From Eubacterium limosum (GTDB lineage Bacteria; Bacillota; Clostridia; Eubacteriales; Eubacteriaceae), in contig NZ_CP019962.1 in assembly GCF_000807675.2 (NCBI RefSeq), positions 3,224,001 to 3,288,000 on the forward strand: a DNA stretch of 64,000 bases, written 5' to 3'. Of the stretch, positions 1 to 64,000 are shown in pieces. Position 1 is the stretch's first letter; every line of letters starts with the position of its first letter. The notes beneath the pieces were generated by a model. It did not search any database and was not told the origin of the DNA. It saw only the letters and a list, made by a program, of their open reading frames with translations. The translations under genes were made by a program, and so were the position numbers.

Positions 1-515
1 CAGCCTATGTTATGATGGCCTTCCGCATCGCCTACTACAAGGTTTACTATCCGCTGGCCTACTACGCCACCTATTTCAGTATCCGCGCCAAGGAATTTAA
101 TCTGGAAAAGATGACCAACGGCAAGGAAACGGTCAAAAAAACACTGGCGGAAATTCGCTCTCAGGGGAACAAGGCCAGCAACAAGGATCAGCAGCTCCTG
201 ACTTCGCTGGAGCTGGCGCTGGAAATGTACTGCCGTGGTTTTGGCTTTAAAAATGTGGATGTGTACGAGTCCCACTACAGCGAGTTCAAAATTGTCGGCA
301 ATGATCTGCTGCCACCGCTCAACGCCATTGATGGCCTGGGTGATAAGGCGGCCATGCAGATTTATGAGGAAGCCCAAAAGCGGCCCTTCATCTCCAAGGA
401 GGATCTGCAGACCAGGGCCAAGGTCAATAAATCCAATATCGAAAAGCTCGAGCAGTTTGGCTGCCTCAACAGCCTGCCAGACTCTAATCAGATGAGCTTT
501 TTAACCATGATGTAA
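1..515 (+). CDS. polC: DNA polymerase III PolC, C-terminal fragment (cut by window start)
   Basis: The reading frame is open from base 3 and ends at TAA 513-515, so only about the last 170 residues are present. The tail matches the end of Gram-positive PolC, the replicative polymerase alpha subunit of low-GC Firmicutes. It shows a helix-hairpin-helix stretch (LNAIDGLGDKAAMQIYEEA), then the SKEDLQTRAKVNKSNIEKL segment and the ending GCLNSLPDSNQMSFL, which is typical of the family. The catalytic palm lies upstream of the window. A strong hairpin terminator follows the stop by about 10 bases. The identification is firm; the true start is not visible. Confidence 0.93.
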   Translation, partial: AYVMMAFRIAYYKVYYPLAYYATYFSIRAKEFNLEKMTNGKETVKKTLAEIRSQGNKASNKDQQLLTSLELALEMYCRGFGFKNVDVYESHYSEFKIVGNDLLPPLNAIDGLGDKAAMQIYEEAQKRPFISKEDLQTRAKVNKSNIEKLEQFGCLNSLPDSNQMSFLTMM

Positions 516-524
516 ATAGCCTAT

Positions 525-557
525 CAGCAGCCTGGAATTAGCCCGGCTGCTGTTTTT
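525..557 (+). terminator. Intrinsic terminator after polC
   Basis: CAGCAGCC (525-532) pairs with GGCTGCTG (545-552) as a perfect 8-bp stem and is followed by TTTTT. It lies 10 bases after the polC stop and separates it from the next transcript. Confidence 0.85.
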
Positions 558-634
558 ATATTCTGACGTGTAATAAAAAGATATGAAAATTACCGAAAAC
601 GTTTCTAAATAAAGGTGATTCTTTTCACAAAATG

Positions 635-643
635 TGTTATAAT
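635..643 (+). promoter_or_regulatory. Extended -10 promoter for the GGDEF/EAL gene
   Basis: TGT-TATAAT is an extended -10 element at 635-643, about 100 bases before the start codon. No good -35 box lies 16-18 bases upstream, which fits an extended -10 promoter. This is a sequence match only. Confidence 0.5.
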
Positions 644-741
644 AAGACATCATTTTAAGGGATAATCGGCAATTGTTTCGAAAGATTATAACGGGAGTGT
701 AAAAGAAAGGGGCCTTAAAAGCCTGTTGAGGTATTAGCAAT

Positions 742-2937
742 ATGAGTAAGAGGTTGTCACGGGTCGCCTTGATTGCGCTGATTCTTTTGCTGTTTATCGC
801 GGTGTTTTTTTTGATGCGCTATGTCCAGAACTTGCTGTACTCGGATGTGCAGATCAACCTGACTGAGGTGGTGACTCAAAATAAGGATGTGGTTACCAGT
901 AAGCTGAAAGTCGAGGTCAACAATCTGGACAATGTGTCCAAACAGCTCACCGACCGGATGAGTCAGGAGGCCCCGGGGGATGGGAATGCGCTCAAATCCG
1001 CTTTTTTAAGTTATATAACGGAGAACCTGGACCCGGATCTTTTTATCGCGGATGGTGCGGGAAACGCTTCTTTTACGGATGGCAGCAGTGTCAGCGTAGC
1101 GGGACGAAAATACTTCAGGCTGGCTTTGGAGGGGGTTCAGAATATATCGGATAAAACAATCTCCCGTGTCACAGGTGAGGAGCTGTTTGTGATCAGTGTT
1201 CCCATGTATTTTAAAAACCAGATTGTCGGAACGGTTCAGAAGCAGTATACCCCCGAGGAAATGTATAATCTGTGTTCACTGTCCCTGTTTTCAGATCAGG
1301 GTGCAATGTATATTATCAACAGCCAGGGATATATCTTAATCAGCTCGGAAGAGGAAGAATACAACAAGGAATCCGACAACTATTTCCGCAGCCTCTATCA
1401 GAAGGGAAACCAGGATGCTTCACGCGAGTTGGAACAAGGGATCAAGAATGAACAGGCAGGCTTCATGGAGACCACTGAGGACGGCGAAAGGATTTTCTCA
1501 GCCTATACACCGGTGGAGGAGATCCATGACTGGTACCTGATTTCGAGTATACCGACCAGCGCGGTATCGCCGAACGCCAAAATGTTTTATGTGATCCTCT
1601 GTGTGGTCGTGGGTGTACTAGGGGTCATCATGTTTGTTTTTCTGGCCTACAAGAACAGACAGCAGGCCAATCTTAGGAGAATCGCCTTTGTGGATACGGT
1701 GACCGGCGGTAACACCTTTAATAAGTTTACGGTCGATCTTCAGGCAGCGCTTGCCGCCAATCCGGAGCACCCGGGCTATCTGATGACCTTTGACGTTGAT
1801 AATTTTAAGTATGTCAACAATTATTATGGATTTGATGTGGGTGATAAAATCCTCCGCCATATCTACGATAAGATGGCAGAACAGCTGATGACCGGGGAGA
1901 GCCTCGCGCGTATATCCGGCGATCATTTTATCGTACTGCTGCAAGAAGCCGCTCCTGAACGCCTGAATGGAATGCTGAAGGCATCTATGGAAAATGATCA
2001 GGGGGTTATGCTGTACTATACGGCCGGGGTTTACGAAATCGCAGACCCGGATGAGAGCATCAGCCTGATGGTCGATAAGGCCAGCGCCGCCGCACAGGTC
2101 AATAAAGGGATGATGCGCAAGGAAATCGCTTTTTACTCCATTCAGTTCGACGAGCAGATGATTGAGAGCGAGCAGCTTAAACGCTCAGTGGAGCAGGCCC
2201 TGACCAACGATGAAATCGTGCCTTTCTTCCAGCCAAAGGTCAATATCAACACCAGAGAAATCGTCGGAGCAGAGGTGCTGGCGCGTTGGATCACCAAGGA
2301 GGGAAGGCTCCGCTCACCGGCTGAGTTCATCCCGCTGTGTGAGAAGACCGGCCTCATCACCGAGCTGGATATGATTATTTTTGAGAAAACACTGGCGTTT
2401 TTGAGGAAGAATCTGGACGAAAAGGTGCCGTGCGTGCCCATCTCCATCAACTTTTCGAGGCTGCACCTGCTGGATGATGGCTTCTTTGACAAGATTACAA
2501 GACGGATTCACCAGTACGATATTCCACCAGAGCTGATTGAAATCGAGCTGACAGAAAGTGCGATTTTCGATAACCATGAGATCATATCCGAATTTACAAA
2601 CCAGCTTCACCAATACGGTCTTCAGATTTCCATGGACGATTTTGGCTCTGGCTATTCTTCGCTGAATATGCTGAAGGATATCCCCATTGATGTTCTGAAA
2701 ATTGACCGCGCTTTTCTGGAGGAGACTTCAGACAGTAAAAAGCAGCGTGTCATTCTCTCCGCCATTGCCCATATGGCAAAACGCCTGGACATCCGGGTAG
2801 TGGTCGAGGGCGTGGAAACCATTGAAAATGTTAACCTGATGAAGGAATTTGGCTGCTACATTGCGCAAGGGTATTATTTTGCCAAACCAATGGACGAAGA
2901 GTCCTTTGGGAAAATATATAAAGAAGGGATATTATAG
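742..2937 (+). CDS. Membrane Cache-GGDEF-EAL protein, probable c-di-GMP phosphodiesterase
   Basis: This 731-residue protein has a membrane helix at about residues 7-27, an extracellular Cache-like sensor domain at about 28-275 and a second helix at about 278-301. A GGDEF domain (about 310-460) and an EAL domain (about 485-725) follow. The GGDEF signature is SGDHF (about residue 392), so cyclase activity is probably lost. The EAL domain keeps its key motifs: EVLARW (about 511, an accepted EAL variant), ELTES, DDFGSGYSSL (about 632), LKIDRAFL and VVEGVET. The likely role is hydrolysis of c-di-GMP in response to an extracellular ligand, with the degenerate GGDEF perhaps serving as a GTP-sensing regulatory domain. 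A sugar-binding lipoprotein begins 9 bases after the stop, so the two are probably co-transcribed. Confidence 0.88.
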   Translation: MSKRLSRVALIALILLLFIAVFFLMRYVQNLLYSDVQINLTEVVTQNKDVVTSKLKVEVNNLDNVSKQLTDRMSQEAPGDGNALKSAFLSYITENLDPDLFIADGAGNASFTDGSSVSVAGRKYFRLALEGVQNISDKTISRVTGEELFVISVPMYFKNQIVGTVQKQYTPEEMYNLCSLSLFSDQGAMYIINSQGYILISSEEEEYNKESDNYFRSLYQKGNQDASRELEQGIKNEQAGFMETTEDGERIFSAYTPVEEIHDWYLISSIPTSAVSPNAKMFYVILCVVVGVLGVIMFVFLAYKNRQQANLRRIAFVDTVTGGNTFNKFTVDLQAALAANPEHPGYLMTFDVDNFKYVNNYYGFDVGDKILRHIYDKMAEQLMTGESLARISGDHFIVLLQEAAPERLNGMLKASMENDQGVMLYYTAGVYEIADPDESISLMVDKASAAAQVNKGMMRKEIAFYSIQFDEQMIESEQLKRSVEQALTNDEIVPFFQPKVNINTREIVGAEVLARWITKEGRLRSPAEFIPLCEKTGLITELDMIIFEKTLAFLRKNLDEKVPCVPISINFSRLHLLDDGFFDKITRRIHQYDIPPELIEIELTESAIFDNHEIISEFTNQLHQYGLQISMDDFGSGYSSLNMLKDIPIDVLKIDRAFLEETSDSKKQRVILSAIAHMAKRLDIRVVVEGVETIENVNLMKEFGCYIAQGYYFAKPMDEESFGKIYKEGIL

Positions 2938-2946
2938 GAAAACAGG

Positions 2947-3954
2947 ATGAAAAAATTTCTGTGCTGTCTGGGCAGCCTGTTGCTTGTGGCAACATTATTA
3001 AGCGGCTGCAGTACAAAGGAGGATGCGGTGAAAATAGGCGTGTCCTTTGGTGTTGGAAGCGCCTCACGCTGGCCTCTGGAGCAGGGGTATATGGAGGAGC
3101 GCGCGAAGGAGCTGGGTGATGAGATAGAGGTGCGGCTGAATACAACCGATACGCCCAAAACCCAGCAAGAGGACTGCTTTGAGATGATTGACAACGGGAT
3201 TGACGTACTGATTCTGACCCCGCGTGATGTCAACAACACCAAGGAGATCTTAGACTATGCCAAAAAGAAAAACGTTAAGGTTGTCAACTATGCCCGAGTG
3301 GTGCTCGGAGACAATGTGGATCTGTTTGTCGGTTATGACAGCGGACGCATCGGACAGAGCATGGGGCAGTACCTCAGCGAAAAGGTTTATGAAGGGGATT
3401 ATATTATCCTGAGGGGTGATTCCGGCGATCATAACGCTACGCTGTTGTATGAAGGCGCCATGCGTTATATCGACCCGATCAGAGGAAACATTAACATTCT
3501 CATGGATGAGGCCGTTCCTGGCTGGTCTGCCGATACGGCAAAGGAAATAGTTAAGAACGCTGTGGCCCAAAATGGGAACCGTGTCAATGCCATCCTCGCA
3601 CCCAATGACAAGCTGGCAGGAGCCTGTGCCGATGCGCTCACAGAGCTTGGAGTTACCACACCCGTTGTGATTACTGGTATGGACGCGGAACTGGACGCGG
3701 TTAAGCGTATTGTCGGCGGCAGACAGGATATGACGGTTTATATGGATCTGAAGGATCTGGCGCGAAAAGCAGTGGAGGAAGCAGATAAAATGGGCAGAAA
3801 CCAGGAAGTTGATGTCAACGCAGACTTCAACAACCAGGGTGAGAGCACCGTTGCATCCTACCTGATCAACGGCCAGGTGGTCACGAAACAGAATATTGAT
3901 AAAATCCTCATTGACAATGGCTATTACACAAAAGAAGCGGTTTATGGGAACTGA
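2947..3954 (+). CDS. Sugar-binding lipoprotein, XylF/RbsB family, without an ABC transporter
   Basis: This is a 335-residue periplasmic-binding-protein type I domain behind a lipoprotein signal. The lipobox LSGC places the lipidated cysteine at residue 21. Segments such as VKIGVSFG, DVLILTPRDVN, YIILRGDSGDHNATLLYEGA and AILAPNDKLAGACADALTELG match the xylose/ribose-binding group. No permease or ATPase gene lies nearby. The gene sits 9 bases behind a Cache-GGDEF-EAL gene, so a sensory role is plausible: the loaded protein could dock on the Cache domain. That role is inferred; the family assignment is strong. A terminator follows at 3967. Confidence 0.85.
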   Translation: MKKFLCCLGSLLLVATLLSGCSTKEDAVKIGVSFGVGSASRWPLEQGYMEERAKELGDEIEVRLNTTDTPKTQQEDCFEMIDNGIDVLILTPRDVNNTKEILDYAKKKNVKVVNYARVVLGDNVDLFVGYDSGRIGQSMGQYLSEKVYEGDYIILRGDSGDHNATLLYEGAMRYIDPIRGNINILMDEAVPGWSADTAKEIVKNAVAQNGNRVNAILAPNDKLAGACADALTELGVTTPVVITGMDAELDAVKRIVGGRQDMTVYMDLKDLARKAVEEADKMGRNQEVDVNADFNNQGESTVASYLINGQVVTKQNIDKILIDNGYYTKEAVYGN

Positions 3955-3966
3955 TTGGTTCCCGGT

Positions 3967-4007
3967 AAAGAAAGGAAAGGTGTTTAAACCCTCCTTTCTT
4001 TTTTTAT
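3967..4007 (+). terminator. Intrinsic terminator
   Basis: AAAGAAAGGA (3967-3976) pairs with TCCTTTCTTT (3992-4001), followed by a T-run. It ends the signalling operon. Confidence 0.8.
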
Positions 4008-4026
4008 TAAGATTTATAAAAAAGAC

Positions 4027-4055
4027 TTGACAAAAAGGGAAGAGGGCTTTATCAT
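4027..4055 (+). promoter_or_regulatory. SigA promoter of the four-carbon acid operon
   Basis: TTGACA (4027-4032), a 17-base spacer and TATCAT (4050-4055). The predicted transcript begins near 4062, leaving about 115 bases of leader that contains the inverted repeat at 4138-4151. Confidence 0.7.
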
Positions 4056-4137
4056 TGAGTTATGAAAAGCAATACATAGGACGTTCTTCGTTACACATTT
4101 AACAAATGGCGTTCTATTAAAAATTTTAATCATAAAG

Positions 4138-4151
4138 GTAGGATGACCTAC
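4138..4151. promoter_or_regulatory. Candidate GntR operator: GTAGG-N4-CCTAC inverted repeat
   Basis: GTAGG (4138-4142) and CCTAC (4147-4151) flank ATGA. The 8-mers GTAGGATG and GATGACCT here both recur upstream of the FadR-type regulator, as GTAGGATG at 8111-8118 and as the reverse complement AGGTCATC at 8101-8108. This suggests one regulator acts at both places; binding is inferred. Confidence 0.5.
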
Positions 4152-4177
4152 TAAGAAAACAGAAAAGAGGTACTGAA

Positions 4178-5074
4178 ATGGATCGTATGGTTGGTTTTAT
4201 CGGACTCGGTATTATGGGAAAACCAATGGCTAAAAACCTGGTTAAAGGAGGGTGCAGCCTGCTGGTAAACGATTTGAATGGGGACGCAGTAAAGGAACTG
4301 ACAGATATGGGCGCTCAGGCGGCAACACTGAAAGAGATTGGCGAAAAATGCCCGGTTATCTTCACCATTCTTCCCAATGGCGCCATTGTCCAGTCGGTAT
4401 TATTTGGCGCTGACGGCGTGGCCGAGGGCATCAAAGAAGGCAGCGTTGTTGTGGATATGAGCTCAGTGACACCCACAGAATCCAAGGCCTGCGCCGAAAA
4501 ACTGGCGTCTCTGGGGGTTGATTTCCTGGATGCTCCGGTAAGCGGCGGGGAACCCAAGGCGATCGACGGGACACTGGCTTTTATGGTTGGCGGTAAACAG
4601 GAAGCCTTTGACAAAATGGCTCCTTATTTTGACATCATGGGCGCATCGGCACTGCTGGTCGGCGGAACTGGCAGCGGCTCTGTCACCAAGCTGGCCAATC
4701 AGGTCATTGTTAACCTGAACATCGCAGCTGTATCGGAGGCGCTGGTACTGGCCACAAAGGCCGGGGCTGATCCAGAGCTGGTTTACAAGGCGATCCGGGG
4801 CGGCCTTGCGGGAAGCACCGTCCTCGACGCCAAGGCGCCGCTGATGATCGACCGAAACTTTGTACCCGGCGGTAAAATTTCCATTAACCTGAAGGATATT
4901 AAAAACGTCATGGCAACCGCTCACGACATTGACGTTCCGCTGCCCATGAGCAGCCAGCTGTTGGAAATCATGCAGGCCCTGAAGGTAGACGGCCATCTGG
5001 AAGACGACCACGGCGGTATTGTACAGTATTTTGAAAAGCTGGCCGGTGTCGAAGTAAAACGTAAGGAACAGTAG
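4178..5074 (+). CDS. Beta-hydroxyacid dehydrogenase (GarR/LtnD-like)
   Basis: This 298-residue enzyme belongs to the 3-hydroxyisobutyrate/tartronate-semialdehyde reductase family, which interconverts beta-hydroxy acids and semialdehydes or ketones with NAD(P). It has the N-terminal Rossmann motif GLGIMG (8-13), the substrate-binding signature DAPVSGG (about 118) and the catalytic lysine in GSVTKLANQ (K171). The next gene, a DUF1537 kinase, begins at the base after its stop. In the known threonate and erythronate routes a dehydrogenase like this (LtnD) oxidises the four-carbon acid at C2 before the kinase acts. The exact substrate cannot be read from sequence; 2-hydroxy-3-oxopropionate reductase is the main alternative. 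Confidence 0.88.
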   Translation: MDRMVGFIGLGIMGKPMAKNLVKGGCSLLVNDLNGDAVKELTDMGAQAATLKEIGEKCPVIFTILPNGAIVQSVLFGADGVAEGIKEGSVVVDMSSVTPTESKACAEKLASLGVDFLDAPVSGGEPKAIDGTLAFMVGGKQEAFDKMAPYFDIMGASALLVGGTGSGSVTKLANQVIVNLNIAAVSEALVLATKAGADPELVYKAIRGGLAGSTVLDAKAPLMIDRNFVPGGKISINLKDIKNVMATAHDIDVPLPMSSQLLEIMQALKVDGHLEDDHGGIVQYFEKLAGVEVKRKEQ

Positions 5075-6517
5075 GTGAGTGATATGGCAGAAAGATTAGA
5101 TGCATCCATTTTAACAACCTTTAAGCCCATTGACGAAAAGGCTGTTACCGCACAGCTCGATGAAGCCTTAAAGGGCTTTGACCGCAAGATTGTGGTTCTG
5201 GACGATGACCCTACCGGGGTACAGACCGTTCACGACATTTCCGTCTACACCGACTGGTCGGTTGACAGCATGCGCAAGGGCTTTGACGAGGAAAACAGCA
5301 TGTTCTTTATCCTGACCAATTCCAGAGGGCTGACGGCTCCCGAGACCACAAAGGCTCACCGGGAAATGGCTGAGAACATTTTACAGGTGGCAAAGGAAAC
5401 CGGCAAGAAATTTGTTGTGATCAGCCGGAGCGACTCTACCCTCCGCGGTCATTATCCGCTGGAGCCAGAGATTTTAAAGGACGTCATTGAGTCCGGCTCA
5501 GACCAGAAAATTGACGGCGAAATTATCTATCCCTTCTTTAAAGAGGGCGGCCGTTTTACCATCGGCAACGTTCATTATGTACAGGAGGGCGATGTGCTGG
5601 TACCGGCGGGCGAAACCGAGTTTGCGAAGGACAAATCCTTTGGGTACAAGGCGTCCCATCTGGGTGAGTGGTGCGAAGAAAAATCCGGCGGTAAATACAA
5701 GGCCGGAGATGTGACCTTTATTTCACTGGAGGATCTGAGAAATCTGGAAATCGACAAGATCGCAGATCAGCTCATGCAGGTGAAGGATTTCAATAAAATC
5801 GTGGTCAATTCTATCGACTACGCAGATGTCAAGGTTTTTGCCATCGCACTGGTAAAAGCCATGAATCAGGGTAAAAACTTTATATTCCGCTCAGCCGCAG
5901 CCATCACAAAGGTGCTCGGCGGCGTGCCGGATAAGCCGATTCTCAGCCATGACGAGCTGATTTTAACAGAAAACAGGAATGGCGGCATCATCGTTGTCGG
6001 CTCCCATGTCAACAAGACGACCGCGCAGCTTGAGGAACTGAAAAACTCGGACAAGCCCATTGAGTTTATCGAGTTTAACCAGCACCGTGTCCTGGAAGAA
6101 AACGGACTGGAACAGGAAGTAGAACGGGTAGTGTCCATTGTGGACGCAGATATTAAGGCTGGTAAAACCGTCGCCGTCTATACCCGACGGGACCGCTTTG
6201 ACCTGGATACTGACGATAAGGATGAACAGCTTAAGGTGTCTGTCAAAATATCCGACGCGGTCACCAGCATTATCACCAACCTGTCTGTGCGCCCCAACTT
6301 TATTGTGGCCAAGGGCGGGATTACCTCCAGCGACATCGGCACTAAGGCACTGCGGGTGCAGAAGGCCAATGTCATGGGCCAGATTAAACCGGGGATTCCT
6401 GTATGGATGACCGGGGAAGAAAGCAAATTCCCTGGACTGCCCTATGTGATCTTCCCGGGCAATGTAGGCACCAACACCACACTGAGAGAAGCTGTTGAGA
6501 CTCTGATGGGTGAATGA
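5075..6517 (+). CDS. Four-carbon acid sugar kinase (DUF1537 family)
   Basis: This 480-residue protein covers both DUF1537 domains: the N-terminal sugar-binding half with VVLDDDPTGVQTVHD (about 40-54) and SRSDSTLRGHYP (about 114), and the C-terminal nucleotide-binding half with AKGGITSSDIG and MTGEESKFPGLPYVIFPGNVG-like segments. Characterised members (OtnK, DtnK, LtnK-type) phosphorylate oxo-tetronates, threonate or erythronate. The GTG start at 5075 follows the upstream TAG directly and has AAGGA 7 bases upstream. An in-frame ATG at 5084 with AGGTG 6 bases upstream is an equally good alternative. The usual partner class II aldolase (OtnC) and isomerase (OtnI) genes are absent. Confidence 0.88.
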   Translation: MSDMAERLDASILTTFKPIDEKAVTAQLDEALKGFDRKIVVLDDDPTGVQTVHDISVYTDWSVDSMRKGFDEENSMFFILTNSRGLTAPETTKAHREMAENILQVAKETGKKFVVISRSDSTLRGHYPLEPEILKDVIESGSDQKIDGEIIYPFFKEGGRFTIGNVHYVQEGDVLVPAGETEFAKDKSFGYKASHLGEWCEEKSGGKYKAGDVTFISLEDLRNLEIDKIADQLMQVKDFNKIVVNSIDYADVKVFAIALVKAMNQGKNFIFRSAAAITKVLGGVPDKPILSHDELILTENRNGGIIVVGSHVNKTTAQLEELKNSDKPIEFIEFNQHRVLEENGLEQEVERVVSIVDADIKAGKTVAVYTRRDRFDLDTDDKDEQLKVSVKISDAVTSIITNLSVRPNFIVAKGGITSSDIGTKALRVQKANVMGQIKPGIPVWMTGEESKFPGLPYVIFPGNVGTNTTLREAVETLMGE

Positions 6518-6525
6518 TTCGGGCG

Positions 6526-6563
6526 GCCTGTCCGGTAAAAATACCGGGCGGGCGCCCAAAAAT
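6526..6563 (+). other. GC-rich hairpin between kinase and cyclase genes
   Basis: CCGGTA and TACCGG form the core of a larger GC-rich stem, but no T-run follows. It could limit read-through or protect the upstream mRNA end. A terminator function is uncertain. Confidence 0.4.
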
Positions 6564-6651
6564 AAGCGTTTTACTGAAATCGCAGTCATAAGATTATTGG
6601 CGGAAAGAGTCTCCGCTTAATAAAATAAAAAATTTATATGAGGTGAACTTT

Positions 6652-7317
6652 ATGAACATTTTCTTATCCTATCCATTGGACCCGAACGATTTAGCATGGC
6701 CAGGCGAACCGGTCATCAAAGTAAGACAGTGTACTGAAATCGGTGATGAAACCCCGTTCAACAGCTTTATGTCCGAGCTGCCAAACCACTGCGGCACCCA
6801 CTATGATGCACCGAAGCATTTCAATCCAGACGGACTGAGAATCAATGAGCTCCCCATTGACTACTTTGTGTTCAAAAAAGTACTGCTTTTAGATATTCCG
6901 AAAAATGCCTGCGAAGGCGTAACCATCGAAGATTTAAAGAAGCATGAAGACGAAATCCAGCAGGCCGACCTGCTGCTGATCCGCACTGGCTTTGGCGAAG
7001 TAAGAAAAACAGATCCTAAGAAATATCAGATGGAAGGCCCATTCCTGACACCGGAAACCTGCCTGTACATGGTCAACACCTACAAAAACCTGAGATGCGT
7101 GGGCTTTGACTTCCTGGCAATCGGCTCGCCTTGTAATGATCTGGCAGCGCCGGCTCACCAGAATCTGTTAGGCCTGAACACTGAAAAATTCATCACTGCA
7201 ATCGAAGACATGAACCTGTCCGAATTAAAGGGCAAAATCAATTTTGTTGTTGCCGCTCCGCTGCGTATCGTAGGCGTAGACAGCAGCCAGGTCAGCGTTA
7301 TTGCAGATTTAGATTAA
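6652..7317 (+). CDS. Cyclase-family metal hydrolase (kynurenine-formamidase-like)
   Basis: The 221-residue product carries the PF04199 cyclase-family metal signature HCGTHYDAPKHF (about residues 45-56) followed by ELP. Members hydrolyse amide or lactone bonds (arylformamidase, isatin hydrolase), and many are uncharacterised. A GTG at 6643 lies in frame, but the ATG at 6652 is preferred because AGGTG at 6641-6645 sits 6 bases upstream of it. It follows the dehydrogenase/kinase pair after 134 bases, and a strong terminator closes the group. In this setting it might open a lactone of a four-carbon acid; that is inference. Confidence 0.8.
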   Translation: MNIFLSYPLDPNDLAWPGEPVIKVRQCTEIGDETPFNSFMSELPNHCGTHYDAPKHFNPDGLRINELPIDYFVFKKVLLLDIPKNACEGVTIEDLKKHEDEIQQADLLLIRTGFGEVRKTDPKKYQMEGPFLTPETCLYMVNTYKNLRCVGFDFLAIGSPCNDLAAPAHQNLLGLNTEKFITAIEDMNLSELKGKINFVVAAPLRIVGVDSSQVSVIADLD

Positions 7318-7320
7318 AAC

Positions 7321-7345
7321 AAAAAGAGCCTTCGGGCTCTTTTTT
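7321..7345. terminator. Bidirectional terminator between convergent genes
   Basis: AAAAAGAGCC-TTCG-GGCTCTTTTT (7321-7344) is a perfect stem with a stable UUCG loop and T/A runs on both sides. It serves the cyclase gene on plus and can serve the regulator on minus. Confidence 0.9.
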
Positions 7346-7367
7346 AGTTGCTTTTGGCCATTTTGAC

Positions 7368-8084
7368 TCAGGCATCCTTGTCGTGCCAGAAGGTCATGCT
7401 CTTTTCCACTGCGGCGTCGATGCTTTTCACATCCTTTTCCTGAATACAGCGGAGGATTTCCTTGTGATAGCCCTCGGCCTTGTCGAAAAGCTCCTGGGTA
7501 TTGATGGTATCCTCAATGGACAGGGAAAAGATCTCATAGATGCCGTTGACCAGCTTGGAAATATAGGGGTTGCCGCAGATATCGGCAATGGCAACGTGAA
7601 ACTTGTAATCCAGGTAGGCGGCTTTTTCCTTGTCGCCGCTCTCATAAGACTTGCGGATATCCTTGATGATCTGGCTCAGGTGGACGATGTCGCCGTCGGT
7701 AGCCTTTTTCATGGCTGTGCGCAGGACCATCTCCTCCATACACTCCCTGAATTCCACCATGTCCGGGTCACTTTCGGCCTGGAAGATGATGCTGTAGATA
7801 ATGGGGTTAAAGACTGTGGGGGCAATGTGGTCGCACACATAGGTGCCGTCACCGCGTTTGATGTCTACCACGCCCAGTGCGGATAAAATTTTCATGGCCT
7901 CACGCAGGGAGTTCCGCCCTACGTTCAGCTCTTCCATGAGCTCAAATTCACTGGGGAGTTTTTCCCCTACCTTAAACTGTCCGGTAGAAATGGCTTTGAC
8001 AATCCGGTCGATAATCTTGTCAACAATGGAGGAGTTATCAATGGGTGAAAGGGCATTTGCCGGTTTTTTTCTGTCGCTTGGCAT
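7368..8084 (-). CDS. FadR-family GntR transcriptional regulator
   Basis: The 238-residue protein has an N-terminal winged helix (KLPSEFELMEELNVGRNSLREAMKIL is the GntR helix-turn-helix region) and a C-terminal all-helical FCD ligand-binding domain that includes a metal-type H in DYKFHVAIADI. Such proteins respond to small carboxylic acids. The start at 8084 is chosen because GGAG lies 10 bases upstream of that ATG; the frame extends 25 codons further without a matching site. It is convergent with the dehydrogenase/kinase/cyclase genes. Shared sequence blocks upstream of both suggest that it controls them and itself. Confidence 0.88.
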   Translation of the reverse strand: MPSDRKKPANALSPIDNSSIVDKIIDRIVKAISTGQFKVGEKLPSEFELMEELNVGRNSLREAMKILSALGVVDIKRGDGTYVCDHIAPTVFNPIIYSIIFQAESDPDMVEFRECMEEMVLRTAMKKATDGDIVHLSQIIKDIRKSYESGDKEKAAYLDYKFHVAIADICGNPYISKLVNGIYEIFSLSIEDTINTQELFDKAEGYHKEILRCIQEKDVKSIDAAVEKSMTFWHDKDA

Positions 8085-8100
8085 AATTTCAAATCTCCTA

Positions 8101-8130
8101 AGGTCATCTAGTAGGATGTTTGGACATCCT
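8101..8130. promoter_or_regulatory. Operator region of the FadR-type regulator
   Basis: AGGATGT-TTGG-ACATCCT is a perfect 7-bp inverted repeat (8113-8130). Next to it AGGTCATC (8101-8108) and GTAGGATG (8111-8118) repeat two blocks found at 4138-4149. On the minus strand the repeat lies just downstream of the -10 box at 8142-8147, a position suited to autorepression. Confidence 0.55.
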
Positions 8131-8141
8131 GTTTGTACCTT

Positions 8142-8170
8142 ATTATAACCTACCGGCAAATAATGAGCAA
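8142..8170 (-). promoter_or_regulatory. Promoter of the FadR-type regulator
   Basis: On the minus strand TTGCTC, a 17-base spacer and TATAAT (plus coordinates 8142-8147 for the -10) form a SigA-type promoter directing transcription into the regulator. Confidence 0.6.
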
Positions 8171-8185
8171 ATGTTTATTTAAGAA

Positions 8186-8809
8186 TCAGAGCTCCCGTGC
8201 CGCAAAAAGTTTTTGTGACAGACCATAGGAGAGAAGGGCAAAGACAACGACAAAGGCCGCAGCGCTTGAACCTATCCGGACAAGAACCGGTGCGCTGGGA
8301 AGGCACAGTTTATTTAGACTATCGCTGAAGGCCCTCAGAAGGAGTGTGGGCACCATGATGATGACGAGTATGCAGCGTGCCTTCTCAGTACCGTATCTGT
8401 AGATGATTGGCATACTCAGAGAAGCTAGAAAGAGTCCCGCAAAAGCTGACGCCACTGAAGCGATAAGGATGGTGGTTAAAGAAGCAGGAAACAGCAGACT
8501 GAGACTCAGGCTCAGTACCAGGGTAATACCAGTGCTGGCAATGCATAGCAGAAGGATAAAAAGGTATTTGCTGGTGACTAGATCACTTTTTGACACTGGT
8601 AGAGTAAGAACAAATTGCTCCCAGCGGTTATTGTCATCATAATTAGAGCTGTTGAGTACACAGATCATGATCAGAAAAGCGTTGACCACTGGAATAAAGA
8701 CAGTGGTTCTCATAATATAAGCCATGGCTCCATACGCAAGCAGCAGAAAGCCGAGCACTCTCAAATACTGGCGCAGTCCAAGGATTTCTTTGATGATTAA
8801 GCCTTTCAT
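8186..8809 (-). CDS. ABC-2 transporter permease (second copy)
   Basis: This is a 207-residue membrane protein with about six hydrophobic segments, beginning MKGLIIKEILGLRQYLRVLGFLL. It is a paralogue of the gene just upstream: both start MKGLIIKE and share the motifs VSKSDLVTSKYLFILLLC / LSRADLVKSKYLFILLLC and YGTEKARCILVII / FGVEKARYILIII. It is the last gene of the four-gene operon and probably pairs with its sister as a heterodimeric channel for the ATPase. The substrate is unknown. AAGGAG precedes the ATG at 8809. Confidence 0.82.
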   Translation of the reverse strand: MKGLIIKEILGLRQYLRVLGFLLLAYGAMAYIMRTTVFIPVVNAFLIMICVLNSSNYDDNNRWEQFVLTLPVSKSDLVTSKYLFILLLCIASTGITLVLSLSLSLLFPASLTTILIASVASAFAGLFLASLSMPIIYRYGTEKARCILVIIMVPTLLLRAFSDSLNKLCLPSAPVLVRIGSSAAAFVVVFALLSYGLSQKLFAAREL

Positions 8810-8838
8810 TTTTACTCCTTTTTTGTGTGGCAGGCATT

Positions 8839-9465
8839 CTACAAATCCTTATTCATAAAGATATGCCTTGAAATCAAATAAGACAGGAACACAAACGCCA
8901 GCACGAATACCGGGGAGCACCAGGCCAGAAGGGTGAGGGTCTGGGCTGAGGGCAGATGGAGCGTGGGCAGATAGCTGCCAAAGCTCACAAAGACAAGGGT
9001 TGGGATCATCACGATAATGATCAGAATGTACCGTGCTTTTTCGACCCCGAATTTGTAGATGAAGGGTGTGGTGAGAGCGCCGAGAAACAGTGCGGTCAGC
9101 GCAGAGCACAGGGTAGCGATAAAAATCTCCTGCATGGGCAGGTGGATGATCAGGCCTACAATGAGACTGAGGATAAGGGTGACCGCTGTGCCGAAGGCGC
9201 ACAGCAGAAGAATGAAAAGGTATTTGCTTTTCACGAGGTCGGCCCGGCTCAGGGGCAGGGACATGGCGAATTCGTTCCAGTGGTTGTAGCTGTCATAGCT
9301 GAAGCTGCTGAGCGAACAGATCATGACCAGAATGGCGTTGATAGCAGCGAAAATGCTGACCGAGGTCATGCCAAAGGCCATAAAAATATACAGCACCATA
9401 AGCACAGCCAGTATTCTGAAATATCGGCGCAGGCCGAGAAATTCTTTGATGATTAAGCCTTTCAT
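8839..9465 (-). CDS. ABC-2 transporter permease (first copy)
   Basis: The 208-residue protein has the same architecture as its downstream paralogue: hydrophobic segments throughout and an N-terminal MKGLIIKEFLGLRRYFRIL. Its ATG overlaps the ATPase stop by four bases (ATGA), indicating translational coupling, and AAAGGAG lies just upstream. Arrangements of a YtrA-type regulator, ATPase and two small permeases are common in Firmicutes and are often linked to cell-envelope stress or peptide antibiotics. The substrate here is not known. Confidence 0.82.
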   Translation of the reverse strand: MKGLIIKEFLGLRRYFRILAVLMVLYIFMAFGMTSVSIFAAINAILVMICSLSSFSYDSYNHWNEFAMSLPLSRADLVKSKYLFILLLCAFGTAVTLILSLIVGLIIHLPMQEIFIATLCSALTALFLGALTTPFIYKFGVEKARYILIIIVMIPTLVFVSFGSYLPTLHLPSAQTLTLLAWCSPVFVLAFVFLSYLISRHIFMNKDL

Positions 9466-10328
9466 TTTTGCTCTCCTTTGGTATAAAACAGCATGATATC
9501 CTCCAGGCTGGGGGGATCGATGATCATGTCCCGGTAGCGGTTTCTTACGGCCGCTGGATTTTTGACCAGGGCCTGGACGTCAAAGCTGGAGCGCTGGATA
9601 CCCACAACGTCTGTGAGGGTAAGGGTCTCGAACTGATTCGGACTGCATTTGACTATGCCGTGGTTTTCGATGAGCGCGTCCTTGGGCTCGCTGAACAGGA
9701 TCTGTCCGTCGTGGATAAAGGTGATGTAGTCGGCCACACGCTCCAGATCGCTGGTAATGTGGGAGGACATAAGGATCGAGTGATCCTCATCCTCGATGAA
9801 TTCCTGGAAGATGTCCAGTATTTCGTTGCGCACGACCGGGTCCAGCCCGCTGGTGGCCTCGTCCAGAATCAGGAGCCTGGGCCTGTGGGACAGGGCGGCG
9901 GCGATGGAAAGCTTCATCTTCATCCCTTTGGAGAGGTCCTTGAGCCGTTTGTCCGCGGGAAGGCTGAAGCGTGAGAGGTAATCCTCGAACAGAGCCTTAT
10001 CCCAGGTTTTATAGATGTTCCCCATAATCTTTGTGATTTCAGGGGGGCGGAGGTCATCGGGAAAGTTCTGGTCGGCAAAAACAACGCCCAGTTCTTTTTT
10101 GATGTCTTTTTCATTCTGCGCAGTGTCCAGTCCCAGAATCTGCATGGTGCCGCTGTCGGGATGGATCAGGCCCAGCAGTGCCTTGATGGTGGTGGTTTTA
10201 CCTGCGCCGTTTTCTCCGATAAAGCCCATGATGCTGCCGGAGGGCAGGCTGAAGCTGACGTCCTCCAGGGAAAAGCCGCTGTAGTGTTTGCTGAGGTTTT
10301 TAATTTCAATGGCGTTTTGAGTGTCCAT
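9462..10328 (-). CDS. ABC transporter ATP-binding protein
   Basis: The 288-residue ATPase shows Walker A GENGAGKTTTIKAL (about 38-47), the signature LSKGMKMKLSIAAALSHRP, Walker B LLILDEATSGLDP and the switch histidine in MSSHITSDLERV. It drives the two ABC-2 permeases encoded next. Its start ATG shares one base with the regulator stop (TAATG) and its stop overlaps the permease start. The C-terminal 70 residues are a poorly conserved extension typical of the YhcH/YtrB-like group. Confidence 0.92.
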   Translation of the reverse strand: MDTQNAIEIKNLSKHYSGFSLEDVSFSLPSGSIMGFIGENGAGKTTTIKALLGLIHPDSGTMQILGLDTAQNEKDIKKELGVVFADQNFPDDLRPPEITKIMGNIYKTWDKALFEDYLSRFSLPADKRLKDLSKGMKMKLSIAAALSHRPRLLILDEATSGLDPVVRNEILDIFQEFIEDEDHSILMSSHITSDLERVADYITFIHDGQILFSEPKDALIENHGIVKCSPNQFETLTLTDVVGIQRSSFDVQALVKNPAAVRNRYRDMIIDPPSLEDIMLFYTKGEQK

Positions 10329-10705
10329 TAGCTGTCTCCTTTGTAGAGTAATGTGATGAGTTCGGTGAGCTCAGAAAGGGTGAGGCCGCAGCTCTTTGAG
10401 AGGTCAATGGCCTGTTCCAGCAGGTCCTGTATCTGCCGGTAGTTTTCTTCACGGATGAACTCGGTATTCTTCTGGGCGACAAAGCTGCCTTTGCCCGGAG
10501 CGGTCTCGATAAAGCCGTCCTGTTCCAGATCGGCGTAGGCCCGCTTGGTGGTGATGACGCTGATGCGCAGCTCCTTTGCCAGAACGCGCATGGAGGGCAG
10601 TGCGTCGCCGGGCCTTAGCTCGCCTGTAATGATCTTATTTTTTATCTGCGTGGTGATCTGCTCATAGATGGGCTTCCCACTGCTGTTGCTGATGATAATA
10701 TCCAT
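10328..10705 (-). CDS. YtrA-type GntR transcriptional regulator
   Basis: The 125-residue protein is an N-terminal GntR winged helix (KPIYEQITTQIKNKIITGELRPG, then PSMRVLAKELRISVITTKRAYADLEQDGFIE) with only a short C-terminal helical dimerisation tail. This is the hallmark of the YtrA subgroup, which has no FCD or UTRA domain. It heads the ABC operon and is expected to repress it by binding the inverted repeat at 10725-10755, which overlaps the -10 box. Confidence 0.9.
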   Translation of the reverse strand: MDIIISNSSGKPIYEQITTQIKNKIITGELRPGDALPSMRVLAKELRISVITTKRAYADLEQDGFIETAPGKGSFVAQKNTEFIREENYRQIQDLLEQAIDLSKSCGLTLSELTELITLLYKGDS

Positions 10706-10724
10706 GGATGATCCTTTCGAAAGT

Positions 10725-10778
10725 TATACTGTATATATACGATATACACAGTATACACTCGCTTGAAAGGTTTGTCAA
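10725..10778 (-). promoter_or_regulatory. Promoter and operator of the YtrA-ABC operon
   Basis: On the minus strand TTGACA (plus 10773-10778), a 17-base spacer and TATACT (plus 10750-10755) form a near-consensus promoter. TATACTGT (10725-10732) and ACAGTATA (10748-10755) form an inverted repeat that covers the -10 box, so a bound repressor would block polymerase. The -35 box lies in the last codons of the upstream helicase-loader gene. Confidence 0.75.
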
Positions 10779-11620
10779 GAAAAAGTTTTAATGGCAGTGG
10801 ATAGCATCTCCCGGGCCCTTGCCATCTTTTCCCGGTGCTGTGCCTGTCTCTGGCTTTGACCCTCGAAAAGCATGGGACAGCACATTCCTGTGATGCGGTC
10901 ATAGATGCGGCGTGTGGCCATGTTCTGGGGATGATTGAGCTGATCGGGCGTCAGGTTGGTGGTGATGATGGTGGGCTTGCCGCTTTTGTACCGGGCGTCG
11001 ATGAGGTTGTAGATCTGTTCCAGGGTGTATTCGCTTTGTCTCTCAATGCCGAAGTCGTCGATGAGCACCAGGTCATAGCCGGCCAGGCGGTTATAGTAAG
11101 CATTGCGGCTCCGGTCCTTATCGAACTCGCCGGGCATGTCGTCTCTCAGCTTGGTGAGACTGGTGCCCAGGACGTTATAGCCGTTGTCGTCCAGAGCGTT
11201 GATGATACAGCCGGCGGTAAAGGTCTTTCCAGTGCCCACGTCACCGTAAAACAACAGGCCGATGTTCTCTCTGAGGTTTTCCTCAAACTGCGCCACGTAC
11301 CGCTTTGCCTTTTCGATGGCCCCAGGGCAGGCGCCATTGTCGGCCTCAAAGGTCATTCTGCGCAGGGCGGGGTCGTGAATATGGGATGCTTTTCGGATTT
11401 TCTGCCGCTCTGCTTCCTGACGGGCCTTAAACGCCTGATCACGCTGGTCGCGGGCTTCGGTTCTGCACTGGCACAGGCAGGGGACTTTTTTTCGGATGGC
11501 GCCAAGGGTCACCCATGTCTCCATGGGGGTGTGGCAAAGCGGACAGTGCTTGAGTCCGTTCTCCATATAAAATTCCGGGCTGCCGGCGTTGGGATCGGGG
11601 ATTCTGGTTTCAAAATTCAC
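10775..11620 (-). CDS. DnaC/DnaI-like helicase loader ATPase
   Basis: This 281-residue AAA+ protein has an N-terminal cysteine motif (CPLC, then CLCQC, a likely zinc ribbon, about residues 25-53). Walker A is YGDVGTGKTFTA (about 125) and Walker B is LVLIDDFGIE. It matches the DnaC/IstB-type loaders that place replicative helicase at an origin. The GTG start at 11620 follows AAAGGAG and nearly abuts the stop of the upstream initiator-like gene. This gene pair is typical of phage or conjugative-element replication modules. Whether it is now a host gene or a relic cannot be told from the window. Confidence 0.85.
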   Translation of the reverse strand: MNFETRIPDPNAGSPEFYMENGLKHCPLCHTPMETWVTLGAIRKKVPCLCQCRTEARDQRDQAFKARQEAERQKIRKASHIHDPALRRMTFEADNGACPGAIEKAKRYVAQFEENLRENIGLLFYGDVGTGKTFTAGCIINALDDNGYNVLGTSLTKLRDDMPGEFDKDRSRNAYYNRLAGYDLVLIDDFGIERQSEYTLEQIYNLIDARYKSGKPTIITTNLTPDQLNHPQNMATRRIYDRITGMCCPMLFEGQSQRQAQHREKMARAREMLSTAIKTFS

Positions 11621-12321
11621 AGGCTTTCTCCTTTGCGTGCGGTGTAATCTGGAATGGGGCTATTTGGCTGTTCATGCCGCTTTTCCGAGTCTCTGCGGTA
11701 AAAGCTGAGAATGGTATGGTAATGGCTTCTGTAGCGCTTATTGGCAGCTTTCTGGCCGATTTGGCCAATGTACTCGTTCAGTCTTTCGATGTAGCGCACG
11801 GTGTCCGGTTCGCCCAGGCGTTCCCTCAGCTTTATCCGTTCATCGGTGGTGAGGGTGACGAAGTCGCCGTAGCACTCTTTTAGTTGGTCTGGTTTGCTTT
11901 GGTTTGGTTTATTTAATGTGTCCGGTTTGCTAACCAGTTTGTTATCCGGTTTACTAACCGGTTTGCTAACCAGTTTAGTATTCGGTTTACTAACTGGTTT
12001 GTTGTCCGGTTTTGCGTCTTGTTGGGGCATGCTGGAGGCTTGAACCAGATTGGTGAGCTGATAGGTACCGCATTGGTCCCTGTGCCCATTCGTATAAGCC
12101 AGGAAACCACCTTCACAGAGTTCCTTACGCGCGGCCTGCATCCGTGTCAGGCTGAGGCCGCTGAGGCCGCAGATCACTGAATTGGCTGCGGTAAAGCGGT
12201 CTGGGAAATACAGGTCGTTGGCGTATTCCAGAAGAATGGCGTAAAGGGCAATGGCGTTGGATGAGAGCGGGCTGGCCAGACGCTTTCTTCGATAAGCGTT
12301 GAGCTGTTTGAGATAATCCAT
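11617..12321 (-). CDS. Replication initiator-like protein with a KP-rich repeat linker
   Basis: The 234-residue protein has an N-terminal winged-helix-like region (LSSNAIALYAILLEYAN, then SGLSLTRMQAARKELCEGGFL), as in phage and plasmid initiators. A lysine/proline/valine/asparagine-rich linker made of repeated KPxxKxVSKP units follows (coded at about 11921-12013), then a C-terminal part resembling the DnaD-like domain (IERLNEYIGQIGQKAANKRYRSHYHTI region). The ATG at 12321 is preferred over the upstream frame because GGAGG precedes it. Its stop overlaps the next start. The tandem repeats predict length variation among strains. Confidence 0.7.
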   Translation of the reverse strand: MDYLKQLNAYRRKRLASPLSSNAIALYAILLEYANDLYFPDRFTAANSVICGLSGLSLTRMQAARKELCEGGFLAYTNGHRDQCGTYQLTNLVQASSMPQQDAKPDNKPVSKPNTKLVSKPVSKPDNKLVSKPDTLNKPNQSKPDQLKECYGDFVTLTTDERIKLRERLGEPDTVRYIERLNEYIGQIGQKAANKRYRSHYHTILSFYRRDSEKRHEQPNSPIPDYTARKGESL

Positions 12322-12344
12322 ATTTTTTCCTCCTCTTGAGATGG

Positions 12345-12428
12345 TTCTACTATATACATACCGAGTTTTTTGAAAATGGCAGGGTGTTTCATTGATCATT
12401 GTAAAAAATGCTTCTACTACATACATAC
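12345..12428. repeat. Two direct repeats upstream of the replication genes
   Basis: TTCTACTATATACATAC (12345-12361) and TTCTACTACATACATAC (12412-12428) differ at one of 17 bases and are 67 bases apart, just upstream of the initiator-like gene. They could be protein-binding iterons or operator sites. Confidence 0.6.
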
Positions 12429-12719
12429 TTTTTTGGGCAAAAATAACAACCATCTGGTTTAAGTGAATTTATTATAAAATGAAGTATAAAATACTTTTAA
12501 AAATGTTTTTGCGTTTTGGTGCTAAATGAGCAACTTTCATTTGTCTTTGCCCATATTCACGTGTAAAGGCCTCTATCCATACAATGGAAATAAAAGAGAA
12601 AATATTCCAGTTTTTTTTGTTCAGAAAGGGTAAAAATTTGTGATATTAAAAAAAACCGCATAAAGCGGTCGCAGCGTGTAGACAAATGCTATTATAAACA
12701 GGCAGAGCGTGAATAAGAG
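12429..12719. other. AT-rich intergenic region
   Basis: About 290 AT-rich bases without a supported gene. A run of A and T followed by ACCGCATAAAGCGGT (about 12655-12669) gives a small hairpin. On the minus strand it could serve as leader or origin-proximal DNA for the replication genes; nothing further is visible. Confidence 0.4.
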
Positions 12720-12914
12720 GACTGTTAATTGAGAATTGAAAATGAAAGACCTCTTTTGCTGCCGCAAAAGCGATTAAGACAGCGGCCTATGGCCGCTATT
12801 TCATTCAAAATGCGCAGCATTTTGTTCTTGTAGCTGTGCATTAGGTTCGTTCCCCAAAGTTATTCTAACTTTGGACTCACCGTCATTCTCCATTCTCAAT
12901 TTTCCATTAAAACA
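12720..12914. repeat. Palindrome-rich element with inverted ends (MITE-like), copy 1
   Basis: The ends form an imperfect inverted repeat: CTGTTAATTGAGAATTG from 12722, and the complement of CAATTTTCCATTAAAACAG ending near 12914. Between them lie four perfect hairpins: CTTTTGC-tgcc-GCAAAAG (12753-12770), AGCGGCC-tat-GGCCGCT (12781-12797), CAAAATGC-gca-GCATTTTG (12806-12824) and CCAAAGTTA-ttc-TAACTTTGG (12854-12874). No open frame is evident. Similar AATTGAAAA-type ends bracket elements at 37901 and near 61170. Confidence 0.6.
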
Positions 12915-12935
12915 GCCTCTGGATTTAACCTTGAA

Positions 12936-14051
12936 TCAACCTTCCGTCTTCCACCCCCGGCCCATTGCGTCAGCGGCCAGGATGGCATGGTAGATGATTT
13001 CAGGGTTAACAGTGACAGGCTCGGCGGCGATGTGCTTCGCCTTTGCGGCGCGCTCGGCGACCAGACGAAGGTCAGCCTCCATACGGGCATCCAGACCGAT
13101 TTCGGCAAGGGTGACAGGCAGGCCCACGCTGGTGGAAAAGTCCAGAACCTCCTCGATTTCCGCTTTTGGGCGGTTTTCGAGCACCAGCTGGCACAGGGTA
13201 CCAAAGGCGACGATCTCACCGTGGGTGTAATTCCGGCAGGCCTCCACAGCGGAAAAGCCGCTGTTTAGCGAGTGCGCTCCTGCGCAGCCCACACATTCTA
13301 CGCCCAGCCCGCTGAGCAGGGTGTTGGCCTCGATAATGTTTTCAAGCGCCTCGGTACAGGCACCGACTTCGGCAGCCTGCCTGGCCTTCAGGCCGTCCTC
13401 AAGCAGCACCCGGTAGCACAGCTCAGACACCGCCATCCCTGCCAGGGTCGTTCGGTAGCCCTTTCCGATGCGGTTGGCGGTGTTGGACTCCAGATGCGCC
13501 CGGGCTTCAAAATAGGTAGACAGCGCGTCGCCCATACCAGATACCAGCAAACGGATCGGCGCCCTGGAGACAATTTTGCTGTCGACCAGAATGAGGTCGG
13601 GGTTGCGCTTGAAATAGATGGTTTCAGCGTGGACGCCTTCCTCGGTGTAAGTGACCGAGAGCGCAGAGGTCGGCGCGTCGGTGGCGGCAGAAGTCGGGGC
13701 AATGACAATGGCTGCCGATACCGCGATGCCGGTGTATTTGGCAGCGTCGATGGTTTTGCCGCCTCCGATCCCCACAATGACATCACTGCCATTTTGCGAG
13801 GCGGCAGCCGCCAGGCGTTCAAGCTCGGTAATGGTGGTTTCGCCGCCGAATTTAACGGACTCGATGGCAGAGCCTGCAGCCTCAAAGGCTTCCTTTAGGG
13901 ATGGGGAAAGAGTGTCGTAAAAAAACGGGTCGATGATGGCAAGCACCTTTTTTCCGTAGTCGGCTGTATAGTCCTGAAGGCGCTCAAGCTCGCCGTAGCC
14001 CTGAATGTAGCGGCTGGGGGAGCCAAATGCGCGCGTGGTTGATGTAAGCAT
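12936..14051 (-). CDS. gldA: Glycerol dehydrogenase
   Basis: This 371-residue metal-dependent alcohol dehydrogenase is of the GldA type, which oxidises glycerol to dihydroxyacetone with NAD in the cytoplasm. It has the family pattern DVIVGIGGGKTIDAAK (NAD-binding), APTSAATDAPTSALSV, and metal ligands expected in GMGDALSTYFEA (Asp), GAGAHSLNSGF-like (His, here CAGAHSLNSG) and NYTHGEIVAFG (His). The length agrees with E. coli GldA. AGGAGG lies 9 bases before the ATG at 14051. Its position beside glycerol regulators and glycerol kinase gives the cell both an oxidative and a phosphorylating route. Confidence 0.92.
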   Translation of the reverse strand: MLTSTTRAFGSPSRYIQGYGELERLQDYTADYGKKVLAIIDPFFYDTLSPSLKEAFEAAGSAIESVKFGGETTITELERLAAAASQNGSDVIVGIGGGKTIDAAKYTGIAVSAAIVIAPTSAATDAPTSALSVTYTEEGVHAETIYFKRNPDLILVDSKIVSRAPIRLLVSGMGDALSTYFEARAHLESNTANRIGKGYRTTLAGMAVSELCYRVLLEDGLKARQAAEVGACTEALENIIEANTLLSGLGVECVGCAGAHSLNSGFSAVEACRNYTHGEIVAFGTLCQLVLENRPKAEIEEVLDFSTSVGLPVTLAEIGLDARMEADLRLVAERAAKAKHIAAEPVTVNPEIIYHAILAADAMGRGWKTEG

Positions 14052-14160
14052 CTGTAAAAACCTCCTGATTCGTATAAAGTTCAGAGCTATTATACCATAA
14101 AGCCTTTGGGAATTGGACCTTTAAAACATAAAAGAAAACCGATACACAGGCTTGTAATCG

Positions 14161-14169
14161 TGGTATAAT
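14161..14169 (+). promoter_or_regulatory. Extended -10 promoter for the acetyltransferase
   Basis: TGG-TATAAT at 14161-14169, 27 bases before the ATG. There is no clear -35 box. Confidence 0.45.
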
Positions 14170-14195
14170 AGGCTAAAAGAAAGTGAGGGATTCAT

Positions 14196-14759
14196 ATGAA
14201 CCATCAGGGAACGCGTAGAATTGAAACCGAGCGGCTGGTGCTGCGTCAGTTTTCCATTGACGACGCAGAGGCCATGTACCTGGGCTGGGCAGGAGACCCG
14301 GAGGTTACCCGATTTATGAGCTGGCCCACCCACGAGAGCCTTGAAGACTCCCGGGCGGTCATTGAGGCGTGGCAGAACAACGCTATTTTGCTGGATGATT
14401 ATAACTGGTGCATCACACGCAGAGAAACCGGCGAGCCCATTGGAAGCATTGGCGCTGTCCGTGTCGACGAGGCGGCTGAGTATGTGCATGTGGGCTACTG
14501 CATTGGCCGGAAATACTGGAACCAGGGGATTACATCTGAGGCGCTGTCAGCGGTGATCCGTTTTTTCTTTGAGCGCGTGGGTGTTAACCGCATTGAGTCT
14601 CTGCACGCGGTGGAAAACCCGGCGTCCGGGAGAGTCATGCAGAAGTGTGGCATGACAAAGGAAGGGGTGCTCCGGGAATACAATGTGAGCAACTATGGGC
14701 GTTGCGACGCGGCCGTTTACAGCATTCTGCGCCGTGAATGGCAGGGAACAGCCGGCTGA
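14196..14759 (+). CDS. GNAT acetyltransferase (RimJ/RimL type)
   Basis: The 187-residue protein begins with the typical IETERLVLRQFSIDDAEAMY segment. It continues with GYCIGRKYWNQGITSEALSAVIRFFF (acetyl-CoA binding) and VNRIESLHAVENPASGRVMQKCGMTKEGVLRE, the signature of ribosomal-protein-serine-type N-acetyltransferases. The target is unknown. It is a single-gene unit between the glycerol dehydrogenase and a DeoR regulator. Confidence 0.88.
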   Translation: MNHQGTRRIETERLVLRQFSIDDAEAMYLGWAGDPEVTRFMSWPTHESLEDSRAVIEAWQNNAILLDDYNWCITRRETGEPIGSIGAVRVDEAAEYVHVGYCIGRKYWNQGITSEALSAVIRFFFERVGVNRIESLHAVENPASGRVMQKCGMTKEGVLREYNVSNYGRCDAAVYSILRREWQGTAG

Positions 14760-14764
14760 ACCCC

Positions 14765-14793
14765 TTGCACAGGTATGAAAGAAATGGTATAGT
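14765..14793 (+). promoter_or_regulatory. Promoter of the DeoR regulator
   Basis: TTGCAC (14765-14770), a 17-base spacer and TATAGT (14788-14793), 27 bases before the ATG. Confidence 0.6.
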
Positions 14794-14819
14794 GTTGGTA
14801 GAAAAGGGCGGTGAAGTGA

Positions 14820-15587
14820 ATGCTGCATGTAGAACGCAGAAAAGAAATACTCAATAAAATCCTGAAAGAGGGTTCTGTAAAGGCCGACGCGCTGGCAAAA
14901 AAATACGAGGTGGGCGTGCCAACCATCCGGAGGGATTTAAAATACCTGGCAGAGGAATACGGCATTGAGCTGACCTACGGAGGCGCCTATGCCAAGGAAA
15001 GCCTGGCAAGCCAGACCACTGTGGAGATGAACATTGCCCAGAAGAAGCTGCAAAACCTGGATGAAAAACGGATCATTGCGCAAAAGGCGGCAAGGCTGAT
15101 TAAGGATGGGGACACCATCGCGCTGAACTCTGGAAGCACAGTTGAGCTGGTTCTTGATTATCTGGAGGATATGAAAAGCCTGAACGTCATAACGCTGTCG
15201 CTGAATGTGGCCCTCAAGGCGTCCACTGTAAAGGGTGTGAATGTCTTTATGCCCGGCGGGCGGCTGCGCAGCATTTCAGGCGCTTTTTACGGAAAGGACG
15301 CGGATGATTTCCTCAGGAAGTTTAACATTGACAAAGCCTTTATGGGGGTTTTGGCTGTTTCCATTCCCAAGGGCGTGACCCACAGCTCGCTGGAGGAGAT
15401 CGAGGTTAACCAGACGCTGGCCGAAATCAGCCAGAAATGCTATCTCATGGCCGACTATACCAAGTTCGATAAAATATCCCTGGCCAAGATGTTTGACCTG
15501 AATATTTTTGAGGCCTTTGTTGTCGATGGTAAAGAGCCGGAAATTTACAGGGAATACGCCCGGAACAACGGCATTGACATCCTGTGA
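14820..15587 (+). CDS. DeoR-family transcriptional regulator
   Basis: The 255-residue protein has an N-terminal DeoR winged helix (VERRKEILNKILKEGSVKADALAKKYEVGVPTIRRDL; the helix-turn-helix is at about 19-40). A sugar-phosphate-sensing domain follows (RIIAQKAARLIKDGDTIALNSGSTVELVLDYL). It stands directly before the GlpP and methyltransferase operon. DeoR proteins usually sense a phosphorylated sugar or polyol, so the product of the neighbouring FGGY or glycerol kinase is a sensible candidate ligand; that is inference. Confidence 0.88.
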   Translation: MLHVERRKEILNKILKEGSVKADALAKKYEVGVPTIRRDLKYLAEEYGIELTYGGAYAKESLASQTTVEMNIAQKKLQNLDEKRIIAQKAARLIKDGDTIALNSGSTVELVLDYLEDMKSLNVITLSLNVALKASTVKGVNVFMPGGRLRSISGAFYGKDADDFLRKFNIDKAFMGVLAVSIPKGVTHSSLEEIEVNQTLAEISQKCYLMADYTKFDKISLAKMFDLNIFEAFVVDGKEPEIYREYARNNGIDIL

Positions 15588-15622
15588 AATCGTAAAAGTA
15601 TCCTTAATAACAGAAAAAACTG

Positions 15623-15651
15623 TTGACATCGATTTACAAACATGCTATTAT
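15623..15651 (+). promoter_or_regulatory. SigA promoter of the GlpP/methyltransferase operon
   Basis: TTGACA (15623-15628), a 17-base spacer and TATTAT (15646-15651). The transcript would start near 15658 and carry the leader terminator at 15687-15740. Confidence 0.8.
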
Positions 15652-15686
15652 GAAATAAATTAATACGTATTGGTTTGAGATTGTAG

Positions 15687-15741
15687 AAACCGCAATAAAT
15701 AAATGGGAGTGTTTTCCTGTTTGTTTATCGCGGTTTTTTTC
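15687..15741 (+). terminator. Leader terminator, probable GlpP antitermination site
   Basis: AAACCGCAATAAATAAA (15687-15703) pairs with TTTGTTTATCGCGGTTT (15720-15736), a 17-bp stem with one mismatch and one G-U pair, followed by a T-run. It lies between the promoter and glpP, so most transcripts should stop here unless GlpP, loaded with glycerol 3-phosphate, prevents it. That mechanism is known for the Bacillus glpD leader and is inferred here from position. Confidence 0.75.
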
Positions 15742-15772
15742 TATCTTGAATCATTGGAAAGAGGCCACTCCA

Positions 15773-16342
15773 ATGATCACTAAGGAACAAATGAAGACTT
15801 TTAAGGCATACCCGGTTATCGCTGCTGTGCGGACGCCGGAGAATTTCAGACAGGCTCTCGACTCAAAGGTTCGGGTGCTGTTTATGGTAGGAGGCGATTA
15901 TTTTAAGGCAGAAAACCTGATTAAGGAATTTAAAGAACAAAATGGACTGGTATTCCTGCACATGGATCTGATTGAGGGCATTGGACGGGATATTGGCGGC
16001 ATCCGGCACGCGGTGGAGCGCACTGGGATTGATGGCGTCATATCGACCAAAAGCCATATTCTAAAGCTGGCGGCTAAGGAAAATCTAATCACAGTGCACC
16101 GGATTTTCCTCATGGACAATCAGGCGCTGGAAAGCGGTATCAACCTGTTTAAGGCGTCGAAGCCAGATATTATCGAGCTGACGCCAGGGCTGATCCCGCG
16201 GATCGTGCGAAAGGTGAGCAATGAATTTGAACAGCCTGTGATCACAAGCGGGCTGGTTTCAAAGCCGAGTGATGTAAAAACAATGATACAGGCAGGCGCC
16301 ATGAACATTGTGTGCAGCTGCGAGGCGCTTTGGAATTTGTAA
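15773..16342 (+). CDS. glpP: Glycerol-3-phosphate-responsive antiterminator GlpP
   Basis: This 189-residue TIM-barrel-like protein matches GlpP: PVIAAVRTPENF at the N-terminus, VLFMVGGD, VFLHMDLIEGIGRD, GIDGVISTKSHILKLAAKEN, VHRIFLMDNQAL, PDIIELTPGLIPRIV and PVITSGLVSKPSDVKTMIQAGAM. GlpP binds glycerol 3-phosphate and then mRNA leaders to prevent termination. An upstream TTG at 15746 is in frame, but the ATG at 15773 has AAAGAGG about 8 bases before it. It is the first gene of the operon with the methyltransferase, kinase and corrinoid protein, and a terminator in its own leader suggests autoregulation. Confidence 0.92.
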   Translation: MITKEQMKTFKAYPVIAAVRTPENFRQALDSKVRVLFMVGGDYFKAENLIKEFKEQNGLVFLHMDLIEGIGRDIGGIRHAVERTGIDGVISTKSHILKLAAKENLITVHRIFLMDNQALESGINLFKASKPDIIELTPGLIPRIVRKVSNEFEQPVITSGLVSKPSDVKTMIQAGAMNIVCSCEALWNL

Positions 16343-16358
16343 AAAAGGAGAGACAAGA

Positions 16359-17507
16359 ATGAATTCGAGAGAACGTGTGATGGCAGCGGCCAGCCACCAG
16401 GAGCCCGACCGGGTGCCTGTGGATATGGTCCTGACCATTGATGTATACAGAGATATGAAAAGGTTGCTGAAGATGGACCATCTTCCAGACACCCCCCGGA
16501 TGGGCCACTGGACCGATGTACAGATGCCGCTGGAGATGATCCAGGCGCTGGATCTGGACATGTACTACATTTCGCCGAGGTCGGCAAAATCAGCCCATTC
16601 CAGACAGTTTGAGGACGGCAGCTTTACCGATGAATGGGGCTGCTACTGGAAAAAGACCATGATCGACGGCGGACATTTTTACTTTGAACTGCAGAACCCG
16701 CCGCTGGCAGACGCCACCATCGAAGATCTGGAGAACTATGAATGGCCGGATCCCAGCGACCCCAAACGGTTTGAGGGCCTGCGTGAGGAAATGCAGATGG
16801 TCCGGGACAAAAGTGATCTGGCCATTCTGGCAAAATTTGCCGGCGCGGTTTTTGAGGTAGCTACCTATATGCGCGGCCATGAACGCTGGTACCGCGATCT
16901 GGTCAACAATCAGGAATTTGCCCACGCGCTGCTTGACAAGGTCTGTAAAATACAGAAGGAAATCGACCGTGTCTGTATCGACGCTGTCGGCGAATACGTG
17001 GATATTCTGCGCCTGAGCGGCGAAGATCTGGGCACACAGGACAGCCCGCTCATTTCACCGAGAACCTTCCGGAAAGTAGTAAAACCACATCTTGAGGAGC
17101 TCTGGGTAAGCGCGAAGACAGAGCTGCTTAAGAAAAATCCGCAGGGTAAGGCCATGCTGCACAGCTGCGGCTCCATCCGCCCCTTTATCCCGGATCTTAT
17201 CGACTGCGGCATCGACATTCTGGACCCGGTACAGCCAGGCGCCAACCATATGAACCGTTACGAGCTGAAACAGGAATTCGGCGATAAAATCGTCTTTCAC
17301 GGCAATATTGATATTCAGAAGGTGCTGCCCTTTGGCACAAAGGATGAAATCACCGAGGAAGTGCGCGACGCCATTAAGGCGCTGGCCCCGGGCGGCGGCT
17401 TTCTGCTGTCACCGGCCCACAATGTTCAGAGCGATGTGAGCGCGGAAAATCTGGTGCACATGATCGAATGTGCCCACGAATTCGGCGTCTATCCCATTCA
17501 ATTGTAA
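16359..17507 (+). CDS. Uroporphyrinogen-decarboxylase-family corrinoid methyltransferase
   Basis: The 382-residue protein belongs to the URO-D superfamily, whose non-heme members (MtaA, MtbA, CmuA N-terminus) move methyl groups to or from corrinoid proteins or coenzyme M/tetrahydrofolate through a zinc site. It starts NSRERVMAAASHQEPDRVPVD, a typical family N-terminus. It contains the probable zinc-binding MLHSCGSI (His-x-Cys) and ILDPVQPGANHMN, and a C-terminal cysteine in HMIECAHEFG may complete the site. The ATG at 16359 follows AAAGGAG by 8 bases. A kinase and a corrinoid protein gene follow within the operon, so this is probably the component that loads or unloads that corrinoid. The methyl donor is unknown. 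Confidence 0.8.
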   Translation: MNSRERVMAAASHQEPDRVPVDMVLTIDVYRDMKRLLKMDHLPDTPRMGHWTDVQMPLEMIQALDLDMYYISPRSAKSAHSRQFEDGSFTDEWGCYWKKTMIDGGHFYFELQNPPLADATIEDLENYEWPDPSDPKRFEGLREEMQMVRDKSDLAILAKFAGAVFEVATYMRGHERWYRDLVNNQEFAHALLDKVCKIQKEIDRVCIDAVGEYVDILRLSGEDLGTQDSPLISPRTFRKVVKPHLEELWVSAKTELLKKNPQGKAMLHSCGSIRPFIPDLIDCGIDILDPVQPGANHMNRYELKQEFGDKIVFHGNIDIQKVLPFGTKDEITEEVRDAIKALAPGGGFLLSPAHNVQSDVSAENLVHMIECAHEFGVYPIQL

Positions 17508-17540
17508 GCGAATAAAAAATAATTTTTGGAGAGAGTAGAG

Positions 17541-19085
17541 ATGAAAAATTATATTAGTGGAATCGATATCGGAACAACCGGCGTAAAAGTAATTATTTTT
17601 GATATGGAGGGCGCCACTGTCGGCAGTGCCTACCGTGAGTATCCCTGTACCTTTCCGCAGTCGGGATGGGTAGAACAGGACGGAGAGATGACCTGGCAGC
17701 AGACCTGTGAGGCCACCCGGGAAGCCATCGCAAAAGCAGGCGTCGATCCTGCGGAAATCCGCTCCATTGGCCTTTCCACCCAGCGCTGTACCTTTACCCC
17801 GGTGGATCAAGCCGGCATGTCGCTGCGGTCTGCCATCTCATGGCAGGACAGCCGTTCCTTTGAGGAATGTGAGGAGATCAGCCGTCTGGTGGGGGCGGAG
17901 CGCTATTATGAGATCACCGGCCTGCCTGTAGGCACGACCTGGTCGGTCAGCAAGATCATGTGGATCAAGAAACACCAGCCGGAAATTTACGCGAAAACCT
18001 ACAAGTTTGCCATGGATCAGGAGCGTATTTTAAACAAGCTCGGCGCAGAGGGCTACTTTGAGGACTGGTCTAACGGCTCCCTCCAGGGGCTGATGGACAT
18101 CAAGGCATTTGAGTGGAGCGATGAGCTCGTAGGCGCTCTGGAGCTTGACAAATCCAAGCTGCCCGACCTGGTGCCATCAGGCAAGGTCGTTGGGAAAATA
18201 TCCAAAGAGAGCAGTGCGCTCACAGGCTTTGCCGAGGGAACCCTTTTGGTTTCGGGCGGCGGCGACCAGCAATGCGCAGGTATTGGTGCAGGCGCTGTGA
18301 AAAAAGGAACCATTGAGGTGACTATCGGCACCGCAGGCGTCACCCTGGCCTATATGGACGAGCCGATTTACGACGATAGTATGCGTCTGCCATGCTCGGC
18401 CCATACAGTAGCGGGCAAGTGGGAAACAGAAGGCCTGCAGAACGCGGCTGGAAGCTCCCTGAAATGGTACCGGAATGAATTTGCCGTACCAGAGATTGAA
18501 AAGGCAAAAGCACTGGGAATCGACCCCTACGACCTGATCAATGAACAGGTAGAGGGCATACGTCCCGGCAGCGACGGGCTCATCTGTATCCCGTATTTTG
18601 CCAGTTCAGCCGCGCCGAACTGGGACCCATTTGCGCGGGGAACCTTTATCGGCCTGACCCTGGGCCACAGCCGGCAGGCCATGGCACGGGCCATTATGGA
18701 GGGCGTTACCTACGAAACCCGTGAAATCATCGACCAGATGATCACAAACGGCGTCGAGGTTGATGAGATTGTATTGAGTGGCGGCGCCGCAAAATCCGAT
18801 GTCTGGAATCATATCCAGGCAGATATTTACGGCAAGACCTGCAGTATTCTGGCTGTAGAGGAGGCCACAGCACTGGGTGCGGCGATTCTGGCAGCTCTTG
18901 GAGCAGAGCTCTACGCAAACGTAGGCGAAGCCGTTGCCCACATGGTGAAGATCGTGGCGGTCTGTGAGCCGGATATGCAGCGGCACGCGCTGTATAATGA
19001 ATATTTTGAAATATACAAGGATGCCTACCAGGCACTGAGAAAGGCAGACGTCTATGAGCGCCTGGTGAAGCTGGCATTAAAATGA
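17541..19085 (+). CDS. FGGY-family carbohydrate kinase, substrate unknown
   Basis: The 514-residue kinase has both FHAN/ASKHA halves: N-terminal SGIDIGTTGVKVIIFDMEG (phosphate 1 loop), SIGLSTQRCTFTPVDQAG and ISWQDSR, and C-terminal VEVTIGTAGVTLAY, ASSAAPNWDPFARGTFIGL and IVLSGGAAKSDVWNHIQADIYG. It is closer to xylulokinase-like members than to the glycerol kinase at 20240. It lies between the URO-D methyltransferase and the corrinoid protein, an unusual place for a sugar or polyol kinase. A reasonable idea is phosphorylation of the polyol freed by demethylation. The substrate cannot be read from sequence. Confidence 0.85.
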   Translation: MKNYISGIDIGTTGVKVIIFDMEGATVGSAYREYPCTFPQSGWVEQDGEMTWQQTCEATREAIAKAGVDPAEIRSIGLSTQRCTFTPVDQAGMSLRSAISWQDSRSFEECEEISRLVGAERYYEITGLPVGTTWSVSKIMWIKKHQPEIYAKTYKFAMDQERILNKLGAEGYFEDWSNGSLQGLMDIKAFEWSDELVGALELDKSKLPDLVPSGKVVGKISKESSALTGFAEGTLLVSGGGDQQCAGIGAGAVKKGTIEVTIGTAGVTLAYMDEPIYDDSMRLPCSAHTVAGKWETEGLQNAAGSSLKWYRNEFAVPEIEKAKALGIDPYDLINEQVEGIRPGSDGLICIPYFASSAAPNWDPFARGTFIGLTLGHSRQAMARAIMEGVTYETREIIDQMITNGVEVDEIVLSGGAAKSDVWNHIQADIYGKTCSILAVEEATALGAAILAALGAELYANVGEAVAHMVKIVAVCEPDMQRHALYNEYFEIYKDAYQALRKADVYERLVKLALK

Positions 19086-19104
19086 GAAAACAGAGGAGAC
19101 AAGA

Positions 19105-19737
19105 ATGAAGATACTGGATCAGATTAAAAATGCGGTTTATGAAGGATTAGAGGATGAGACACCTTCCATGGTGCAGGCGGCAGTGGACAAGGGGACCAGT
19201 CCGCAGGCCATTCTGGATACCATGATGGAAGCGATGGAGATGGTGGGAGAGGAGTTTAAAAACGAGGAGATCTATATACCGGAGGTGCTGTGCTCATGCT
19301 ACGCCATGCAGAATGGGTCAGAGGTGCTGAAGCCTCTGCTTTTAGAAAACCAGCAGACCGCGACCGGAATCATTGTGCTGGGAAGCGTAAAGGGAGACAT
19401 GCACGATATTGGTAAAAACCTGGTAAAAATGATGTTTGAGGGACGGGGCTTTAAAGTCGTGGATATCGGCATTGATGTGCCCGAGGAGCGTTTTGTGGAG
19501 GCCGCTGTCAAAGAGAAGGCCGATATTGTGGCCTGCTCTGCGCTGCTGACCACCACCATGCCCGAAATCCCCAAAATTGTTAAGGCTTTTGAGGATGCGG
19601 GTGTCCGGGAACAGTTTAAGATTATGATTGGCGGAGCGCCCATTACGCAGGATTTCTGCGATAAAACGGGCTGTGACGCCTTTGCCAAGGACGCAGGAAG
19701 CGCCGCTGAGGCTGCCGTACAGATCTGCCGGAATTAA
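19105..19737 (+). CDS. Corrinoid (cobalamin-binding) methyl-carrier protein, MtaC/MttC-like
   Basis: The 210-residue protein has an N-terminal four-helix cap domain (about 1-85) and a C-terminal B12-binding Rossmann domain. The cobalt-ligating histidine is in GDMHDIGKNLVKMMFEGRGF (the DxHxxG motif, about residue 97), followed by VVDIGIDVPEERFV, ACSALLTTTMPEI and MIGGAPITQDFCDKTGCDAFAKDA. Such proteins carry the methyl group between substrate-specific and tetrahydrofolate-directed methyltransferases. It is the last gene of the operon that begins with glpP. No reductive activase (RACo type) is in the window. Confidence 0.93.
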   Translation: MKILDQIKNAVYEGLEDETPSMVQAAVDKGTSPQAILDTMMEAMEMVGEEFKNEEIYIPEVLCSCYAMQNGSEVLKPLLLENQQTATGIIVLGSVKGDMHDIGKNLVKMMFEGRGFKVVDIGIDVPEERFVEAAVKEKADIVACSALLTTTMPEIPKIVKAFEDAGVREQFKIMIGGAPITQDFCDKTGCDAFAKDAGSAAEAAVQICRN

Positions 19738-19742
19738 CAGGA

Positions 19743-20002
19743 TTTAAGCACACTGTGGAGACCAGTGTGTTTATCCAGTCAAAGAAGTGGCGTGGTTTGA
19801 GACTGCGCCTTTTATCCAGATAAGAAAAAAGGTCCTGGCGCTGTGAATAACGGCCGGAAATTGTGCCATTTTACTGCAACAGCCGGACACTGGTGAGATA
19901 AAGCATTAACTTTAGTGAAGAAGATATCTGGGTGAGGGTAATGCCCGCAGAACCCTTTTTTCTTCCTTAGGTAAAGGGCTTCGTCTCTCAAAGTTTTGAC
20001 AT
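19743..20002. other. Structured intergenic segment between duplicated hairpins
   Basis: A 27-base sequence beginning TTTAAGCACACTGTGGAGAC occurs at 19743-19769 and again at 20003-20029, an offset of 260 bases. The first copy lacks a T-run and the second is a terminator. The intervening 230 bases have short stems (such as GGCG...CGCC at about 19789-19808 and GGGT...ACCC at about 19930-19955, the latter followed by TTTTTT) but no supported gene. It may be a small RNA, an antiterminator region or the result of a duplication and insertion. Confidence 0.5.
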
Positions 20003-20005
20003 TTT

Positions 20006-20037
20006 AAGCACACTGTGGAGACCAGTGTGCTTTTTTA
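20006..20037 (+). terminator. Terminator of the methyltransferase operon
   Basis: AAGCACACTG (20006-20015) pairs with CAGTGTGCTT (20022-20031) across a short loop, followed by TTTTT. A copy of the hairpin without the T-run lies 260 bases upstream. Confidence 0.8.
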
Positions 20038-20066
20038 TTGTAAATTTTGCAAAATTTAAAAATTAG

Positions 20067-20093
20067 TTGACAAACCATCAAAAAGCATATAAT
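20067..20093 (+). promoter_or_regulatory. Promoter of the glycerol kinase operon
   Basis: TTGACA (20067-20072) with TATAAT at 20088-20093 (15-base spacing) or TAATAT at 20090-20095 (17-base spacing). The leader to the glpK start is about 140 bases; no clear terminator hairpin is seen in it. Confidence 0.65.
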
Positions 20094-20239
20094 ATTAACA
20101 TAAAGTCAATACAAAATACATAAAAAGTGAATATGTAAAGCATTTACAGGCGAAGGAGGAAAGGAGGTTTCTGACAGCAAAGCTGAGCATAAAGAAGACA
20201 ACTGAATAATCATTTTTTGAGGAGTAAAGGAGTAAAAAA

Positions 20240-21733
20240 ATGAAAAACTATGTTTTAGTCATTGACGAAGGAACAACTGGTACAAGAGCGCTGATTTTTG
20301 ACAAGGAATTTAATATTGTATCCCAGTGCTATGAAGAATTCACACAGTACACACCGAGTGAGGACAAGGTTGAGCACGACGCCATGGAAATCTACGCCAA
20401 GAGCGTGGGCGTGTGCCGTGAAGCCATTGAAAAAGCGAAAATCGCCAGCAGCGACATTGCCGCCATCGGCATTACCAACCAGCGGGCAACCTGTCTGGTC
20501 TGGGATAAGAACACCGGCGTGCCGCTGTACAACGCCATTGTCTGGCAGGATAACCGCACCGCGGCATTGTGTCAGGAAATCAATGACAGTGAATGGGGAG
20601 AAAAAGCGCGCAAGGCCACCGGCTGGACGGTAGCGCCGGTTTATTCCTCCCTGATGCTGCACTGGTATCTTGAAAATGTGCCGGAGATTAAAGAAAAGAT
20701 TGAATCCGGCGAAGCGCTTTTCGGCACCATTGACACCTGGCTGATCTGGAAGCTGACCGGCGGAAAGAGCCATGTGGTCAGCTATTCTAACGCTTCTGTC
20801 ATGGGCAGCCTGGATTTAAGCACAGGGGAATGGTACACCGAATTCTTAGACTATCTGGGGATTTCAACCGATATTTATCCCGAAATCGTCAACGACTCCG
20901 GCAACTACGGCACCACAGACCCGGATATTTTCGGGGCAGAGATTCCCATCTGCGGCGCCATTGCCGACCAGCACGCCGCGCTTTATGCCCAGGGCTGTCG
21001 TTCCAAGGGAACCTGTAAAATCACCAACGGTACAGGCTCATTCTTAGATATCAACATCGGCGACGAATGTGTTGTGTCCGATCAGGGCTTAAACACTGTT
21101 ATTGCCTGGAAGATCGGGGATGAAATCAATTATGCTCTGGAAGGCTTTGAAGCCGTTACCGGCTCAGCTGTTCAGTGGCTGCGTGACGGGCTTCAGGTCA
21201 TTGGCAAATCCAGTGAATCAGAACCGCTGGCACGTTCAGTTGAGGACTCTAACGGAGTGTACTTTGTACCTGCGCTGGCAGGGCTCAGCGCACCTTATCA
21301 CGATCCCTATGCCAGAGGCACCATTTTTGGCATCAGCCGCGGCACTACTAAAGCCCACATTGTACGGGCAACGCTGGAAGGGGTCGCCTACCGCTTAAAG
21401 GACATTCTGGATGTCGTCGAAAAGGAATCTGGTGTAAAAATGACCGATATCCGTATTGACGGCGGGGCATCGATGAACGATTTGCTGGCACAGCTTATGG
21501 CAGATATGCTCGACGCCCGTGTCGACCGGCCGTTATCCGTCGAAGCCACCAGTCTTGGCGCAGCCGAAATGGCCGGCCTGGCAGCCGGCCTCTGGACCGA
21601 AGCCGATTTTGACAAGTCTCTTGAAATCGACAAATCCTTTGAACCGGCCATCACACCGGAAAAACGCGAAGAGCTGTACGCAGGCTGGCGTGAAGCCATC
21701 GAGCGCTCCGTCGGCTGGCGTAAGCAGGCATAA
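20240..21733 (+). CDS. glpK: Glycerol kinase
   Basis: The 497-residue FGGY kinase has the glycerol kinase hallmarks VLVIDEGTTGTRALIFD, IGITNQRATCLVWDKNTG, YNAIVWQDNRT (glycerol contact), FGTIDTWLIWKLTGG, KITNGTGSFLDINIGD and FVPALAGLSAPYHDPYARG. It phosphorylates glycerol to glycerol 3-phosphate in the cytoplasm, which is also the signal for GlpP. AAAGGAG precedes the ATG. It leads the operon with the FAD dehydrogenases that oxidise the product. Length is as expected for the family. Confidence 0.93.
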   Translation: MKNYVLVIDEGTTGTRALIFDKEFNIVSQCYEEFTQYTPSEDKVEHDAMEIYAKSVGVCREAIEKAKIASSDIAAIGITNQRATCLVWDKNTGVPLYNAIVWQDNRTAALCQEINDSEWGEKARKATGWTVAPVYSSLMLHWYLENVPEIKEKIESGEALFGTIDTWLIWKLTGGKSHVVSYSNASVMGSLDLSTGEWYTEFLDYLGISTDIYPEIVNDSGNYGTTDPDIFGAEIPICGAIADQHAALYAQGCRSKGTCKITNGTGSFLDINIGDECVVSDQGLNTVIAWKIGDEINYALEGFEAVTGSAVQWLRDGLQVIGKSSESEPLARSVEDSNGVYFVPALAGLSAPYHDPYARGTIFGISRGTTKAHIVRATLEGVAYRLKDILDVVEKESGVKMTDIRIDGGASMNDLLAQLMADMLDARVDRPLSVEATSLGAAEMAGLAAGLWTEADFDKSLEIDKSFEPAITPEKREELYAGWREAIERSVGWRKQA

Positions 21734-21814
21734 GGAAAAAAACAGAAATAAACACAAGCAGAGGGGCAGCCCATAAGCCGCCCCTCTGCCTGAAAGCAGA
21801 AAGGAGAGACAATC

Positions 21815-23536
21815 GTGTCCGATTGTGTTGCACAATTTTATCAGAAACTAGAGGACGATCCGTCATTAAAACATTACAAAATTGAAGCCAGCGCCGATGC
21901 GCGCGGGGTGATCACCCTGACTGGCGAAGTGGATGTCTGGCAGCATGTGGTTGACATCGGCCACGCGGCTGGAAAAAGCGGCGTAAAAGGGGTCGTCAAC
22001 AGGCTGACCGTCAAGGGGGCAGAGACAGCCCGAAGAGACCGGGCAGAAGAAGTGAAAAAAGCAGAGGCCGTCGGTGTGATCGACAAAGCCGATATTGTGG
22101 TCATTGGTGCGGGGGTAACCGGCAGCGGTATTGCGAGAACGCTGTCGAAATACAATAAACGCATTATCGTGGTAGAAAAAGCCTCGGATGTGTCTGAAGG
22201 GACCTCCAAGTCAAACAACGGGATGATCCACTCAGGCTACGACTCAAAGGCAGGCTCTCTGAAGGCCCTGCTCAATGTAAAGGGCAATGCCATGTACACA
22301 CAGTGGCAGGAAGAACTTCATTTTAAAATGAACCGCTGCGGCTCCTTTGTCGTAGGCTTTGACGCATCAGACGACGCCTATCTGGAGCAGTACTACGAGC
22401 TGGGAAAAAAGAACGGTGTGCCTGGCATTGCCATTTTAAGCGGCGACGAGGCCAGAGCCATTGACCCGGCAGTCAATCATGACGTGGTAAAGGCACTATG
22501 GACCCCATCGGCGGCCTATGTTGAGCCTTACGAGGTCGTTGAAGCCCTAATGGAAAACGCCATTGACAATGGGGCAGAGCTTATGCTGAATACAGAGGTA
22601 TTGGGCTTTACCAGACAAGGCGCCCATTTAAACGGCGTGGTCACCGATAAGGGAATCATCGAAGCCGACTGTGTCATCAACGCCGCAGGCCTGTATGCCG
22701 ACGAAATCGCAGAGCTGGCAGGCGACCGGTTTTACACCATTCATCCGCGCCGGGGCACACTGGTCATTCTGGATAAAAAGATTGGCAAAACCACCAACAA
22801 ATGCTTTATCGGCACACCGCCTAAAAACTTTACCAAGGGCGGCGGCCCGACCCAGACACCCGAGGGCAACCCACTGTGGGGCCCCTCAGCCATCGAGGTG
22901 CCAGAAAAAGATGATTTGGCAGTGGACGAAGAGGATGTACGCTTTGTTATGGAAAAGGGCAAGCACCTGACCGAGGGCGCCTCCGAAAGAGATATTATCA
23001 CCTATTTCAGCGGCTGCCGGGCATCGAACTATATTGAGGATTTTATCATCGAAGCGTCTGAAGTGCTGGACAACTTTATTCATGCGGCAGGCATCCAGTC
23101 TCCCGGGCTGGCGTCCTCACCGGCCATCGCTGAACGGGTCGAGGGGATTTACACAACGCTTCACCCCGAAGCCGCTGTGCGTGAGGATTATGATCCCATC
23201 CGTCCTGAGCACAAGGCTTTCAGAGATTGTACCTTGGAAGAAAAGGAAGCGCTCATCGCCAAAAATCCGCTGTATGGGCATGTGATCTGCCGCTGTGAAA
23301 CCATTACCGAGGCCGAGATTGTGGACGCCATACACGGTAAAATACCGGCCACAACCGTGGATGCGGTGAAGCGACGTACCCGGGCAGGCATGGGGCGCTG
23401 CCAGGGAGGCTTCTGCGGCCCGAGGGTTGTGGAAATCATTGCCAGGGAACTGGGGATCGCGCCCGAGGAAGTTACCAAGCGTGGCGCGGGCTCAGAAATG
23501 CTGACCACAGCATCCAGAAAGGGGGAGGAAGAATGA
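21815..23536 (+). CDS. glpA: GlpA-like glycerol-3-phosphate dehydrogenase with N-terminal BON domain and C-terminal [2Fe-2S] domain
   Basis: This 573-residue protein has three parts. Residues about 8-65 look like a BON domain (ALTGEVDVWQHVVDIGHAAGKS-like region with VKGVVNRL). Residues about 92-480 are a DAO-type FAD oxidoreductase beginning ADIVVIGAGVTGSGIA. The C-terminus is a Bfd-type [2Fe-2S] domain with CRCETITEAEI (about 492) and RCQGGFCG (about 530). It probably oxidises glycerol 3-phosphate to dihydroxyacetone phosphate and passes electrons on. The GTG start follows GGAGAG. Classical GlpA lacks the N-terminal BON part. The downstream flavoprotein overlaps its stop by four bases. Confidence 0.88.
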   Translation: MSDCVAQFYQKLEDDPSLKHYKIEASADARGVITLTGEVDVWQHVVDIGHAAGKSGVKGVVNRLTVKGAETARRDRAEEVKKAEAVGVIDKADIVVIGAGVTGSGIARTLSKYNKRIIVVEKASDVSEGTSKSNNGMIHSGYDSKAGSLKALLNVKGNAMYTQWQEELHFKMNRCGSFVVGFDASDDAYLEQYYELGKKNGVPGIAILSGDEARAIDPAVNHDVVKALWTPSAAYVEPYEVVEALMENAIDNGAELMLNTEVLGFTRQGAHLNGVVTDKGIIEADCVINAAGLYADEIAELAGDRFYTIHPRRGTLVILDKKIGKTTNKCFIGTPPKNFTKGGGPTQTPEGNPLWGPSAIEVPEKDDLAVDEEDVRFVMEKGKHLTEGASERDIITYFSGCRASNYIEDFIIEASEVLDNFIHAAGIQSPGLASSPAIAERVEGIYTTLHPEAAVREDYDPIRPEHKAFRDCTLEEKEALIAKNPLYGHVICRCETITEAEIVDAIHGKIPATTVDAVKRRTRAGMGRCQGGFCGPRVVEIIARELGIAPEEVTKRGAGSEMLTTASRKGEEE

Positions 23537-24777
23537 ATCGGATACAGACAGACTGCGCCATTATCGGCGGCGGCCCGGCAGGGCTGGCAGCAGCCGTAGA
23601 AGCGCATAAGGCAGGACTTGACACTTTGATTATTGAACGGGACCTTTCCCTTGGCGGTATTCTGCAGCAGTGTATTCACGATGGCTTTGGCCTGCTGCGG
23701 TTTAAACGCCGCATGACAGGAGGCCAGTATGCCCAGGCTTTTATCGATGAGGTAGAGGACGAGGGGATTGAAGTCAAGCTGGACACCATGGTGCTGGAAA
23801 TCCGGCCGGATAAGACCATTTATGCGGTCAACGAAAAGGATGGCCTTCTTGAGATCAAGGCCAAATCTGTTATTCTGGCCATGGGCTGCCGTGAACGCAC
23901 GCGCTCACAGGTCATGATTTACGGCACGCGTCCCGCTGGGGTACTGACTGCCGGAGCGGTTCAGCGCTACATAAATATGGAGGGCTATCTGCCGGGTAAG
24001 AAGGCTGTAATTTTAGGCTCAGGCGACATTGGCCTTATCATGGCAAGGCGTATGACGCTTGAGGATATCGAGGTGAAGGGCGTCTATGAAATCATGCATA
24101 CCGAGGGCGGACTGACCCGAAATATTGTCCAGTGCCTTGAGGATTACAACATACCGCTGCATCTGGGCACAACCGTGACCAAGATCCACGGCAGGGACCG
24201 GATCGAGGGCGTTACTGTCGCAAAGGTAGACGAACACCTTAAGCCCATCGCAGGAACCGAAGAATATATTGACTGCGATCTTCTGGTGCTTTCAGTCGGC
24301 CTTATCCCTGAAAATGAGCTCAGTGAACAGCTGAATATTGAAATGGACCCGAGGACACGCGGTCCGGTGGTGGACGAGCGGATGATGACCTCCGTTCCCG
24401 GTGTCTTTGCGGCAGGCAATGTGGTTACAGTGTTTGACCTGGTGGACTATGTCTCCCAAACCGGAGAGATGGCGGCCCGCGGCGCAGTCCGCTACATAAA
24501 GGGTGAGAGCGGAGGTAATGAGTACCGTGCTGTGGAAGCCGGCGATAACATCAGTTTTGTGGTTCCCCAGAAAATAAGCGGGACAGCTGGAGAGGTTCCG
24601 GTCTTTATGCGGGTCAGAAAGCCTGACGAAAAGGTAAGGCTGGTATTTAGCCAGAATGGGCAGTCCCAAAAGCTGAAAAAACACGCGGTGGTCAAGCCGC
24701 CGGAAATGGTCTGTGAGGTCATTGACCTCGGCAAAACAACAGACGGCCCCATCTGTATCAGCGTGGCAAAGGAGTGA
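23533..24777 (+). CDS. FAD/NAD(P)-dependent oxidoreductase (GlpB/HcnB-like partner)
   Basis: The 414-residue flavoprotein carries an FAD motif at its start (CAIIGGGPAGLAAAVEAHKAG) and a second dinucleotide motif (AVILGSGDIGLIMARRM, about residue 158). MGCRERTRSQVMIYGTRPAGVLTAG is typical of the HcnB/sarcosine oxidase-alpha group that accompanies GlpA-like proteins. It probably links the [2Fe-2S] domain of the upstream subunit to NAD(P) or another carrier. ATGA overlap upstream and a 6-base gap to DUF1667 downstream show tight coupling. Confidence 0.85.
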   Translation: MNRIQTDCAIIGGGPAGLAAAVEAHKAGLDTLIIERDLSLGGILQQCIHDGFGLLRFKRRMTGGQYAQAFIDEVEDEGIEVKLDTMVLEIRPDKTIYAVNEKDGLLEIKAKSVILAMGCRERTRSQVMIYGTRPAGVLTAGAVQRYINMEGYLPGKKAVILGSGDIGLIMARRMTLEDIEVKGVYEIMHTEGGLTRNIVQCLEDYNIPLHLGTTVTKIHGRDRIEGVTVAKVDEHLKPIAGTEEYIDCDLLVLSVGLIPENELSEQLNIEMDPRTRGPVVDERMMTSVPGVFAAGNVVTVFDLVDYVSQTGEMAARGAVRYIKGESGGNEYRAVEAGDNISFVVPQKISGTAGEVPVFMRVRKPDEKVRLVFSQNGQSQKLKKHAVVKPPEMVCEVIDLGKTTDGPICISVAKE

Positions 24778-24783
24778 TGGAAA

Positions 24784-25149
24784 ATGGAAAAAAGAAATTA
24801 TACCTGCATTGTCTGCCCCAAAAGCTGCAAGGGTGAGCTGACCATCAAGGATGATGGTACCTTTGAAACCGCTGGCTTTGACTGCAATAACGGGAAAAAA
24901 TACGCGGTCAATGAGTATACCGATCCCAAACGGATGCTGACCACAACGGTTGCAATAGAGGACGGTATCTTTAACCTGCTGCCTGTGGTCAGCAGTGAAG
25001 AAGTCAGTAAAACGAAGCTCAGAGACTGCATCCATGCCCTTTACGGCATTGCAGTGAAAGCGCCGGTCCGGGCGGGCGATGTGGTGGTCTCGAATATTTT
25101 GGACACAGGTGTTGACATTATAGCGGCACGTGACATTAAAGCAAAGTAA
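24784..25149 (+). CDS. DUF1667 cysteine-rich protein
   Basis: The 121-residue protein begins with CIVCPKSC (residues 8-15) and has a further Cys at about 33, likely ligands for a metal or Fe-S cluster. The rest includes PVVSSEEVSKTKLRDCIHALYGI and VKAPVRAGDVVVSNILDTGVDIIA, diagnostic of DUF1667. This family regularly follows a GlpA-like and an HcnB-like gene and is thought to be an electron-transfer subunit; its biochemical role is not established. Confidence 0.88.
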   Translation: MEKRNYTCIVCPKSCKGELTIKDDGTFETAGFDCNNGKKYAVNEYTDPKRMLTTTVAIEDGIFNLLPVVSSEEVSKTKLRDCIHALYGIAVKAPVRAGDVVVSNILDTGVDIIAARDIKAK

Positions 25150-25159
25150 GGAGAATACA

Positions 25160-26569
25160 ATGAAAGAAAATATTGAAGGTTTTTTGAAAGCGGTTCAGGA
25201 AGAGCTGCCAGAGGTTACAGTGCTCCGGCGCGAGGAGGAACGCCTTATCTATGCCCATGGCTGTTATCCCAGAGAGTATAAATGGCTGCTTCAGGGGCCT
25301 TACAAGGTTCTGCCAGAAGCTATTCTCATGCCTGGAAGCACTGATGAGGTCAGCCGGATCATGGCACTCTCTCAGGAGTACAGTGTCGGCGTCATTCCTT
25401 TTGGCGGCGGCTCTGGCATTGTGGGCGGCAGTATTGCTGAAAACCATGAGGTCATGCTCGATATTAAAAATTTAAAGGAATTTGAAATTAACCCTGTCAA
25501 CTGCACTGCTGTGGGCGGCGCGGGCCTGACCGGGGCAGATTTTGAAAACATGCTGAACGAAGCAGGTTATACCTGCGGCCAGTACCCACAGTCTTTCCAG
25601 AGCGCCGTGCTGGGCGGCATGGTCGCCACGCGCGCCATAGGAACCTTCTCTACCAAATACGGTAAGATGGACGACATGGTTAACTCCCTTGAGGTGGTGC
25701 TGCCAAACGGACATGTGCTGAACACACACAAAACGCCGAAGGCATCAACCGGGCCAGAGCTGGACCAGCTGTTTTTGGGCAGCGAGGGTGTATACGGGAT
25801 TGTCACCAAGGTGGAAATGAAAATTTATCCAGTAGCCGAAAAACGCTATTTTGAAGCCTTTACCTTTAACCGTACCGAGGACGGTCTGGAAGCCATCCGC
25901 CAGTTTGTCCAGAACAATGTCCACCCGGCAGTGGTCCGTCTTTATGATGAAGAGGAAAGTGTTCCTAAAATGGAAAAATACGGCTTTGAAAAAGGCCACG
26001 TTTTTCTGGTCATCGGCTACGAAGGTCTGGAAAAGCAGGTGGATCTGGAACGGGAATACGTCCATCATTACTGTGCCTTAAATGGCGGTGTGCCTAAGGG
26101 GCCGAAGCCGGGCTATGACTGGTTCCACTCACGTTTTTCCACGAAAAAAATGCTGGATCACGACGCTATGAAGGGTGGCACAGCCGATGCCATCGAGGTG
26201 GCGGCACCCTGGGACTGCATTGCCAATGTGTGGCGTGAAATGCGCAAAGCCCTTGAGCCCATGTGCGAAAGCGTTGACTGCCACTTTTCACATGTATACC
26301 ATACTGGCGCCAGTGTTTATGTGATCTTCCACGCCCAGACCGGCGGTGACGATTACGACGGTGAAAAGCGCTATATGGAATGTCTGGACACCGCCATCCG
26401 TACCAGCCTTAAATACGGCGGCAACGTCTCACACCACCACGGCAGCGGCAAAGCCAAGGCTGAATATTTACCCCTGGAGCACGGTGAAGCAGGTATCGAG
26501 GTCATGCAGAAAATCAAGGACGCCCTTGACCCCAAGGGATTAGTGAACAAAGGAGTGCTGGGATTATGA
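25160..26569 (+). CDS. FAD-linked oxidase resembling alkyldihydroxyacetonephosphate synthase / GlcD
   Basis: The 469-residue VAO-family flavoprotein has PFGGGSGIVGGSIAE (FAD pyrophosphate loop, about 77-90) and MVATRAIGTFSTKYGKMDDMV. HFSHVYHTGASVYVIF and GGNVSHHHGSGKAK closely resemble the HFSHAY and SHHHG active-site segments of AGPS, which makes ether-linked glycerolipid precursors. Shorter GlcD/lactate-oxidase relatives share the FAD fold but not this histidine cluster so clearly. The ATG at 25160 follows AAGGAG; an upstream in-frame start overlaps DUF1667. A glycerol-phosphate-type substrate suits both the AGPS likeness and the operon. Confidence 0.8.
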   Translation: MKENIEGFLKAVQEELPEVTVLRREEERLIYAHGCYPREYKWLLQGPYKVLPEAILMPGSTDEVSRIMALSQEYSVGVIPFGGGSGIVGGSIAENHEVMLDIKNLKEFEINPVNCTAVGGAGLTGADFENMLNEAGYTCGQYPQSFQSAVLGGMVATRAIGTFSTKYGKMDDMVNSLEVVLPNGHVLNTHKTPKASTGPELDQLFLGSEGVYGIVTKVEMKIYPVAEKRYFEAFTFNRTEDGLEAIRQFVQNNVHPAVVRLYDEEESVPKMEKYGFEKGHVFLVIGYEGLEKQVDLEREYVHHYCALNGGVPKGPKPGYDWFHSRFSTKKMLDHDAMKGGTADAIEVAAPWDCIANVWREMRKALEPMCESVDCHFSHVYHTGASVYVIFHAQTGGDDYDGEKRYMECLDTAIRTSLKYGGNVSHHHGSGKAKAEYLPLEHGEAGIEVMQKIKDALDPKGLVNKGVLGL

Positions 26570-27693
26570 GAGAATTTACATTAGAACATTACGAAGACAA
26601 GCTGAACCACCAGGTGATCCATATGGACCAGGCTGTGTGCTATTGTCCGGAATTCCGGGCGAGCCATATGCTCCACGACTATCCCTCCCGCAGGCTTCAG
26701 CTGGCACGGGCGGTTTTCAAAGACGAAATGGCCCCCAATGACTACATCGCGGGGCTGGTATTCCAGAGTATCCTGTCACGCCAGGGAGAGCGCTGGCAGA
26801 ACTTTGGCGAAAACCCCGAGGATTTGACAGACGTCATGATCCTCAGCCGTGAGCTGATGTTAAAAAAGGGTTTTGGCACCCAAATCGCCGAATCGCTTAA
26901 AGATACCCTGAAGGCAGGCGGTGGACATATCCTGAAAACCGACGCAGAGGCACTCAGACAGTGGCAGGAGGCTGTCCCGGTGCTTGAGGGCAGCGGTAAT
27001 TTTCTCTTCCTGGACGACGCCACAGCCACCCTCGCCGCTGACAGCGCGTCTGGGCTGGGCCAGTGGTTTAAGGCGAGAGGCATTGCCTTTGAGCCGGAGA
27101 CTGCGCCGGTTTTTGCAGGCTGGGAATACTTTGCCTATGGTATGGTGGACGAGGGGATTAAATATCTGGAAGGCCTGGTCAGCGGGCTTCAGGAAAAGGG
27201 GATAGAAGTCGTATATACCCTTTCAGGCCAGACCACCTATCTGCTGACACAGTTTGCAGAAAAGCTGGGGATCAGCGTTCCCTTTGAGGTAGTTTACCTT
27301 CCTGACGAGCTGAAGCTGCTTAAAATCGAAGCGCCCTCTTACTTTTACGGCGGCAGCTTTAACTGCCGTTTCCTGAGAAACGGCCAGGCCCTCAATGCGC
27401 TTGCCATCAACAGCGACGAGACACCAATCGCCACCAGTATGGAATTTTTACCATTGCTGAAGGCAGATAAGCGCGTCAATGTTTTAAATATCTGGCAGAA
27501 ACCCCTTGGCGCAGAATACCACCTGATCGGTTTTGACGCGGAGATGGCAGCGCTTATTCAGAAAGATGCCCTCGCAGACATTGAAAAAGCCGGAGCAAAG
27601 CAGATTGTCGTCTTTGAGCCCTATGCCTATGCGGCGTTAAAGACAGCGATGCCTGACAAGACAGTCCTTTACTACCTTGAATGTTTACAATAA
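26566..27693 (+). CDS. GlpC/HdrB-like protein lacking cluster cysteines
   Basis: This 375-residue protein overlaps the upstream stop by four bases. Its second half can be laid over the CCG (HdrB/GlpC) domains: VFAGWEYFAYGMVDEGIKYL falls where PCCGxPxxxxG is expected, and VVYTLSGQTTYLL and VVFEPYAYAALK where VVTxCxxCxxxL is expected. The cysteines are replaced in each case. Only four cysteines exist (about residues 25, 27, 267 and 373), so the usual cubane or noncubane cluster probably cannot form. It may be a structural subunit of the flavoenzyme. The homology is my reading of the pattern; a profile search is needed to confirm it. Confidence 0.55.
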   Translation: MREFTLEHYEDKLNHQVIHMDQAVCYCPEFRASHMLHDYPSRRLQLARAVFKDEMAPNDYIAGLVFQSILSRQGERWQNFGENPEDLTDVMILSRELMLKKGFGTQIAESLKDTLKAGGGHILKTDAEALRQWQEAVPVLEGSGNFLFLDDATATLAADSASGLGQWFKARGIAFEPETAPVFAGWEYFAYGMVDEGIKYLEGLVSGLQEKGIEVVYTLSGQTTYLLTQFAEKLGISVPFEVVYLPDELKLLKIEAPSYFYGGSFNCRFLRNGQALNALAINSDETPIATSMEFLPLLKADKRVNVLNIWQKPLGAEYHLIGFDAEMAALIQKDALADIEKAGAKQIVVFEPYAYAALKTAMPDKTVLYYLECLQ

Positions 27694-27745
27694 AAAAGAA
27701 ACAGCTTCTCAGAGTTTTTCAGAGAAGCTGTTTCTTTTTACGCTC
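27693..27745. terminator. Perfect 18-bp terminator shared by convergent genes
   Basis: AAAAAGAAACAGCTTCTC (27693-27710) pairs perfectly with GAGAAGCTGTTTCTTTTT (27722-27739) across an 11-base loop. It begins at the stop of the glycerol operon. The right arm and loop also encode the last residues (RNSFSEKL) and the stop of the RodA gene on the minus strand. Confidence 0.9.
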
Positions 27746-28863
27746 AGAATAAAGCCCGCACAGAGAAAAGCGCCCATAAGTGAGGAGCCTCCGCTGCTGA
27801 AGAATGGGAGGGGCAGCCCGATAACCGGCATCAGTTCAATGTTCATTCCGATGTTGATCACCGCTTCAGCAAGAAAAAGGGTAAAGACGCCAACAGCAAT
27901 GGTACGTCCTCTGAAGTCATGGCTTCTTATGCCGATGGACAGGGTTTTGTACAGAATGCCTGCCAGCAACAAAATCAGGATGGCACAGCCCGCAAGACCC
28001 ATGACCTCAGCCAGATGCGAAAAGATAAAATCATTATTAGCGGCGGGAATGTAGGTCGTATCGGGTTTGAAAAGGCCCAGACCAAAGAGCCCGCCTGCCT
28101 TAATGGCGGCCAGCCCCTGGTTTTGCTGGTATAGAATGGACTCCAGCGTCAGGCTGTCCAGCCTTCCGGGGGCAAAAACTGCCAGTATACGTGCCCTCTG
28201 GTAACCAGCCATCAGATGCCAGACGATCGGCACAGCTGCCAGTGCCGCAGCCGCAGTGCCGATAAAATAACGCAGCTTGTGCTTAACCGACAAAAACATG
28301 ACCAGCCCCGTGACAAAAAAGATCAGCGCGGTGCCATCGTCACCCTGAAGGTGAATCAGGACAACCGGAGTCAGCAGATGGGCGATCAGACCAGCGACTG
28401 CCAGGGGGGCATCGGTATGGCGCACTGCGTACAGATGGAGAGAAAAAGTCAGGATAAAGCTTGATTTTGCCAGCTCGGTGGGCTGAAGGGCCAGGCCGAA
28501 GGGCAGGCGTATCCAGCAATAGGCGCCGGTATCGCCGGGGCTTACGCCAAAAGGGCCCGCCCGCAGAAAGGTCAGCAGCACCAACAGCCAGATCGCAGCC
28601 GTGTAGGTTATCCAGAGCGGTGTCATCCGGTGATAGTCCATACGGCTTATGATCAGGGCGCAGGAGAGACCTGCCGCCACAGCCAGCAGCTGGATCAGGG
28701 CTACACGATATTTTACAAGAAATTCCCAGAAGCCGGGAGCAGGGGCAGGGGAGACGCTGTTGCACCACGAAAGGAGCAGCGTGACAGACAGCAGTGAACA
28801 GGCTGCTATCAACAGAAGATAAAAACCATCGGTGTCTCTTAAAAATGCTTTGAGCTTAGCCAT
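27709..28863 (-). CDS. RodA/FtsW-family (SEDS) protein
   Basis: The 384-residue integral membrane protein has about ten hydrophobic helices and SEDS features: GAYCWIRLPFGLALQPTELAK (the W-I-x-LP-x-QPxE region), LIHLQGDDGTALIFF, the acidic catalytic-type segment FIFSHLAEVMGL and the C-terminal GLPLPFFSSGGSSLMGAF. SEDS proteins polymerise peptidoglycan with a class B PBP. It is closer to RodA/SpoVE than to FtsW by eye, but no PBP gene is beside it. It reads convergently into the glycerol operon. Confidence 0.85.
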   Translation of the reverse strand: MAKLKAFLRDTDGFYLLLIAACSLLSVTLLLSWCNSVSPAPAPGFWEFLVKYRVALIQLLAVAAGLSCALIISRMDYHRMTPLWITYTAAIWLLVLLTFLRAGPFGVSPGDTGAYCWIRLPFGLALQPTELAKSSFILTFSLHLYAVRHTDAPLAVAGLIAHLLTPVVLIHLQGDDGTALIFFVTGLVMFLSVKHKLRYFIGTAAAALAAVPIVWHLMAGYQRARILAVFAPGRLDSLTLESILYQQNQGLAAIKAGGLFGLGLFKPDTTYIPAANNDFIFSHLAEVMGLAGCAILILLLAGILYKTLSIGIRSHDFRGRTIAVGVFTLFLAEAVINIGMNIELMPVIGLPLPFFSSGGSSLMGAFLCAGFILSVKRNSFSEKL

Positions 28864-28949
28864 GCCGCGCCTCCTCCCTTTTATGGTCTAGTTTACGCCT
28901 GAATACTTGTAAAAAACTGTAATTTATTTAACGCTTCAGAAAAAATCAA

Positions 28950-28978
28950 TAAAAAAGCAGGCAATTTATATGCCTGCT
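28950..28978 (-). terminator. Terminator of the iron alcohol dehydrogenase
   Basis: On the minus strand AGCAGGCA and TGCCTGCT (plus 28956-28963 and 28971-28978) form an 8-bp stem followed by a T-run. Confidence 0.8.
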
Positions 28979-28991
28979 CATATTTGTTTCC

Positions 28992-30209
28992 TTACTCTGG
29001 CTGCTCAGGAGTAACCAGCTCTTCAAGCATGGCGACACATTCGTCATAATCCATGATTTTGGGGACTGGATAGGTTGGATTGGCTTCCTTGAGCACACGC
29101 TTGGCCAGCTCAGGAATATCCTCGATGCGCAGCGCATCAATGGTTTCCGGAATCCCCATATTGGCGTTCATTTCCTTAATCCGGTCGATAAAGCGATAGG
29201 ACAGAATTTCCTCGCTGTCCCAAGGTTCGCCAAGGCCGGCGCACAGGGCAAGCTCAGAAAGCTTTTTTTGGGCCGCGTCTCTGGAAAACTCCAGAATGTG
29301 CGGCAGGATAACCGCGTTGGCAAAGCCGTGGGCCACACCGTAAAAACCGCCTAAATTGTGGGCGATGGCGTGGACATAGCCCACATAGGCCCGGGTAAAG
29401 GCAAGGCCTGCGTCAAAGGAGGCGACAGACATATTCTGGCGAAGCTTCAGGTTAGAGCCGTCTTTGTAAACTGCTTCCAGATCACGTATAATGACCTCGG
29501 TAGCCGCGAGCGCTTTTTCCTTGACAAAGGGCGCGTCATAGTGGCCGATATAGGCTTCGACGGCATGTGTAAGCGCATCCATGCCGGTGCTGGCGGTGAG
29601 AGCCGGCGGCAGGCCGACCATGAGCTCAGGGTCCAGCACGGTTGCCAGTGGCACGAGCTTGGGGTCGTTGATGGCAAATTTTTCGTGATTTGAGGTATCG
29701 GTAATAACCGCACAAACAGTGGCCTCAGAGCCGGTGCCTGCCGTGGTAGGAACGGCAAAGAACGGCGGGAGGCGGTGTGTCAGCTTGAACAGGCCCTTCA
29801 TTTTTGGGATCGGCTTGTCATTGGTGACCTTGGCGGCCACGATTTTAGCGCAGTCCATGGAGGAACCGCCGCCAAAGGCAATGACACCGTCACAGCCTTC
29901 GGTATAGTAGGCTTCCAGCCCGTCATAAATATTTTCGAAGGTCGGGTTGGGCTGAACGCCGTCAAAGACAGAATAGTCGATGCCCGCTTTTTTCAGGGCT
30001 TCAAGGAATCCGTCGAGCAGTCCCATCTCCATTAAAGGTTTATCAGTAATAACGAGCGCTTTGTGGACATCACAGAGCGAAATAATTTCCGGGAAACGTT
30101 TGACCATTCCAGGGCCTACCAGGCTTGGTGGAATGGGGAGCTTGAGTACATTTAATACACCTTTCATCATAATATGCGATGTCCGGTACGGAATCGTCAT
30201 CAGGTTCAT
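28992..30209 (-). CDS. Iron-containing alcohol dehydrogenase
   Basis: The 405-residue enzyme has the type III alcohol dehydrogenase NAD motif GVIAFGGGSSMDCAK (about 100) and AVPTTAGTGSEATVCAVIT. Metal ligands are expected in STGMDALTHAVEAYIG (Asp, His) and AIAHNLGGFYGVAHGFANA (His residues). It reduces or oxidises a simple alcohol or polyol in the cytoplasm. The ATG at 30209 is chosen because AAGGAG lies 8 bases upstream; a GTG at 30218 is in frame. The promoter at 30241-30269 serves it. The substrate is not evident. Confidence 0.9.
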   Translation of the reverse strand: MNLMTIPYRTSHIMMKGVLNVLKLPIPPSLVGPGMVKRFPEIISLCDVHKALVITDKPLMEMGLLDGFLEALKKAGIDYSVFDGVQPNPTFENIYDGLEAYYTEGCDGVIAFGGGSSMDCAKIVAAKVTNDKPIPKMKGLFKLTHRLPPFFAVPTTAGTGSEATVCAVITDTSNHEKFAINDPKLVPLATVLDPELMVGLPPALTASTGMDALTHAVEAYIGHYDAPFVKEKALAATEVIIRDLEAVYKDGSNLKLRQNMSVASFDAGLAFTRAYVGYVHAIAHNLGGFYGVAHGFANAVILPHILEFSRDAAQKKLSELALCAGLGEPWDSEEILSYRFIDRIKEMNANMGIPETIDALRIEDIPELAKRVLKEANPTYPVPKIMDYDECVAMLEELVTPEQPE

Positions 30210-30240
30210 AAGATTCACTCCTTCACTTTGTTATAGTCTC

Positions 30241-30269
30241 ATTTTAAACGCTAAAAGTGTGCGGGTCAA
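30241..30269 (-). promoter_or_regulatory. Promoter of the iron alcohol dehydrogenase
   Basis: Minus-strand TTGACC (plus 30264-30269), a 17-base spacer and TAAAAT (plus 30241-30246). Confidence 0.6.
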
Positions 30270-30301
30270 GGAGAATTAAAAAACTGTTAAAAATATTGGG
30301 A

Positions 30302-30330
30302 TTGCGGCAAGGAAAAATCAAGGTTATAAT
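30302..30330 (+). promoter_or_regulatory. Promoter of the amidohydrolase
   Basis: TTGCGG (30302-30307), a 17-base spacer and TATAAT (30325-30330), 30 bases before the ATG; it is divergent from the dehydrogenase promoter. Confidence 0.6.
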
Positions 30331-30360
30331 AGGTAGAAAAGATTAACAGAGGTGAAAGTT

Positions 30361-31167
30361 ATGTTAATAGATACACATGTCCATCTGTTTCCGGACAAGC
30401 TTTGCCCGAAAACCATTGAAAAGCTGGCAAAGACCGACCCAAACCACCATCTGACCTATTATGGCGACGGGAGCCTGGGCTGTGCAGAAAAAAATATGAA
30501 GGAATGGGGCGTTGATCTGGGCGTTATGCTGCCCATCGCTACCAACCCGCACCAGCAGAAAAGCGTCAACGATTTTGCGGCCTATGTCCAGGATCACAGC
30601 GATGCGTTTATCAGCTTTGGCACCATCCATCCCGACGCGCCAGACTATATTGAAGAGCTCAGCCGCATTGTGGAAATGGGATTTCACGGCATAAAGCTCC
30701 ACCCCGATTACCAGGGATTTTTCATCAATGAAAAGCGGCTGTACCCAATGTACCAGGCCATCAGTGACCGAAAGCTGCCGGTGGTATTTCATACCGGGTA
30801 TGACCCCATCTCACCTGGCTGCATCCATGCCACGCCAGAGGCCGTGGTAGAAATGGCCCGGGAATTTCCAGAGCTGGCTATTATCGCCGCCCACACTGGC
30901 GGTCTGTACTTTGGCAATCCGCCGCAGGATATTTATCTGGATACCCCCAACGTAACCTTTGATACGGCCATTGCATCCTATACCTTTTCCCCTGAAGCCT
31001 ACAGGCGTCTGATCGACATCTACGGCGCCGAACGGTTTATCTTTGCCACAGATAACCCCTGGGGAGACGCGGCCAAAGATCTGGCATTTTTTGAGGCAGT
31101 GGGTCTGACCCGGGATGAAAGGGAGCTGATTTTTCACGAAAACGCCGAAAGGCTCATTGGAATTTGA
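30361..31167 (+). CDS. Amidohydrolase-family metal-dependent hydrolase
   Basis: The 268-residue protein starts LIDTHVHLFPDK, the HxH metal motif of the amidohydrolase superfamily. It continues with FHGIKLHPDYQGF (Lys or His ligand region), LPVVFHTGYD, IIAAHTGGLYFG and FIFATDNPWGD (catalytic Asp). It resembles the PF04909 TIM-barrel hydrolases and decarboxylases. An in-frame GTG at 30352 is part of the AGAGGTG ribosome site, so the ATG at 30361 is preferred. Substrate unknown; no operon partners. Confidence 0.85.
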   Translation: MLIDTHVHLFPDKLCPKTIEKLAKTDPNHHLTYYGDGSLGCAEKNMKEWGVDLGVMLPIATNPHQQKSVNDFAAYVQDHSDAFISFGTIHPDAPDYIEELSRIVEMGFHGIKLHPDYQGFFINEKRLYPMYQAISDRKLPVVFHTGYDPISPGCIHATPEAVVEMAREFPELAIIAAHTGGLYFGNPPQDIYLDTPNVTFDTAIASYTFSPEAYRRLIDIYGAERFIFATDNPWGDAAKDLAFFEAVGLTRDERELIFHENAERLIGI

Positions 31168-31176
31168 CAGACCGTG

Positions 31177-31205
31177 TTGACAGCTGTCCGAAATGCTGTT
31201 ATAAT
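31177..31205 (+). promoter_or_regulatory. Consensus SigA promoter of the ABC-F attenuator
   Basis: TTGACA (31177-31182), a 17-base spacer and TATAAT (31200-31205) match the consensus exactly. Initiation near 31212 gives a leader of about 390 bases before the ABC-F start. Confidence 0.88.
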
Positions 31206-31241
31206 GACTTCGAAATCTAAAAGAGAACAGGAGATGTGAAG

Positions 31242-31262
31242 ATGCGTAATTTTTCTTGCTAA
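31242..31262 (+). CDS. Leader peptide MRNFSC
   Basis: A six-codon frame (ATG CGT AAT TTT TCT TGC TAA) stands 8 bases after AGGAG (31229-31233) in the ABC-F leader. Its last codons (31249-31260) pair with 31319-31330. The peptide probably serves only as a place for antibiotic-stalled ribosomes, as in known leaders of ribosome-protection genes. Confidence 0.75.
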   Translation: MRNFSC

Positions 31263-31470
31263 ATATTTTAATATGGAAGTGTGCCAGTCCGCTTTGCCGG
31301 GTCTTTTTGGTGTGCTTCAGCAAGAAAGATAACGATCTGATCGCTCATAAAATATAGACAGAGGTGACAGACAAATTCGGTCCGTCACGGTATGTCAGGA
31401 TACTTTCCTGATGACATCTGCGCATTTTTTGAACCGCAAGAAGGTTATTATACTTTCTTGCGGTTTTTTG
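31249..31470 (+). promoter_or_regulatory. Ribosome-mediated attenuator of the ABC-F gene
   Basis: Four segments can pair in two ways. Segment 1 (31249-31260, in the leader peptide) pairs with segment 2 (31319-31330) over 12 positions including one G-U. Segment 3 (31432-31444) pairs with segment 4 (31453-31465) to make the terminator, followed by TTTTTT. Alternatively segment 2 GCAAGAAAG (31320-31328) pairs perfectly with CTTTCTTGC (31453-31461) in segment 4, which would destroy the terminator. A ribosome stalled on the leader peptide would cover segment 1 and so switch on the gene. Two small hairpins (about 31361-31389 and 31393-31417) lie between. Confidence 0.8.
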
Positions 31471-31604
31471 GCGTTTGATGTTTTGTCCAAATGTGCCAGA
31501 GCAAATCTGGCAGCAAATAAGAAGCGTTAGCGGATGAAACGAATGAATGTTGCAGAGAAAGGCTTTCACTGCGGCATGTGATCCTTTTTATCAGGAGGTT
31601 AAAT

Positions 31605-33092
31605 ATGTCTTTAATAAATGTATCGAATCTGACTTTTGGCTACGACGGAAGCTATGATACGATTTTTGAAAAAGTGTCCTTTCAGCTTGACACCAACTGG
31701 AAGCTGGGCTTTACCGGGCGCAACGGTAAAGGGAAGACTACTTTTTTAAAGCTTTTGATGGGCCAGTATGAATACAGCGGTACCATTGCAGCGTCGGTTG
31801 ATTTTTCTTATTTTCCCTTTAAAGTTGAGCAGAGAGAGCGGAATACTATCGACATGGTGGATTCACTAAATGGAAATTACGCGTTCTGGGAGCTCCAGAG
31901 AGAGCTTTCCATGCTGGAGGTTGACTACGATGTCCTGTACCGGCCCTTTAGCACATTAAGCGAGGGAGAACAGACCAAGGTGCTGCTGGCGGTTCTCTTT
32001 CTGAGAGAAAACCAGTTCCTGCTCATTGATGAGCCCACCAATCATCTGGATATGGCGTCAAGAGAGCTGGTAGGACAGTACCTGAACACCAAGCGCGGGT
32101 TTATCCTGGTTTCTCATGACCGCTATTTTCTGGACCAGTGCGTGGACCATATTCTGTCCATTAACAATACAGATATTGAGGTGCAGCGGGGAAATTACAC
32201 ATCATGGGTGCAGAATAAAGAGCGGCAGGACCAGTACGAGATGGGGGAAAATGAAAAACTGAAAAAAGAAATTGCGAAAATGACCACAGCAGCCAGACGG
32301 ACCGCCGGATGGTCGGACGCTGTGGAAAAAACAAAGAAAGGCGCGAGCAGAAAGCTTGTAGCAGGCCTGAAGCCAGACCGCGGCTACGTGGGGCATAAGG
32401 CCGCAAAAATGATGAAGCGCTCAAAGGTTACAGAGGCGAGAAAGGAAAAAGCCATTGAGGAAAAGTCAAAGCTGCTGAAAAATATTGACTGGGCCGATGA
32501 GCTTGCCATAAAAACCCTGAGCTATCCTAAAAACAGGCTGATCGAAGCCAGAGGGCTGTCCATCACCTACGATGGAGATGCGGTTTTTGAGGATGTCAGC
32601 TTTGAGGTGAACCGGGGCGACCGGGTGGCCCTCAGCGGTAAAAACGGATGTGGAAAATCCAGTATCCTGAAAGCAGTTTTGGGTGAGAAAATCTGTCACA
32701 GAGGAGATCTCATCATTGGAACAAATCTTGAATACTCTTATATTTCCCAGGACACCTCATTTCTGGCCGGGAGCCTGAGAAATTATATCCGTGAAAACAG
32801 CCTTGACGAGAGCCTGCTCAAGGCGGTTCTCAGAAAGCTGGGCTTTTCCAGAGAGCAGTTTGACAAACGTCTTGAGGACTACAGCAGCGGTCAGAAAAAG
32901 AAAGTGCTGCTGGCAGCAAGCCTGTGCAAACCGGCCCATCTCTATATCTGGGACGAGCCGCTGAACTTTATTGATGTGCTGTCCCGCATACAGATCGAGC
33001 ATTTGATCTGTCAGTATGAGCCGACCATGCTTTTTGTGGAGCATGACCGCATGTTTATGGAAAATGTGGCGACAAAGGTAGTAGCTTTGTAG
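31605..33092 (+). CDS. ABC-F ribosomal protection protein (Lsa/Vga-like)
   Basis: The 495-residue protein has two ATPase domains in one chain and no membrane helices. Domain 1 has GFTGRNGKGKTTFLKLL, LSEGEQTKVLLAVLFL and LLIDEPTNHLDM; domain 2 has ALSGKNGCGKSSILKAV, YSSGQKKKVLLAASL and LYIWDEPLNFIDV. A charged linker of about 80 residues, the antibiotic-resistance or P-site-tRNA interaction motif, joins them. It resembles the Lsa/Vga group, which frees ribosomes from lincosamides, pleuromutilins and streptogramin A. AGGAGG lies 6 bases before the ATG. An attenuator with a leader peptide precedes it, in keeping with drug induction. The precise drug range is not predictable. Confidence 0.88.
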   Translation: MSLINVSNLTFGYDGSYDTIFEKVSFQLDTNWKLGFTGRNGKGKTTFLKLLMGQYEYSGTIAASVDFSYFPFKVEQRERNTIDMVDSLNGNYAFWELQRELSMLEVDYDVLYRPFSTLSEGEQTKVLLAVLFLRENQFLLIDEPTNHLDMASRELVGQYLNTKRGFILVSHDRYFLDQCVDHILSINNTDIEVQRGNYTSWVQNKERQDQYEMGENEKLKKEIAKMTTAARRTAGWSDAVEKTKKGASRKLVAGLKPDRGYVGHKAAKMMKRSKVTEARKEKAIEEKSKLLKNIDWADELAIKTLSYPKNRLIEARGLSITYDGDAVFEDVSFEVNRGDRVALSGKNGCGKSSILKAVLGEKICHRGDLIIGTNLEYSYISQDTSFLAGSLRNYIRENSLDESLLKAVLRKLGFSREQFDKRLEDYSSGQKKKVLLAASLCKPAHLYIWDEPLNFIDVLSRIQIEHLICQYEPTMLFVEHDRMFMENVATKVVAL

Positions 33093-33159
33093 ACTGCCTT
33101 AAAAATCTTTAAGAAATAAGAATGAAATCGTAACCTCAAAATATTTTAACATAAAACTA

Positions 33160-33188
33160 TTTACAATTGAAAACATTTCGGATATACT
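33160..33188 (+). promoter_or_regulatory. Promoter of the fatty acid synthesis operon
   Basis: TTTACA (33160-33165), a 17-base spacer and TATACT (33183-33188), 36 bases before the acp start. No FapR-type long inverted repeat is obvious around it. Confidence 0.7.
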
Positions 33189-33223
33189 TTTAACCTGTAA
33201 GTAATTTTAAGGAGGACGTAATT

Positions 33224-33445
33224 GTGTTAGAACAGGTTAAAGAAATTATTGTAGAAGCGATCAATGTAGATGAGGACTTAATTGTACCTGAAGCAAAATT
33301 GCAGGAAGACCTCGGCATTGACTCTTTATCTGCCGTTGAACTGGCCATGGAACTTGAAAACGCATTTGATATCCGTATCGAAGACGACGCATTGGCAAAT
33401 TTAAAAACAGTTCAGGATATTCTGAATATCGTTGAAAATAAATAA
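33224..33445 (+). CDS. acpP: Acyl carrier protein
   Basis: This 73-residue acidic four-helix protein has the phosphopantetheine serine in DLGIDSLSAVELAM (Ser at about residue 38). It carries the growing acyl chain in type II fatty acid synthesis. The GTG start follows AAGGAGG by 8 bases. It is first in a twelve-gene operon for malonyl-CoA formation and chain elongation. Confidence 0.95.
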   Translation: MLEQVKEIIVEAINVDEDLIVPEAKLQEDLGIDSLSAVELAMELENAFDIRIEDDALANLKTVQDILNIVENK

Positions 33446-33490
33446 GGGGCTGGGGAGCAAGCTCCCCGGCGCTCACAGGCAGGTAAACGG

Positions 33491-33940
33491 ATGAACATTA
33501 ACGAACTTGAAAAAATAGTCCAGATCTTTGACAGTTCCGCCCTTTCAAAAATGGAGCTGCAGAGCGGGGACGTTACCATAAAATTAGAAAAAGGAACAGA
33601 GAGCGCCGTCGTGGCTGCAGTGCCGGCTGTTAAACAGACAATGGTTCCGGCGGCAGTGCCGGATGCCAGTGCGGCTGAAGTCTGCGAGGAAGCCAAAGGC
33701 CATTGGGTGAAATCGCCTCTGGTGGGTACCTTTTACCGTTCCAACATCAAAGACGGAGAACCGCTGGTAAAGGTAGGGGATACCGTCAGGAAGGGAGACC
33801 TTCTGTGCATTATTGAGGCCATGAAGATGATGAATGAAATCCGCAGCGACCGCGACGGCGTCATTACAGCCATCAATGTCGAAAATGAAACCATGGTGGA
33901 ATATGATGAAAAAATCATTTGTATTGGAGAGGTCCAATGA
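33491..33940 (+). CDS. accB: Biotin carboxyl carrier protein of acetyl-CoA carboxylase
   Basis: The 149-residue protein has an N-terminal helical part, an alanine/proline/valine-rich linker (about 38-66) and a C-terminal biotinyl domain with the EAMKMMNEI motif (biotinylated lysine at about 116). It carries carboxybiotin between AccC and AccDA. Its stop overlaps the accC start in ATGA. Confidence 0.95.
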   Translation: MNINELEKIVQIFDSSALSKMELQSGDVTIKLEKGTESAVVAAVPAVKQTMVPAAVPDASAAEVCEEAKGHWVKSPLVGTFYRSNIKDGEPLVKVGDTVRKGDLLCIIEAMKMMNEIRSDRDGVITAINVENETMVEYDEKIICIGEVQ

Positions 33941-35301
33941 TTGAACGTATTTTAATCGCCAACCGCGGAGAGATCGCCGTCCGGATTATTCGGACCTGTA
34001 AGGAAATGGGCATCGAAACGGTGGCGATTTATTCGACAGCAGACAAGGACGCGCTGCATGTACAGTACGCCACCAAGGCGGTGTGCATCGGCGGTCCGAG
34101 ATCTGATGAAAGTTATCTGAATATGCAGCGTATTTTAAGCGCCGCCTGTCTCACCGGCTGCGATGCGATCCATCCGGGCTTTGGGTTTCTATCCGAAAAT
34201 CCAGCCTTTGCGCGTCTGGTTGAACAATGCGGGCTTATTTTTATTGGCCCGGATGCCGATGTCATCGAGATGATGGGCAACAAGGCAAGAGCCAAGGAGA
34301 CCATGATTGAGGCAGGAGTGCCTGTTATTCCCGGTTCCAGAGGTGTGGTAGAGCTGGACGAGGCCTTTCAGGTCGCCAGGGACATTGGGTTTCCAGTGCT
34401 CATTAAAGCCAGAAGCGGCGGCGGGGGTCGTGGCATGCGCATCGCAGAATCCGAGGAGGATTTTATTGACGCCTATACCACAGCCCGGGCAGAGGCGAGG
34501 ACAGCCTTTGGCGACGACGGCGTCTACGTCGAAAAGGTCGTGCAGAGCGCCAAGCATATCGAGGTACAGCTTCTGGCAGACCATTACGGCAATGTCCTGC
34601 ATCTTTTTGAGCGGGACTGCTCGCTTCAGCGCCGCAACCAGAAAATTGTTGAGGAAGCACCCTGCTGCTGTCTTCCGGAAAAGATACGGGAGGCCATGAC
34701 CGCCGATGCGGTCAAGGCCAGCCGCTACGTGGGCTATAACAGTGTTGGAACCATTGAATTTCTGTGGGACGGCGCAGAGCGTTATTACTTTATGGAAATG
34801 AACACCCGCATACAGGTTGAGCACACTATCAGCGAAATGATCACAGGCATCGACCTGATCAAGCAGCAGATCCGCATTGCGGATAAGAAGAAGTGTAACC
34901 TGAAGCAGGAGGATATCCGCTGTCTGGGCCACGCCATCGAATGCCGGATCAACGCCGAGGATGTGAGCGCGGATTTTGCCCCAAGACCGGGACATATCAG
35001 TTTTCTGAACCTTCCGGGAGGCAGAGGTGTGCGTGTGGACACAGCCATCTACAACGGCTATGACATCCCACCCTATTACGATTCCATGATCTTAAAGTGT
35101 ATCACAAACGGTGAGTCCCGTCTGGAGGCCATTAAGAAAATGCGGATCGCTTTGGAAGAGCTGATCGTTGAGGGTGTTCCCAACAATGTGGAATTTTTAT
35201 ATGTGCTGATGCACGAGCCGGAATTTATCAAGGGCCGCTTTGACACCGGCTATGTCGATACCTTTGTACAGGAGCTGAAGGATAATGGAACAATCGTTTA
35301 A
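33937..35301 (+). CDS. accC: Biotin carboxylase subunit of acetyl-CoA carboxylase
   Basis: The 454-residue ATP-grasp enzyme starts MIERILIANRGEIAVRIIR. It contains HPGFGFLSENPAFA, KARSGGGGRGMRI (ATP loop), FERDCSLQRRNQKIVEEAP and MNTRIQVEHTISEMITGIDL. It carboxylates biotin on AccB using bicarbonate and ATP. The ATG at 33937 overlaps the accB stop. The 3' end overlaps accD by 17 bases. Confidence 0.96.
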   Translation: MIERILIANRGEIAVRIIRTCKEMGIETVAIYSTADKDALHVQYATKAVCIGGPRSDESYLNMQRILSAACLTGCDAIHPGFGFLSENPAFARLVEQCGLIFIGPDADVIEMMGNKARAKETMIEAGVPVIPGSRGVVELDEAFQVARDIGFPVLIKARSGGGGRGMRIAESEEDFIDAYTTARAEARTAFGDDGVYVEKVVQSAKHIEVQLLADHYGNVLHLFERDCSLQRRNQKIVEEAPCCCLPEKIREAMTADAVKASRYVGYNSVGTIEFLWDGAERYYFMEMNTRIQVEHTISEMITGIDLIKQQIRIADKKKCNLKQEDIRCLGHAIECRINAEDVSADFAPRPGHISFLNLPGGRGVRVDTAIYNGYDIPPYYDSMILKCITNGESRLEAIKKMRIALEELIVEGVPNNVEFLYVLMHEPEFIKGRFDTGYVDTFVQELKDNGTIV

Positions 35302-36154
35302 GGAAAGAAAAAACAAGCTGACGCTGTTCAAGACACTGCGTCACGCCATCAAGGACAAGCAGGGCCGTGACATACCGGACAACGTGTTTATTACCTGCCC
35401 GAAGTGCAAGGCAAGCACTCCCTCCGAATCGCTGATGCACGACCTGTATGTCTGCCCTGAATGCGGCTATCATTACAAGCTCAGCGCCAGAGAGAGAGTG
35501 CGCCAGATCTGTGACAGAGGGAGCTTTTCAGCCATTGACAAAAATCTGGTCAACCCGGATACCGACGCTTTTCCAGGCTATACAGAGAAAATTGATTCCT
35601 GCCAGCGCCAGACGGGCATGTCTGAGGCAGTGCTGACCGGCATTGGAAAAATTGGCGGCAGAAAGACAGCAGTGGCTGTCATGGACAGCCGATTTATGAT
35701 GGCCAGCATGGGTAGTGCCGTTGGCGAACGGATCACGCGCCTGATCGAGCTTGCCACTAAAAAGAGACTCCCCCTTGTAATCTTCTGTGCCTCCGGCGGA
35801 GCGCGGATGCAGGAAGGAATCATCTCTCTTATGCAGATGGTTAAAACCAGCGCGGCCCTTGAACGTTTTTCAGAAGCCGGCGGTTTTTACCTGAGTGTTC
35901 TGACCAATCCGACCACCGGAGGCGTCAGCGCCAGCTTTGCGACGCTCGGAGATATTCTCATCGCTGAGCCGGACAGCCTTATCGGCTTTGCGGGCAAGCG
36001 TGTGATTGAGAATACCATCAAGGAAAAGCTTCCAGAGAATTTCCAGAAGGCAGAGTTTTTACTGGAAAAGGGCGCCATTGACGCCATTGTACACCGCAGC
36101 CAGATGAAATCAACCATCGAAAGGCTGCTGGTCCTTCATGAGAGGAGAGGCTGA
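35285..36154 (+). CDS. accD: Acetyl-CoA carboxylase carboxyltransferase subunit beta
   Basis: The 289-residue subunit has a zinc ribbon (CPKC, then CPEC, about residues 38-60) and the crotonase-like carboxyltransferase fold with MDSRFMMASMGSAVGERITRL, FCASGGARMQEGIISLMQM and NPTTGGVSASFATLGD. With AccA it moves the carboxyl group from biotin to acetyl-CoA. The start overlaps accC and its stop shares the A of the accA start. Confidence 0.95.
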   Translation: MEQSFKERKNKLTLFKTLRHAIKDKQGRDIPDNVFITCPKCKASTPSESLMHDLYVCPECGYHYKLSARERVRQICDRGSFSAIDKNLVNPDTDAFPGYTEKIDSCQRQTGMSEAVLTGIGKIGGRKTAVAVMDSRFMMASMGSAVGERITRLIELATKKRLPLVIFCASGGARMQEGIISLMQMVKTSAALERFSEAGGFYLSVLTNPTTGGVSASFATLGDILIAEPDSLIGFAGKRVIENTIKEKLPENFQKAEFLLEKGAIDAIVHRSQMKSTIERLLVLHERRG

Positions 36155-36960
36155 TGACAGAAGAAAACAAAAAATGGACGGCCTGGGATAAGGTGATGAT
36201 GGCCAGACGGCCGGAACGCACCCGCGCTCAGGCCTATGTAGACGCGCTGTTTGACGGCTTTATGGAGCTGCACGGCGACCGTCTGTATGGTGATGACCAG
36301 GCGCTTCTGGCGGGCGTCGGTTTTTTTCATGGACAGCCGGTTACCATTCTGGCACAGAATAAAGGAACCAACCTCCAGGAAAACCTTGACCGCAACTTTG
36401 GAATGATGAACCCGGAGGGATACCGAAAGGCGCTGCGGCTCGCACAGCAGGCGGAAAAATTTAAACGGCCGGTCATCACCTTTGTGGACACCTCCGGCGC
36501 TTACCCGGGCAAGGGAGCAGAGGAGCGGGGACAGGCCTCGGCCATTGCCGAATGTCTCAAGGTTTTTTCAGACCTCAGAGTGCCGGTGCTGTGCCTGGTT
36601 ATCGGTGAGGGAGGCAGCGGCGGCGCTTTGGCCTTGAGTGTGGCAGACCGGATTTATATGATGGAGCATGCGGTATACTCGGTGCTGTCGCCCGAAGGCT
36701 TTGCGAGTATCCTGTGGAAAGATGATTCACGCGTGCAGGAGGCGGCTGAAGTCATGGAGCTTACTGCCCAGGATCTGCACCGCAAGGGTATTGTAGATGA
36801 AATCATCAGTGAACCGGCAGATGGTGTGGAGCAGTGCGTGGATTTCGTCGTCTCACAGATGGACGCTTTGATCGAGCGGGATCTCAGGGCGTTGGGCCGG
36901 AAAAAGACAATGGAGCTGACAGCAGAACGCTATGAAAAGTTCCGAAAAATAGGAGCGTAG
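36154..36960 (+). CDS. accA: Acetyl-CoA carboxylase carboxyltransferase subunit alpha
   Basis: The 268-residue subunit shows ELHGDRLYGDDQALLAGVG, NFGMMNPEGYRKALRL, PVITFVDTSGAYPGKGAEERGQ, VIGEGGSGGALALSVADRI and YSVLSPEGFASILWKD, all typical of AccA. It completes the four-subunit carboxylase that makes malonyl-CoA. It is separated from fabH by 2 bases. Confidence 0.95.
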   Translation: MTEENKKWTAWDKVMMARRPERTRAQAYVDALFDGFMELHGDRLYGDDQALLAGVGFFHGQPVTILAQNKGTNLQENLDRNFGMMNPEGYRKALRLAQQAEKFKRPVITFVDTSGAYPGKGAEERGQASAIAECLKVFSDLRVPVLCLVIGEGGSGGALALSVADRIYMMEHAVYSVLSPEGFASILWKDDSRVQEAAEVMELTAQDLHRKGIVDEIISEPADGVEQCVDFVVSQMDALIERDLRALGRKKTMELTAERYEKFRKIGA

Positions 36961-36962
36961 CA

Positions 36963-37901
36963 ATGGGTATACAAATATTATCAAGCGCTTTTTCCGTACC
37001 GGAAAACTGCGTGACCAATGATGATCTGGCCAAGAGGGTTGATACCAGCGACGAGTGGATCAGGAGCCGTACCGGAATCGGCGCGCGTTTTATCGCAGCG
37101 CATGAGACTACCTCGGATCTGGGATATTCGGCGGCAGCCAAAGCCATTGAGCGTTCCGGGCTAAAACCAGAGGATATTGACTGTATTGTCACCGCGACCT
37201 TTACGCCGGAAAATTTCACGCCCTCCTGTGCCTGCCTGATCCAGGAAAAGCTTGGTATAAAAGAGCTGCCGGTTATGGCGTTTGATGTTAACGCAGCCTG
37301 TTCGGGTTATCTCTACGCCATGAATGTGGCTTCAGCCCTGCTGGAAACAGGACAGGTAAACCATGTCTGTGTGGTGGGGGCTGAGGTGATTTCCAATGTG
37401 CTGGACTGGGAGGACCGGAGTACCTGCGTGCTTTTCGGAGATGGCGCAGGAGCAATGGTGTTAAAGGCAGACCCGGCCAGGCAGTCCTGTTTTTATGCGG
37501 CGGCCAGAGGGGATTCCTCAGGGGCGCTGGAGACAAAATCGCTGCCAGTGCACCGGCCGGTAACCATGGACGGCAACGCGGTTTTTCGCTTTGCCACCAA
37601 AGCCATGTCAGAGGCAGTGGACAGGGCACTGGAAAAATCCGGCCTCACCATCGCCGACATTGACTGGATCATCCCGCACCAGGCCAACATCCGCATCATT
37701 GACTATGTGGCTAAAAAGGCCAGGATTGACCGGAGCAAGGTTTATGTCAACATTGACCGTTACGGCAACACCTCCTCTGCCAGTATTCCGATTGCCTATG
37801 CGGAGATGGCGGAAAAGGGCCTGCTGAAGCCTGGCATGAAGGTGATCATGGCTGGCTTTGGCGCAGGCTTTACCTGGGCTGGAGCTTTAATCGAAATTTA
37901 A
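36963..37901 (+). CDS. fabH: 3-oxoacyl-ACP synthase III
   Basis: The 312-residue thiolase-fold enzyme carries the Cys-His-Asn triad: Cys in FDVNAACSGYLYAM (about 112), His in IIPHQANIRI and Asn in YGNTSSASIPIA. It condenses acetyl-CoA with malonyl-ACP to start chains. It begins GIQILSSAFSVPENCVTNDDL. A palindrome-rich element begins at its stop codon. Confidence 0.95.
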   Translation: MGIQILSSAFSVPENCVTNDDLAKRVDTSDEWIRSRTGIGARFIAAHETTSDLGYSAAAKAIERSGLKPEDIDCIVTATFTPENFTPSCACLIQEKLGIKELPVMAFDVNAACSGYLYAMNVASALLETGQVNHVCVVGAEVISNVLDWEDRSTCVLFGDGAGAMVLKADPARQSCFYAAARGDSSGALETKSLPVHRPVTMDGNAVFRFATKAMSEAVDRALEKSGLTIADIDWIIPHQANIRIIDYVAKKARIDRSKVYVNIDRYGNTSSASIPIAYAEMAEKGLLKPGMKVIMAGFGAGFTWAGALIEI

Positions 37902-37990
37902 AATTGAAAATGAAAAATTATGGGACAAATTTGATTATAATCAAATCGGTTCTGCCGATTTGTTCTTTCACTTTCAATTTTCCATTCATA
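37901..37990. repeat. Palindrome-rich element with inverted ends, copy 2
   Basis: AAAATTGAAAATGAAAAA-type sequence just after the fabH stop is answered by CTTTCACTTTCAATTTTCC near 37968-37984 in inverted orientation. Inside are ATTTGATTATAATCAAAT (37929-37946, a perfect palindrome) and CAAATCGG-ttctg-CCGATTTG (37942-37962), which overlap and so are mutually exclusive. It sits inside the fatty acid operon without a T-run. Confidence 0.55.
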
Positions 37991-38025
37991 AATATTATGC
38001 ATAAAAAGTAGCAAGGAGTATAAAA

Positions 38026-38982
38026 TTGATCAATCAACTACTGAACATAAAGTATCCCATCATCCAGGGGGCAATGGCAAATATTGCCACACCGGAATTT
38101 GCGGCGGTGGCCTCAAATGCCGGCTGTCTTGGCATCATCGCGAGCGGTTCCATGACGGGCGAGGAAACACGCGCGGCAGTCCGCCGCTGCCGTGAGCTGA
38201 CCGACAAGCCCTTTGGCGTCAATGTCATGCTGATGAACCCCTATTCCGATGATATCATGGCAGTTTTAATCGAGGAAAAGGTTGCGGCAGTAACTACCGG
38301 CGCAGGAAATCCGGGCAAATATCTGGACGCGCTGAAAGAGGCTGGCGTTAAAGTTTTTCCAGTGGTGGCAAGCGTTGCACTGGCCAAGCGGCTGGCACAG
38401 AACGGAGCGGACGCCATCATTGCTGAAGGAACCGAATCCGGCGGACATATCGGCGATATTACCACGATGTCCCTCGTTCCGCAGGTAGCCGCAGCAGTGG
38501 ACATACCTGTGATCGCAGCCGGTGGCATCGCTTCCGGCAGACAGCTGAACGCTGCGCTTTGCCTGGGAGCAGAGGGGATTCAGATCGGGACCTGCCTGCT
38601 TCTGGCGGAGGAATGCCCGATCCACGAAAACTATAAAAAAGCAGTGATCAAGGCAAAGGACCGTGATACTGTGGTGACAGGCAGAAGCCTGAATGCGCCG
38701 GTGCGTGTTCTAAAAAACGCCATGACAACAGAGTACCTGAAAATCGAGCGTGAAGGGATTGAGCGGGAAGAGATGGAACGCCTGACGTTGGGCTCCCTGA
38801 GAAAAGCGGTTGTGGAGGGCGATGTAAAAAACGGCTCTCTGATGATGGGCCAGGTTGCGGCCATGTGTAAGGAAGTCAAGCCCTTCTCACAGATTATCGA
38901 CACGCTTTTGTCAGAAGCGGCAGAAGATAAGAAGGACTTTGAGAAAAAAAGTCAGGAACTGATCTATGATACAGAGTGTTAA
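38026..38982 (+). CDS. fabK: Enoyl-ACP reductase II (FMN-dependent)
   Basis: This 318-residue TIM-barrel flavoprotein matches FabK: YPIIQGAMANIATPEFAAVASNAG, PFGVNVMLMNP, VTTGAGNPGKY, AIIAEGTESGGHIG, PVIAAGGIASGRQLNAALCLGAEGIQIGT and TGRSLNAPVRVLKN. It makes the last reduction in each elongation cycle, in place of FabI. The TTG start at 38026 is supported by AAGGAG 7 bases upstream. Its 3' end overlaps the next gene by 17 bases. Confidence 0.93.
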   Translation: MINQLLNIKYPIIQGAMANIATPEFAAVASNAGCLGIIASGSMTGEETRAAVRRCRELTDKPFGVNVMLMNPYSDDIMAVLIEEKVAAVTTGAGNPGKYLDALKEAGVKVFPVVASVALAKRLAQNGADAIIAEGTESGGHIGDITTMSLVPQVAAAVDIPVIAAGGIASGRQLNAALCLGAEGIQIGTCLLLAEECPIHENYKKAVIKAKDRDTVVTGRSLNAPVRVLKNAMTTEYLKIEREGIEREEMERLTLGSLRKAVVEGDVKNGSLMMGQVAAMCKEVKPFSQIIDTLLSEAAEDKKDFEKKSQELIYDTEC

Positions 38983-40051
38983 GATTAAAGATAAGCTACT
39001 GGAGATTCCCATTATTCAGGGCGGCATGGGCGTTGGCGTGTCCCTTGCGAATCTGGCGGGTAATGTGATGAAAAACGGCGGCATGGGTGTTTTATCCATG
39101 GCCCATCCAGGCTATCGTGAGTCCGACTTCTTGGCGGACAACCTAGCTGCCAATATCCGCGGCTTTGGGGAAGAAGTAAAAAAAGCGCGTGAGATCGCAG
39201 GCGGCAGAGGACTTTTGGGCGTTAATATCATGGCGGCCCTCAAAAATTTTGAGACCTATGTGCGGGCTGCGGCAGACGCCGCAGTGGACGCTATTATCGT
39301 TGGGGCCGGGCTGCCTTTGGAGCTTCCTAAATATGTGGAGGATGACAGCATCGCCATTGCGCCCATTGTGTCCAGCGGCCGGGCCGCCAAGCTCATCCTA
39401 AGAGCATGGGACAAGCACTACGGGCGTACCGCAGATTTTATTGTCATTGAAGGCCCCCTGGCAGGCGGACACCTTGGATTTAAGGCAGACGACCTGCTTG
39501 AAGGCAAATGTCCGCCCCTCGAGGAGATTCTCGCGGATGTTAAAAAGGAAACCGCCGGCTTTGAAGAAAAGTTTGGGCGGAAAATTCCTGTCTTTACAGC
39601 AGGCGGTGTCTATGACGGAGCAGATATTGCCCGTTTTCTGAAGCTGGGCGCGGACGGTGTACAGATGGCTACCCGGTTTATCGGAACCTATGAATGTGAC
39701 GGAGCGGACGCCTACAAGGCTGTACTGCTGAACGCAGAGGAAGAGGACATCGAAATCGTCAAAAGCCCGGTCGGTTTTCCGGGAAGGGCTGTGAAAACAG
39801 CATTGATTGAGCGGCTGTCCCGCGAGGGCCGTATTCCGCCGGACAGATGTGTGGACTGTCTGAAGCCCTGCGATCCGGCAAAAGCGCCCTACTGTATTCA
39901 AAGCGCGCTGATAGCTGCTGTTGAGGGGAATACGGACAAGGGCCTGTTTTTCTGCGGAACTAATGCGTACCGTATGAAGGCGCTGACCAGTGTCAGAGAG
40001 ATCATGGAAAGCTGTATGAATGAAGCCAGAGGATTAATGGAGGAAATATGA
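38966..40051 (+). CDS. FabK/nitronate monooxygenase-like flavoprotein with a C-terminal cysteine motif
   Basis: The 361-residue protein has the same FMN barrel type as FabK (IPIIQGGMGVGVSLANLAG, GLLGVNIMAALKNF, FIVIEGPLAGGHLGF, PVFTAGGVYDGADIARFLKLGADGVQMATRF). It is longer and adds a C-terminal CVDCLKPCDPAKAPYC motif (about 293-308) that FabK lacks. The cysteines could bind a metal or Fe-S cluster. Its place between fabK and fabD implies a role in fatty acid synthesis or removal of by-products such as nitroalkanes; the true reaction is unknown. It overlaps both neighbours. Confidence 0.8.
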   Translation: MIQSVKIKDKLLEIPIIQGGMGVGVSLANLAGNVMKNGGMGVLSMAHPGYRESDFLADNLAANIRGFGEEVKKAREIAGGRGLLGVNIMAALKNFETYVRAAADAAVDAIIVGAGLPLELPKYVEDDSIAIAPIVSSGRAAKLILRAWDKHYGRTADFIVIEGPLAGGHLGFKADDLLEGKCPPLEEILADVKKETAGFEEKFGRKIPVFTAGGVYDGADIARFLKLGADGVQMATRFIGTYECDGADAYKAVLLNAEEEDIEIVKSPVGFPGRAVKTALIERLSREGRIPPDRCVDCLKPCDPAKAPYCIQSALIAAVEGNTDKGLFFCGTNAYRMKALTSVREIMESCMNEARGLMEEI

Positions 40052-40965
40052 AAACTGCATTTTTATTTGCCGGACAGGGTGCCCAGAAGGCAGGCATGGG
40101 AAAGGATTTTTACGATGCTTTTCCAGAGGTCCGGGATTTTTATACAAATAACGATTTGGATTTTGACCTGGCCAGGTGCTGCTTTGAAGGGCCGGAGGAC
40201 AGGATTAATGATACCGCCTATGCCCAGAGCTGTCTGCTGATTACATCCTATGTGATGGCGCATTGCCTGAAAAAGGAGGGCGTTATCCCGGATATTACCG
40301 CAGGACTGAGCCTTGGCGAGTATACAGCTCTGACCTACGGCGGCGCGTTTACGCTGAAGGATGCTTTGAAGGTCGTACGTAAAAGAGGTCAGCTCATGGC
40401 CCACGCACTGCCAAAGGGTACAGGCATGATGGCGGCAGTGCTTGGAGCTGACGCTGAAACCATTCAGCAGGCCTGCACAGACGCCTCTGATTTAGGCGTC
40501 TGTGAGGTGGCGAACTATAACTGTCCGGGACAGATCGTGATCAGCGGTGAAACCCCGGCGGTAGAAAAGGCCAGGTCACTGCTCCTTGAACGCGGCGTGC
40601 GGCGTGTCATGCCGCTTAATGTCAGCGGCGCTTTTCATTCCTCATTACTTTTGGAGGCTTCAAAGGAGCTCTCCGATTTGCTGGATACGGTTGAGATCAA
40701 AACGCCATCAATTCCGGTGGTTTCCAACGTGAGCGGCGATATTGAGACAAGGCCTGTGAGAGACGTGCTGGTACAGCAGATCCATTCCTCGGTTTATTTT
40801 GAAAAGGGCATCCGCCGCATGATCGACATGGGGGTGGATACCTTTATCGAGGTGGGCCCGGGCAAGGCATGCAGCGGTTTTGTCAAGAAGATTGACCGGT
40901 CGGTGAAAGTGATGAACGTGGAAAATATGGAAACTTTTGAAGCGGTGTGTGAAGCGCTTCGTTAA
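40048..40965 (+). CDS. fabD: Malonyl-CoA:ACP transacylase
   Basis: The 305-residue enzyme starts [23 protein letters not shown] and has the nucleophile motif [10 protein letters not shown] (Ser at about 92). [29 protein letters not shown] (catalytic His) and [13 protein letters not shown] also fit FabD. It loads malonyl groups onto acyl carrier protein. Its start overlaps the previous stop in ATGA. Confidence 0.95.
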
Positions 40966-40979
40966 ATCAGGAGATAGAA

Positions 40980-41717
40980 ATGGAAAATAAAACAGCATTG
41001 ATCACCGGTGCCAGCCGGGGAATCGGCAGAGCCATTGCTCTGAATCTGGCAAAGGAAGGCTATAACATAGCCATCAACTACAACGGAAACGCTGAGAAGG
41101 CCGCTGCCGTTAAAGAAGAATGCGAAGCCTTTGGCGTACGTGCCATGATCTGCCAGTGCAACGTGGCAGATAACGCAGCGGTCAAAGCGATGGTGGACCA
41201 GGTGGTCGCTGAGTTTGGGACCATCGACGTGCTGGTCAACAATGCCGGTATTACCGATGACGCGCTGATCCTGCGCATGAAGGAAGAAGCCTTTGACCGG
41301 GTTATCGACACGAATCTTAAAGGCTGCTTTAACTGCACACAGCATGTATCCAAGGTAATGCTGAAGAAAAAGAAGGGTAAAATCATCAATATGGCTTCAG
41401 TGGTCGGTATCGGCGGCAATGCCGGACAGGCGAACTATGCGGCCAGCAAGGCGGGGGTCATCGCTCTGACAAAGACGACCGCCAAGGAATTCGCATCCAG
41501 AAATATTACTGCCAACGCCATTGCGCCGGGCTTTATCGAGAGTGATATGAGCGGCGCTTTGTCCGAAAAGGTGCAGGAAGAGATCCTGAGCCAGATCCCG
41601 CTTAAACGTTATGGCACCCCTCAGGATGTGGCCGACCTGACCGTTTTTCTGGCAGGGGATAAGAGCAGCTACATGACCGGGCAGGTTTTCAGTATTGATG
41701 GAGGTATGAGCATATGA
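40980..41717 (+). CDS. fabG: 3-oxoacyl-ACP reductase
   Basis: The 245-residue short-chain dehydrogenase has [20 protein letters not shown] (NADP motif), [24 protein letters not shown] and the catalytic YAASK (Tyr at about 152), and ends [11 protein letters not shown], as FabG does. It reduces 3-oxoacyl-ACP with NADPH. The stop overlaps the fabF start. Confidence 0.95.
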
Positions 41718-42949
41718 GACGTGTTGTGATAACAGGCATGGGCATTGTCTGCCCGATTGGAAACACCCTTGACGAAACATGGGAGAGTGTAAAGGCAAAC
41801 CGCTGCGGTGTGGGCGAGATCACCGCCTTTGATACCAGTGACTACAAGGTTAAGCTGGCCGCTGAGGTTAAGGATCTGGACACTGAGCAGTATTTCAGTA
41901 AACGGGAGATGAAATTTAACGAACGCTTTACGCAGTTCGCCCGTATTGCAGCCAAACAGGCCTATGCAGATGCAGGCCTTGAGGATTCCGGGCTCGACCG
42001 TGACCGCTTTGGCGTTATTGTGGGCTCTGGCGTCGGCGGTTTGCGCAAGATTGAGGAATCCACCGAAACATTAAATAGCCGGGGACCAGGAAGAGTATCG
42101 CCGTTTTTTATCCCGATGGCCATTGTCAACCTGGCGCCGGGAAACATTGCCATTGATTTACAGGCAAGAGGTATCTGTTCCAGCAGTGTGACAGCCTGCG
42201 CCTCAGGAACGAATTCCATCGGGGAGGCCTTCCACCGCATTCGTTTTGGCTACGAGGACGTTATTGCGGCCGGCGGCAGCGAATCCACCATCACGCCCCT
42301 CGGCATTGCGGGCTTCCAGTCCATGCGCGCGCTTTACAGCGGTGATGACCCCAGACGCGCGTCCATCCCGTTCGATAAGGAGCGCAGCGGCTTTGTCATG
42401 GGCGAGGGTGCCGGTATCCTGATGCTCGAGGAGCTGGAGCACGCAAAGGCCAGAGACGCGAAGATTTACGCCGAAGTCGTGGGCTATGGCACCAGCTGTG
42501 ATGCTCACCACATTACCGCTCCCCTTGAGGACGGCAGCGGGGCAGTAAAATCCATGAAAAATGCGCTGAGGGACGGCGAACTGGCGGTTAGCGATGTGGA
42601 TTATATCAATGCCCACGGCACCAGCACTGCCTTGAATGATAAAGGTGAAACAGCCGCAGTAAAGGCGCTTTTCGGCGATCACGCCAAAGAGCTGATGATT
42701 TCCTCTACCAAGTCCATGACCGGGCATCTGCTGGGCGGCAGCGGGGCTGTAGAGGCTGTTATCACTGTTAAGGCCCTTCAGGATGGCTTTGTGCCCGCAA
42801 CCCTGAACTATCAGGTGCCTGATCCCGAATGCGATCTGAATGTGGTGCCAAATGAGGGCGTGAAAAAGGATATTCACTGTGCCATCTCCAATTCCTTCGG
42901 ATTTGGCGGACACAACGCAACCCTGGCGTTTACGAAATGGGAGGACTGA
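41714..42949 (+). CDS. fabF: 3-oxoacyl-ACP synthase II
   Basis: The 411-residue enzyme has the Cys-His-His triad in [10 protein letters not shown] (Cys at about 163), [11 protein letters not shown] and [16 protein letters not shown], starts [16 protein letters not shown] and ends with [13 protein letters not shown]. It condenses malonyl-ACP with longer acyl-ACPs. Confidence 0.96.
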
Positions 42950-42951
42950 AA

Positions 42952-43377
42952 ATGCTGCTAAACTCAAATCAGATACAGGAAATTATTCCGCATCGCTATC
43001 CCTTTTTACTGGTAGACCAGATCATTGAGATGGAGGGCGACCATGTCGTGGGCGTCAAATGTGTTACGGCCAATGAAATGCAGTTTATGGGGCATTTTCC
43101 AAAACAGCATGTCATGCCTGGCGTTCTGGTTATTGAAGCGCTGGCCCAGGCAGGCGCGGTGCTGCTTCTGTCTAAAGAGGAAAACAAGGGCAAGATTGCG
43201 CTGTTTGCAGGCATCAACAAAGCCCGTATTCACCGTCAGGTCATTCCAGGGGATAAACTGACTCTGGACGTCACCTTCAAAGGGTTCCGGGCGGGGATCG
43301 GCTTTGCGGATGCGCTGGCAACCGTCGACGGCGAAAAGGCTGTGAAATGTGAGCTGATGTTCGCAGTTCAGCAGTAA
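42952..43377 (+). CDS. fabZ: 3-hydroxyacyl-ACP dehydratase
   Basis: The 141-residue hotdog-fold protein has IIPHRYPFLLVDQI and the active-site helix GHFPKQHVMPGVLVIEALAQ, with His and Glu in the family positions. It removes water from 3-hydroxyacyl-ACP. The ATG at 42952 follows GGGAGG by 7 bases; the frame reaches 42937 without support. It is the last gene of the operon. Confidence 0.94.
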   Translation: MLLNSNQIQEIIPHRYPFLLVDQIIEMEGDHVVGVKCVTANEMQFMGHFPKQHVMPGVLVIEALAQAGAVLLLSKEENKGKIALFAGINKARIHRQVIPGDKLTLDVTFKGFRAGIGFADALATVDGEKAVKCELMFAVQQ

Positions 43378-43381
43378 TAAA

Positions 43382-43418
43382 AAAGGACCGCTTCCATTTT
43401 GAAAGCGGTCTTTAATTT
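43382..43418 (+). terminator. Terminator of the fatty acid operon
   Basis: GACCGCTT (43386-43393) pairs with AAGCGGTC (43403-43410), flanked by AAAG and CTTT, then TTTAATTTT. Confidence 0.85.
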
Positions 43419-43441
43419 TACAACTAATTTTCAGTCCACCC

Positions 43442-43470
43442 TTTCAAAATAGCCGATGGTTTGGTATAAT
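43442..43470 (+). promoter_or_regulatory. Probable promoter of valS
   Basis: TTTCAA (43442-43447), a 17-base spacer and TATAAT (43465-43470). The -35 box is weak. The leader of about 55 bases is too short for a T-box. Confidence 0.55.
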
Positions 43471-43531
43471 AATAAAATATCGAAAAATTTATCACGGTTT
43501 AAAAACATTAACATAGAGAGAGGTAAGCAGA

Positions 43532-46180
43532 TTGAAAAAAGAAATGTCAAAAGTCTATGATCCGAAGGACGTAGAAAGCCGTATATATGCCTGGTGGCAG
43601 GAAAAGGACTATTTTAAACCCGAGGTACACCAAGGCGGAAAATCTTTTACCATTGTGATGCCGCCGCCGAATATTACCGGGCAGCTGCACATGGGCCACG
43701 CCTTTGACGATACCCTTCAGGATGTGCTCACCCGGTTCAAGAGAATGCAGGGCTACGCGGCGCTGTGGGTGCCGGGGATGGACCACGCCAGCATCGCTAC
43801 CGAGGTAAAGGTCGTTGAAAAAATCCGAAATGAGGAAGGCAAAACCAAGGAAGAACTGGGACGAGAGGAGTTCCTCAAGCGTGCCTGGGACTGGGCTTTG
43901 ACCTATAAGGACCGCATCCGTGAGCAAGTTAAAAAGCTTGGCGCCTCCTGTGACTGGGACCGCGAGCGCTTTACCATGGATGAAGGCTGCAGCGAGGCAG
44001 TCAAGGAAACCTTTGTCCGTTTGTACGAAGAAGGCCTGATCTACAAGGGAAGCCGTATTATAAACTGGTGCCCGGACTGTAAAACCGCCCTTTCCGATGC
44101 GGAGGTAGAGTACGCTGAGCAGGCAGGCCATTTGTGGCATATCCGTTATCCCATCGCGGGCAGCGACGATTACGTTACCGTTGCCACCACCCGTCCGGAA
44201 ACCATGCTGGGCGATTCCGGCGTAGCGGTTAATCCGAATGATGAACGCTATAAGGATCTGGTGGGCAAAACCGTTATCCTGCCGCTGGTGGACAAGGAGA
44301 TTCCGGTAGTTGCCGATGATTATGTGGATGTGGAATTTGGAACCGGTGTGGTCAAGATGACCCCTGCCCATGACCCCAATGACTATGAAGTTGGAAAACG
44401 CCATAACCTTGAAGAGATCAATGTCATGAATGAGGACGGCACCATGAACGAGCTGGCCGGAAAATACGCTGGCATGGACAGCTATGAATGCCGCAAGGCG
44501 GTTGTAGAGGATCTTAAGGCGCTGGGTCTGCTTGAAAAAATTGAGGATCATGTCCACAATGTCGGCGAGTGCTACCGCTGTGGCACTACCGTTGAAACCA
44601 TGACTTCTGAGCAGTGGTTTGTAAAGATGGAACCTCTGGCAAAACCCGCCATCGAGGCAGTCAGAAACCGTGACACCCAGTTTGTGCCGGACCGTTTCAG
44701 TAAGATTTACTTTAACTGGATGGAAAATATCCGCGACTGGTGTATTTCCCGTCAGCTGTGGTGGGGACATCAGATTCCCGCCTATTACTGTGATGACTGC
44801 GGCGAGATGGTTGTCGCCAAGGAAATGCCGGCAGTTTGTCCGAAATGCGGCGGCACCCACTTTACTCAGGATGAAAATGCTCTGGATACCTGGTTCAGCT
44901 CTGGCCTCTGGCCTTTCTCAACACTGGGCTGGCCGGAAGATACTGCCGATCTTGAAAAGTTTTATCCCAACAGCGTACTGGTTACCGCTTATGATATTAT
45001 CTTTTTCTGGGTTGCCCGCATGATCTTTATGGGACTGCACACAATGGGTGAGGTTCCCTTCGCCGATGTCTATATCCACGGCCTGATCCGTGATTCTCAG
45101 GGCCGCAAGATGAGCAAATCTCTGGGCAACGGCATTGATCCGCTGGAAATCATCGAGCAGTTCTCAGCAGACGCGCTGCGCTTCTCAATCATCACAGGGA
45201 ATTCTGCGGGGAATGATATCCGCTGGCAGGACGAAAAGCTGGAAGCCAGCAGAAACTTTTTGAACAAAATCTGGAATGCCGCCCGCTTTGTGCTGATGAA
45301 CCTGGATGAGAATATCATGGATCAGCAGGATATTGCGCTTGCCAATCTGGAAAATACCGATAAATGGATTCTGAGCCGTATGAACGACGTTGTGCGCGAT
45401 GTGACCCAGAACATGGATAAATACGAGCTGGGAATCGCAGCCCAGAAGGTTTACGATTTTGCCTGGAACGAATACTGTGACTGGTATATCGAACTGGTAA
45501 AACCAAGATTATACGGTGACGATGAAACCACCAAGGCGGCCGCGCAGTACACTCTGAACATGGTACTAACCAACATCCTTAAGCTGCTGCACCCGGTCAT
45601 CCCCTTTATCACCGAAGAGATCTATGGCTACCTGCCCGGCGCAGGCGAAGCCATCATTGTGGCGGAATGGCCGGAATACGACGAAAGCCTGCATTTTATG
45701 CAGGATGAGGAGGATGTCCGTTTCCTGATGGCCTGTATCAAGAGTATCCGCAATATCCGTTCCGAGATGGATGTGCCAAACGCCAAGAAAACGCAGCTTT
45801 TTGTCATCACAGACAGTGCGGCGCATGGAGAGCTGATGCTTAAGTCGGCTGTTTATTTCGAGAAACTGGCCTCTGTCTCCGGAATCTCCGCCATTGCCAA
45901 GGAAGATGTCCAGGAAAACTATGTGAGCGCTGTTGTTGAAGACACAGAGCTGTTTTTGTCCATGGACGAGCTGGTAGACAAGGAAAAAGAAATTGAGCGT
46001 CTGAACGGCGAAAAAGCCAAGCTTGAGAAGGAGCTGGACCGTGTGGACAAAAAGCTGTCCAACAAGGGCTTTACAGATAAGGCGCCTGAAAAGGTCGTGG
46101 AGGGCGAGCGTGAAAAACAGCGCAAATACCAGGAAATGCTGGATAAAGTGCTGGAACGCCTGGCCTATTACAATCAGTAA
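43532..46180 (+). CDS. valS: Valyl-tRNA synthetase
   Basis: The 882-residue class I enzyme has the HIGH-type motif in NITGQLHMGHAFDD (about 50) and the KMSKS motif in GRKMSKSLGNG (about 525). It also has an editing domain (TTRPETMLGDSGVAVNP), an anticodon-binding domain and a C-terminal coiled coil (DKEKEIERLNGEKAKLEKELDR region). It charges tRNA-Val. The TTG start follows an AGAGAGG site by 9 bases; the next in-frame ATG (43544) is too far from it. Confidence 0.96.
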   Translation: MKKEMSKVYDPKDVESRIYAWWQEKDYFKPEVHQGGKSFTIVMPPPNITGQLHMGHAFDDTLQDVLTRFKRMQGYAALWVPGMDHASIATEVKVVEKIRNEEGKTKEELGREEFLKRAWDWALTYKDRIREQVKKLGASCDWDRERFTMDEGCSEAVKETFVRLYEEGLIYKGSRIINWCPDCKTALSDAEVEYAEQAGHLWHIRYPIAGSDDYVTVATTRPETMLGDSGVAVNPNDERYKDLVGKTVILPLVDKEIPVVADDYVDVEFGTGVVKMTPAHDPNDYEVGKRHNLEEINVMNEDGTMNELAGKYAGMDSYECRKAVVEDLKALGLLEKIEDHVHNVGECYRCGTTVETMTSEQWFVKMEPLAKPAIEAVRNRDTQFVPDRFSKIYFNWMENIRDWCISRQLWWGHQIPAYYCDDCGEMVVAKEMPAVCPKCGGTHFTQDENALDTWFSSGLWPFSTLGWPEDTADLEKFYPNSVLVTAYDIIFFWVARMIFMGLHTMGEVPFADVYIHGLIRDSQGRKMSKSLGNGIDPLEIIEQFSADALRFSIITGNSAGNDIRWQDEKLEASRNFLNKIWNAARFVLMNLDENIMDQQDIALANLENTDKWILSRMNDVVRDVTQNMDKYELGIAAQKVYDFAWNEYCDWYIELVKPRLYGDDETTKAAAQYTLNMVLTNILKLLHPVIPFITEEIYGYLPGAGEAIIVAEWPEYDESLHFMQDEEDVRFLMACIKSIRNIRSEMDVPNAKKTQLFVITDSAAHGELMLKSAVYFEKLASVSGISAIAKEDVQENYVSAVVEDTELFLSMDELVDKEKEIERLNGEKAKLEKELDRVDKKLSNKGFTDKAPEKVVEGEREKQRKYQEMLDKVLERLAYYNQ

Positions 46181-46198
46181 GAAAATAAAACAGAACAG

Positions 46199-46226
46199 GG
46201 CGGAAGGAGACTTCCGCCTTTTCTTT
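46199..46226 (+). terminator. Terminator of valS
   Basis: GGCGGAAG-GAGA-CTTCCGCC (46199-46218) followed by TTTTCTTT. Confidence 0.88.
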
Positions 46227-46270
46227 AAAGGAAAGTTGTATTTATTGCCGACTAAATGAAAGGAGTTCCC

Positions 46271-46975
46271 ATGAACGAAGAAGGAAAGAAACGGATTTTG
46301 ATTGCAGATGACAATCAGGATATTTGTGAGCTGGTGGAAATTCTGCTGACAGCAGAAGGCTTTGAGGTCGTTCAGGCTAAAAACGGTCAGGAGGCAGTGG
46401 ACAGGACAGACGATTCCATCGATCTGATCATACTGGACGTCATGATGCCCCAGAAATCCGGCTATAAGGCCTGTTCGGAGATAAGGGAAAAAACACGGGT
46501 GCCCATTTTGTTTTTAACAGCCAAGGACCAGGATTCCGACAAGGTGATGGGATTCTCAGTGGGCGGTGATGACTACCTGTCCAAGCCCTTCTCCTATACC
46601 GAGCTGGTATCCCGTGTGAAATCTCTGCTGCGCCGCTACTATGTGTACCAGGGCAGCGCGCCGGCGGAAAAGAGCAACAAGCTGGTAATCCGCGACCTGG
46701 TGCTGGACAAGGATGCGCAGAATGTTGAGATAGGCGGAGAGATCGTCACCCTGACCGACATTGAGTACCGGATACTGGAGCTTATGATGGACAACCGGAA
46801 AAAGGTATTCTCCGCCCAGAATATTTACGAAAGCATCTGGAACGAGCCTTATTTTTACTCTGCCAACAACACGGTCATGGTGCACATCCGCAACCTGCGC
46901 AAAAAACTCAAAGATAACTCTCAGGAGCCCCAGTATATTAAAACCGCCTGGGGAAAAGGTTATTATGTTGACTAA
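46271..46975 (+). CDS. OmpR/VanR-type response regulator
   Basis: The 234-residue protein has an N-terminal receiver (RILIADDNQDIC with the acidic pocket, LIILDVMMPQKSG with the phospho-aspartate at about 56, FLTAKD, DDYLSKPFSYTEL) and a C-terminal winged helix (LTDIEYRILELMMDNRKKVFSAQNIYESIW, VMVHIRNLRKKL, YIKTAWGKGYYVD). The ATG at 46271 follows AGGAG. The sensor kinase gene overlaps its end by 11 bases and a MacAB-type exporter follows, so control of that exporter is likely. Confidence 0.94.
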   Translation: MNEEGKKRILIADDNQDICELVEILLTAEGFEVVQAKNGQEAVDRTDDSIDLIILDVMMPQKSGYKACSEIREKTRVPILFLTAKDQDSDKVMGFSVGGDDYLSKPFSYTELVSRVKSLLRRYYVYQGSAPAEKSNKLVIRDLVLDKDAQNVEIGGEIVTLTDIEYRILELMMDNRKKVFSAQNIYESIWNEPYFYSANNTVMVHIRNLRKKLKDNSQEPQYIKTAWGKGYYVD

Positions 46976-47984
46976 GCAGGAGGAAAGTATTTTCAGGTCG
47001 AAGCTCGGGCTGACAATCATGAAATACTTTGGCATTTCCTTTGCCATTGCGCTGGCCTCAGGGGTTGCCACCACGCTGCTGCTGACCTGCTTTATCCGTG
47101 AGAACGGCATCTCAGGCGAGACGGTGGAGCTTTTGTCCTACATGGTGACCATTGCGGTGCTTTTCGTCGTGTTTTTAAAGCTGTTTCATAAAAAGATCCG
47201 TTACATTCATACCCTGGAGCATGGGATCGAGATCATTGAGGGCGGCGGGCTGGAGTATCCCATTCCTGTGGAGGGCGACGATGAGCTGACCGCTCTGGCC
47301 ATACAGCTCAACGATATGCGGCGCACACTGCAAAAGCAGATAAACGAGCGTGAGACAGCGATCCGTGAAAATCATGAGATGGTCACCGCCATATCCCACG
47401 ATATCCGGACACCCTTAACCTCGGTGATCTGCTATCTGGATCTGATCAGGGACGGCAAAGTCAAAAGCCCGGAGGAAGAAGCTGTTTATATCAATAACGC
47501 TCTGGAAAAGGCCTGTCAGATCAAAAATCTTACCACAGCCCTTTTCAGCCATTCGGTGGCAGAGAATGAGGAGGTCATGTTCCATTACGAGCTGATCGAC
47601 GGCAACGAGCTGCTGGCACAGGTTTTATCAGAAAGCGTTTTTCTGCTGGAGGAAAAGGGACTTACCGTCCAGGTAAAGGACAGCATTGCGGAAGGCTTTG
47701 CCATCAATGTGGATATTCAGCAGTTCCGGCGCGTTTTTGATAATCTCTGCTCCAATGCCCTGAAATACGCTGATCCCCGGCGGCCCATCAGCTTTGACGT
47801 TATGCTGGAGCCTGACACCCTGCGTATTATCCAGACAAACCAGGTGCGAAAAAACAGCGGCGGTGAGAGCTTTGGCATAGGACTGAAAACCTGTGAGAAA
47901 ATTGCGGAGCGCCATGAAGGGACCTTTAAAAGCTGGATTGAGAAAGGTGAGTTTGTGGCGATCTGGACTCTGCCGCTGTATTAG
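46965..47984 (+). CDS. Membrane sensor histidine kinase
   Basis: The 339-residue protein has two membrane helices (about 19-43 and 53-72) with only a short loop outside, then a HAMP-like stretch. A HisKA domain follows with the phospho-accepting His in AISHDIRTPLTSV (about 144), then an ATPase domain (DNLCSNALKYADP N-box, GESFGIGLKTCEKIAERHEG). The tiny extracellular loop is typical of intramembrane-sensing kinases that detect envelope stress or antimicrobial peptides. It acts with the preceding regulator. Confidence 0.92.
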   Translation: MLTKQEESIFRSKLGLTIMKYFGISFAIALASGVATTLLLTCFIRENGISGETVELLSYMVTIAVLFVVFLKLFHKKIRYIHTLEHGIEIIEGGGLEYPIPVEGDDELTALAIQLNDMRRTLQKQINERETAIRENHEMVTAISHDIRTPLTSVICYLDLIRDGKVKSPEEEAVYINNALEKACQIKNLTTALFSHSVAENEEVMFHYELIDGNELLAQVLSESVFLLEEKGLTVQVKDSIAEGFAINVDIQQFRRVFDNLCSNALKYADPRRPISFDVMLEPDTLRIIQTNQVRKNSGGESFGIGLKTCEKIAERHEGTFKSWIEKGEFVAIWTLPLY

Positions 47985-48115
47985 CCAAAACCCTGCCGTC
48001 AGGCGGTTCAGTGTTGTTTTTTAATTTGTTCCGCAAAAAGAACACATGATGTACGATTACAGATCAAATATTAATAAAATCTTTAGATTTCATCCCGAAT
48101 TTCTTCATGTTTTTA

Positions 48116-48124
48116 TGTTAAAAT
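48116..48124 (+). promoter_or_regulatory. Possible extended -10 promoter of the MacAB operon
   Basis: TGT-TAAAAT at 48116-48124, 31 bases before the adaptor start. No clear -35 box is seen. Confidence 0.4.
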
Positions 48125-48155
48125 GATTCACAACAAAACAAATAATGGAGGCACC

Positions 48156-49130
48156 ATGAATAAGAAAAAAAGTATCATTATTACGCTTGTCATACTGGCA
48201 GTCGTTGTCGTAGCGCTGGGCGTCTGGGCCTGTACGCGCACCAGCCAGCCGCAGGCGGCCGCTGTCAAAACCACAGCCCTTGAGAAGACCAATCTTCAGA
48301 GAACGGTTTCGACCAACGGTACGGTTGAGAGCACCTATGTAGAGCAGGTCAGCAATATGACCGGTATTCCGGTATGGGATATCGACGTGTCCGTCGGCGA
48401 ATGGGTTGAAAAGGGCGACCGTCTCTGCCGCCTTTACGATGAAAAAAGCGATACCTGGGAACGTGTAGAAGCCACGACTTCCGGTACGGTGACAGCCATC
48501 AACGCACAGAACGGCGCCCCGGCCAACGGTGTGCTCTTTACCATTGAGGATACCAACAGCCTGCGTGTGGTCACAAACATCAAGGAAGCAGATGTGGGAA
48601 CCGTGCAGCCGGGAATGAAGGTAACCATCAAAACCGACGCGACCGGAGGCAAGGAATACACTGGTACTGTGCAGAGCATTGCGCCCACTGCTGTCAAGCA
48701 GTCCAGCGCGTCCGGTACCGGCGCGACAGCTGCCGCTTCCTCAGGCAATCAGAATCCGGAATTTGAAGCGCGGGTGAGCATTGACTCCGACATCAGCGGT
48801 CTGCTGATCGGGATGAAGGCGCGCCTTAACATTATCGTTGAGGAAAGAAACGGCGTTTACAGTGTTCCGTTTGATGTGCTGACCACAGGTGCGAACAATG
48901 AAAGCTGTGTGCTGGTAGCCGCCGACCCCAAGGATGGTGTTTACACCGTGAAAGAAGTACCTGTCACCACTGGTACAGAAACGGACTTTGCCATTGAGAT
49001 TTCAGGAGACCAGCTGACAGACGGTATGCAGATCATCACCGACATCGACAAGGTTAAGGTCGGCGACTCTGTCACACTGCAGCAGGCGGGCGACAACAGC
49101 ACCGCCCAAGGAGTCACCAATGCGCAATAA
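48156..49130 (+). CDS. MacA/HlyD-type membrane-fusion adaptor
   Basis: The 324-residue protein has an N-terminal membrane anchor (about 6-26), a lipoyl-like barrel-sandwich region (VSVGEWVEKGDRLCRLYDEKS; TTSGTVTAINAQNGAPANGVLFTIED) and beta-barrel segments (GMKVTIKTDATGGKEYTGTV). A short alanine/serine/glycine-rich insert occurs at about 180-205. In monoderm bacteria such adaptors work with MacB-like transporters. GGAG precedes the ATG, and its end overlaps the ATPase gene by 11 bases. Confidence 0.88.
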   Translation: MNKKKSIIITLVILAVVVVALGVWACTRTSQPQAAAVKTTALEKTNLQRTVSTNGTVESTYVEQVSNMTGIPVWDIDVSVGEWVEKGDRLCRLYDEKSDTWERVEATTSGTVTAINAQNGAPANGVLFTIEDTNSLRVVTNIKEADVGTVQPGMKVTIKTDATGGKEYTGTVQSIAPTAVKQSSASGTGATAAASSGNQNPEFEARVSIDSDISGLLIGMKARLNIIVEERNGVYSVPFDVLTTGANNESCVLVAADPKDGVYTVKEVPVTTGTETDFAIEISGDQLTDGMQIITDIDKVKVGDSVTLQQAGDNSTAQGVTNAQ

Positions 49131-49848
49131 GATCATCGAGATGAAGGGCATTGTGAAGCGCTTCTATGTGGGTTCGCCCAATGAGCTTGAAATCCTTCAT
49201 GGCCTTGATCTGGAAGTCTTAGAGGGCGAGTTTATATCCATTATCGGGGCATCAGGCTCAGGCAAGTCCACGCTGATGAACATCATCGGCGCCCTTGACA
49301 GGCCCACAGAAGGTGAGTATTATCTGGATCAGCTGCTGGTCAGCACCATTAAGGACAGCGGCCTCTCTAAGATCCGTAACCAGAAAATCGGCTTTGTGTT
49401 CCAGACCTTTAACCTGATTCCACGCTCCACAGCGCTCAGCAACGTTGAGCTGCCCATGCTCTACGCTGGCATGCCCAAGGCGGAACGCCGGGAGCGGGCA
49501 GAAGAGCTGCTGGAGCTTGTGGATATGTCAGACAGGGCAAAGCACCGCCCCAACGAGCTCTCCGGCGGACAGAAGCAGCGTATCGCCATCGCCCGGGCCA
49601 TGGCCAACGATCCGTCCATTATCCTGGCCGATGAGCCCACCGGCGCGCTGGACAGTAAAACGGGCCGCATGGTCATGGATATTTTCCATGAGCTGCATGA
49701 AAAACAGGGCAAAACCATTATTTTGATCACCCATAATCCGGAGCTGGCTGATGAAACCGAGCGGATTATCACCCTGAGCGACGGCAGCATTGTCGGTACC
49801 CGGGCAGGCACAGGGGTGAGATTGGAGCGACACCATGAACTTGCTTGA
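49120..49848 (+). CDS. MacB/LolD-type ABC transporter ATPase
   Basis: The 242-residue ATPase has Walker [21 protein letters not shown], a Q-loop in [22 protein letters not shown], the signature [17 protein letters not shown], Walker [13 protein letters not shown] and the H-loop [10 protein letters not shown]. It belongs to the LolD/MacB/FtsE-like group. Gene overlaps on both sides link it to the adaptor and the permease. Confidence 0.94.
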
Positions 49849-51091
49849 GAATATTAAACTGGCCCTGGAAGGGCTGCGCGCCAACAAAATGCGGGCGCTG
49901 CTGACCATGCTGGGCATTATTATCGGGATCGCCTCGGTCATTGCCATCACCTCTCTCGGTGACGCTATGTCCAACACCCTGAACGAGACGCTCTCCAACG
50001 TGGGCGGGCGCAACATTCAGCTGTACGTCATGCCCAAGGATGTGGACGGCACCTACTCCAACAGTGATGAGGACAACATTACCGATGAGATGATCGAGCG
50101 TTTCAGACAACGCTACGGCGATGAGATTGAAGGCCTTGAGATCAGCAATAACGTGGGGGCGGCCAAAACCGTTGATGTTATCCCGCAGCAGGAGATGAAA
50201 ATCACGGGGGCCAACCATGATTACTTCACCGTTGAAAATGTCAAGATCATCCAGGGTCGCGCTATCAGCGACCGGGATGTGGAGGGCGAAAAAAACGTTA
50301 TTGTCATCTCCAGTATTATGAAGAAGAATCTGTACGGCGAGGGCAGCGACCCTATCGGTAAGGAAATAAAGGTGGAAACCACCTATGGAACTGAGAGCTT
50401 TTACGTGGTAGGAGTTTATCAGGACCCCATGGAAGACGCGACCCAGAGCGCCATGATGGTGGCGATGGGCGGCAGCGGACGTTCGACCGCTTATATTCCC
50501 TACACAACCGCTAAGAACATCACAAACGATACAACAAAAGGCTACAGCATGATCATGCTCATGGCTTCGCCGAATGTCAGCTCGACAGAGCTTGCCACCA
50601 AGGCGGCAGCTTATTTCAATAAATTCTATCCTGAAAGCAGCAACAGCAAGGTAGAAGCGCAGAGTATGGAAAGCATTATGAAGGAAATGAACACTGCCAT
50701 GTCACAGGTATCCATGGCCATCGCGGTGATCGCGGGCATATCACTGCTGGTTGGCGGTATCGGGGTTATGAATATCATGCTGGTATCTGTCACTGAGCGT
50801 ACGCGGGAGATCGGTGTGCGCAAGGCTCTGGGAGCGCCCAACAGCGCCATCCGGATACAGTTCCTGGTTGAATCTATGATCATCTGTATCATCGGCGGTA
50901 TTCTTGGTATCCTGCTTGGGGCAGGCTTTGGCGCCCTTGGCGGTCTGCTGCTCAATACGGCGGTAGCGCCGTCCCTTGGCTCTATCGCCCTGGCTGTGGG
51001 CTTCTCAATGGCGATCGGCGTGTTCTTCGGGTACTACCCGGCCAATAAAGCCGCCAAGCTTGATCCGATCGAAGCTCTGAGGTATGAATGA
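49835..51091 (+). CDS. MacB-type ABC transporter permease
   Basis: The 418-residue protein has the MacB pattern: one N-terminal helix ([23 protein letters not shown]), a large extracellular domain of about 240 residues, then three C-terminal helices in the FtsX domain ([32 protein letters not shown] region). With the adaptor and ATPase it probably expels a peptide or amphiphilic antibiotic; the two-component system upstream is the likely controller. Confidence 0.92.
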
Positions 51092-51160
51092 TGCTGAGTC
51101 TGTTTTTAAAAAACGGTAGGATGCAAAGAGCGTGAGCGGGCATCCGGCAACGAAGAAAAT

Positions 51161-51215
51161 ACATTTTACAGGGAAAGCATTCTGATCTTGGATAAAAGCT
51201 TTTTCTGTAAAATGT
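51161..51215. other. Long imperfect hairpin after the MacAB operon
   Basis: ACATTTTACAG (51161-51171) pairs perfectly with CTGTAAAATGT (51205-51215), with further pairing inside (AAAGC with GCTTT). No T-run follows on plus. It may end or stabilise the upstream mRNA. Confidence 0.5.
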
Positions 51216-51244
51216 GATCCTGATGCCATTGGCTAAATTTTATC

Positions 51245-51273
51245 TTTACTTCCTGTGGTTAAAGTGCTAAAAT
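51245..51273 (+). promoter_or_regulatory. Promoter of the riboswitch/P-type ATPase unit
   Basis: TTTACT (51245-51250), a 17-base spacer and TAAAAT (51268-51273), placing the transcript start near 51280, just before the riboswitch. Confidence 0.6.
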
Positions 51274-51300
51274 ATAGTAAATTAACTAAATAAAAAGCAC

Positions 51301-51465
51301 CCTGAAGGGGAGTAACTCAACCATTAAGGAGCTGCTTAGTCGTCATTTCGAGCGAAAGCTCCGGCTAAGCATCAAGCGTTATACTTGAGAGTAAGACCTT
51401 TATTTCTAATTTCGCGTTTGTCTTTGGGCAGGCGGGGTAATTTAGAGATAAGGGTCTTTTATTTA
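51301..51465 (+). promoter_or_regulatory. yybP-ykoY (Mn2+) riboswitch with expression platform
   Basis: The paired conserved blocks GAAGGGGAGTAACT (51304-51317) and ACTTGAGAGTAAGACCTTT (51383-51401) are the hallmark of the yybP-ykoY family. P1 is AAGG (51305-51308) with CCTT (51397-51400); an inner arm includes GCTTAG/CTAAGC (51334-51339 and 51365-51370). The 3' strand of P1, AAGACCTTTAT (51393-51403), can instead pair with ATAAGGGTCTT (51448-51458, one G-U), which is followed by TTTATTTAT and so forms a terminator. Ligand binding would favour P1 and permit transcription. Confidence 0.85.
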
Positions 51466-51483
51466 TAATTCAAGGAGGACAGA

Positions 51484-54171
51484 ATGACAAACGAAGAAAG
51501 CAACAAGTCAAAGGAATCTTTCTTACTATCCGTATCGGAAACCGAGAAGGTCTATGACACCGACGCGCGCACTGGGCTCAGTGACGCCCAGGCTGCCGCC
51601 AGACAGCAGACCTACGGCAAAAACAAAATGGCCGAGGGAAAGCGGAAATCACTGCTGCGGATGTTCCTGGAGCAGTTTAAGGATTTTCTGATTCTGGTTC
51701 TGGTAGCTGCCGCGGTCATATCCGGCTTTCTGGGAGAAATCAGCGATGCTATTTTAATTTTAATCATTGTTATCCTCAACGCCGTCATTGGGATGGTGCA
51801 GGAAAATAAGGCTGAGAACTCCATGGAGGCGCTTAAAAAGCTGACCATACCCGAAGCCAAGGTGCTGCGGAACGGCGTGCAGACGGTCATTAAGGCCGAG
51901 GATCTGGTGCCGGGCGACGTGGTCTACCTGGACGCCGGGGACAACGTGCCTGCGGACGGTCGGCTCATCGAGGCCGCGGCCCTGCAGATACAGGAATCTG
52001 CCCTGACAGGGGAATCGGTGGCGGTTGAAAAAAACCTCGCTGATCTGAGCAACCCCGAGACGCCGCTGGGTGACCGGCTGAATGCTGTTTATATGAGCAG
52101 CACCGTAACCTATGGCCGCGGAAAATTTATTGTGACGAAGACCGGCATGGACACGGAAATCGGCAAGATCGCCGGCATGATCCAGGGCACAGTGTCCATG
52201 CAGACACCGCTGCAGAAACGGCTGACGGAGCTGGGAAAAATCCTGGCGGTGGGCTGTCTGGGCGCGTGTATTGTGATTTTCTTTATCGGCCTGGTGCGGG
52301 GCGGCGATATGCTGGAAATGTTTATGACCGCTGTGAGCCTGGCTGTGGCCGCTATTCCAGAGGGACTGCCCGCAATTGTTACCGTGGTGCTGGCCATGGG
52401 CACCCAGCGGCTGGTGGCCAAGCACGCCATTATAAGAAAGCTGCCCGCGGTCGAAACCCTGGGCGCAGCGTCTGTGATCTGCTCAGATAAAACCGGGACG
52501 CTGACTCAGAATAAGATGACCATCAAGAAGGTCTATGCCAATGACGGGATCGTAAGTGCCGAGGATATCAAGGATGATGGCTTTACCGACAGTGAGCGCC
52601 TGGTCGTGCGGATCGGCCTGCTCTGCAATGACGCGTCCATCGTGACAGACGACAGCGGCGTGAAGGAGATCGGCGATCCCACAGAGGTGGCGATGGTGGC
52701 CTATGCGGCCAGTCTCGGCTATCAGAAAAACGAGTATCTTGAAAAATATCCAAGGATCAATGAAATTCCCTTCGATTCGGACCGTAAGCTCATGACCACA
52801 GTGCATAAGGACGGCGAGCATTATTACAGCTTTACCAAGGGCGCGCCGGATGTGCTGCTGGGCCGCTGCAAAAATTATCTTAAAGGGACGGGAAGTATTC
52901 CCTATGAAAGCATGGCCCTGCCCTTTGACGCAGAAGCCAGAGCGGAGGTTGAAAAGGCCAACGAAACCTTGTCCGATGACGCCTTCCGGGTGTTGGGCTT
53001 TGCCTTTAAACGCTATGACAGCGAGCCTGAAGTAACCATGGAAGAGCTCGAAAATGATATGACCTTTGTGGGGCTGACGGGCATGATTGACCCGCCGCGC
53101 GTGGAGGTCAAGGATTCGATCCATGAGTGCCACACCGCAGGCATTAAAACCGTTATGATCACCGGGGACCACAAGAATACCGCGGTGGCCATCGCGAAGG
53201 AGCTGGACATCTACGGCGAGGACAGCATCGCCCTGTCCGGCACTGAGCTTAACAGCATGTCGGATGCGGAGCTTGAGGAAAAGATCGACCATGTGGCCGT
53301 ATATGCCCGGGTGTCGCCTGAGCACAAGGTGCGGATTGTGGACGCCTGGCAGAAAAAGGGCGCAGTGGTTGCCATGACCGGCGACGGGGTCAATGATGCT
53401 CCGGCGCTCAAGAAGGCCGATATTGGCTGTGCCATGGGCATTACGGGCACCGACGTCTCCAAGGAGGCGGCTGAAATGATTCTGACAGACGATAATTTCT
53501 CCACCATTGTCTCCGCGGTCAAGGAAGGCCGGGGAATCTACGAGAACATCAAGAAGGCTGTCCACTTCCTGCTCTCCTGTAACATTGCAGAAATACTGAT
53601 CCTGTTTATCGCCACGCTCATCGGCTGGATTCAGCCTTTGCTGCCTGTGCATATCTTATGGATCAACCTGATTACCGACAGCCTGCCGGCGCTGGCCCTG
53701 GGGGTTGAAAAGAACGACGATGACATTATGACCAAAAAGCCAAGAGATCCCAAAGAAAGCATTTTTGCCCACGGACTGGGCGGACGCATTATTTTCCAGG
53801 GCGTTGTGCTGGCGGCCATCTCGTTGTTTGTCTTTAATTACGGCAATTCTCACTTTGGCCTGGATGAGGGCCGCACCATGGTCTTCGCGGTTCTGGGCTT
53901 ATCCCAGCTGACCCATGTGCTCAATGTCCGGTCTGAAAGCAAATCTGTGTTCAGCAAGCAGTTTTTCACCAACCGGTACCTCTGGGGCGCGATTCTGATT
54001 TCAGCAGTCCTGCAGCTGTCCGTCATTTTGATACCGGCAGCCCACCCGCTGTTCAGCGTGACCTTCCTGAACCCTCAGGAATGGCTGATCATTGTGGCCG
54101 CGTCACTGGCGCCGCTGCTGGTTGTGGAAATCACCAAGCTCATCGGCCGGCTTGTACGCCGGGACAAATAA
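51484..54171 (+). CDS. P-type cation ATPase, probable Mn2+ (or Ca2+) exporter
   Basis: The 895-residue P2-type ATPase has TGES in ALTGESVAVEKN, the transmembrane ion-site segment AAIPEGLPAIVTVVLAMG, the phosphorylation motif CSDKTGTLTQNKMT (Asp335), KGAPDVLLGRC, MITGDHKNTAVAIA and TGDGVNDAPALKKADIG, plus a C-terminal six-helix region. By sequence it would be called a calcium-transporting ATPase (PacL/YoaB-like). The Mn2+-type riboswitch in its leader argues for manganese export, as known for riboswitch-controlled relatives in lactococci. AAGGAGG precedes the ATG. Confidence 0.9.
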   Translation: MTNEESNKSKESFLLSVSETEKVYDTDARTGLSDAQAAARQQTYGKNKMAEGKRKSLLRMFLEQFKDFLILVLVAAAVISGFLGEISDAILILIIVILNAVIGMVQENKAENSMEALKKLTIPEAKVLRNGVQTVIKAEDLVPGDVVYLDAGDNVPADGRLIEAAALQIQESALTGESVAVEKNLADLSNPETPLGDRLNAVYMSSTVTYGRGKFIVTKTGMDTEIGKIAGMIQGTVSMQTPLQKRLTELGKILAVGCLGACIVIFFIGLVRGGDMLEMFMTAVSLAVAAIPEGLPAIVTVVLAMGTQRLVAKHAIIRKLPAVETLGAASVICSDKTGTLTQNKMTIKKVYANDGIVSAEDIKDDGFTDSERLVVRIGLLCNDASIVTDDSGVKEIGDPTEVAMVAYAASLGYQKNEYLEKYPRINEIPFDSDRKLMTTVHKDGEHYYSFTKGAPDVLLGRCKNYLKGTGSIPYESMALPFDAEARAEVEKANETLSDDAFRVLGFAFKRYDSEPEVTMEELENDMTFVGLTGMIDPPRVEVKDSIHECHTAGIKTVMITGDHKNTAVAIAKELDIYGEDSIALSGTELNSMSDAELEEKIDHVAVYARVSPEHKVRIVDAWQKKGAVVAMTGDGVNDAPALKKADIGCAMGITGTDVSKEAAEMILTDDNFSTIVSAVKEGRGIYENIKKAVHFLLSCNIAEILILFIATLIGWIQPLLPVHILWINLITDSLPALALGVEKNDDDIMTKKPRDPKESIFAHGLGGRIIFQGVVLAAISLFVFNYGNSHFGLDEGRTMVFAVLGLSQLTHVLNVRSESKSVFSKQFFTNRYLWGAILISAVLQLSVILIPAAHPLFSVTFLNPQEWLIIVAASLAPLLVVEITKLIGRLVRRDK

Positions 54172-54175
54172 AAAT

Positions 54176-54211
54176 AAAGCCCGCAGACAGGAAAGGTCTG
54201 CGGGCTTTTCT
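54176..54211. terminator. Terminator between convergent genes
   Basis: AAAGCCCGCAGAC (54176-54188) pairs with GTCTGCGGGCTTT (54196-54208), then TTCTATTT. It can also act for the minus-strand gene. Confidence 0.88.
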
Positions 54212-54218
54212 ATTTGAG

Positions 54219-54749
54219 CTAGCTGGTCTGCGTGAGCAGCTTGATGATGGAAGCGTAAAGATTCTGAGTGTCATTTTTCCAGTTGTCACAGATATTCAGC
54301 GCCTGCTTCTGGGACGGCGTGTTGATGTTCAGCTCCATCAGGACAATGTTGTTTTCGTGGAGCTTGAGCTGTACCTGGTAATCGCCGTCGGTATTTTTTG
54401 TATAGTTGCCGATGACCTTGACTTCTCTGAAAATGCGGTCCCGGTTCTGTGAGATGTAGAGCTCCAGCATTTCGCGGATATAGGTGGGGATGTCCTTCTC
54501 AAAAATATTCAGGGTCTCCCGCCCTTTGGCGGTGATGGCGACCACGGTTTTATCATCATCCATCTGGTATAAACGGATAAAATCATCCTCGATGAGGTTG
54601 TCGATGTAGAGCTGAATGTCGAAATAGCTCATTTGCAGGTTTTCAATAATGATAAAGGCCACCTGCTCGCGGGTGATGCCGGTTTTGATTTTATTGAGTA
54701 CGTATAGTATAATAAGCTTATCTTCAGCCTGATGTTGAGTGTTAAGCAC
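54219..54749 (-). CDS. DUF4364 winged-helix protein
   Basis: The 176-residue protein has an N-terminal winged helix (KLIILYVLNKIKTGITREQVAFIIIENLQMSYFDIQLYIDNLIEDDFI, then VVAITAKGRETLNIFEKDIP) and a C-terminal mixed domain, as in the DUF4364 family of Clostridia. Its function is not established; DNA binding is likely. A GTG start at 54749 is preferred because GGGAGG lies 8 bases upstream; the frame extends 21 codons further without support. It is divergent from the QueG-like gene. Confidence 0.78.
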   Translation of the reverse strand: MLNTQHQAEDKLIILYVLNKIKTGITREQVAFIIIENLQMSYFDIQLYIDNLIEDDFIRLYQMDDDKTVVAITAKGRETLNIFEKDIPTYIREMLELYISQNRDRIFREVKVIGNYTKNTDGDYQVQLKLHENNIVLMELNINTPSQKQALNICDNWKNDTQNLYASIIKLLTQTS

Positions 54750-54836
54750 GCGATGAACCTCCCTTGGAAAAATTGAAGTTACCCTATCATTATAGCACAG
54801 ATTTAAAAACAAATGTGGTAAAAGGAGAAGATTTTT

Positions 54837-55529
54837 ATGAATCCATTAAATGAAAAAATAGAGGCCTTGGGAAAGGGGCTCGGGGCGGCGCAGGTTGGCT
54901 TTGCGGATTTAAGCGGCCTGCCGGACGGGTTAAACATGGGCTATCCCGGCGCTGTGTCGGTGGTGGTGCGCTTGTCAAAGGGGATTTTAGCCCAGATAGA
55001 GGACGCGCCGACAGCCACCTATTTCAGCCATTACCGCATTGTCAACCGTCTGATCGACGAGATTACCCTGAGGGTGGCGCTGGCCCTCGAGGAAGAGGGC
55101 GCGATGGCGGTGGCTGTTCCGGCCTCGCAGTCTCTGCCGTCTGTAAAGGGCGAGAACCCATACCGCGGGCTCTTCGCGCACAAAACCGCAGCGGTCATTG
55201 CCGGCATGGGCTGGATTGGGAAGAGCGCTCTGTTTATCCACAGGGATTACGGGCCCGCGGTGCGGCTGGGAACCGTACTGACCGACGCGCCGCTTGACAC
55301 TGTGGCGGCCCTGGCGGAGAGTGAATGCGGCAGCTGCCAGGCCTGTGTGCAGGCCTGTCCGTCCATGTCCATCGAGGGAACCCTCTGGGAGCCGGGCATG
55401 GAGCGCAGCTATCTGTTAGACGCCCACAGCTGCAGCGAGTATATGAAGGAAGCCTACCAGCACATTGGCCGCGGCTCGGTCTGCGGGCTGTGTATGGTGA
55501 GCTGTCCGCATTTCAGGAAAAATCTGTGA
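54837..55529 (+). CDS. Epoxyqueuosine reductase-like 4Fe-4S protein (QueG family, short)
   Basis: The 230-residue protein has the QueG-type DUF1730 N-terminus and a ferredoxin-like double cluster: CGSCQACVQACP (about 163-174) and CSEY...CGLCMVSCPHF (about 200-225). The central SVKGENPYRGLFAHKTAAVIAGMGWIGKSALFIHRDYGPAVRLGTVLTD region resembles the corrinoid-binding part of QueG (TDYG... AAxxGLGWIGKN). At 230 residues it is shorter than true QueG (over 300), so it may be a related reductase with another substrate. Confidence 0.75.
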   Translation: MNPLNEKIEALGKGLGAAQVGFADLSGLPDGLNMGYPGAVSVVVRLSKGILAQIEDAPTATYFSHYRIVNRLIDEITLRVALALEEEGAMAVAVPASQSLPSVKGENPYRGLFAHKTAAVIAGMGWIGKSALFIHRDYGPAVRLGTVLTDAPLDTVAALAESECGSCQACVQACPSMSIEGTLWEPGMERSYLLDAHSCSEYMKEAYQHIGRGSVCGLCMVSCPHFRKNL

Positions 55530-55867
55530 GTGCGCTTAAGAAGGACAGCACTTTGATTTTTGAATTGATTTTTATGGGCCTGATAGGCCTGTTAATGTGT
55601 TATCTGGGCTGGCTGATATGGAAAAAAGAGCGGATCAATCTGATCCACAGTCATCATTATGCGCGTGTATCTGAGGCGGATAAAAAACCCTATACAGAGA
55701 AGATGGGGAAGGCGTTGCTGATTATGGGGATTGGCTGCTTTTTGACAGGTATGGCGGACTTTATTACCCGTACCCACTTCGGCTGGATATTTTTTGGCCT
55801 TGGATTTATAATAGGGGCTGTTCTTTTCGTGAAAGCACAGCACAAATACAATGGAGGCATTTTTTAG
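55526..55867 (+). CDS. Small membrane protein, DUF3784-like
   Basis: The 113-residue protein has three hydrophobic segments (about 8-28, 62-80 and 85-105). The middle part, SHHYARVSEADKKPYTEKMGKALLIMGIGC, resembles DUF3784, a small family of unknown function in Firmicutes. The GTG start overlaps the upstream TGA (GTGA) and has AGGA 7 bases before it. It is probably translationally coupled to the QueG-like gene. Confidence 0.65.
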   Translation: MSALKKDSTLIFELIFMGLIGLLMCYLGWLIWKKERINLIHSHHYARVSEADKKPYTEKMGKALLIMGIGCFLTGMADFITRTHFGWIFFGLGFIIGAVLFVKAQHKYNGGIF

Positions 55868-55884
55868 TGCCGAAGGAGAAATAA

Positions 55885-56562
55885 ATGAGAAACAGGACAA
55901 GCCAGGACATGAAGCTGTCTGCTAAGGTACAGCTCAAGGGACACTGGGGGCCGGCGATTTTGATTATGTTCATCACATGGCTGGCCATCGCGGGGGTGCC
56001 GACCATCATGCTTCTACTGGAAAAGGTGATCTTTAACGTGGACCTGGACGCGGAAATCTATGACCGGGTTTCAAACATCGTATCGTTTGTTTTGGCAGGC
56101 CCGCTGTCCTATGGGGCCACACGCTTCTATATGAACCTGTACCATGGACGGGAGGCAGGAGTGGCAGATCTGTTCACAGGTTTTAACCGGTTTGCCCGAT
56201 GCTTTTTAGCCAATCTGGCCATGGGTGTCTTTACCTTTCTGTGGGCGCTGCTGCTCATTATTCCGGGGATTATCGCGGCCATCAGCTACTCCCAGGCCTA
56301 CTACCTGCTGAACGATTATGAGGAGCTGTCCTTTATGGACGCCATCACCCTGAGCAAGCTGATGATGCGGGATTACAAGCTGGAATATTTTCTGCTGTGC
56401 CTGACCTTTATCGGGTGGTGGCTCCTGGTCATTGTGACCCTGGGCATTGCCATCATTGTGGTGGGGCCTTACCTGAATGCCACCTTCGCCAATTTTTATA
56501 TGGGCCTGAAGGAAGAGCGGCAGGCGGTTATTGATCGTTTTATGGCCCAGAAGCAAAACTAA
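55885..56562 (+). CDS. DUF975 family membrane protein
   Basis: The 225-residue integral membrane protein starts MRNRTSQDMKLSAKVQLKGHWGPAIL, the standard DUF975 opening (charged helix, then GNWGxAI-like). Four to five membrane helices follow, with ALLLIIPGIIAAISYSQAYYLLNDYEELSFMDAITLSKLMMRDYK. The function is unknown. It lies 17 bases after the DUF3784-like gene. Confidence 0.82.
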   Translation: MRNRTSQDMKLSAKVQLKGHWGPAILIMFITWLAIAGVPTIMLLLEKVIFNVDLDAEIYDRVSNIVSFVLAGPLSYGATRFYMNLYHGREAGVADLFTGFNRFARCFLANLAMGVFTFLWALLLIIPGIIAAISYSQAYYLLNDYEELSFMDAITLSKLMMRDYKLEYFLLCLTFIGWWLLVIVTLGIAIIVVGPYLNATFANFYMGLKEERQAVIDRFMAQKQN

Positions 56563-56585
56563 GCTTTCCAAATAAGGGGAAAGTA

Positions 56586-56594
56586 TGATATAAT
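56586..56594 (+). promoter_or_regulatory. Extended -10 promoter of the DUF512-der pair
   Basis: TGA-TATAAT at 56586-56594, about 58 bases before the GTG start. Confidence 0.5.
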
Positions 56595-56651
56595 AAAAAA
56601 CTGCGCTGCAGGCCTTTGACAGAGGTCTTGAATAGAAGAAAAATAGATTAA

Positions 56652-57962
56652 GTGAGAAAAACATTGGGTAAATTTAAAATAGAGGGTGTTGCCCCGGGCA
56701 GCATCTTTGAAGAACTGGAAATTGAAAAGGGCGATACACTGCTCACCATCAACGGAATGCCTGTGGCCGACATCATGGACTACCGGTATCTGCAGGCGGA
56801 CGAGCAGCTCATGATCGAAATTGAAAAGCCCAGCGGCGAGATCTGGGAGCTGGATGTGGAAAAGGATTTTGAGGAGGATCTGGGGCTGGTATTTGATGAG
56901 AATATGCTGGAAACCCGGACCTGCAAAAACAACTGCGTTTTCTGCTTCATTGACCAGATGCCGCCGGGAATGCGGGAAACCCTGTATGTAAAGGACGACG
57001 ATGAGCGGCTCTCCTTTCTGCTGGGCAACTACGTCACACTGACCAACCTGACCGAGGCGGAAATGGAGCGCATTGTACGCTACCGGATCATGCCCATCAA
57101 CATCTCTGTGCATACGACAAACCCGGAGCTGCGGTGCGCCATGCTGCACAACCGCTTTGCCGGGTCGATTGTGGAATCCCTGCGGTATTTTGCCGATAAC
57201 GGCATTGGTATGAACGGACAGATCGTGCTGTGCCCAGGCTATAATGACCGCGATGAGCTGAGTCGGACGCTGAACGACCTCATGGGCTTTTACCCACAGA
57301 TGGCCTCAGTCTCTGTGGTGCCCGTGGGCCTGTCCAAATACCGTGAGGGGCTGGCAAAGCTCGATAAATTTGACGCAGAGGGCGCCAGAGAAACCCTGTC
57401 CATCATCGGAGGCATCCAGACTCAGATGCGGAGCCAATACGGTACAAATTTTGTCTACGCCAGCGACGAGTTTTTCCTGCTGGCCGGCGAAGCCTTGCCG
57501 GATTCCAGCTATTACGACGGTTTTCCGCAGATCGAAAATGGCGTGGGAATGATGACGGATTTTAAGGAAGGTCTGGACGCCGCCCTGAGCGAAGCCTGTG
57601 CGGTACGTGGAAACGACGTACCCCGCAGAGTCGGCATTATCACCGGGCGGCTGGCTGCGGATTTTATGCGGGACTGCGCCCAAAAGGCAAGCGCTGTCTG
57701 CGGCGTGGAGCTGTCTGTTTATCCGGTCACCAATGATTTTTTTGGCGAGGACATCACAGTGTCCGGCCTGATTACGGGGACGGATATTATCAGGCAGGTG
57801 CCTCCGGGGGCAGACCGTTATCTGATCCCGGAAAATATGGTCCGCAGTCATACCCATGACCTGCTGGACGATGTGACAACAGAAGATATTGAAAAGTCGC
57901 TTCAGGCAGAGGTGCGCATTGTCCCGGTGGACGGCGCGGCCTTTCTGGAAGCGATGAAATAA
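56652..57962 (+). CDS. DUF512 protein with PDZ-like and radical-SAM-type domains
   Basis: The 436-residue protein has an N-terminal PDZ-like segment (VAPGSIFEELEIEKGDTLLTINGMPV), then a radical SAM-type cysteine motif TCKNNCVFCFIDQMP (Cys at about 92, 96 and 99), RDERLSFLLGNY-like and ISVHTTNPELRCAMLHNRFAG segments, and a C-terminal DUF512 region. It is conserved in clostridia beside der, and its biochemical role is not established. The GTG start has only a weak ribosome site; TTG at 56664 is an alternative. It ends 11 bases before der. Confidence 0.88.
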   Translation: MRKTLGKFKIEGVAPGSIFEELEIEKGDTLLTINGMPVADIMDYRYLQADEQLMIEIEKPSGEIWELDVEKDFEEDLGLVFDENMLETRTCKNNCVFCFIDQMPPGMRETLYVKDDDERLSFLLGNYVTLTNLTEAEMERIVRYRIMPINISVHTTNPELRCAMLHNRFAGSIVESLRYFADNGIGMNGQIVLCPGYNDRDELSRTLNDLMGFYPQMASVSVVPVGLSKYREGLAKLDKFDAEGARETLSIIGGIQTQMRSQYGTNFVYASDEFFLLAGEALPDSSYYDGFPQIENGVGMMTDFKEGLDAALSEACAVRGNDVPRRVGIITGRLAADFMRDCAQKASAVCGVELSVYPVTNDFFGEDITVSGLITGTDIIRQVPPGADRYLIPENMVRSHTHDLLDDVTTEDIEKSLQAEVRIVPVDGAAFLEAMK

Positions 57963-57973
57963 GGAGGAATACT

Positions 57974-59293
57974 ATGGCAAAACCGATTGTCGCAGTGGTG
58001 GGACGCCCGAACGTGGGCAAATCCACCCTGTTCAACAAGCTGGTGGGCGAGCGTATCGCCATTGTGGAAGACACGCCCGGCGTTACCAGAGACCGTATCA
58101 TTGCGGATGCGGAGTGGCAGAACCATCATTTTACACTCATCGACACCGGTGGGATCGAGCCCCACACTAAGGATGATATTTTATTGCAGATGCGTGTCCA
58201 GGCAGAACTGGCCATCGACATGGCAGATTTGATCGTGCTTCTGGTGGACGGGCGCGAGGGGATGACCGCCTCCGATTTAGAGGTGGCCAACATGATCCGC
58301 AAGCACAGTAAAAACGTTTTGCTGGCCGTAAACAAGGTGGACAGCCAGCAGCTGGAAAACAATATTTTTGAATTTTACAATCTCGGCATTGGTGAGCCAA
58401 TCGCCATTTCCGCCGAGCAGGGTCTTGGTCTTGGCGATTTCCTGGACGAGGTGATCGAACGGGTTAAAAAGGTCTATGATGAGGACGCGCAGGAGGATGA
58501 TAACCTGAAAATCGCGGTGATCGGAAAGCCAAACGCGGGTAAATCCACTCTGATCAACAAAATGGTGGGCCATGACCGGCTCATCGTCAGTGATGTACCC
58601 GGCACCACCCGGGACGCCATCGATACAGAGGTGCGCTTTAATGGACGAGATTACACCCTCATTGACACTGCGGGGCTGCGGAAGAAAAAGAAAATCTATG
58701 AGGATATTGAGCGCTACAGCATTGTGCGCGCCATCGCCGCTGTTGACCGAAGCGATGTGGTACTGGTGCTGATTGACGGGGAAAAGGGTGTGACCGAGCA
58801 GGACGCTAAGATTGCCGGGATCGCCCACAACCGCGCCAAGCCGTCCATCATCATTGTCAACAAATGGGACATTGTGGAAAAGGACACCAAGACCATGGAT
58901 AAGATGAAAAGGGAAATCCGCGATACCCTTTCTTTTATCGACTATGCGCCCATCCTGTTTATCTCGGCTAAAACCGGGCAGCGGGTCAGCAAAATTTACG
59001 AAACCATTGATTTTGTCAAGAGCCAGACGGAAAAACGCATTACCACCGGTAAGCTCAACGAGGCCATGACAGAATTTATCATGATGAAGCAGCCGCCGAC
59101 CAAGAGCGGCCGCCGCCTGAAAATCTTTTACGCGTCACAGACTGGCGTGAATCCGCCGACCTTTGTGGTCTTTGTCAATGACGCGACGCTGATGCACTTT
59201 TCCTATCAGCGCTATCTGGAAAACAAAATCCGCGATACCTTTGACTTCGATGGCACGCCCATCCGGTTCTTTGTGCGGGAACGAAACGACTAA
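57974..59293 (+). CDS. der: Ribosome-assembly GTPase Der (EngA)
   Basis: The 439-residue protein has two tandem GTPase domains and a C-terminal KH-like domain. Domain 1: AVVGRPNVGKSTLFNKL, DTPGVTRDR, DTGG, NKVD. Domain 2: AVIGKPNAGKSTLINKM, DVPGTTRDAID, DTAG, NKWD. Double GTPase domains are unique to Der, which helps mature the 50S subunit. AAGGAGG precedes the ATG. Confidence 0.96.
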   Translation: MAKPIVAVVGRPNVGKSTLFNKLVGERIAIVEDTPGVTRDRIIADAEWQNHHFTLIDTGGIEPHTKDDILLQMRVQAELAIDMADLIVLLVDGREGMTASDLEVANMIRKHSKNVLLAVNKVDSQQLENNIFEFYNLGIGEPIAISAEQGLGLGDFLDEVIERVKKVYDEDAQEDDNLKIAVIGKPNAGKSTLINKMVGHDRLIVSDVPGTTRDAIDTEVRFNGRDYTLIDTAGLRKKKKIYEDIERYSIVRAIAAVDRSDVVLVLIDGEKGVTEQDAKIAGIAHNRAKPSIIIVNKWDIVEKDTKTMDKMKREIRDTLSFIDYAPILFISAKTGQRVSKIYETIDFVKSQTEKRITTGKLNEAMTEFIMMKQPPTKSGRRLKIFYASQTGVNPPTFVVFVNDATLMHFSYQRYLENKIRDTFDFDGTPIRFFVRERND

Positions 59294-59349
59294 CACGAAT
59301 ACAGGCCCCTTCACTGCGGTGGAGAGGGCTTTTTTGTAAGGAAGATAAA

Positions 59350-60294
59350 ATGAAACAGGAATATAGCATTGAAAGGATCGGCCGCAGAACCGATCAGGAG
59401 ATCGAAAAACTGGCTGAAATATGGGAGGCCTCTGTGCGGGCCACCCATGATTTTCTGGGAGAGACAGATATTCAGGGACTCGCCCCTGAGGTGAAGGCCG
59501 GCCTGAAGGGCGTGGAGAAGCTGATGCTGGCCCAAGACAGTGCGGGCACGACCGTTGGATTTATCGGGATTGACAAACAGAAAATTGAAATGCTTTTTGT
59601 GGAGCCAAGGTGGTTTGGAAAGGGCGTTGGCAGTTTTCTTATCCGCCATGCCATCGACAATTGCGGCGCCACCGCCGTAGATGTGAATGAGCAGAACCCC
59701 GGAGCAAGAGGTTTTTATGAGCATATGGGATTTTGGGTAACGTCGAGGTCGCCTTTAGATGAGCAGGGGCGGGGTTTTCCGATTTTGCATATGGAAAGAG
59801 GAGCGCAGACCACTGGGGACATCACCTACTGTGTGGGAAACAGGCGCTTTAATTTTCGTGCGGCGGCTCTGATGATACATGAGGACCGCCTTTTGGTCAT
59901 GCGGGACAGGCGCAATCCTTATTGCTATCTGCCCGGCGGGCGTGTAAGCTTTGGGGAGACGGCGGAGGAGGCGCTCAGGCGGGAGCTTTTGGAGGAGATG
60001 GGGCTGGATTTAAAGATCGAGCGTCTGGCCTGGGTGGCGGAGACTTTTTTCACGGATGATATGAGCCGGGAGCACTTCCATGAGATCGGGTTTTACTATG
60101 TGGTGGATGCGGCGGATGAAAATCTCCTGAGACAGGGTGAGGCTTTTGAGCATATTGAGGATAACGGAAACCAACTGAAATTTTCGTGGATACCGCTTGA
60201 TGCAGTGCCACAGGCTTATTTATATCCCATATTTATCAGAGACTGCATCCGGGATATTCCCGAGCAAGTGGAGCATATTGTGGTATATGAGTAG
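59350..60294 (+). CDS. Fusion of a GNAT acetyltransferase and a Nudix hydrolase
   Basis: The 314-residue protein joins a GNAT domain (about 1-150; IEMLFVEPRWFGKGVGSFLIRHAI is the acetyl-CoA loop and NPGARGFYEHMGF is typical) to a Nudix domain (about 165-314). The Nudix box GRVSFGETAEEALRRELLEEMGL fits Gx5Ex7REUxEExGU exactly. One frame spans both with no frameshift. Substrates are unknown; the Nudix half resembles ADP-ribose/MutT-like sanitising enzymes. AAGGAAG precedes the ATG. Confidence 0.85.
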   Translation: MKQEYSIERIGRRTDQEIEKLAEIWEASVRATHDFLGETDIQGLAPEVKAGLKGVEKLMLAQDSAGTTVGFIGIDKQKIEMLFVEPRWFGKGVGSFLIRHAIDNCGATAVDVNEQNPGARGFYEHMGFWVTSRSPLDEQGRGFPILHMERGAQTTGDITYCVGNRRFNFRAAALMIHEDRLLVMRDRRNPYCYLPGGRVSFGETAEEALRRELLEEMGLDLKIERLAWVAETFFTDDMSREHFHEIGFYYVVDAADENLLRQGEAFEHIEDNGNQLKFSWIPLDAVPQAYLYPIFIRDCIRDIPEQVEHIVVYE

Positions 60295-60310
60295 ATCGAA
60301 GTCGAAAATA

Positions 60311-60319
60311 TGATATAAT
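60311..60319 (+). promoter_or_regulatory. Extended -10 promoter of the membrane protein gene
   Basis: TGA-TATAAT at 60311-60319, 48 bases before the ATG. Confidence 0.5.
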
Positions 60320-60366
60320 AGAAATATATTTCTGCGGACATTTGATTTCTTTATGAGAGGAAAGCC

Positions 60367-61191
60367 ATGGAAAAGGAACGGAAAACGATGATGTTGCTCA
60401 TGCTCGGCGGGATTGTATTTATGACTTTTATGGACACGGCTGGGCATTATCTGGCGGGGAATTGGTATCCCTATGAGTTTTTACTGACGGTAAAAAATGT
60501 GCTGTATGTCGTCGAATGGACAGGCATCGGCTTTGGGCTGGGGCTGCTGGCCCACGGCGGCAGAATGAAGGGAATCCGGGTATCGAAAGCATATCTGATC
60601 GGTGCGGTGATGGTTTTTCTGATTGGCGCCTGTTCAAAAAAGATTTATGGGATTATTCCACACGGTGTGATGGATTGGTTCTACGCACAGGAGATTTCAA
60701 TTAGAATCTATGATAACTGGTTTTTTGCTATTGCGGGTTTGCTGTTGTTTTTAGGATTGGCGGTCAGCCATGCAACGAACAGTAAAAGTGGAAGGAAGCG
60801 GGAGTGGATTACCTGTTTGCTGTTTCTGTTGTTTCTATTTCCGCTTGGACAGCTTGGGTATACAGTGCTTCAAACGCCAGATGGAGTTGGGCAGCAGATT
60901 TATGTAATGCTTTATTTTGTCCGCTTTCTTCTGTTTGGAATCGCTGTGTCGCTGATAGCAGGGGCGGCAAAGGCCGAGATAGCATGGGGGACAGGCAGTG
61001 TTAAAGTGGGTATTCTCTGCCTGGCCTTTTCGTTGGGCTGGTTTTTCCTGACAAACTGGAGCCAGGTTTATTTTAAACCCGAGATTTTTTGGAGTGGCGC
61101 TTACTGTACGGCGCTTATGCTTGCCGCTTACGGCGGACTGTTTCTTACAAAAGGAGCTTTGGAACGATTTAGGTTGAAAGTGGAAGGCTGA
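60367..61191 (+). CDS. Multi-pass membrane protein of unknown function
   Basis: I do not recognise this family. The 274-residue protein has about seven or eight hydrophobic stretches (for example about 8-24, 40-62, 74-90, 117-135, 148-165 and 178-205) separated by short charged loops, and no catalytic motif. GAGAGG lies shortly before the ATG. Its last codons (about FRLKVEG) coincide with the left end of the repeat-like element at 61170, so the C-terminus may have been set by that insertion. Confidence 0.6.
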   Translation: MEKERKTMMLLMLGGIVFMTFMDTAGHYLAGNWYPYEFLLTVKNVLYVVEWTGIGFGLGLLAHGGRMKGIRVSKAYLIGAVMVFLIGACSKKIYGIIPHGVMDWFYAQEISIRIYDNWFFAIAGLLLFLGLAVSHATNSKSGRKREWITCLLFLLFLFPLGQLGYTVLQTPDGVGQQIYVMLYFVRFLLFGIAVSLIAGAAKAEIAWGTGSVKVGILCLAFSLGWFFLTNWSQVYFKPEIFWSGAYCTALMLAAYGGLFLTKGALERFRLKVEG

Positions 61192-61385
61192 GGAACCCTT
61201 TGTCTGACGCCAAAGCGATTATAGACAGGGCAGAGGCAAAAAGCGGAACAACGAGGGCGTGGTTCCCTACCGTTTACAGCGGGCAATATAGCCAAAACGG
61301 CCGCAGGCCGCATCCAATCAAATCTGGCAGCGGCGGATTTGCACCTGAACTTTCCACTTTCCACGATCAACTTTCAATTGGGCAG
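61170..61385. repeat. Palindrome-rich element with inverted ends, copy 3
   Basis: TTGAAAGTGGAA at about 61173, within the last codons of the membrane protein gene, is answered by CTTTCCACTTTCC...CAACTTTCAATTG at about 61350-61380. Inside are CGGCC-gca-GGCCG (61298-61310) and CAAATC...GATTTG (61319-61324 with 61336-61341). No gene is evident in 61192-61425. Confidence 0.5.
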
Positions 61386-61425
61386 GTCTCACCTTAGCCC
61401 TTAACCTCCACACGATCTCTCTCAT

Positions 61426-61635
61426 CTACACCCAAAAATAATCCTCTTCCTCAAGCACGAGCTTAACAATCCTCAGATTTTCGAGCTCGGGTTTTAGGGC
61501 GGCGAGCTGCTCCTTCAGGCTGTCAAGTTTGCTGTCGTCATAGACACTGGCTTTATGGATGCCGACCAGGGTGTAGGTGCCGTCGGGGGCTGTTTTCAGG
61601 TAACCATTGTCGGATTTTAAGGCATAGAGATTCAT
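61426..61635 (-). CDS. Small protein of unknown function
   Basis: The 69-residue protein (starting MNLYALKSDNGYLKTAPDG) has a beta-like N-terminus and a helical middle (DDSKLDSLKEQLAALKPELENLRIV), and ends EEEDYFWV. No family is recognised. Its ATG lies 1 base after the stop of the TrpD-like gene, with AGGTG upstream, so it is the third gene of the cobalamin-controlled operon. Confidence 0.6.
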   Translation of the reverse strand: MNLYALKSDNGYLKTAPDGTYTLVGIHKASVYDDSKLDSLKEQLAALKPELENLRIVKLVLEEEDYFWV

Positions 61636-61636
61636 T

Positions 61637-62746
61637 TTACACCTCTGCGGCCTGGGTGACGGCTTTCAGCTTCGCGAGACCGGCCTGGGGATCGCGGTTC
61701 TGGGCAGCGACCCATTTTTCCAGCGCCTTGTAGGCCGCGCCGCTTGCGATGAGCTCATGGCTGCGCATATAGCCCTCCTGAATGCTTGAGGCTTTTCCGG
61801 CAACGTAGAGGATCAGCGCGCTGTTCAGGCAGACGATGTTGGTGCGGGTGGGAGTGGAGGCGCCCTTCAGGATACGGACAATGCCCTGGGCTGCCGCGTC
61901 CACAGAGCTCCAGGGAGCCAGCTCTTCCAGTCTGCCCGGCTCGATTCCCAGGCTTTCCGGCGTCAGGGTACTGCGTTTCACAGTGCCGTCGGGCATCAGC
62001 TCAGCCATGTGGGTGGCGCCGACTGTGGAGGCTTCGTCGATACAGCCGTCACCGGCTTCGCCGTAGACGACCAAGGCGTGCTCATAGCCGATTTCGTGCA
62101 TGATGTCTGGGACAAATTCCAGCATATCCAGGGAGTAGACCCCGCGGACCGCGTATTTTGGCAGGGCGGGATTGGCCAGGGAGGCGGAGATGTTTAAAAC
62201 GCTGCCGAAGGAGATCTGTGACAGCACCCGGCCGAGGGCAGTGGGGTGGACCTCTGGGCTCATGCCGTTAAAGATGCCGATGCCCGCGTTCTCAATGCTG
62301 GCCTTTACTATGTCCACACTGCAGTCCACATCCACGCCCAGGGCCTCCACCGCGTCGATGGTGCCGCACACAGAGGTGAGCGCCCGTGAGCCGTGCTTGG
62401 CCATGGGGACGCCGTCTGCGGCGGCGATGATGCCAGCGACCGTGCTGATATTAAAGGTCTTAAAGGTATCCATGCCGGTACCGCAGTTTTCCACCACAGG
62501 CACAGCGGTCTGAGGCGCGACCTTGCAGGTGTCAATTTCGTAGATGGCCTCAAAGCTGCCGGCTACTTCTGCGGCGGTCGGGCCCTTGGCGCTGAGGGCG
62601 GCCAGAAAAGCCCCCTGCTGCATGGGCGTCTGGCGGTCGCCCAGGATCTCCATAAACATTTCCTTGGATTCTTCTTTGGTCAGATTTTCACGGTTAATGA
62701 GGCCGGTGATCACCTGGCCGTATTCTTTCATAGTCACTGCTTCCAT
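61637..62746 (-). CDS. TrpD-like phosphoribosyltransferase (anthranilate PRTase family)
   Basis: The 369-residue protein has the TrpD/NP-II fold pattern: an N-terminal helical domain (LTKEESKEMFMEILGDRQTPMQQGAFLAALSAKG), the phosphoribosyl diphosphate loop NCGTGMDTFKTFNIST (where TrpD has GTGGDxxxTFNIST), MAKHGSRALTSVCGTIDAVEALG and GIGIFNGMSPEVHPTALGRVLSQI. Changes in the loop (M for G) and SVCGTID for SKSGSAD suggest a substrate other than anthranilate. No other trp gene is present. It lies behind a zinc alcohol dehydrogenase under a cobalamin riboswitch, which points to corrinoid metabolism. GAGGAG precedes the ATG. Confidence 0.8.
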   Translation of the reverse strand: MEAVTMKEYGQVITGLINRENLTKEESKEMFMEILGDRQTPMQQGAFLAALSAKGPTAAEVAGSFEAIYEIDTCKVAPQTAVPVVENCGTGMDTFKTFNISTVAGIIAAADGVPMAKHGSRALTSVCGTIDAVEALGVDVDCSVDIVKASIENAGIGIFNGMSPEVHPTALGRVLSQISFGSVLNISASLANPALPKYAVRGVYSLDMLEFVPDIMHEIGYEHALVVYGEAGDGCIDEASTVGATHMAELMPDGTVKRSTLTPESLGIEPGRLEELAPWSSVDAAAQGIVRILKGASTPTRTNIVCLNSALILYVAGKASSIQEGYMRSHELIASGAAYKALEKWVAAQNRDPQAGLAKLKAVTQAAEV

Positions 62747-62770
62747 TATTTTACTCCTCCATATGGTGTG

Positions 62771-63808
62771 TTAATCAAAAACGACGATGGTTGACAGGGT
62801 TTCAAGCTGACGTACGCGCTCAAGGCCGTGCCGCAGCTCCTCGAGCGGAATGCGCTCGGTGATCAGATCCTTTACGACCAGGCTGCCGTTCTCCAGCAGC
62901 GCCTTGGCCCGGCGGCTGTGGGCGATGCTGCACCCGTAGGCGCCGGTCATGATCTGCTCCTTGTAGTGAAGGGTGTTGATCTCGGGCTGAGTGGCGCCGT
63001 CTGGGATAATACCGCTGAAATGGCCGAAGCGCCCCTGCTTTTTGAGCACCCGGAGCGCCAGGTTCATGGCGTCTGCGGCCGCGCAGCAGGGGATGACCGC
63101 GTCCACGCCCTGGCCGTCTGTCTGTTCTTTAATGGCGCCCTCGGCGTCCTGTCCGCTCGCGAAAACCGCGTCAAAGCCCAGCGTCTCGGCCCGGGCTGCC
63201 CGTTCGGGGTCGGTCTCGAGCAGAAAGACCTTACGCACGCCCAGGGCTCTTGCCACACGCAGGTTGAGGATGCCCATTCGGCCTGCGCCGATGATCAGCA
63301 GGGTGTCGTCAGGCACAAGCTTCAGCTTTTCCTGGACGTTGACGCAGCAGGAGAGGGGCTCGATAAAGGAGATCTCCTCAAAGCTCAGCGCGTCATTTTC
63401 AATGATATTGATGATCTGGCCGCGGACGCCTTCCTCAGGCACCACCAGGTATTCCTGGAAGCCGCCGTCATAGTTAAAGCCCATGATGCGCATGTGGTCG
63501 CAGAGGTTATCATCGCCCTCTTTACAATAGGCGCACTCGCCGCAGGCAATCCCTGGGTGCACGTGTACCCGCTGCCCCTTCTGGTAGCCTGTGACCGCAG
63601 CGCCCACTCCGGCGATAACACCGGAAATTTCATGGCCCAGCACACGCGGGTATACCAGGTCGCGCTGACCCATGGTCAGGCATTTGAGATCGGTTTTACA
63701 TAAATTGCAGGCCATGACCCTGACGAGGACTTCGTGGTCGCCGCAGGCCGGAATGGGCCTTTCGGTCATTTCCAGCTGGCCGGGGCCTGTTAAAACAACT
63801 GCTTTCAT
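62771..63808 (-). CDS. Zinc-dependent medium-chain alcohol dehydrogenase
   Basis: The 345-residue MDR enzyme has catalytic-zinc ligands in CNLCKTDLK (Cys at about 40) and LGHEISGVIAGVG (His-Glu), and the structural-zinc motif GIACGECAYCKEGDDNLC. The NAD fold is LLIIGAGRMGILNLRVARALG (about 170). It resembles sorbitol/threonine dehydrogenase-type members; the substrate is unknown. The ATG at 63808 follows AAGGAG by 7 bases; the upstream frame lies in the riboswitch platform. It is the first gene of the minus-strand operon under the cobalamin riboswitch. Confidence 0.9.
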   Translation of the reverse strand: MKAVVLTGPGQLEMTERPIPACGDHEVLVRVMACNLCKTDLKCLTMGQRDLVYPRVLGHEISGVIAGVGAAVTGYQKGQRVHVHPGIACGECAYCKEGDDNLCDHMRIMGFNYDGGFQEYLVVPEEGVRGQIINIIENDALSFEEISFIEPLSCCVNVQEKLKLVPDDTLLIIGAGRMGILNLRVARALGVRKVFLLETDPERAARAETLGFDAVFASGQDAEGAIKEQTDGQGVDAVIPCCAAADAMNLALRVLKKQGRFGHFSGIIPDGATQPEINTLHYKEQIMTGAYGCSIAHSRRAKALLENGSLVVKDLITERIPLEELRHGLERVRQLETLSTIVVFD

Positions 63809-63831
63809 TTGGTATCTCCTTATTTTTTCAA

Positions 63832-64000
63832 ACAAAAAAAGCCCGACCTTAATCTAAGGTGCGAACTTTCCATCATTCCCACAGGCCTCCATCGCTCAGA
63901 TAAAGACCGTCAAACCACTTCAGGCAGGTTTTCTGACTGAGGATTAACGCCGGGCTCCCTTCCCATCCTATTGGACAGTGGTGATGAGCCGGGCAATCCA
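63832..64000 (-). promoter_or_regulatory. Cobalamin riboswitch (5' part runs past the window end)
   Basis: Read on the minus strand, the sequence contains CCACTGTCCAATAGGATGGG, GGGAAGGGAGCCCGGCG and CAGTCAGAAAACCTGCC in the order and spacing of the B12 riboswitch core, including the cobalamin box. Downstream AAGGTCGGGC is followed by TTTTTTT (plus 63834-63840); its CGGGCT can pair with AGCCCG (plus 63951-63956) or the local ACCTTA-gat-TAAGGT hairpin can form, giving a terminator platform. It lies 25 bases before the dehydrogenase start. Confidence 0.9.

Follow-up and report, generated by a model that had tools for sequence, protein, structure and literature searches.

A corrinoid methyltransferase operon of Eubacterium limosum is linked to a Glu84-less relative of glycerol kinase and may take part in the anaerobic use of glyceryl ethers

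In Eubacterium limosum, an operon for corrinoid methyl transfer lies next to a GlpK-type kinase that has lost Glu84, and both are kept together in close relatives. The repeated occurrence of a corrinoid demethylase beside unusual glycerol kinases suggests that methylated or other ether-linked glycerols are used without oxygen. We tentatively read the operon as that part of an anaerobic island for glyceryl-ether catabolism which removes methyl groups, a plausible assignment that is based on sequence comparison. The window analysed is a stretch of 64,000 nucleotides, and all features described here are on its forward strand.

The operon starts with glpP (15773-16342), whose product belongs to the glycerol-3-phosphate-responsive antiterminator family (PF04309, 174.7 bits). 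It is followed by the genes for MTI, a corrinoid methyltransferase of the URO-D superfamily (16359-17507; PF01208, 113 bits at a cut-off of 23.9), for an FGGY kinase (17541-19085; PF00370, 209 bits; PF02782, 125.9 bits) and for a corrinoid protein, CP (19105-19737; PF02310, 96.2 bits; PF02607, 56.6 bits). The intergenic gaps are 16, 33 and 19 bp. Among the operon genes no MTII, transporter, sugar isomerase or reductive activating enzyme was found. A DeoR-family regulator of the AgaR/GlpR-like type is encoded upstream (14820-15587; PF00455, PF08220), and a sigma-70-type promoter with an extended -10 region was located at 15623-15651 (TTGACA-17-TATTAT, 11 of 12 consensus matches). Since the promoter scan overall gave 9 sites with 6.6 expected, the consensus alone is little proof.

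The operon leader is a conserved attenuator. Its terminator hairpin at 15685-15738 (-27.1 kcal/mol, z -7.66) folds better than all of 200 shuffled sequences and its 3' arm enters a T7 tract; the terminator scan did not have it on its list. All six leaders examined have kept the hairpin as well as an element upstream of it that ends in GG(T/C)T(T/A)GAGA; they include those of E. barkeri and E. aggregans, where the sequence of the stems is changed and the pairing is retained. This element, found in the window at 15658-15680 and in 6 of 6 orthologous leaders, is possibly the target bound by GlpP. When the window and eleven loci, twelve sources in total, were scanned with the element pattern, the element was found in the window only. 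Two further hits, both in L178, were rejected, as they fitted a less strict branch of the pattern and did not contain the element. Both the G3P_antiterm domain (PF04309) and the leader terminator of a GlpP antiterminator system are present.

The initial annotation had drawn the operon with a promoter, the leader attenuator, glpP, MTI, the FGGY kinase, CP and a single terminator. The drawing holds except for its last element, because the 3' hairpin occurs twice, at about 19746-19769 and at 20006-20032, with a good T run only at the second copy, the operon terminator. The two copies are separated by a dispersed repeat of about 220 bp (19778-20001) with 46 matches in the genome (40 of 75 candidates scored), for which one alignment and folding showed no clear structure. 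In the locus L058 of G001, two hairpin copies flank an insert unlike that of the window. The spacing between CP and glpK is 243 bp in E. callanderi (L057) and in L059, 502 bp in the window and 531 bp in L058. A search with Rfam gathering thresholds gave no match between positions 10000 and 32000.

That MTI and CP form a UroD-type methyl-transfer system, as had been proposed, is borne out by their URO-D and B12-binding domains. CP contains both B12-binding domains (PF02607 and PF02310), carries DMHDIG as its DxHxxG motif and matched PDB entry 1y80 with 172.9 bits. MTI reached 74.9 bits with the MtaA/CmuA family TIGR01463, below the cut-off of 235.4. The residues H268, C270 and H354 were invariant in an alignment of 11 sequences. 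H268 and C270 align with the His-x-Cys of the MtaA type, which together with a third Cys we take to be the zinc-site ligands of that type. The third Cys of 4ay7 is opposite to a Gly in MTI, so that MTI departs from the MtaA-type zinc site, with the conserved H354 nearby. The sequences support a UroD-type system of the O-demethylase kind, in which methyl transfer to Co(I) is predicted.

The MtvB, OdmB, VdmB and MtoB systems likewise have an MTI of the URO-D superfamily, a separate CP, a pterin-binding MTII (here in the relatives) and an acetogenic host, a likeness drawn from descriptions of these systems. The operon described here differs from them in its tie to GlpP, DeoR and polyol kinases. 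The chloromethane dehalogenase CdmBCA of Acetobacterium dehalogenans has the superfamily in common with MTI (PMC13222342), and its gene order MTI-CP-MTII is matched by 6 of 10 Acetobacterium-type loci. An identity of MTI with CdmB was ruled out, since the published cloning primers, in our own translation, give termini that differ from those of the A. dehalogenans orthologue (L068). Clades of UroD methyltransferases with unknown substrates are marked in the same study (PMC13222342).

The gene glpK (20240-21733) was missed by the initial annotation, as was the AGPS-like gene further downstream, though both are part of the story. It is preceded by a promoter-like site (20067-20095; 10 of 12 consensus matches). 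Its product scored 601.9 bits with NF000756 (cut-off 498) and 581.5 bits with TIGR01311, slightly below the cut-off of 590.35, and is homologous to glycerol kinase over the whole length. According to PMC3245297, GlpK contacts glycerol by Arg83-Glu84-Tyr135-Asp245-Phe270, which are said to be identical among GlpKs. The window kinase has R-A-Y-D-F at these positions and thus shares 4 of 5 residues of the signature as given there, whereas Glu84 is replaced by Ala in an NQRAT motif. The other copies with 75% identity or more, 16 in number, all have this replacement. In an alignment of 24 kinases, the four that have Glu84 grouped as a single clade. Three of these four are paralogues from E. limosum, and each has a glpP-like gene nearby (23-34% identity); the signature position 135 is less certain in distant paralogues. 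E. limosum also has four copies that lack Glu84, three of which (window, L176 and L180) are near an AGPS-like gene. Judged by these residues, the kinase that accompanies MTI from genome to genome is no ordinary glycerol kinase. The embedded FGGY kinase has a Cys where GlpK has Glu84, and the xylulokinase model XylB (TIGR01312) gave its best score with 368.7 bits, which is under the cut-off of 380.25 and short of a xylulokinase assignment.

As conserved partner of the methyltransferase, the FGGY kinase is ruled out by synteny: its gene is kept in only 6 of the 16 genomes that have an orthologue of MTI in full length, and is missing from all 10 Acetobacterium-type loci. A lack of conservation between kinase and methyltransferase, named beforehand as an argument against the proposal, therefore applies to FGGY but not to kinases in general, since all 16 genomes with full-length MTI have a Glu84-less GlpK orthologue. 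In 81 genomes, full-length MTI and Glu84-less GlpK occurred jointly in 16, MTI alone in none, GlpK alone in one (a draft of 80% completeness) and neither in 64, counts that are uncorrected for phylogeny.

GlpK adjoins the MTI and CP genes in 10 of 10 intact Acetobacterium-type loci, to which the Acetobacterium-type counts refer; G031 and G022 were kept apart. Both MTI and GlpK are fragments in G031, and in G022 MTI is a remnant and a Glu84-less GlpK was not found. E. barkeri and E. aggregans have retained both the MTI unit and the GlpK unit, on separate contigs. In 9 of the 10 Acetobacterium-type loci, MTI or glpK is preceded by the DeoR orthologue (66-70%), the contig of G039 ending first; in E. 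barkeri and E. aggregans this orthologue adjoins glpK. A pterin-binding MTII is part of the operon in these two species, in 6 of the 10 Acetobacterium-type loci and in G413. The overlapping genes for MTI and GlpK of G413, CP of G006 and DeoR of G002 were located by tblastn.

G413 belongs to another class and holds MTII-GlpK-MTI-CP in a single stretch that also encodes FTHFS (of which the contig has the C-terminal part), cyclodeaminase, FolD, MetV and MetF. These genes make delivery of methyl groups to the folate pathway likely. The counts for the distant regions are those of a tblastn recount of all of them at E 1e-10. G413 was the only one of 20 distant MTI regions with a Glu84-less GlpK beside MTI, and 15 had no kinase match. 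An FGGY kinase lies beside an MTI relative (35-38% identity) in four regions (L129, L133, L135 and L136); in L129 there is also a Glu84-type GlpK (39%), which adjoins a second URO-D gene lying 6 kb farther along. The weaker MTI relatives of a class search (G653, G815 and G600) showed no GlpK and no corrinoid gene nearby; in G600 an FGGY kinase is about 6 kb away. The six still weaker relatives L089-L094 (26-29%) had no kinase, and nothing was found for L095. In L089 a corrinoid gene lies about 5 kb from the MTI relative. The survey of MTI relatives took in 18 of the 29 other matching genomes. Outside the family, the links of the kinase to AGPS and to MTI are single cases each.

Downstream of glpK are the genes for a GlpO/GlpA-like FAD dehydrogenase with a BFD [2Fe-2S] domain (21815-23536; PF01266, PF04324), an FAD/NAD-linked oxidoreductase (23533-24777; thioredoxin-reductase-like matches, all under cut-off), a DUF1667 protein (24784-25149; PF07892), a flavoenzyme (25130-26569) and a protein of 375 residues without a Pfam match (26566-27693). 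The family model names the flavoenzyme glycolate-oxidase-like. Its PDB matches and motif place it closer to alkyl-dihydroxyacetone-phosphate synthase (AGPS), an enzyme of the glycerol ether bond. AGPS (4bby) was the nearest solved structure with 181.3 bits, against 125.1 bits for D-lactate dehydrogenase, and SHHHG.GK and the equivalent of Arg419 are retained. Unlike the known AGPS, the protein is bacterial and encoded in a kinase/dehydrogenase operon of catabolic look. Relatives of the 375-residue protein occur beside AGPS in G012, G018 and G004 (52-77%) and in the distant genome G101 (24%). The order in G101 is DeoR-GlpO-FAD-DUF1667-AGPS-hyp375-GlpK(NQRAT), and this GlpK was found in 1 of 9 distant AGPS-like loci.

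In the proposed pathway, an O-methylated glycerol would be phosphorylated by the Glu84-less GlpK, probably before demethylation. In Eubacterium, the embedded FGGY kinase perhaps phosphorylates another isomer or a methylated polyol. MTI would transfer the methyl group, probably from the phosphate form, to Co(I) of CP, and MTII, in E. limosum presumably acting in trans, would pass it to tetrahydrofolate and the Wood-Ljungdahl pathway. The remaining glycerol 3-phosphate would be oxidised by the GlpO-like enzyme and, as the presumed ligand of GlpP, would lead to read-through of the leader terminator. For longer O-alkyl groups, the route would be the neighbouring GlpO/AGPS-like module, where AGPS may cleave the ether bond of O-alkyl-dihydroxyacetone phosphate. 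The earlier idea of a methylated glycerol gains support: the link to glycerol is conserved, though it goes via GlpK and not via the embedded FGGY kinase. A general anaerobic glycerol-ether pathway is a more doubtful extension. There, a Glu84-less GlpK relative would be an O-alkylglycerol kinase feeding two interchangeable ether-breaking modules, an ether-cleaving AGPS homologue and a corrinoid methyltransferase that strips phosphorylated O-methylglycerol of its methyl group and supplies this to the Wood-Ljungdahl pathway.

Several points count against the glyceryl-ether reading. These are the single-case links outside the family, the lack of an AGPS match at E 1e-60 in 16 of 19 Acetobacterium-type genomes and the operon without MTII or transporter. 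A different strain, E. limosum SA11, failed to grow with glycerol, ethylene glycol or 2-methoxyethanol (PMC4791908). CdmB, of the UroD family but another gene, did not demethylate methoxylated alcohols, the one tested being 1-methoxy-2-propanol (PMC13222342), and this speaks against O-methylglycerol. In a literature search with six names, O-methylglycerols were scarcely reported, with 4 papers, which also counts against it.

It is unlikely that the substrate is a larger glyceryl ether methylated on its R part, such as a 1-O-(2-methoxyalkyl)glycerol or a methoxyaryl glyceryl ether, from which the corrinoid system would take the methyl group and the kinase, GlpO and the AGPS-like enzyme would free the glycerol part. 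Both modules are side by side in E. limosum, a reference title in PMC5923388 reports 1-O-(2-methoxyalkyl)glycerols from milk, and other UroD-family MTIs demethylate methoxylated aromatics (PMC13222342). A methyl ether alone seems enough, however, since among the 10 intact MTI-GlpK loci only the genomes G037 and G039 have an AGPS match, in line with the other Acetobacterium-type genomes. No AGPS was seen on the 8.4 kb contig of G413 (79% complete). That, as in the wider form of the earlier idea, the operon serves a methylated sugar or a longer polyol through the FGGY kinase, with GlpK left to general glycerol use, is also rather unlikely: XylB is the best-scoring model and FGGY kinases recur beside URO-D relatives in 4 of 20 distant regions, but these four had no corrinoid match, the operon contains no sugar isomerase or sugar transporter, and in the Acetobacterium-type loci FGGY is absent and GlpK constant.

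The methyl donor could be unrelated to glycerol, for example a methoxylated aromatic or a haloalkane. GlpP and the kinases would then only make expression depend on glycerol, which would serve as co-substrate or electron sink. Members of the UroD family include O-demethylases for aromatics as well as CdmB, the chloromethane enzyme (PMC13222342), and the genome has 28 URO-D matches, 25 of them over the cut-off. We consider this improbable, as the linked kinase is not an ordinary glycerol kinase and recurs with MTI in another class. A chance neighbourhood in a family of shuffled modules without metabolic coupling would agree with the gene order differing between genera and with the separate units of E. 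barkeri and E. aggregans. It is very improbable in view of the joint presence of MTI and GlpK in 16 of 16 genomes, their joint decay and their recurrence in G413.

Ether lipids and alkylglycerols are widespread. The alkylglycerol monooxygenase AGMO breaks down alkylglycerols with O2. In PMC7911779, AGMO is called the only known alkylglycerol-degrading enzyme. It depends on tetrahydrobiopterin, unlike the route proposed here, which would have the same task. Our literature searches found no described anaerobic enzymes for the catabolism of methylated or ether-linked glycerols and nothing on this locus. If the glyceryl-ether reading is true, alkylglycerol breakdown without oxygen, which AGMO leaves as a gap, would have a route in a gut acetogen that can be cultured. 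UroD methyltransferases would gain a non-aromatic, glycerol-type substrate, and a GlpK without Glu84 would be a residue-level marker for the pathway in other genomes.

The operon at 15623..20037 on the plus strand contains four same-strand genes, which encode a GlpP-family antiterminator (15773..16342), a URO-D-superfamily protein (the methyltransferase MTI, 16359..17507), an FGGY kinase (17541..19085) and a two-domain corrinoid protein (CP, 19105..19737), with intergenic gaps of 16, 33 and 19 bp. Upstream, a good promoter is followed by a leader hairpin that is strong (z -7.66) and runs into a T tract. All features described in the initial annotation were found at their places in the window. 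Six leaders were examined, and all six had the upstream element and a hairpin at the matching place; the stems of E. barkeri and E. aggregans were changed in sequence with the pairing kept. The leader is therefore conserved beyond one strain. At the 3' end of the operon the hairpin is doubled and a dispersed repeat of about 220 bp lies between both copies; in another genome, G001, the two hairpin copies enclose a different insert. The repeat copy of the window (19778-20001) is intergenic. With 40 of 75 candidates scored, the E. limosum genome gave 46 matches to it; three sister genomes gave 13-47, and copies are at times in tandem.

The initial annotation had coupled the demethylation to the FGGY kinase. 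This interpretation was borne out in part, with the kinase partner shifting from FGGY to the neighbouring GlpK without Glu84 (20240..21733), which is the conserved one. A search of 80 other related genomes found full-length relatives of MTI, with 75-98% identity, in 15 of them and a single fragment besides. The E. limosum group, made up of the window and its three sister genomes, has the arrangement deoR-glpP-MTI-FGGY-CP-glpK, in which deoR lies at 14820..15587 of the window. E. barkeri and E. aggregans have glpP-MTI-FGGY-CP-MTII, where MTII is a pterin-binding methyltransferase, and on a separate contig deoR-glpK-glpO-FAD/NAD-DUF1667-AGPS-hyp375. At the intact loci of the Acetobacterium-type genus, FGGY was found in 0 of 10 and a GlpK-type kinase in 10 of 10. 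Six of these are ordered MTI-CP-MTII-glpK, one with a second MTI-CP pair after glpK, and four glpK-MTI-CP; deoR lies upstream in nine and a DhaK gene nearby in six. Over 81 genomes, full-length MTI and the NQRAT-type GlpK occurred together in 16, MTI alone in none, GlpK alone in one and neither in 64. The Acetobacterium-type genus is split into 10 genomes with both genes and 9 with neither, cases that are non-independent because linked genes are lost together. Joint loss was seen at two decayed loci (G031, G022).

The linked GlpK reads NQRAT in the alignment, versus NQRET in the solved glycerol kinase 3g25, and NQRAT was kept in the window protein and in each of the 16 other copies with 75% identity or more. 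According to one published account, Arg83, Glu84, Tyr135, Asp245 and Phe270 form the specificity signature of GlpK and Glu84 bonds glycerol hydroxyls (PMC3245297); a Plasmodium structure paper concurs (PMC2680290). When 24 kinases were aligned, 17 had R-A-Y-D-F, including those of G413, G101 and the paralogue at L180. One had R-S-Y-D-I, two had Asn at position 84 and four had Glu, the latter forming a single clade (FastTree support 1.000). E. limosum contains seven GlpK-type genes, counting those of 41% or more, and each of the three with Glu84 has a glpP-like gene nearby. A. woodii, too, has a glycerol operon with an antiterminator and a kinase (Awo_c12730-12770; PMC10472528). Four E. limosum copies lack Glu84, and an AGPS-like gene is near three of them (L176, L180 and the window). 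Near the fourth (L175, Asn84) are genes which we take to be a glycyl-radical-type enzyme and an activase.

Downstream of glpK in the window follow a glpO-like gene (21815..23536), FAD/NAD (23533..24777), DUF1667 (24784..25149) and the AGPS-like gene (25130-26569). Family models name the latter glycolate-oxidase-like, below cut-off. Its best solved relatives are AGPS, alkyl-dihydroxyacetone-phosphate synthase, with 181 bits versus 125 bits for D-lactate dehydrogenase, and it retains the SHHHG.GK motif of AGPS and an arginine aligned with Arg419. The adjacent protein (hyp375, 26566-27693) belongs to a family with no Pfam match, which accompanies the AGPS-like gene in E. limosum and as far away as G101, a genome of the same class as G413. 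There the genes are contiguous as deoR-glpO-FAD/NAD-DUF1667-AGPS-hyp375-GlpK(NQRAT). This was the only one of nine distant AGPS-like loci with GlpK(NQRAT); two had FGGY-type kinases (L253, L256) and in the remaining six a kinase was absent, so the nine loci count against the pairing as a general rule. The E. limosum loci L176 (3.89 Mb) and L180 (2.55 Mb) are two more kinase-GlpO-AGPS-like clusters, with Asn or Ala at position 84 of GlpK and an HHHG motif in the flavoenzyme. An AGPS-DUF1667 fusion was observed in two Acetobacterium-type genomes, G037 and G034 (L232, L234), adjoined by putative glycyl-radical-type enzymes and activases.

More distant MTI relatives were searched in a phylum sample of 398 genomes, where 30 matched at E 1e-60, the window's own genome included. 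Of the 29 others, 18 supplied the 20 regions that were examined. In G413, which belongs to a different class, one contig carries FTHFS-cyclodeaminase-FolD-MetV-MetF-MTII-GlpK-MTI-CP, with 49% (MTI) and 61% (GlpK) identity to the window's proteins. In G160 (L126) an aquaporin-type (MIP) channel gene, split over two frames, lies amid corrinoid methyltransferase genes, namely two MTI-CP pairs and an MTII; a kinase was not found in this region. Five of the 20 regions had corrinoid genes (L125, L126, L127, L131, L134), and 15 had no kinase match. FGGY kinases adjoin weaker URO-D relatives in four (L129, L133, L135, L136), with a corrinoid match near none of the four; L129 also has a Glu84-type GlpK, adjoining another URO-D gene. 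A class search matched 8 of 391 genomes, five of them already known, and the three further, weaker relatives had neither GlpK nor a corrinoid gene (0 of 3 each).

The known UroD-type systems described in PMC13222342 demethylate aromatics or use chloromethane, and the related CdmB of that source does not need zinc. MTI keeps His268, Cys270 and His354 and, unlike MtaA, lacks the third Cys. The alkylglycerol monooxygenase AGMO is the sole enzyme known for alkylglycerol breakdown according to a review (PMC7911779). Among open-licence papers, from which print may differ, none was found that joins glycerol kinase, corrinoid protein and uroporphyrinogen decarboxylase, and none on bacterial anaerobic cleavage of alkylglycerol ethers.

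The GlpK without Glu84 is the kinase common to both ether-handling modules. It would act on O-substituted glycerol, since precisely the residue that would hold a free glycerol hydroxyl is gone. An AGPS match was absent in 8 of the 10 Acetobacterium-type genomes with an intact locus, which makes a methyl ether of glycerol the simplest candidate substrate. Phosphorylation would come first and demethylation second, yielding glycerol 3-phosphate directly, an order that would fit the GlpP switch. The theme of the locus is likely the anaerobic use of glyceryl ethers.
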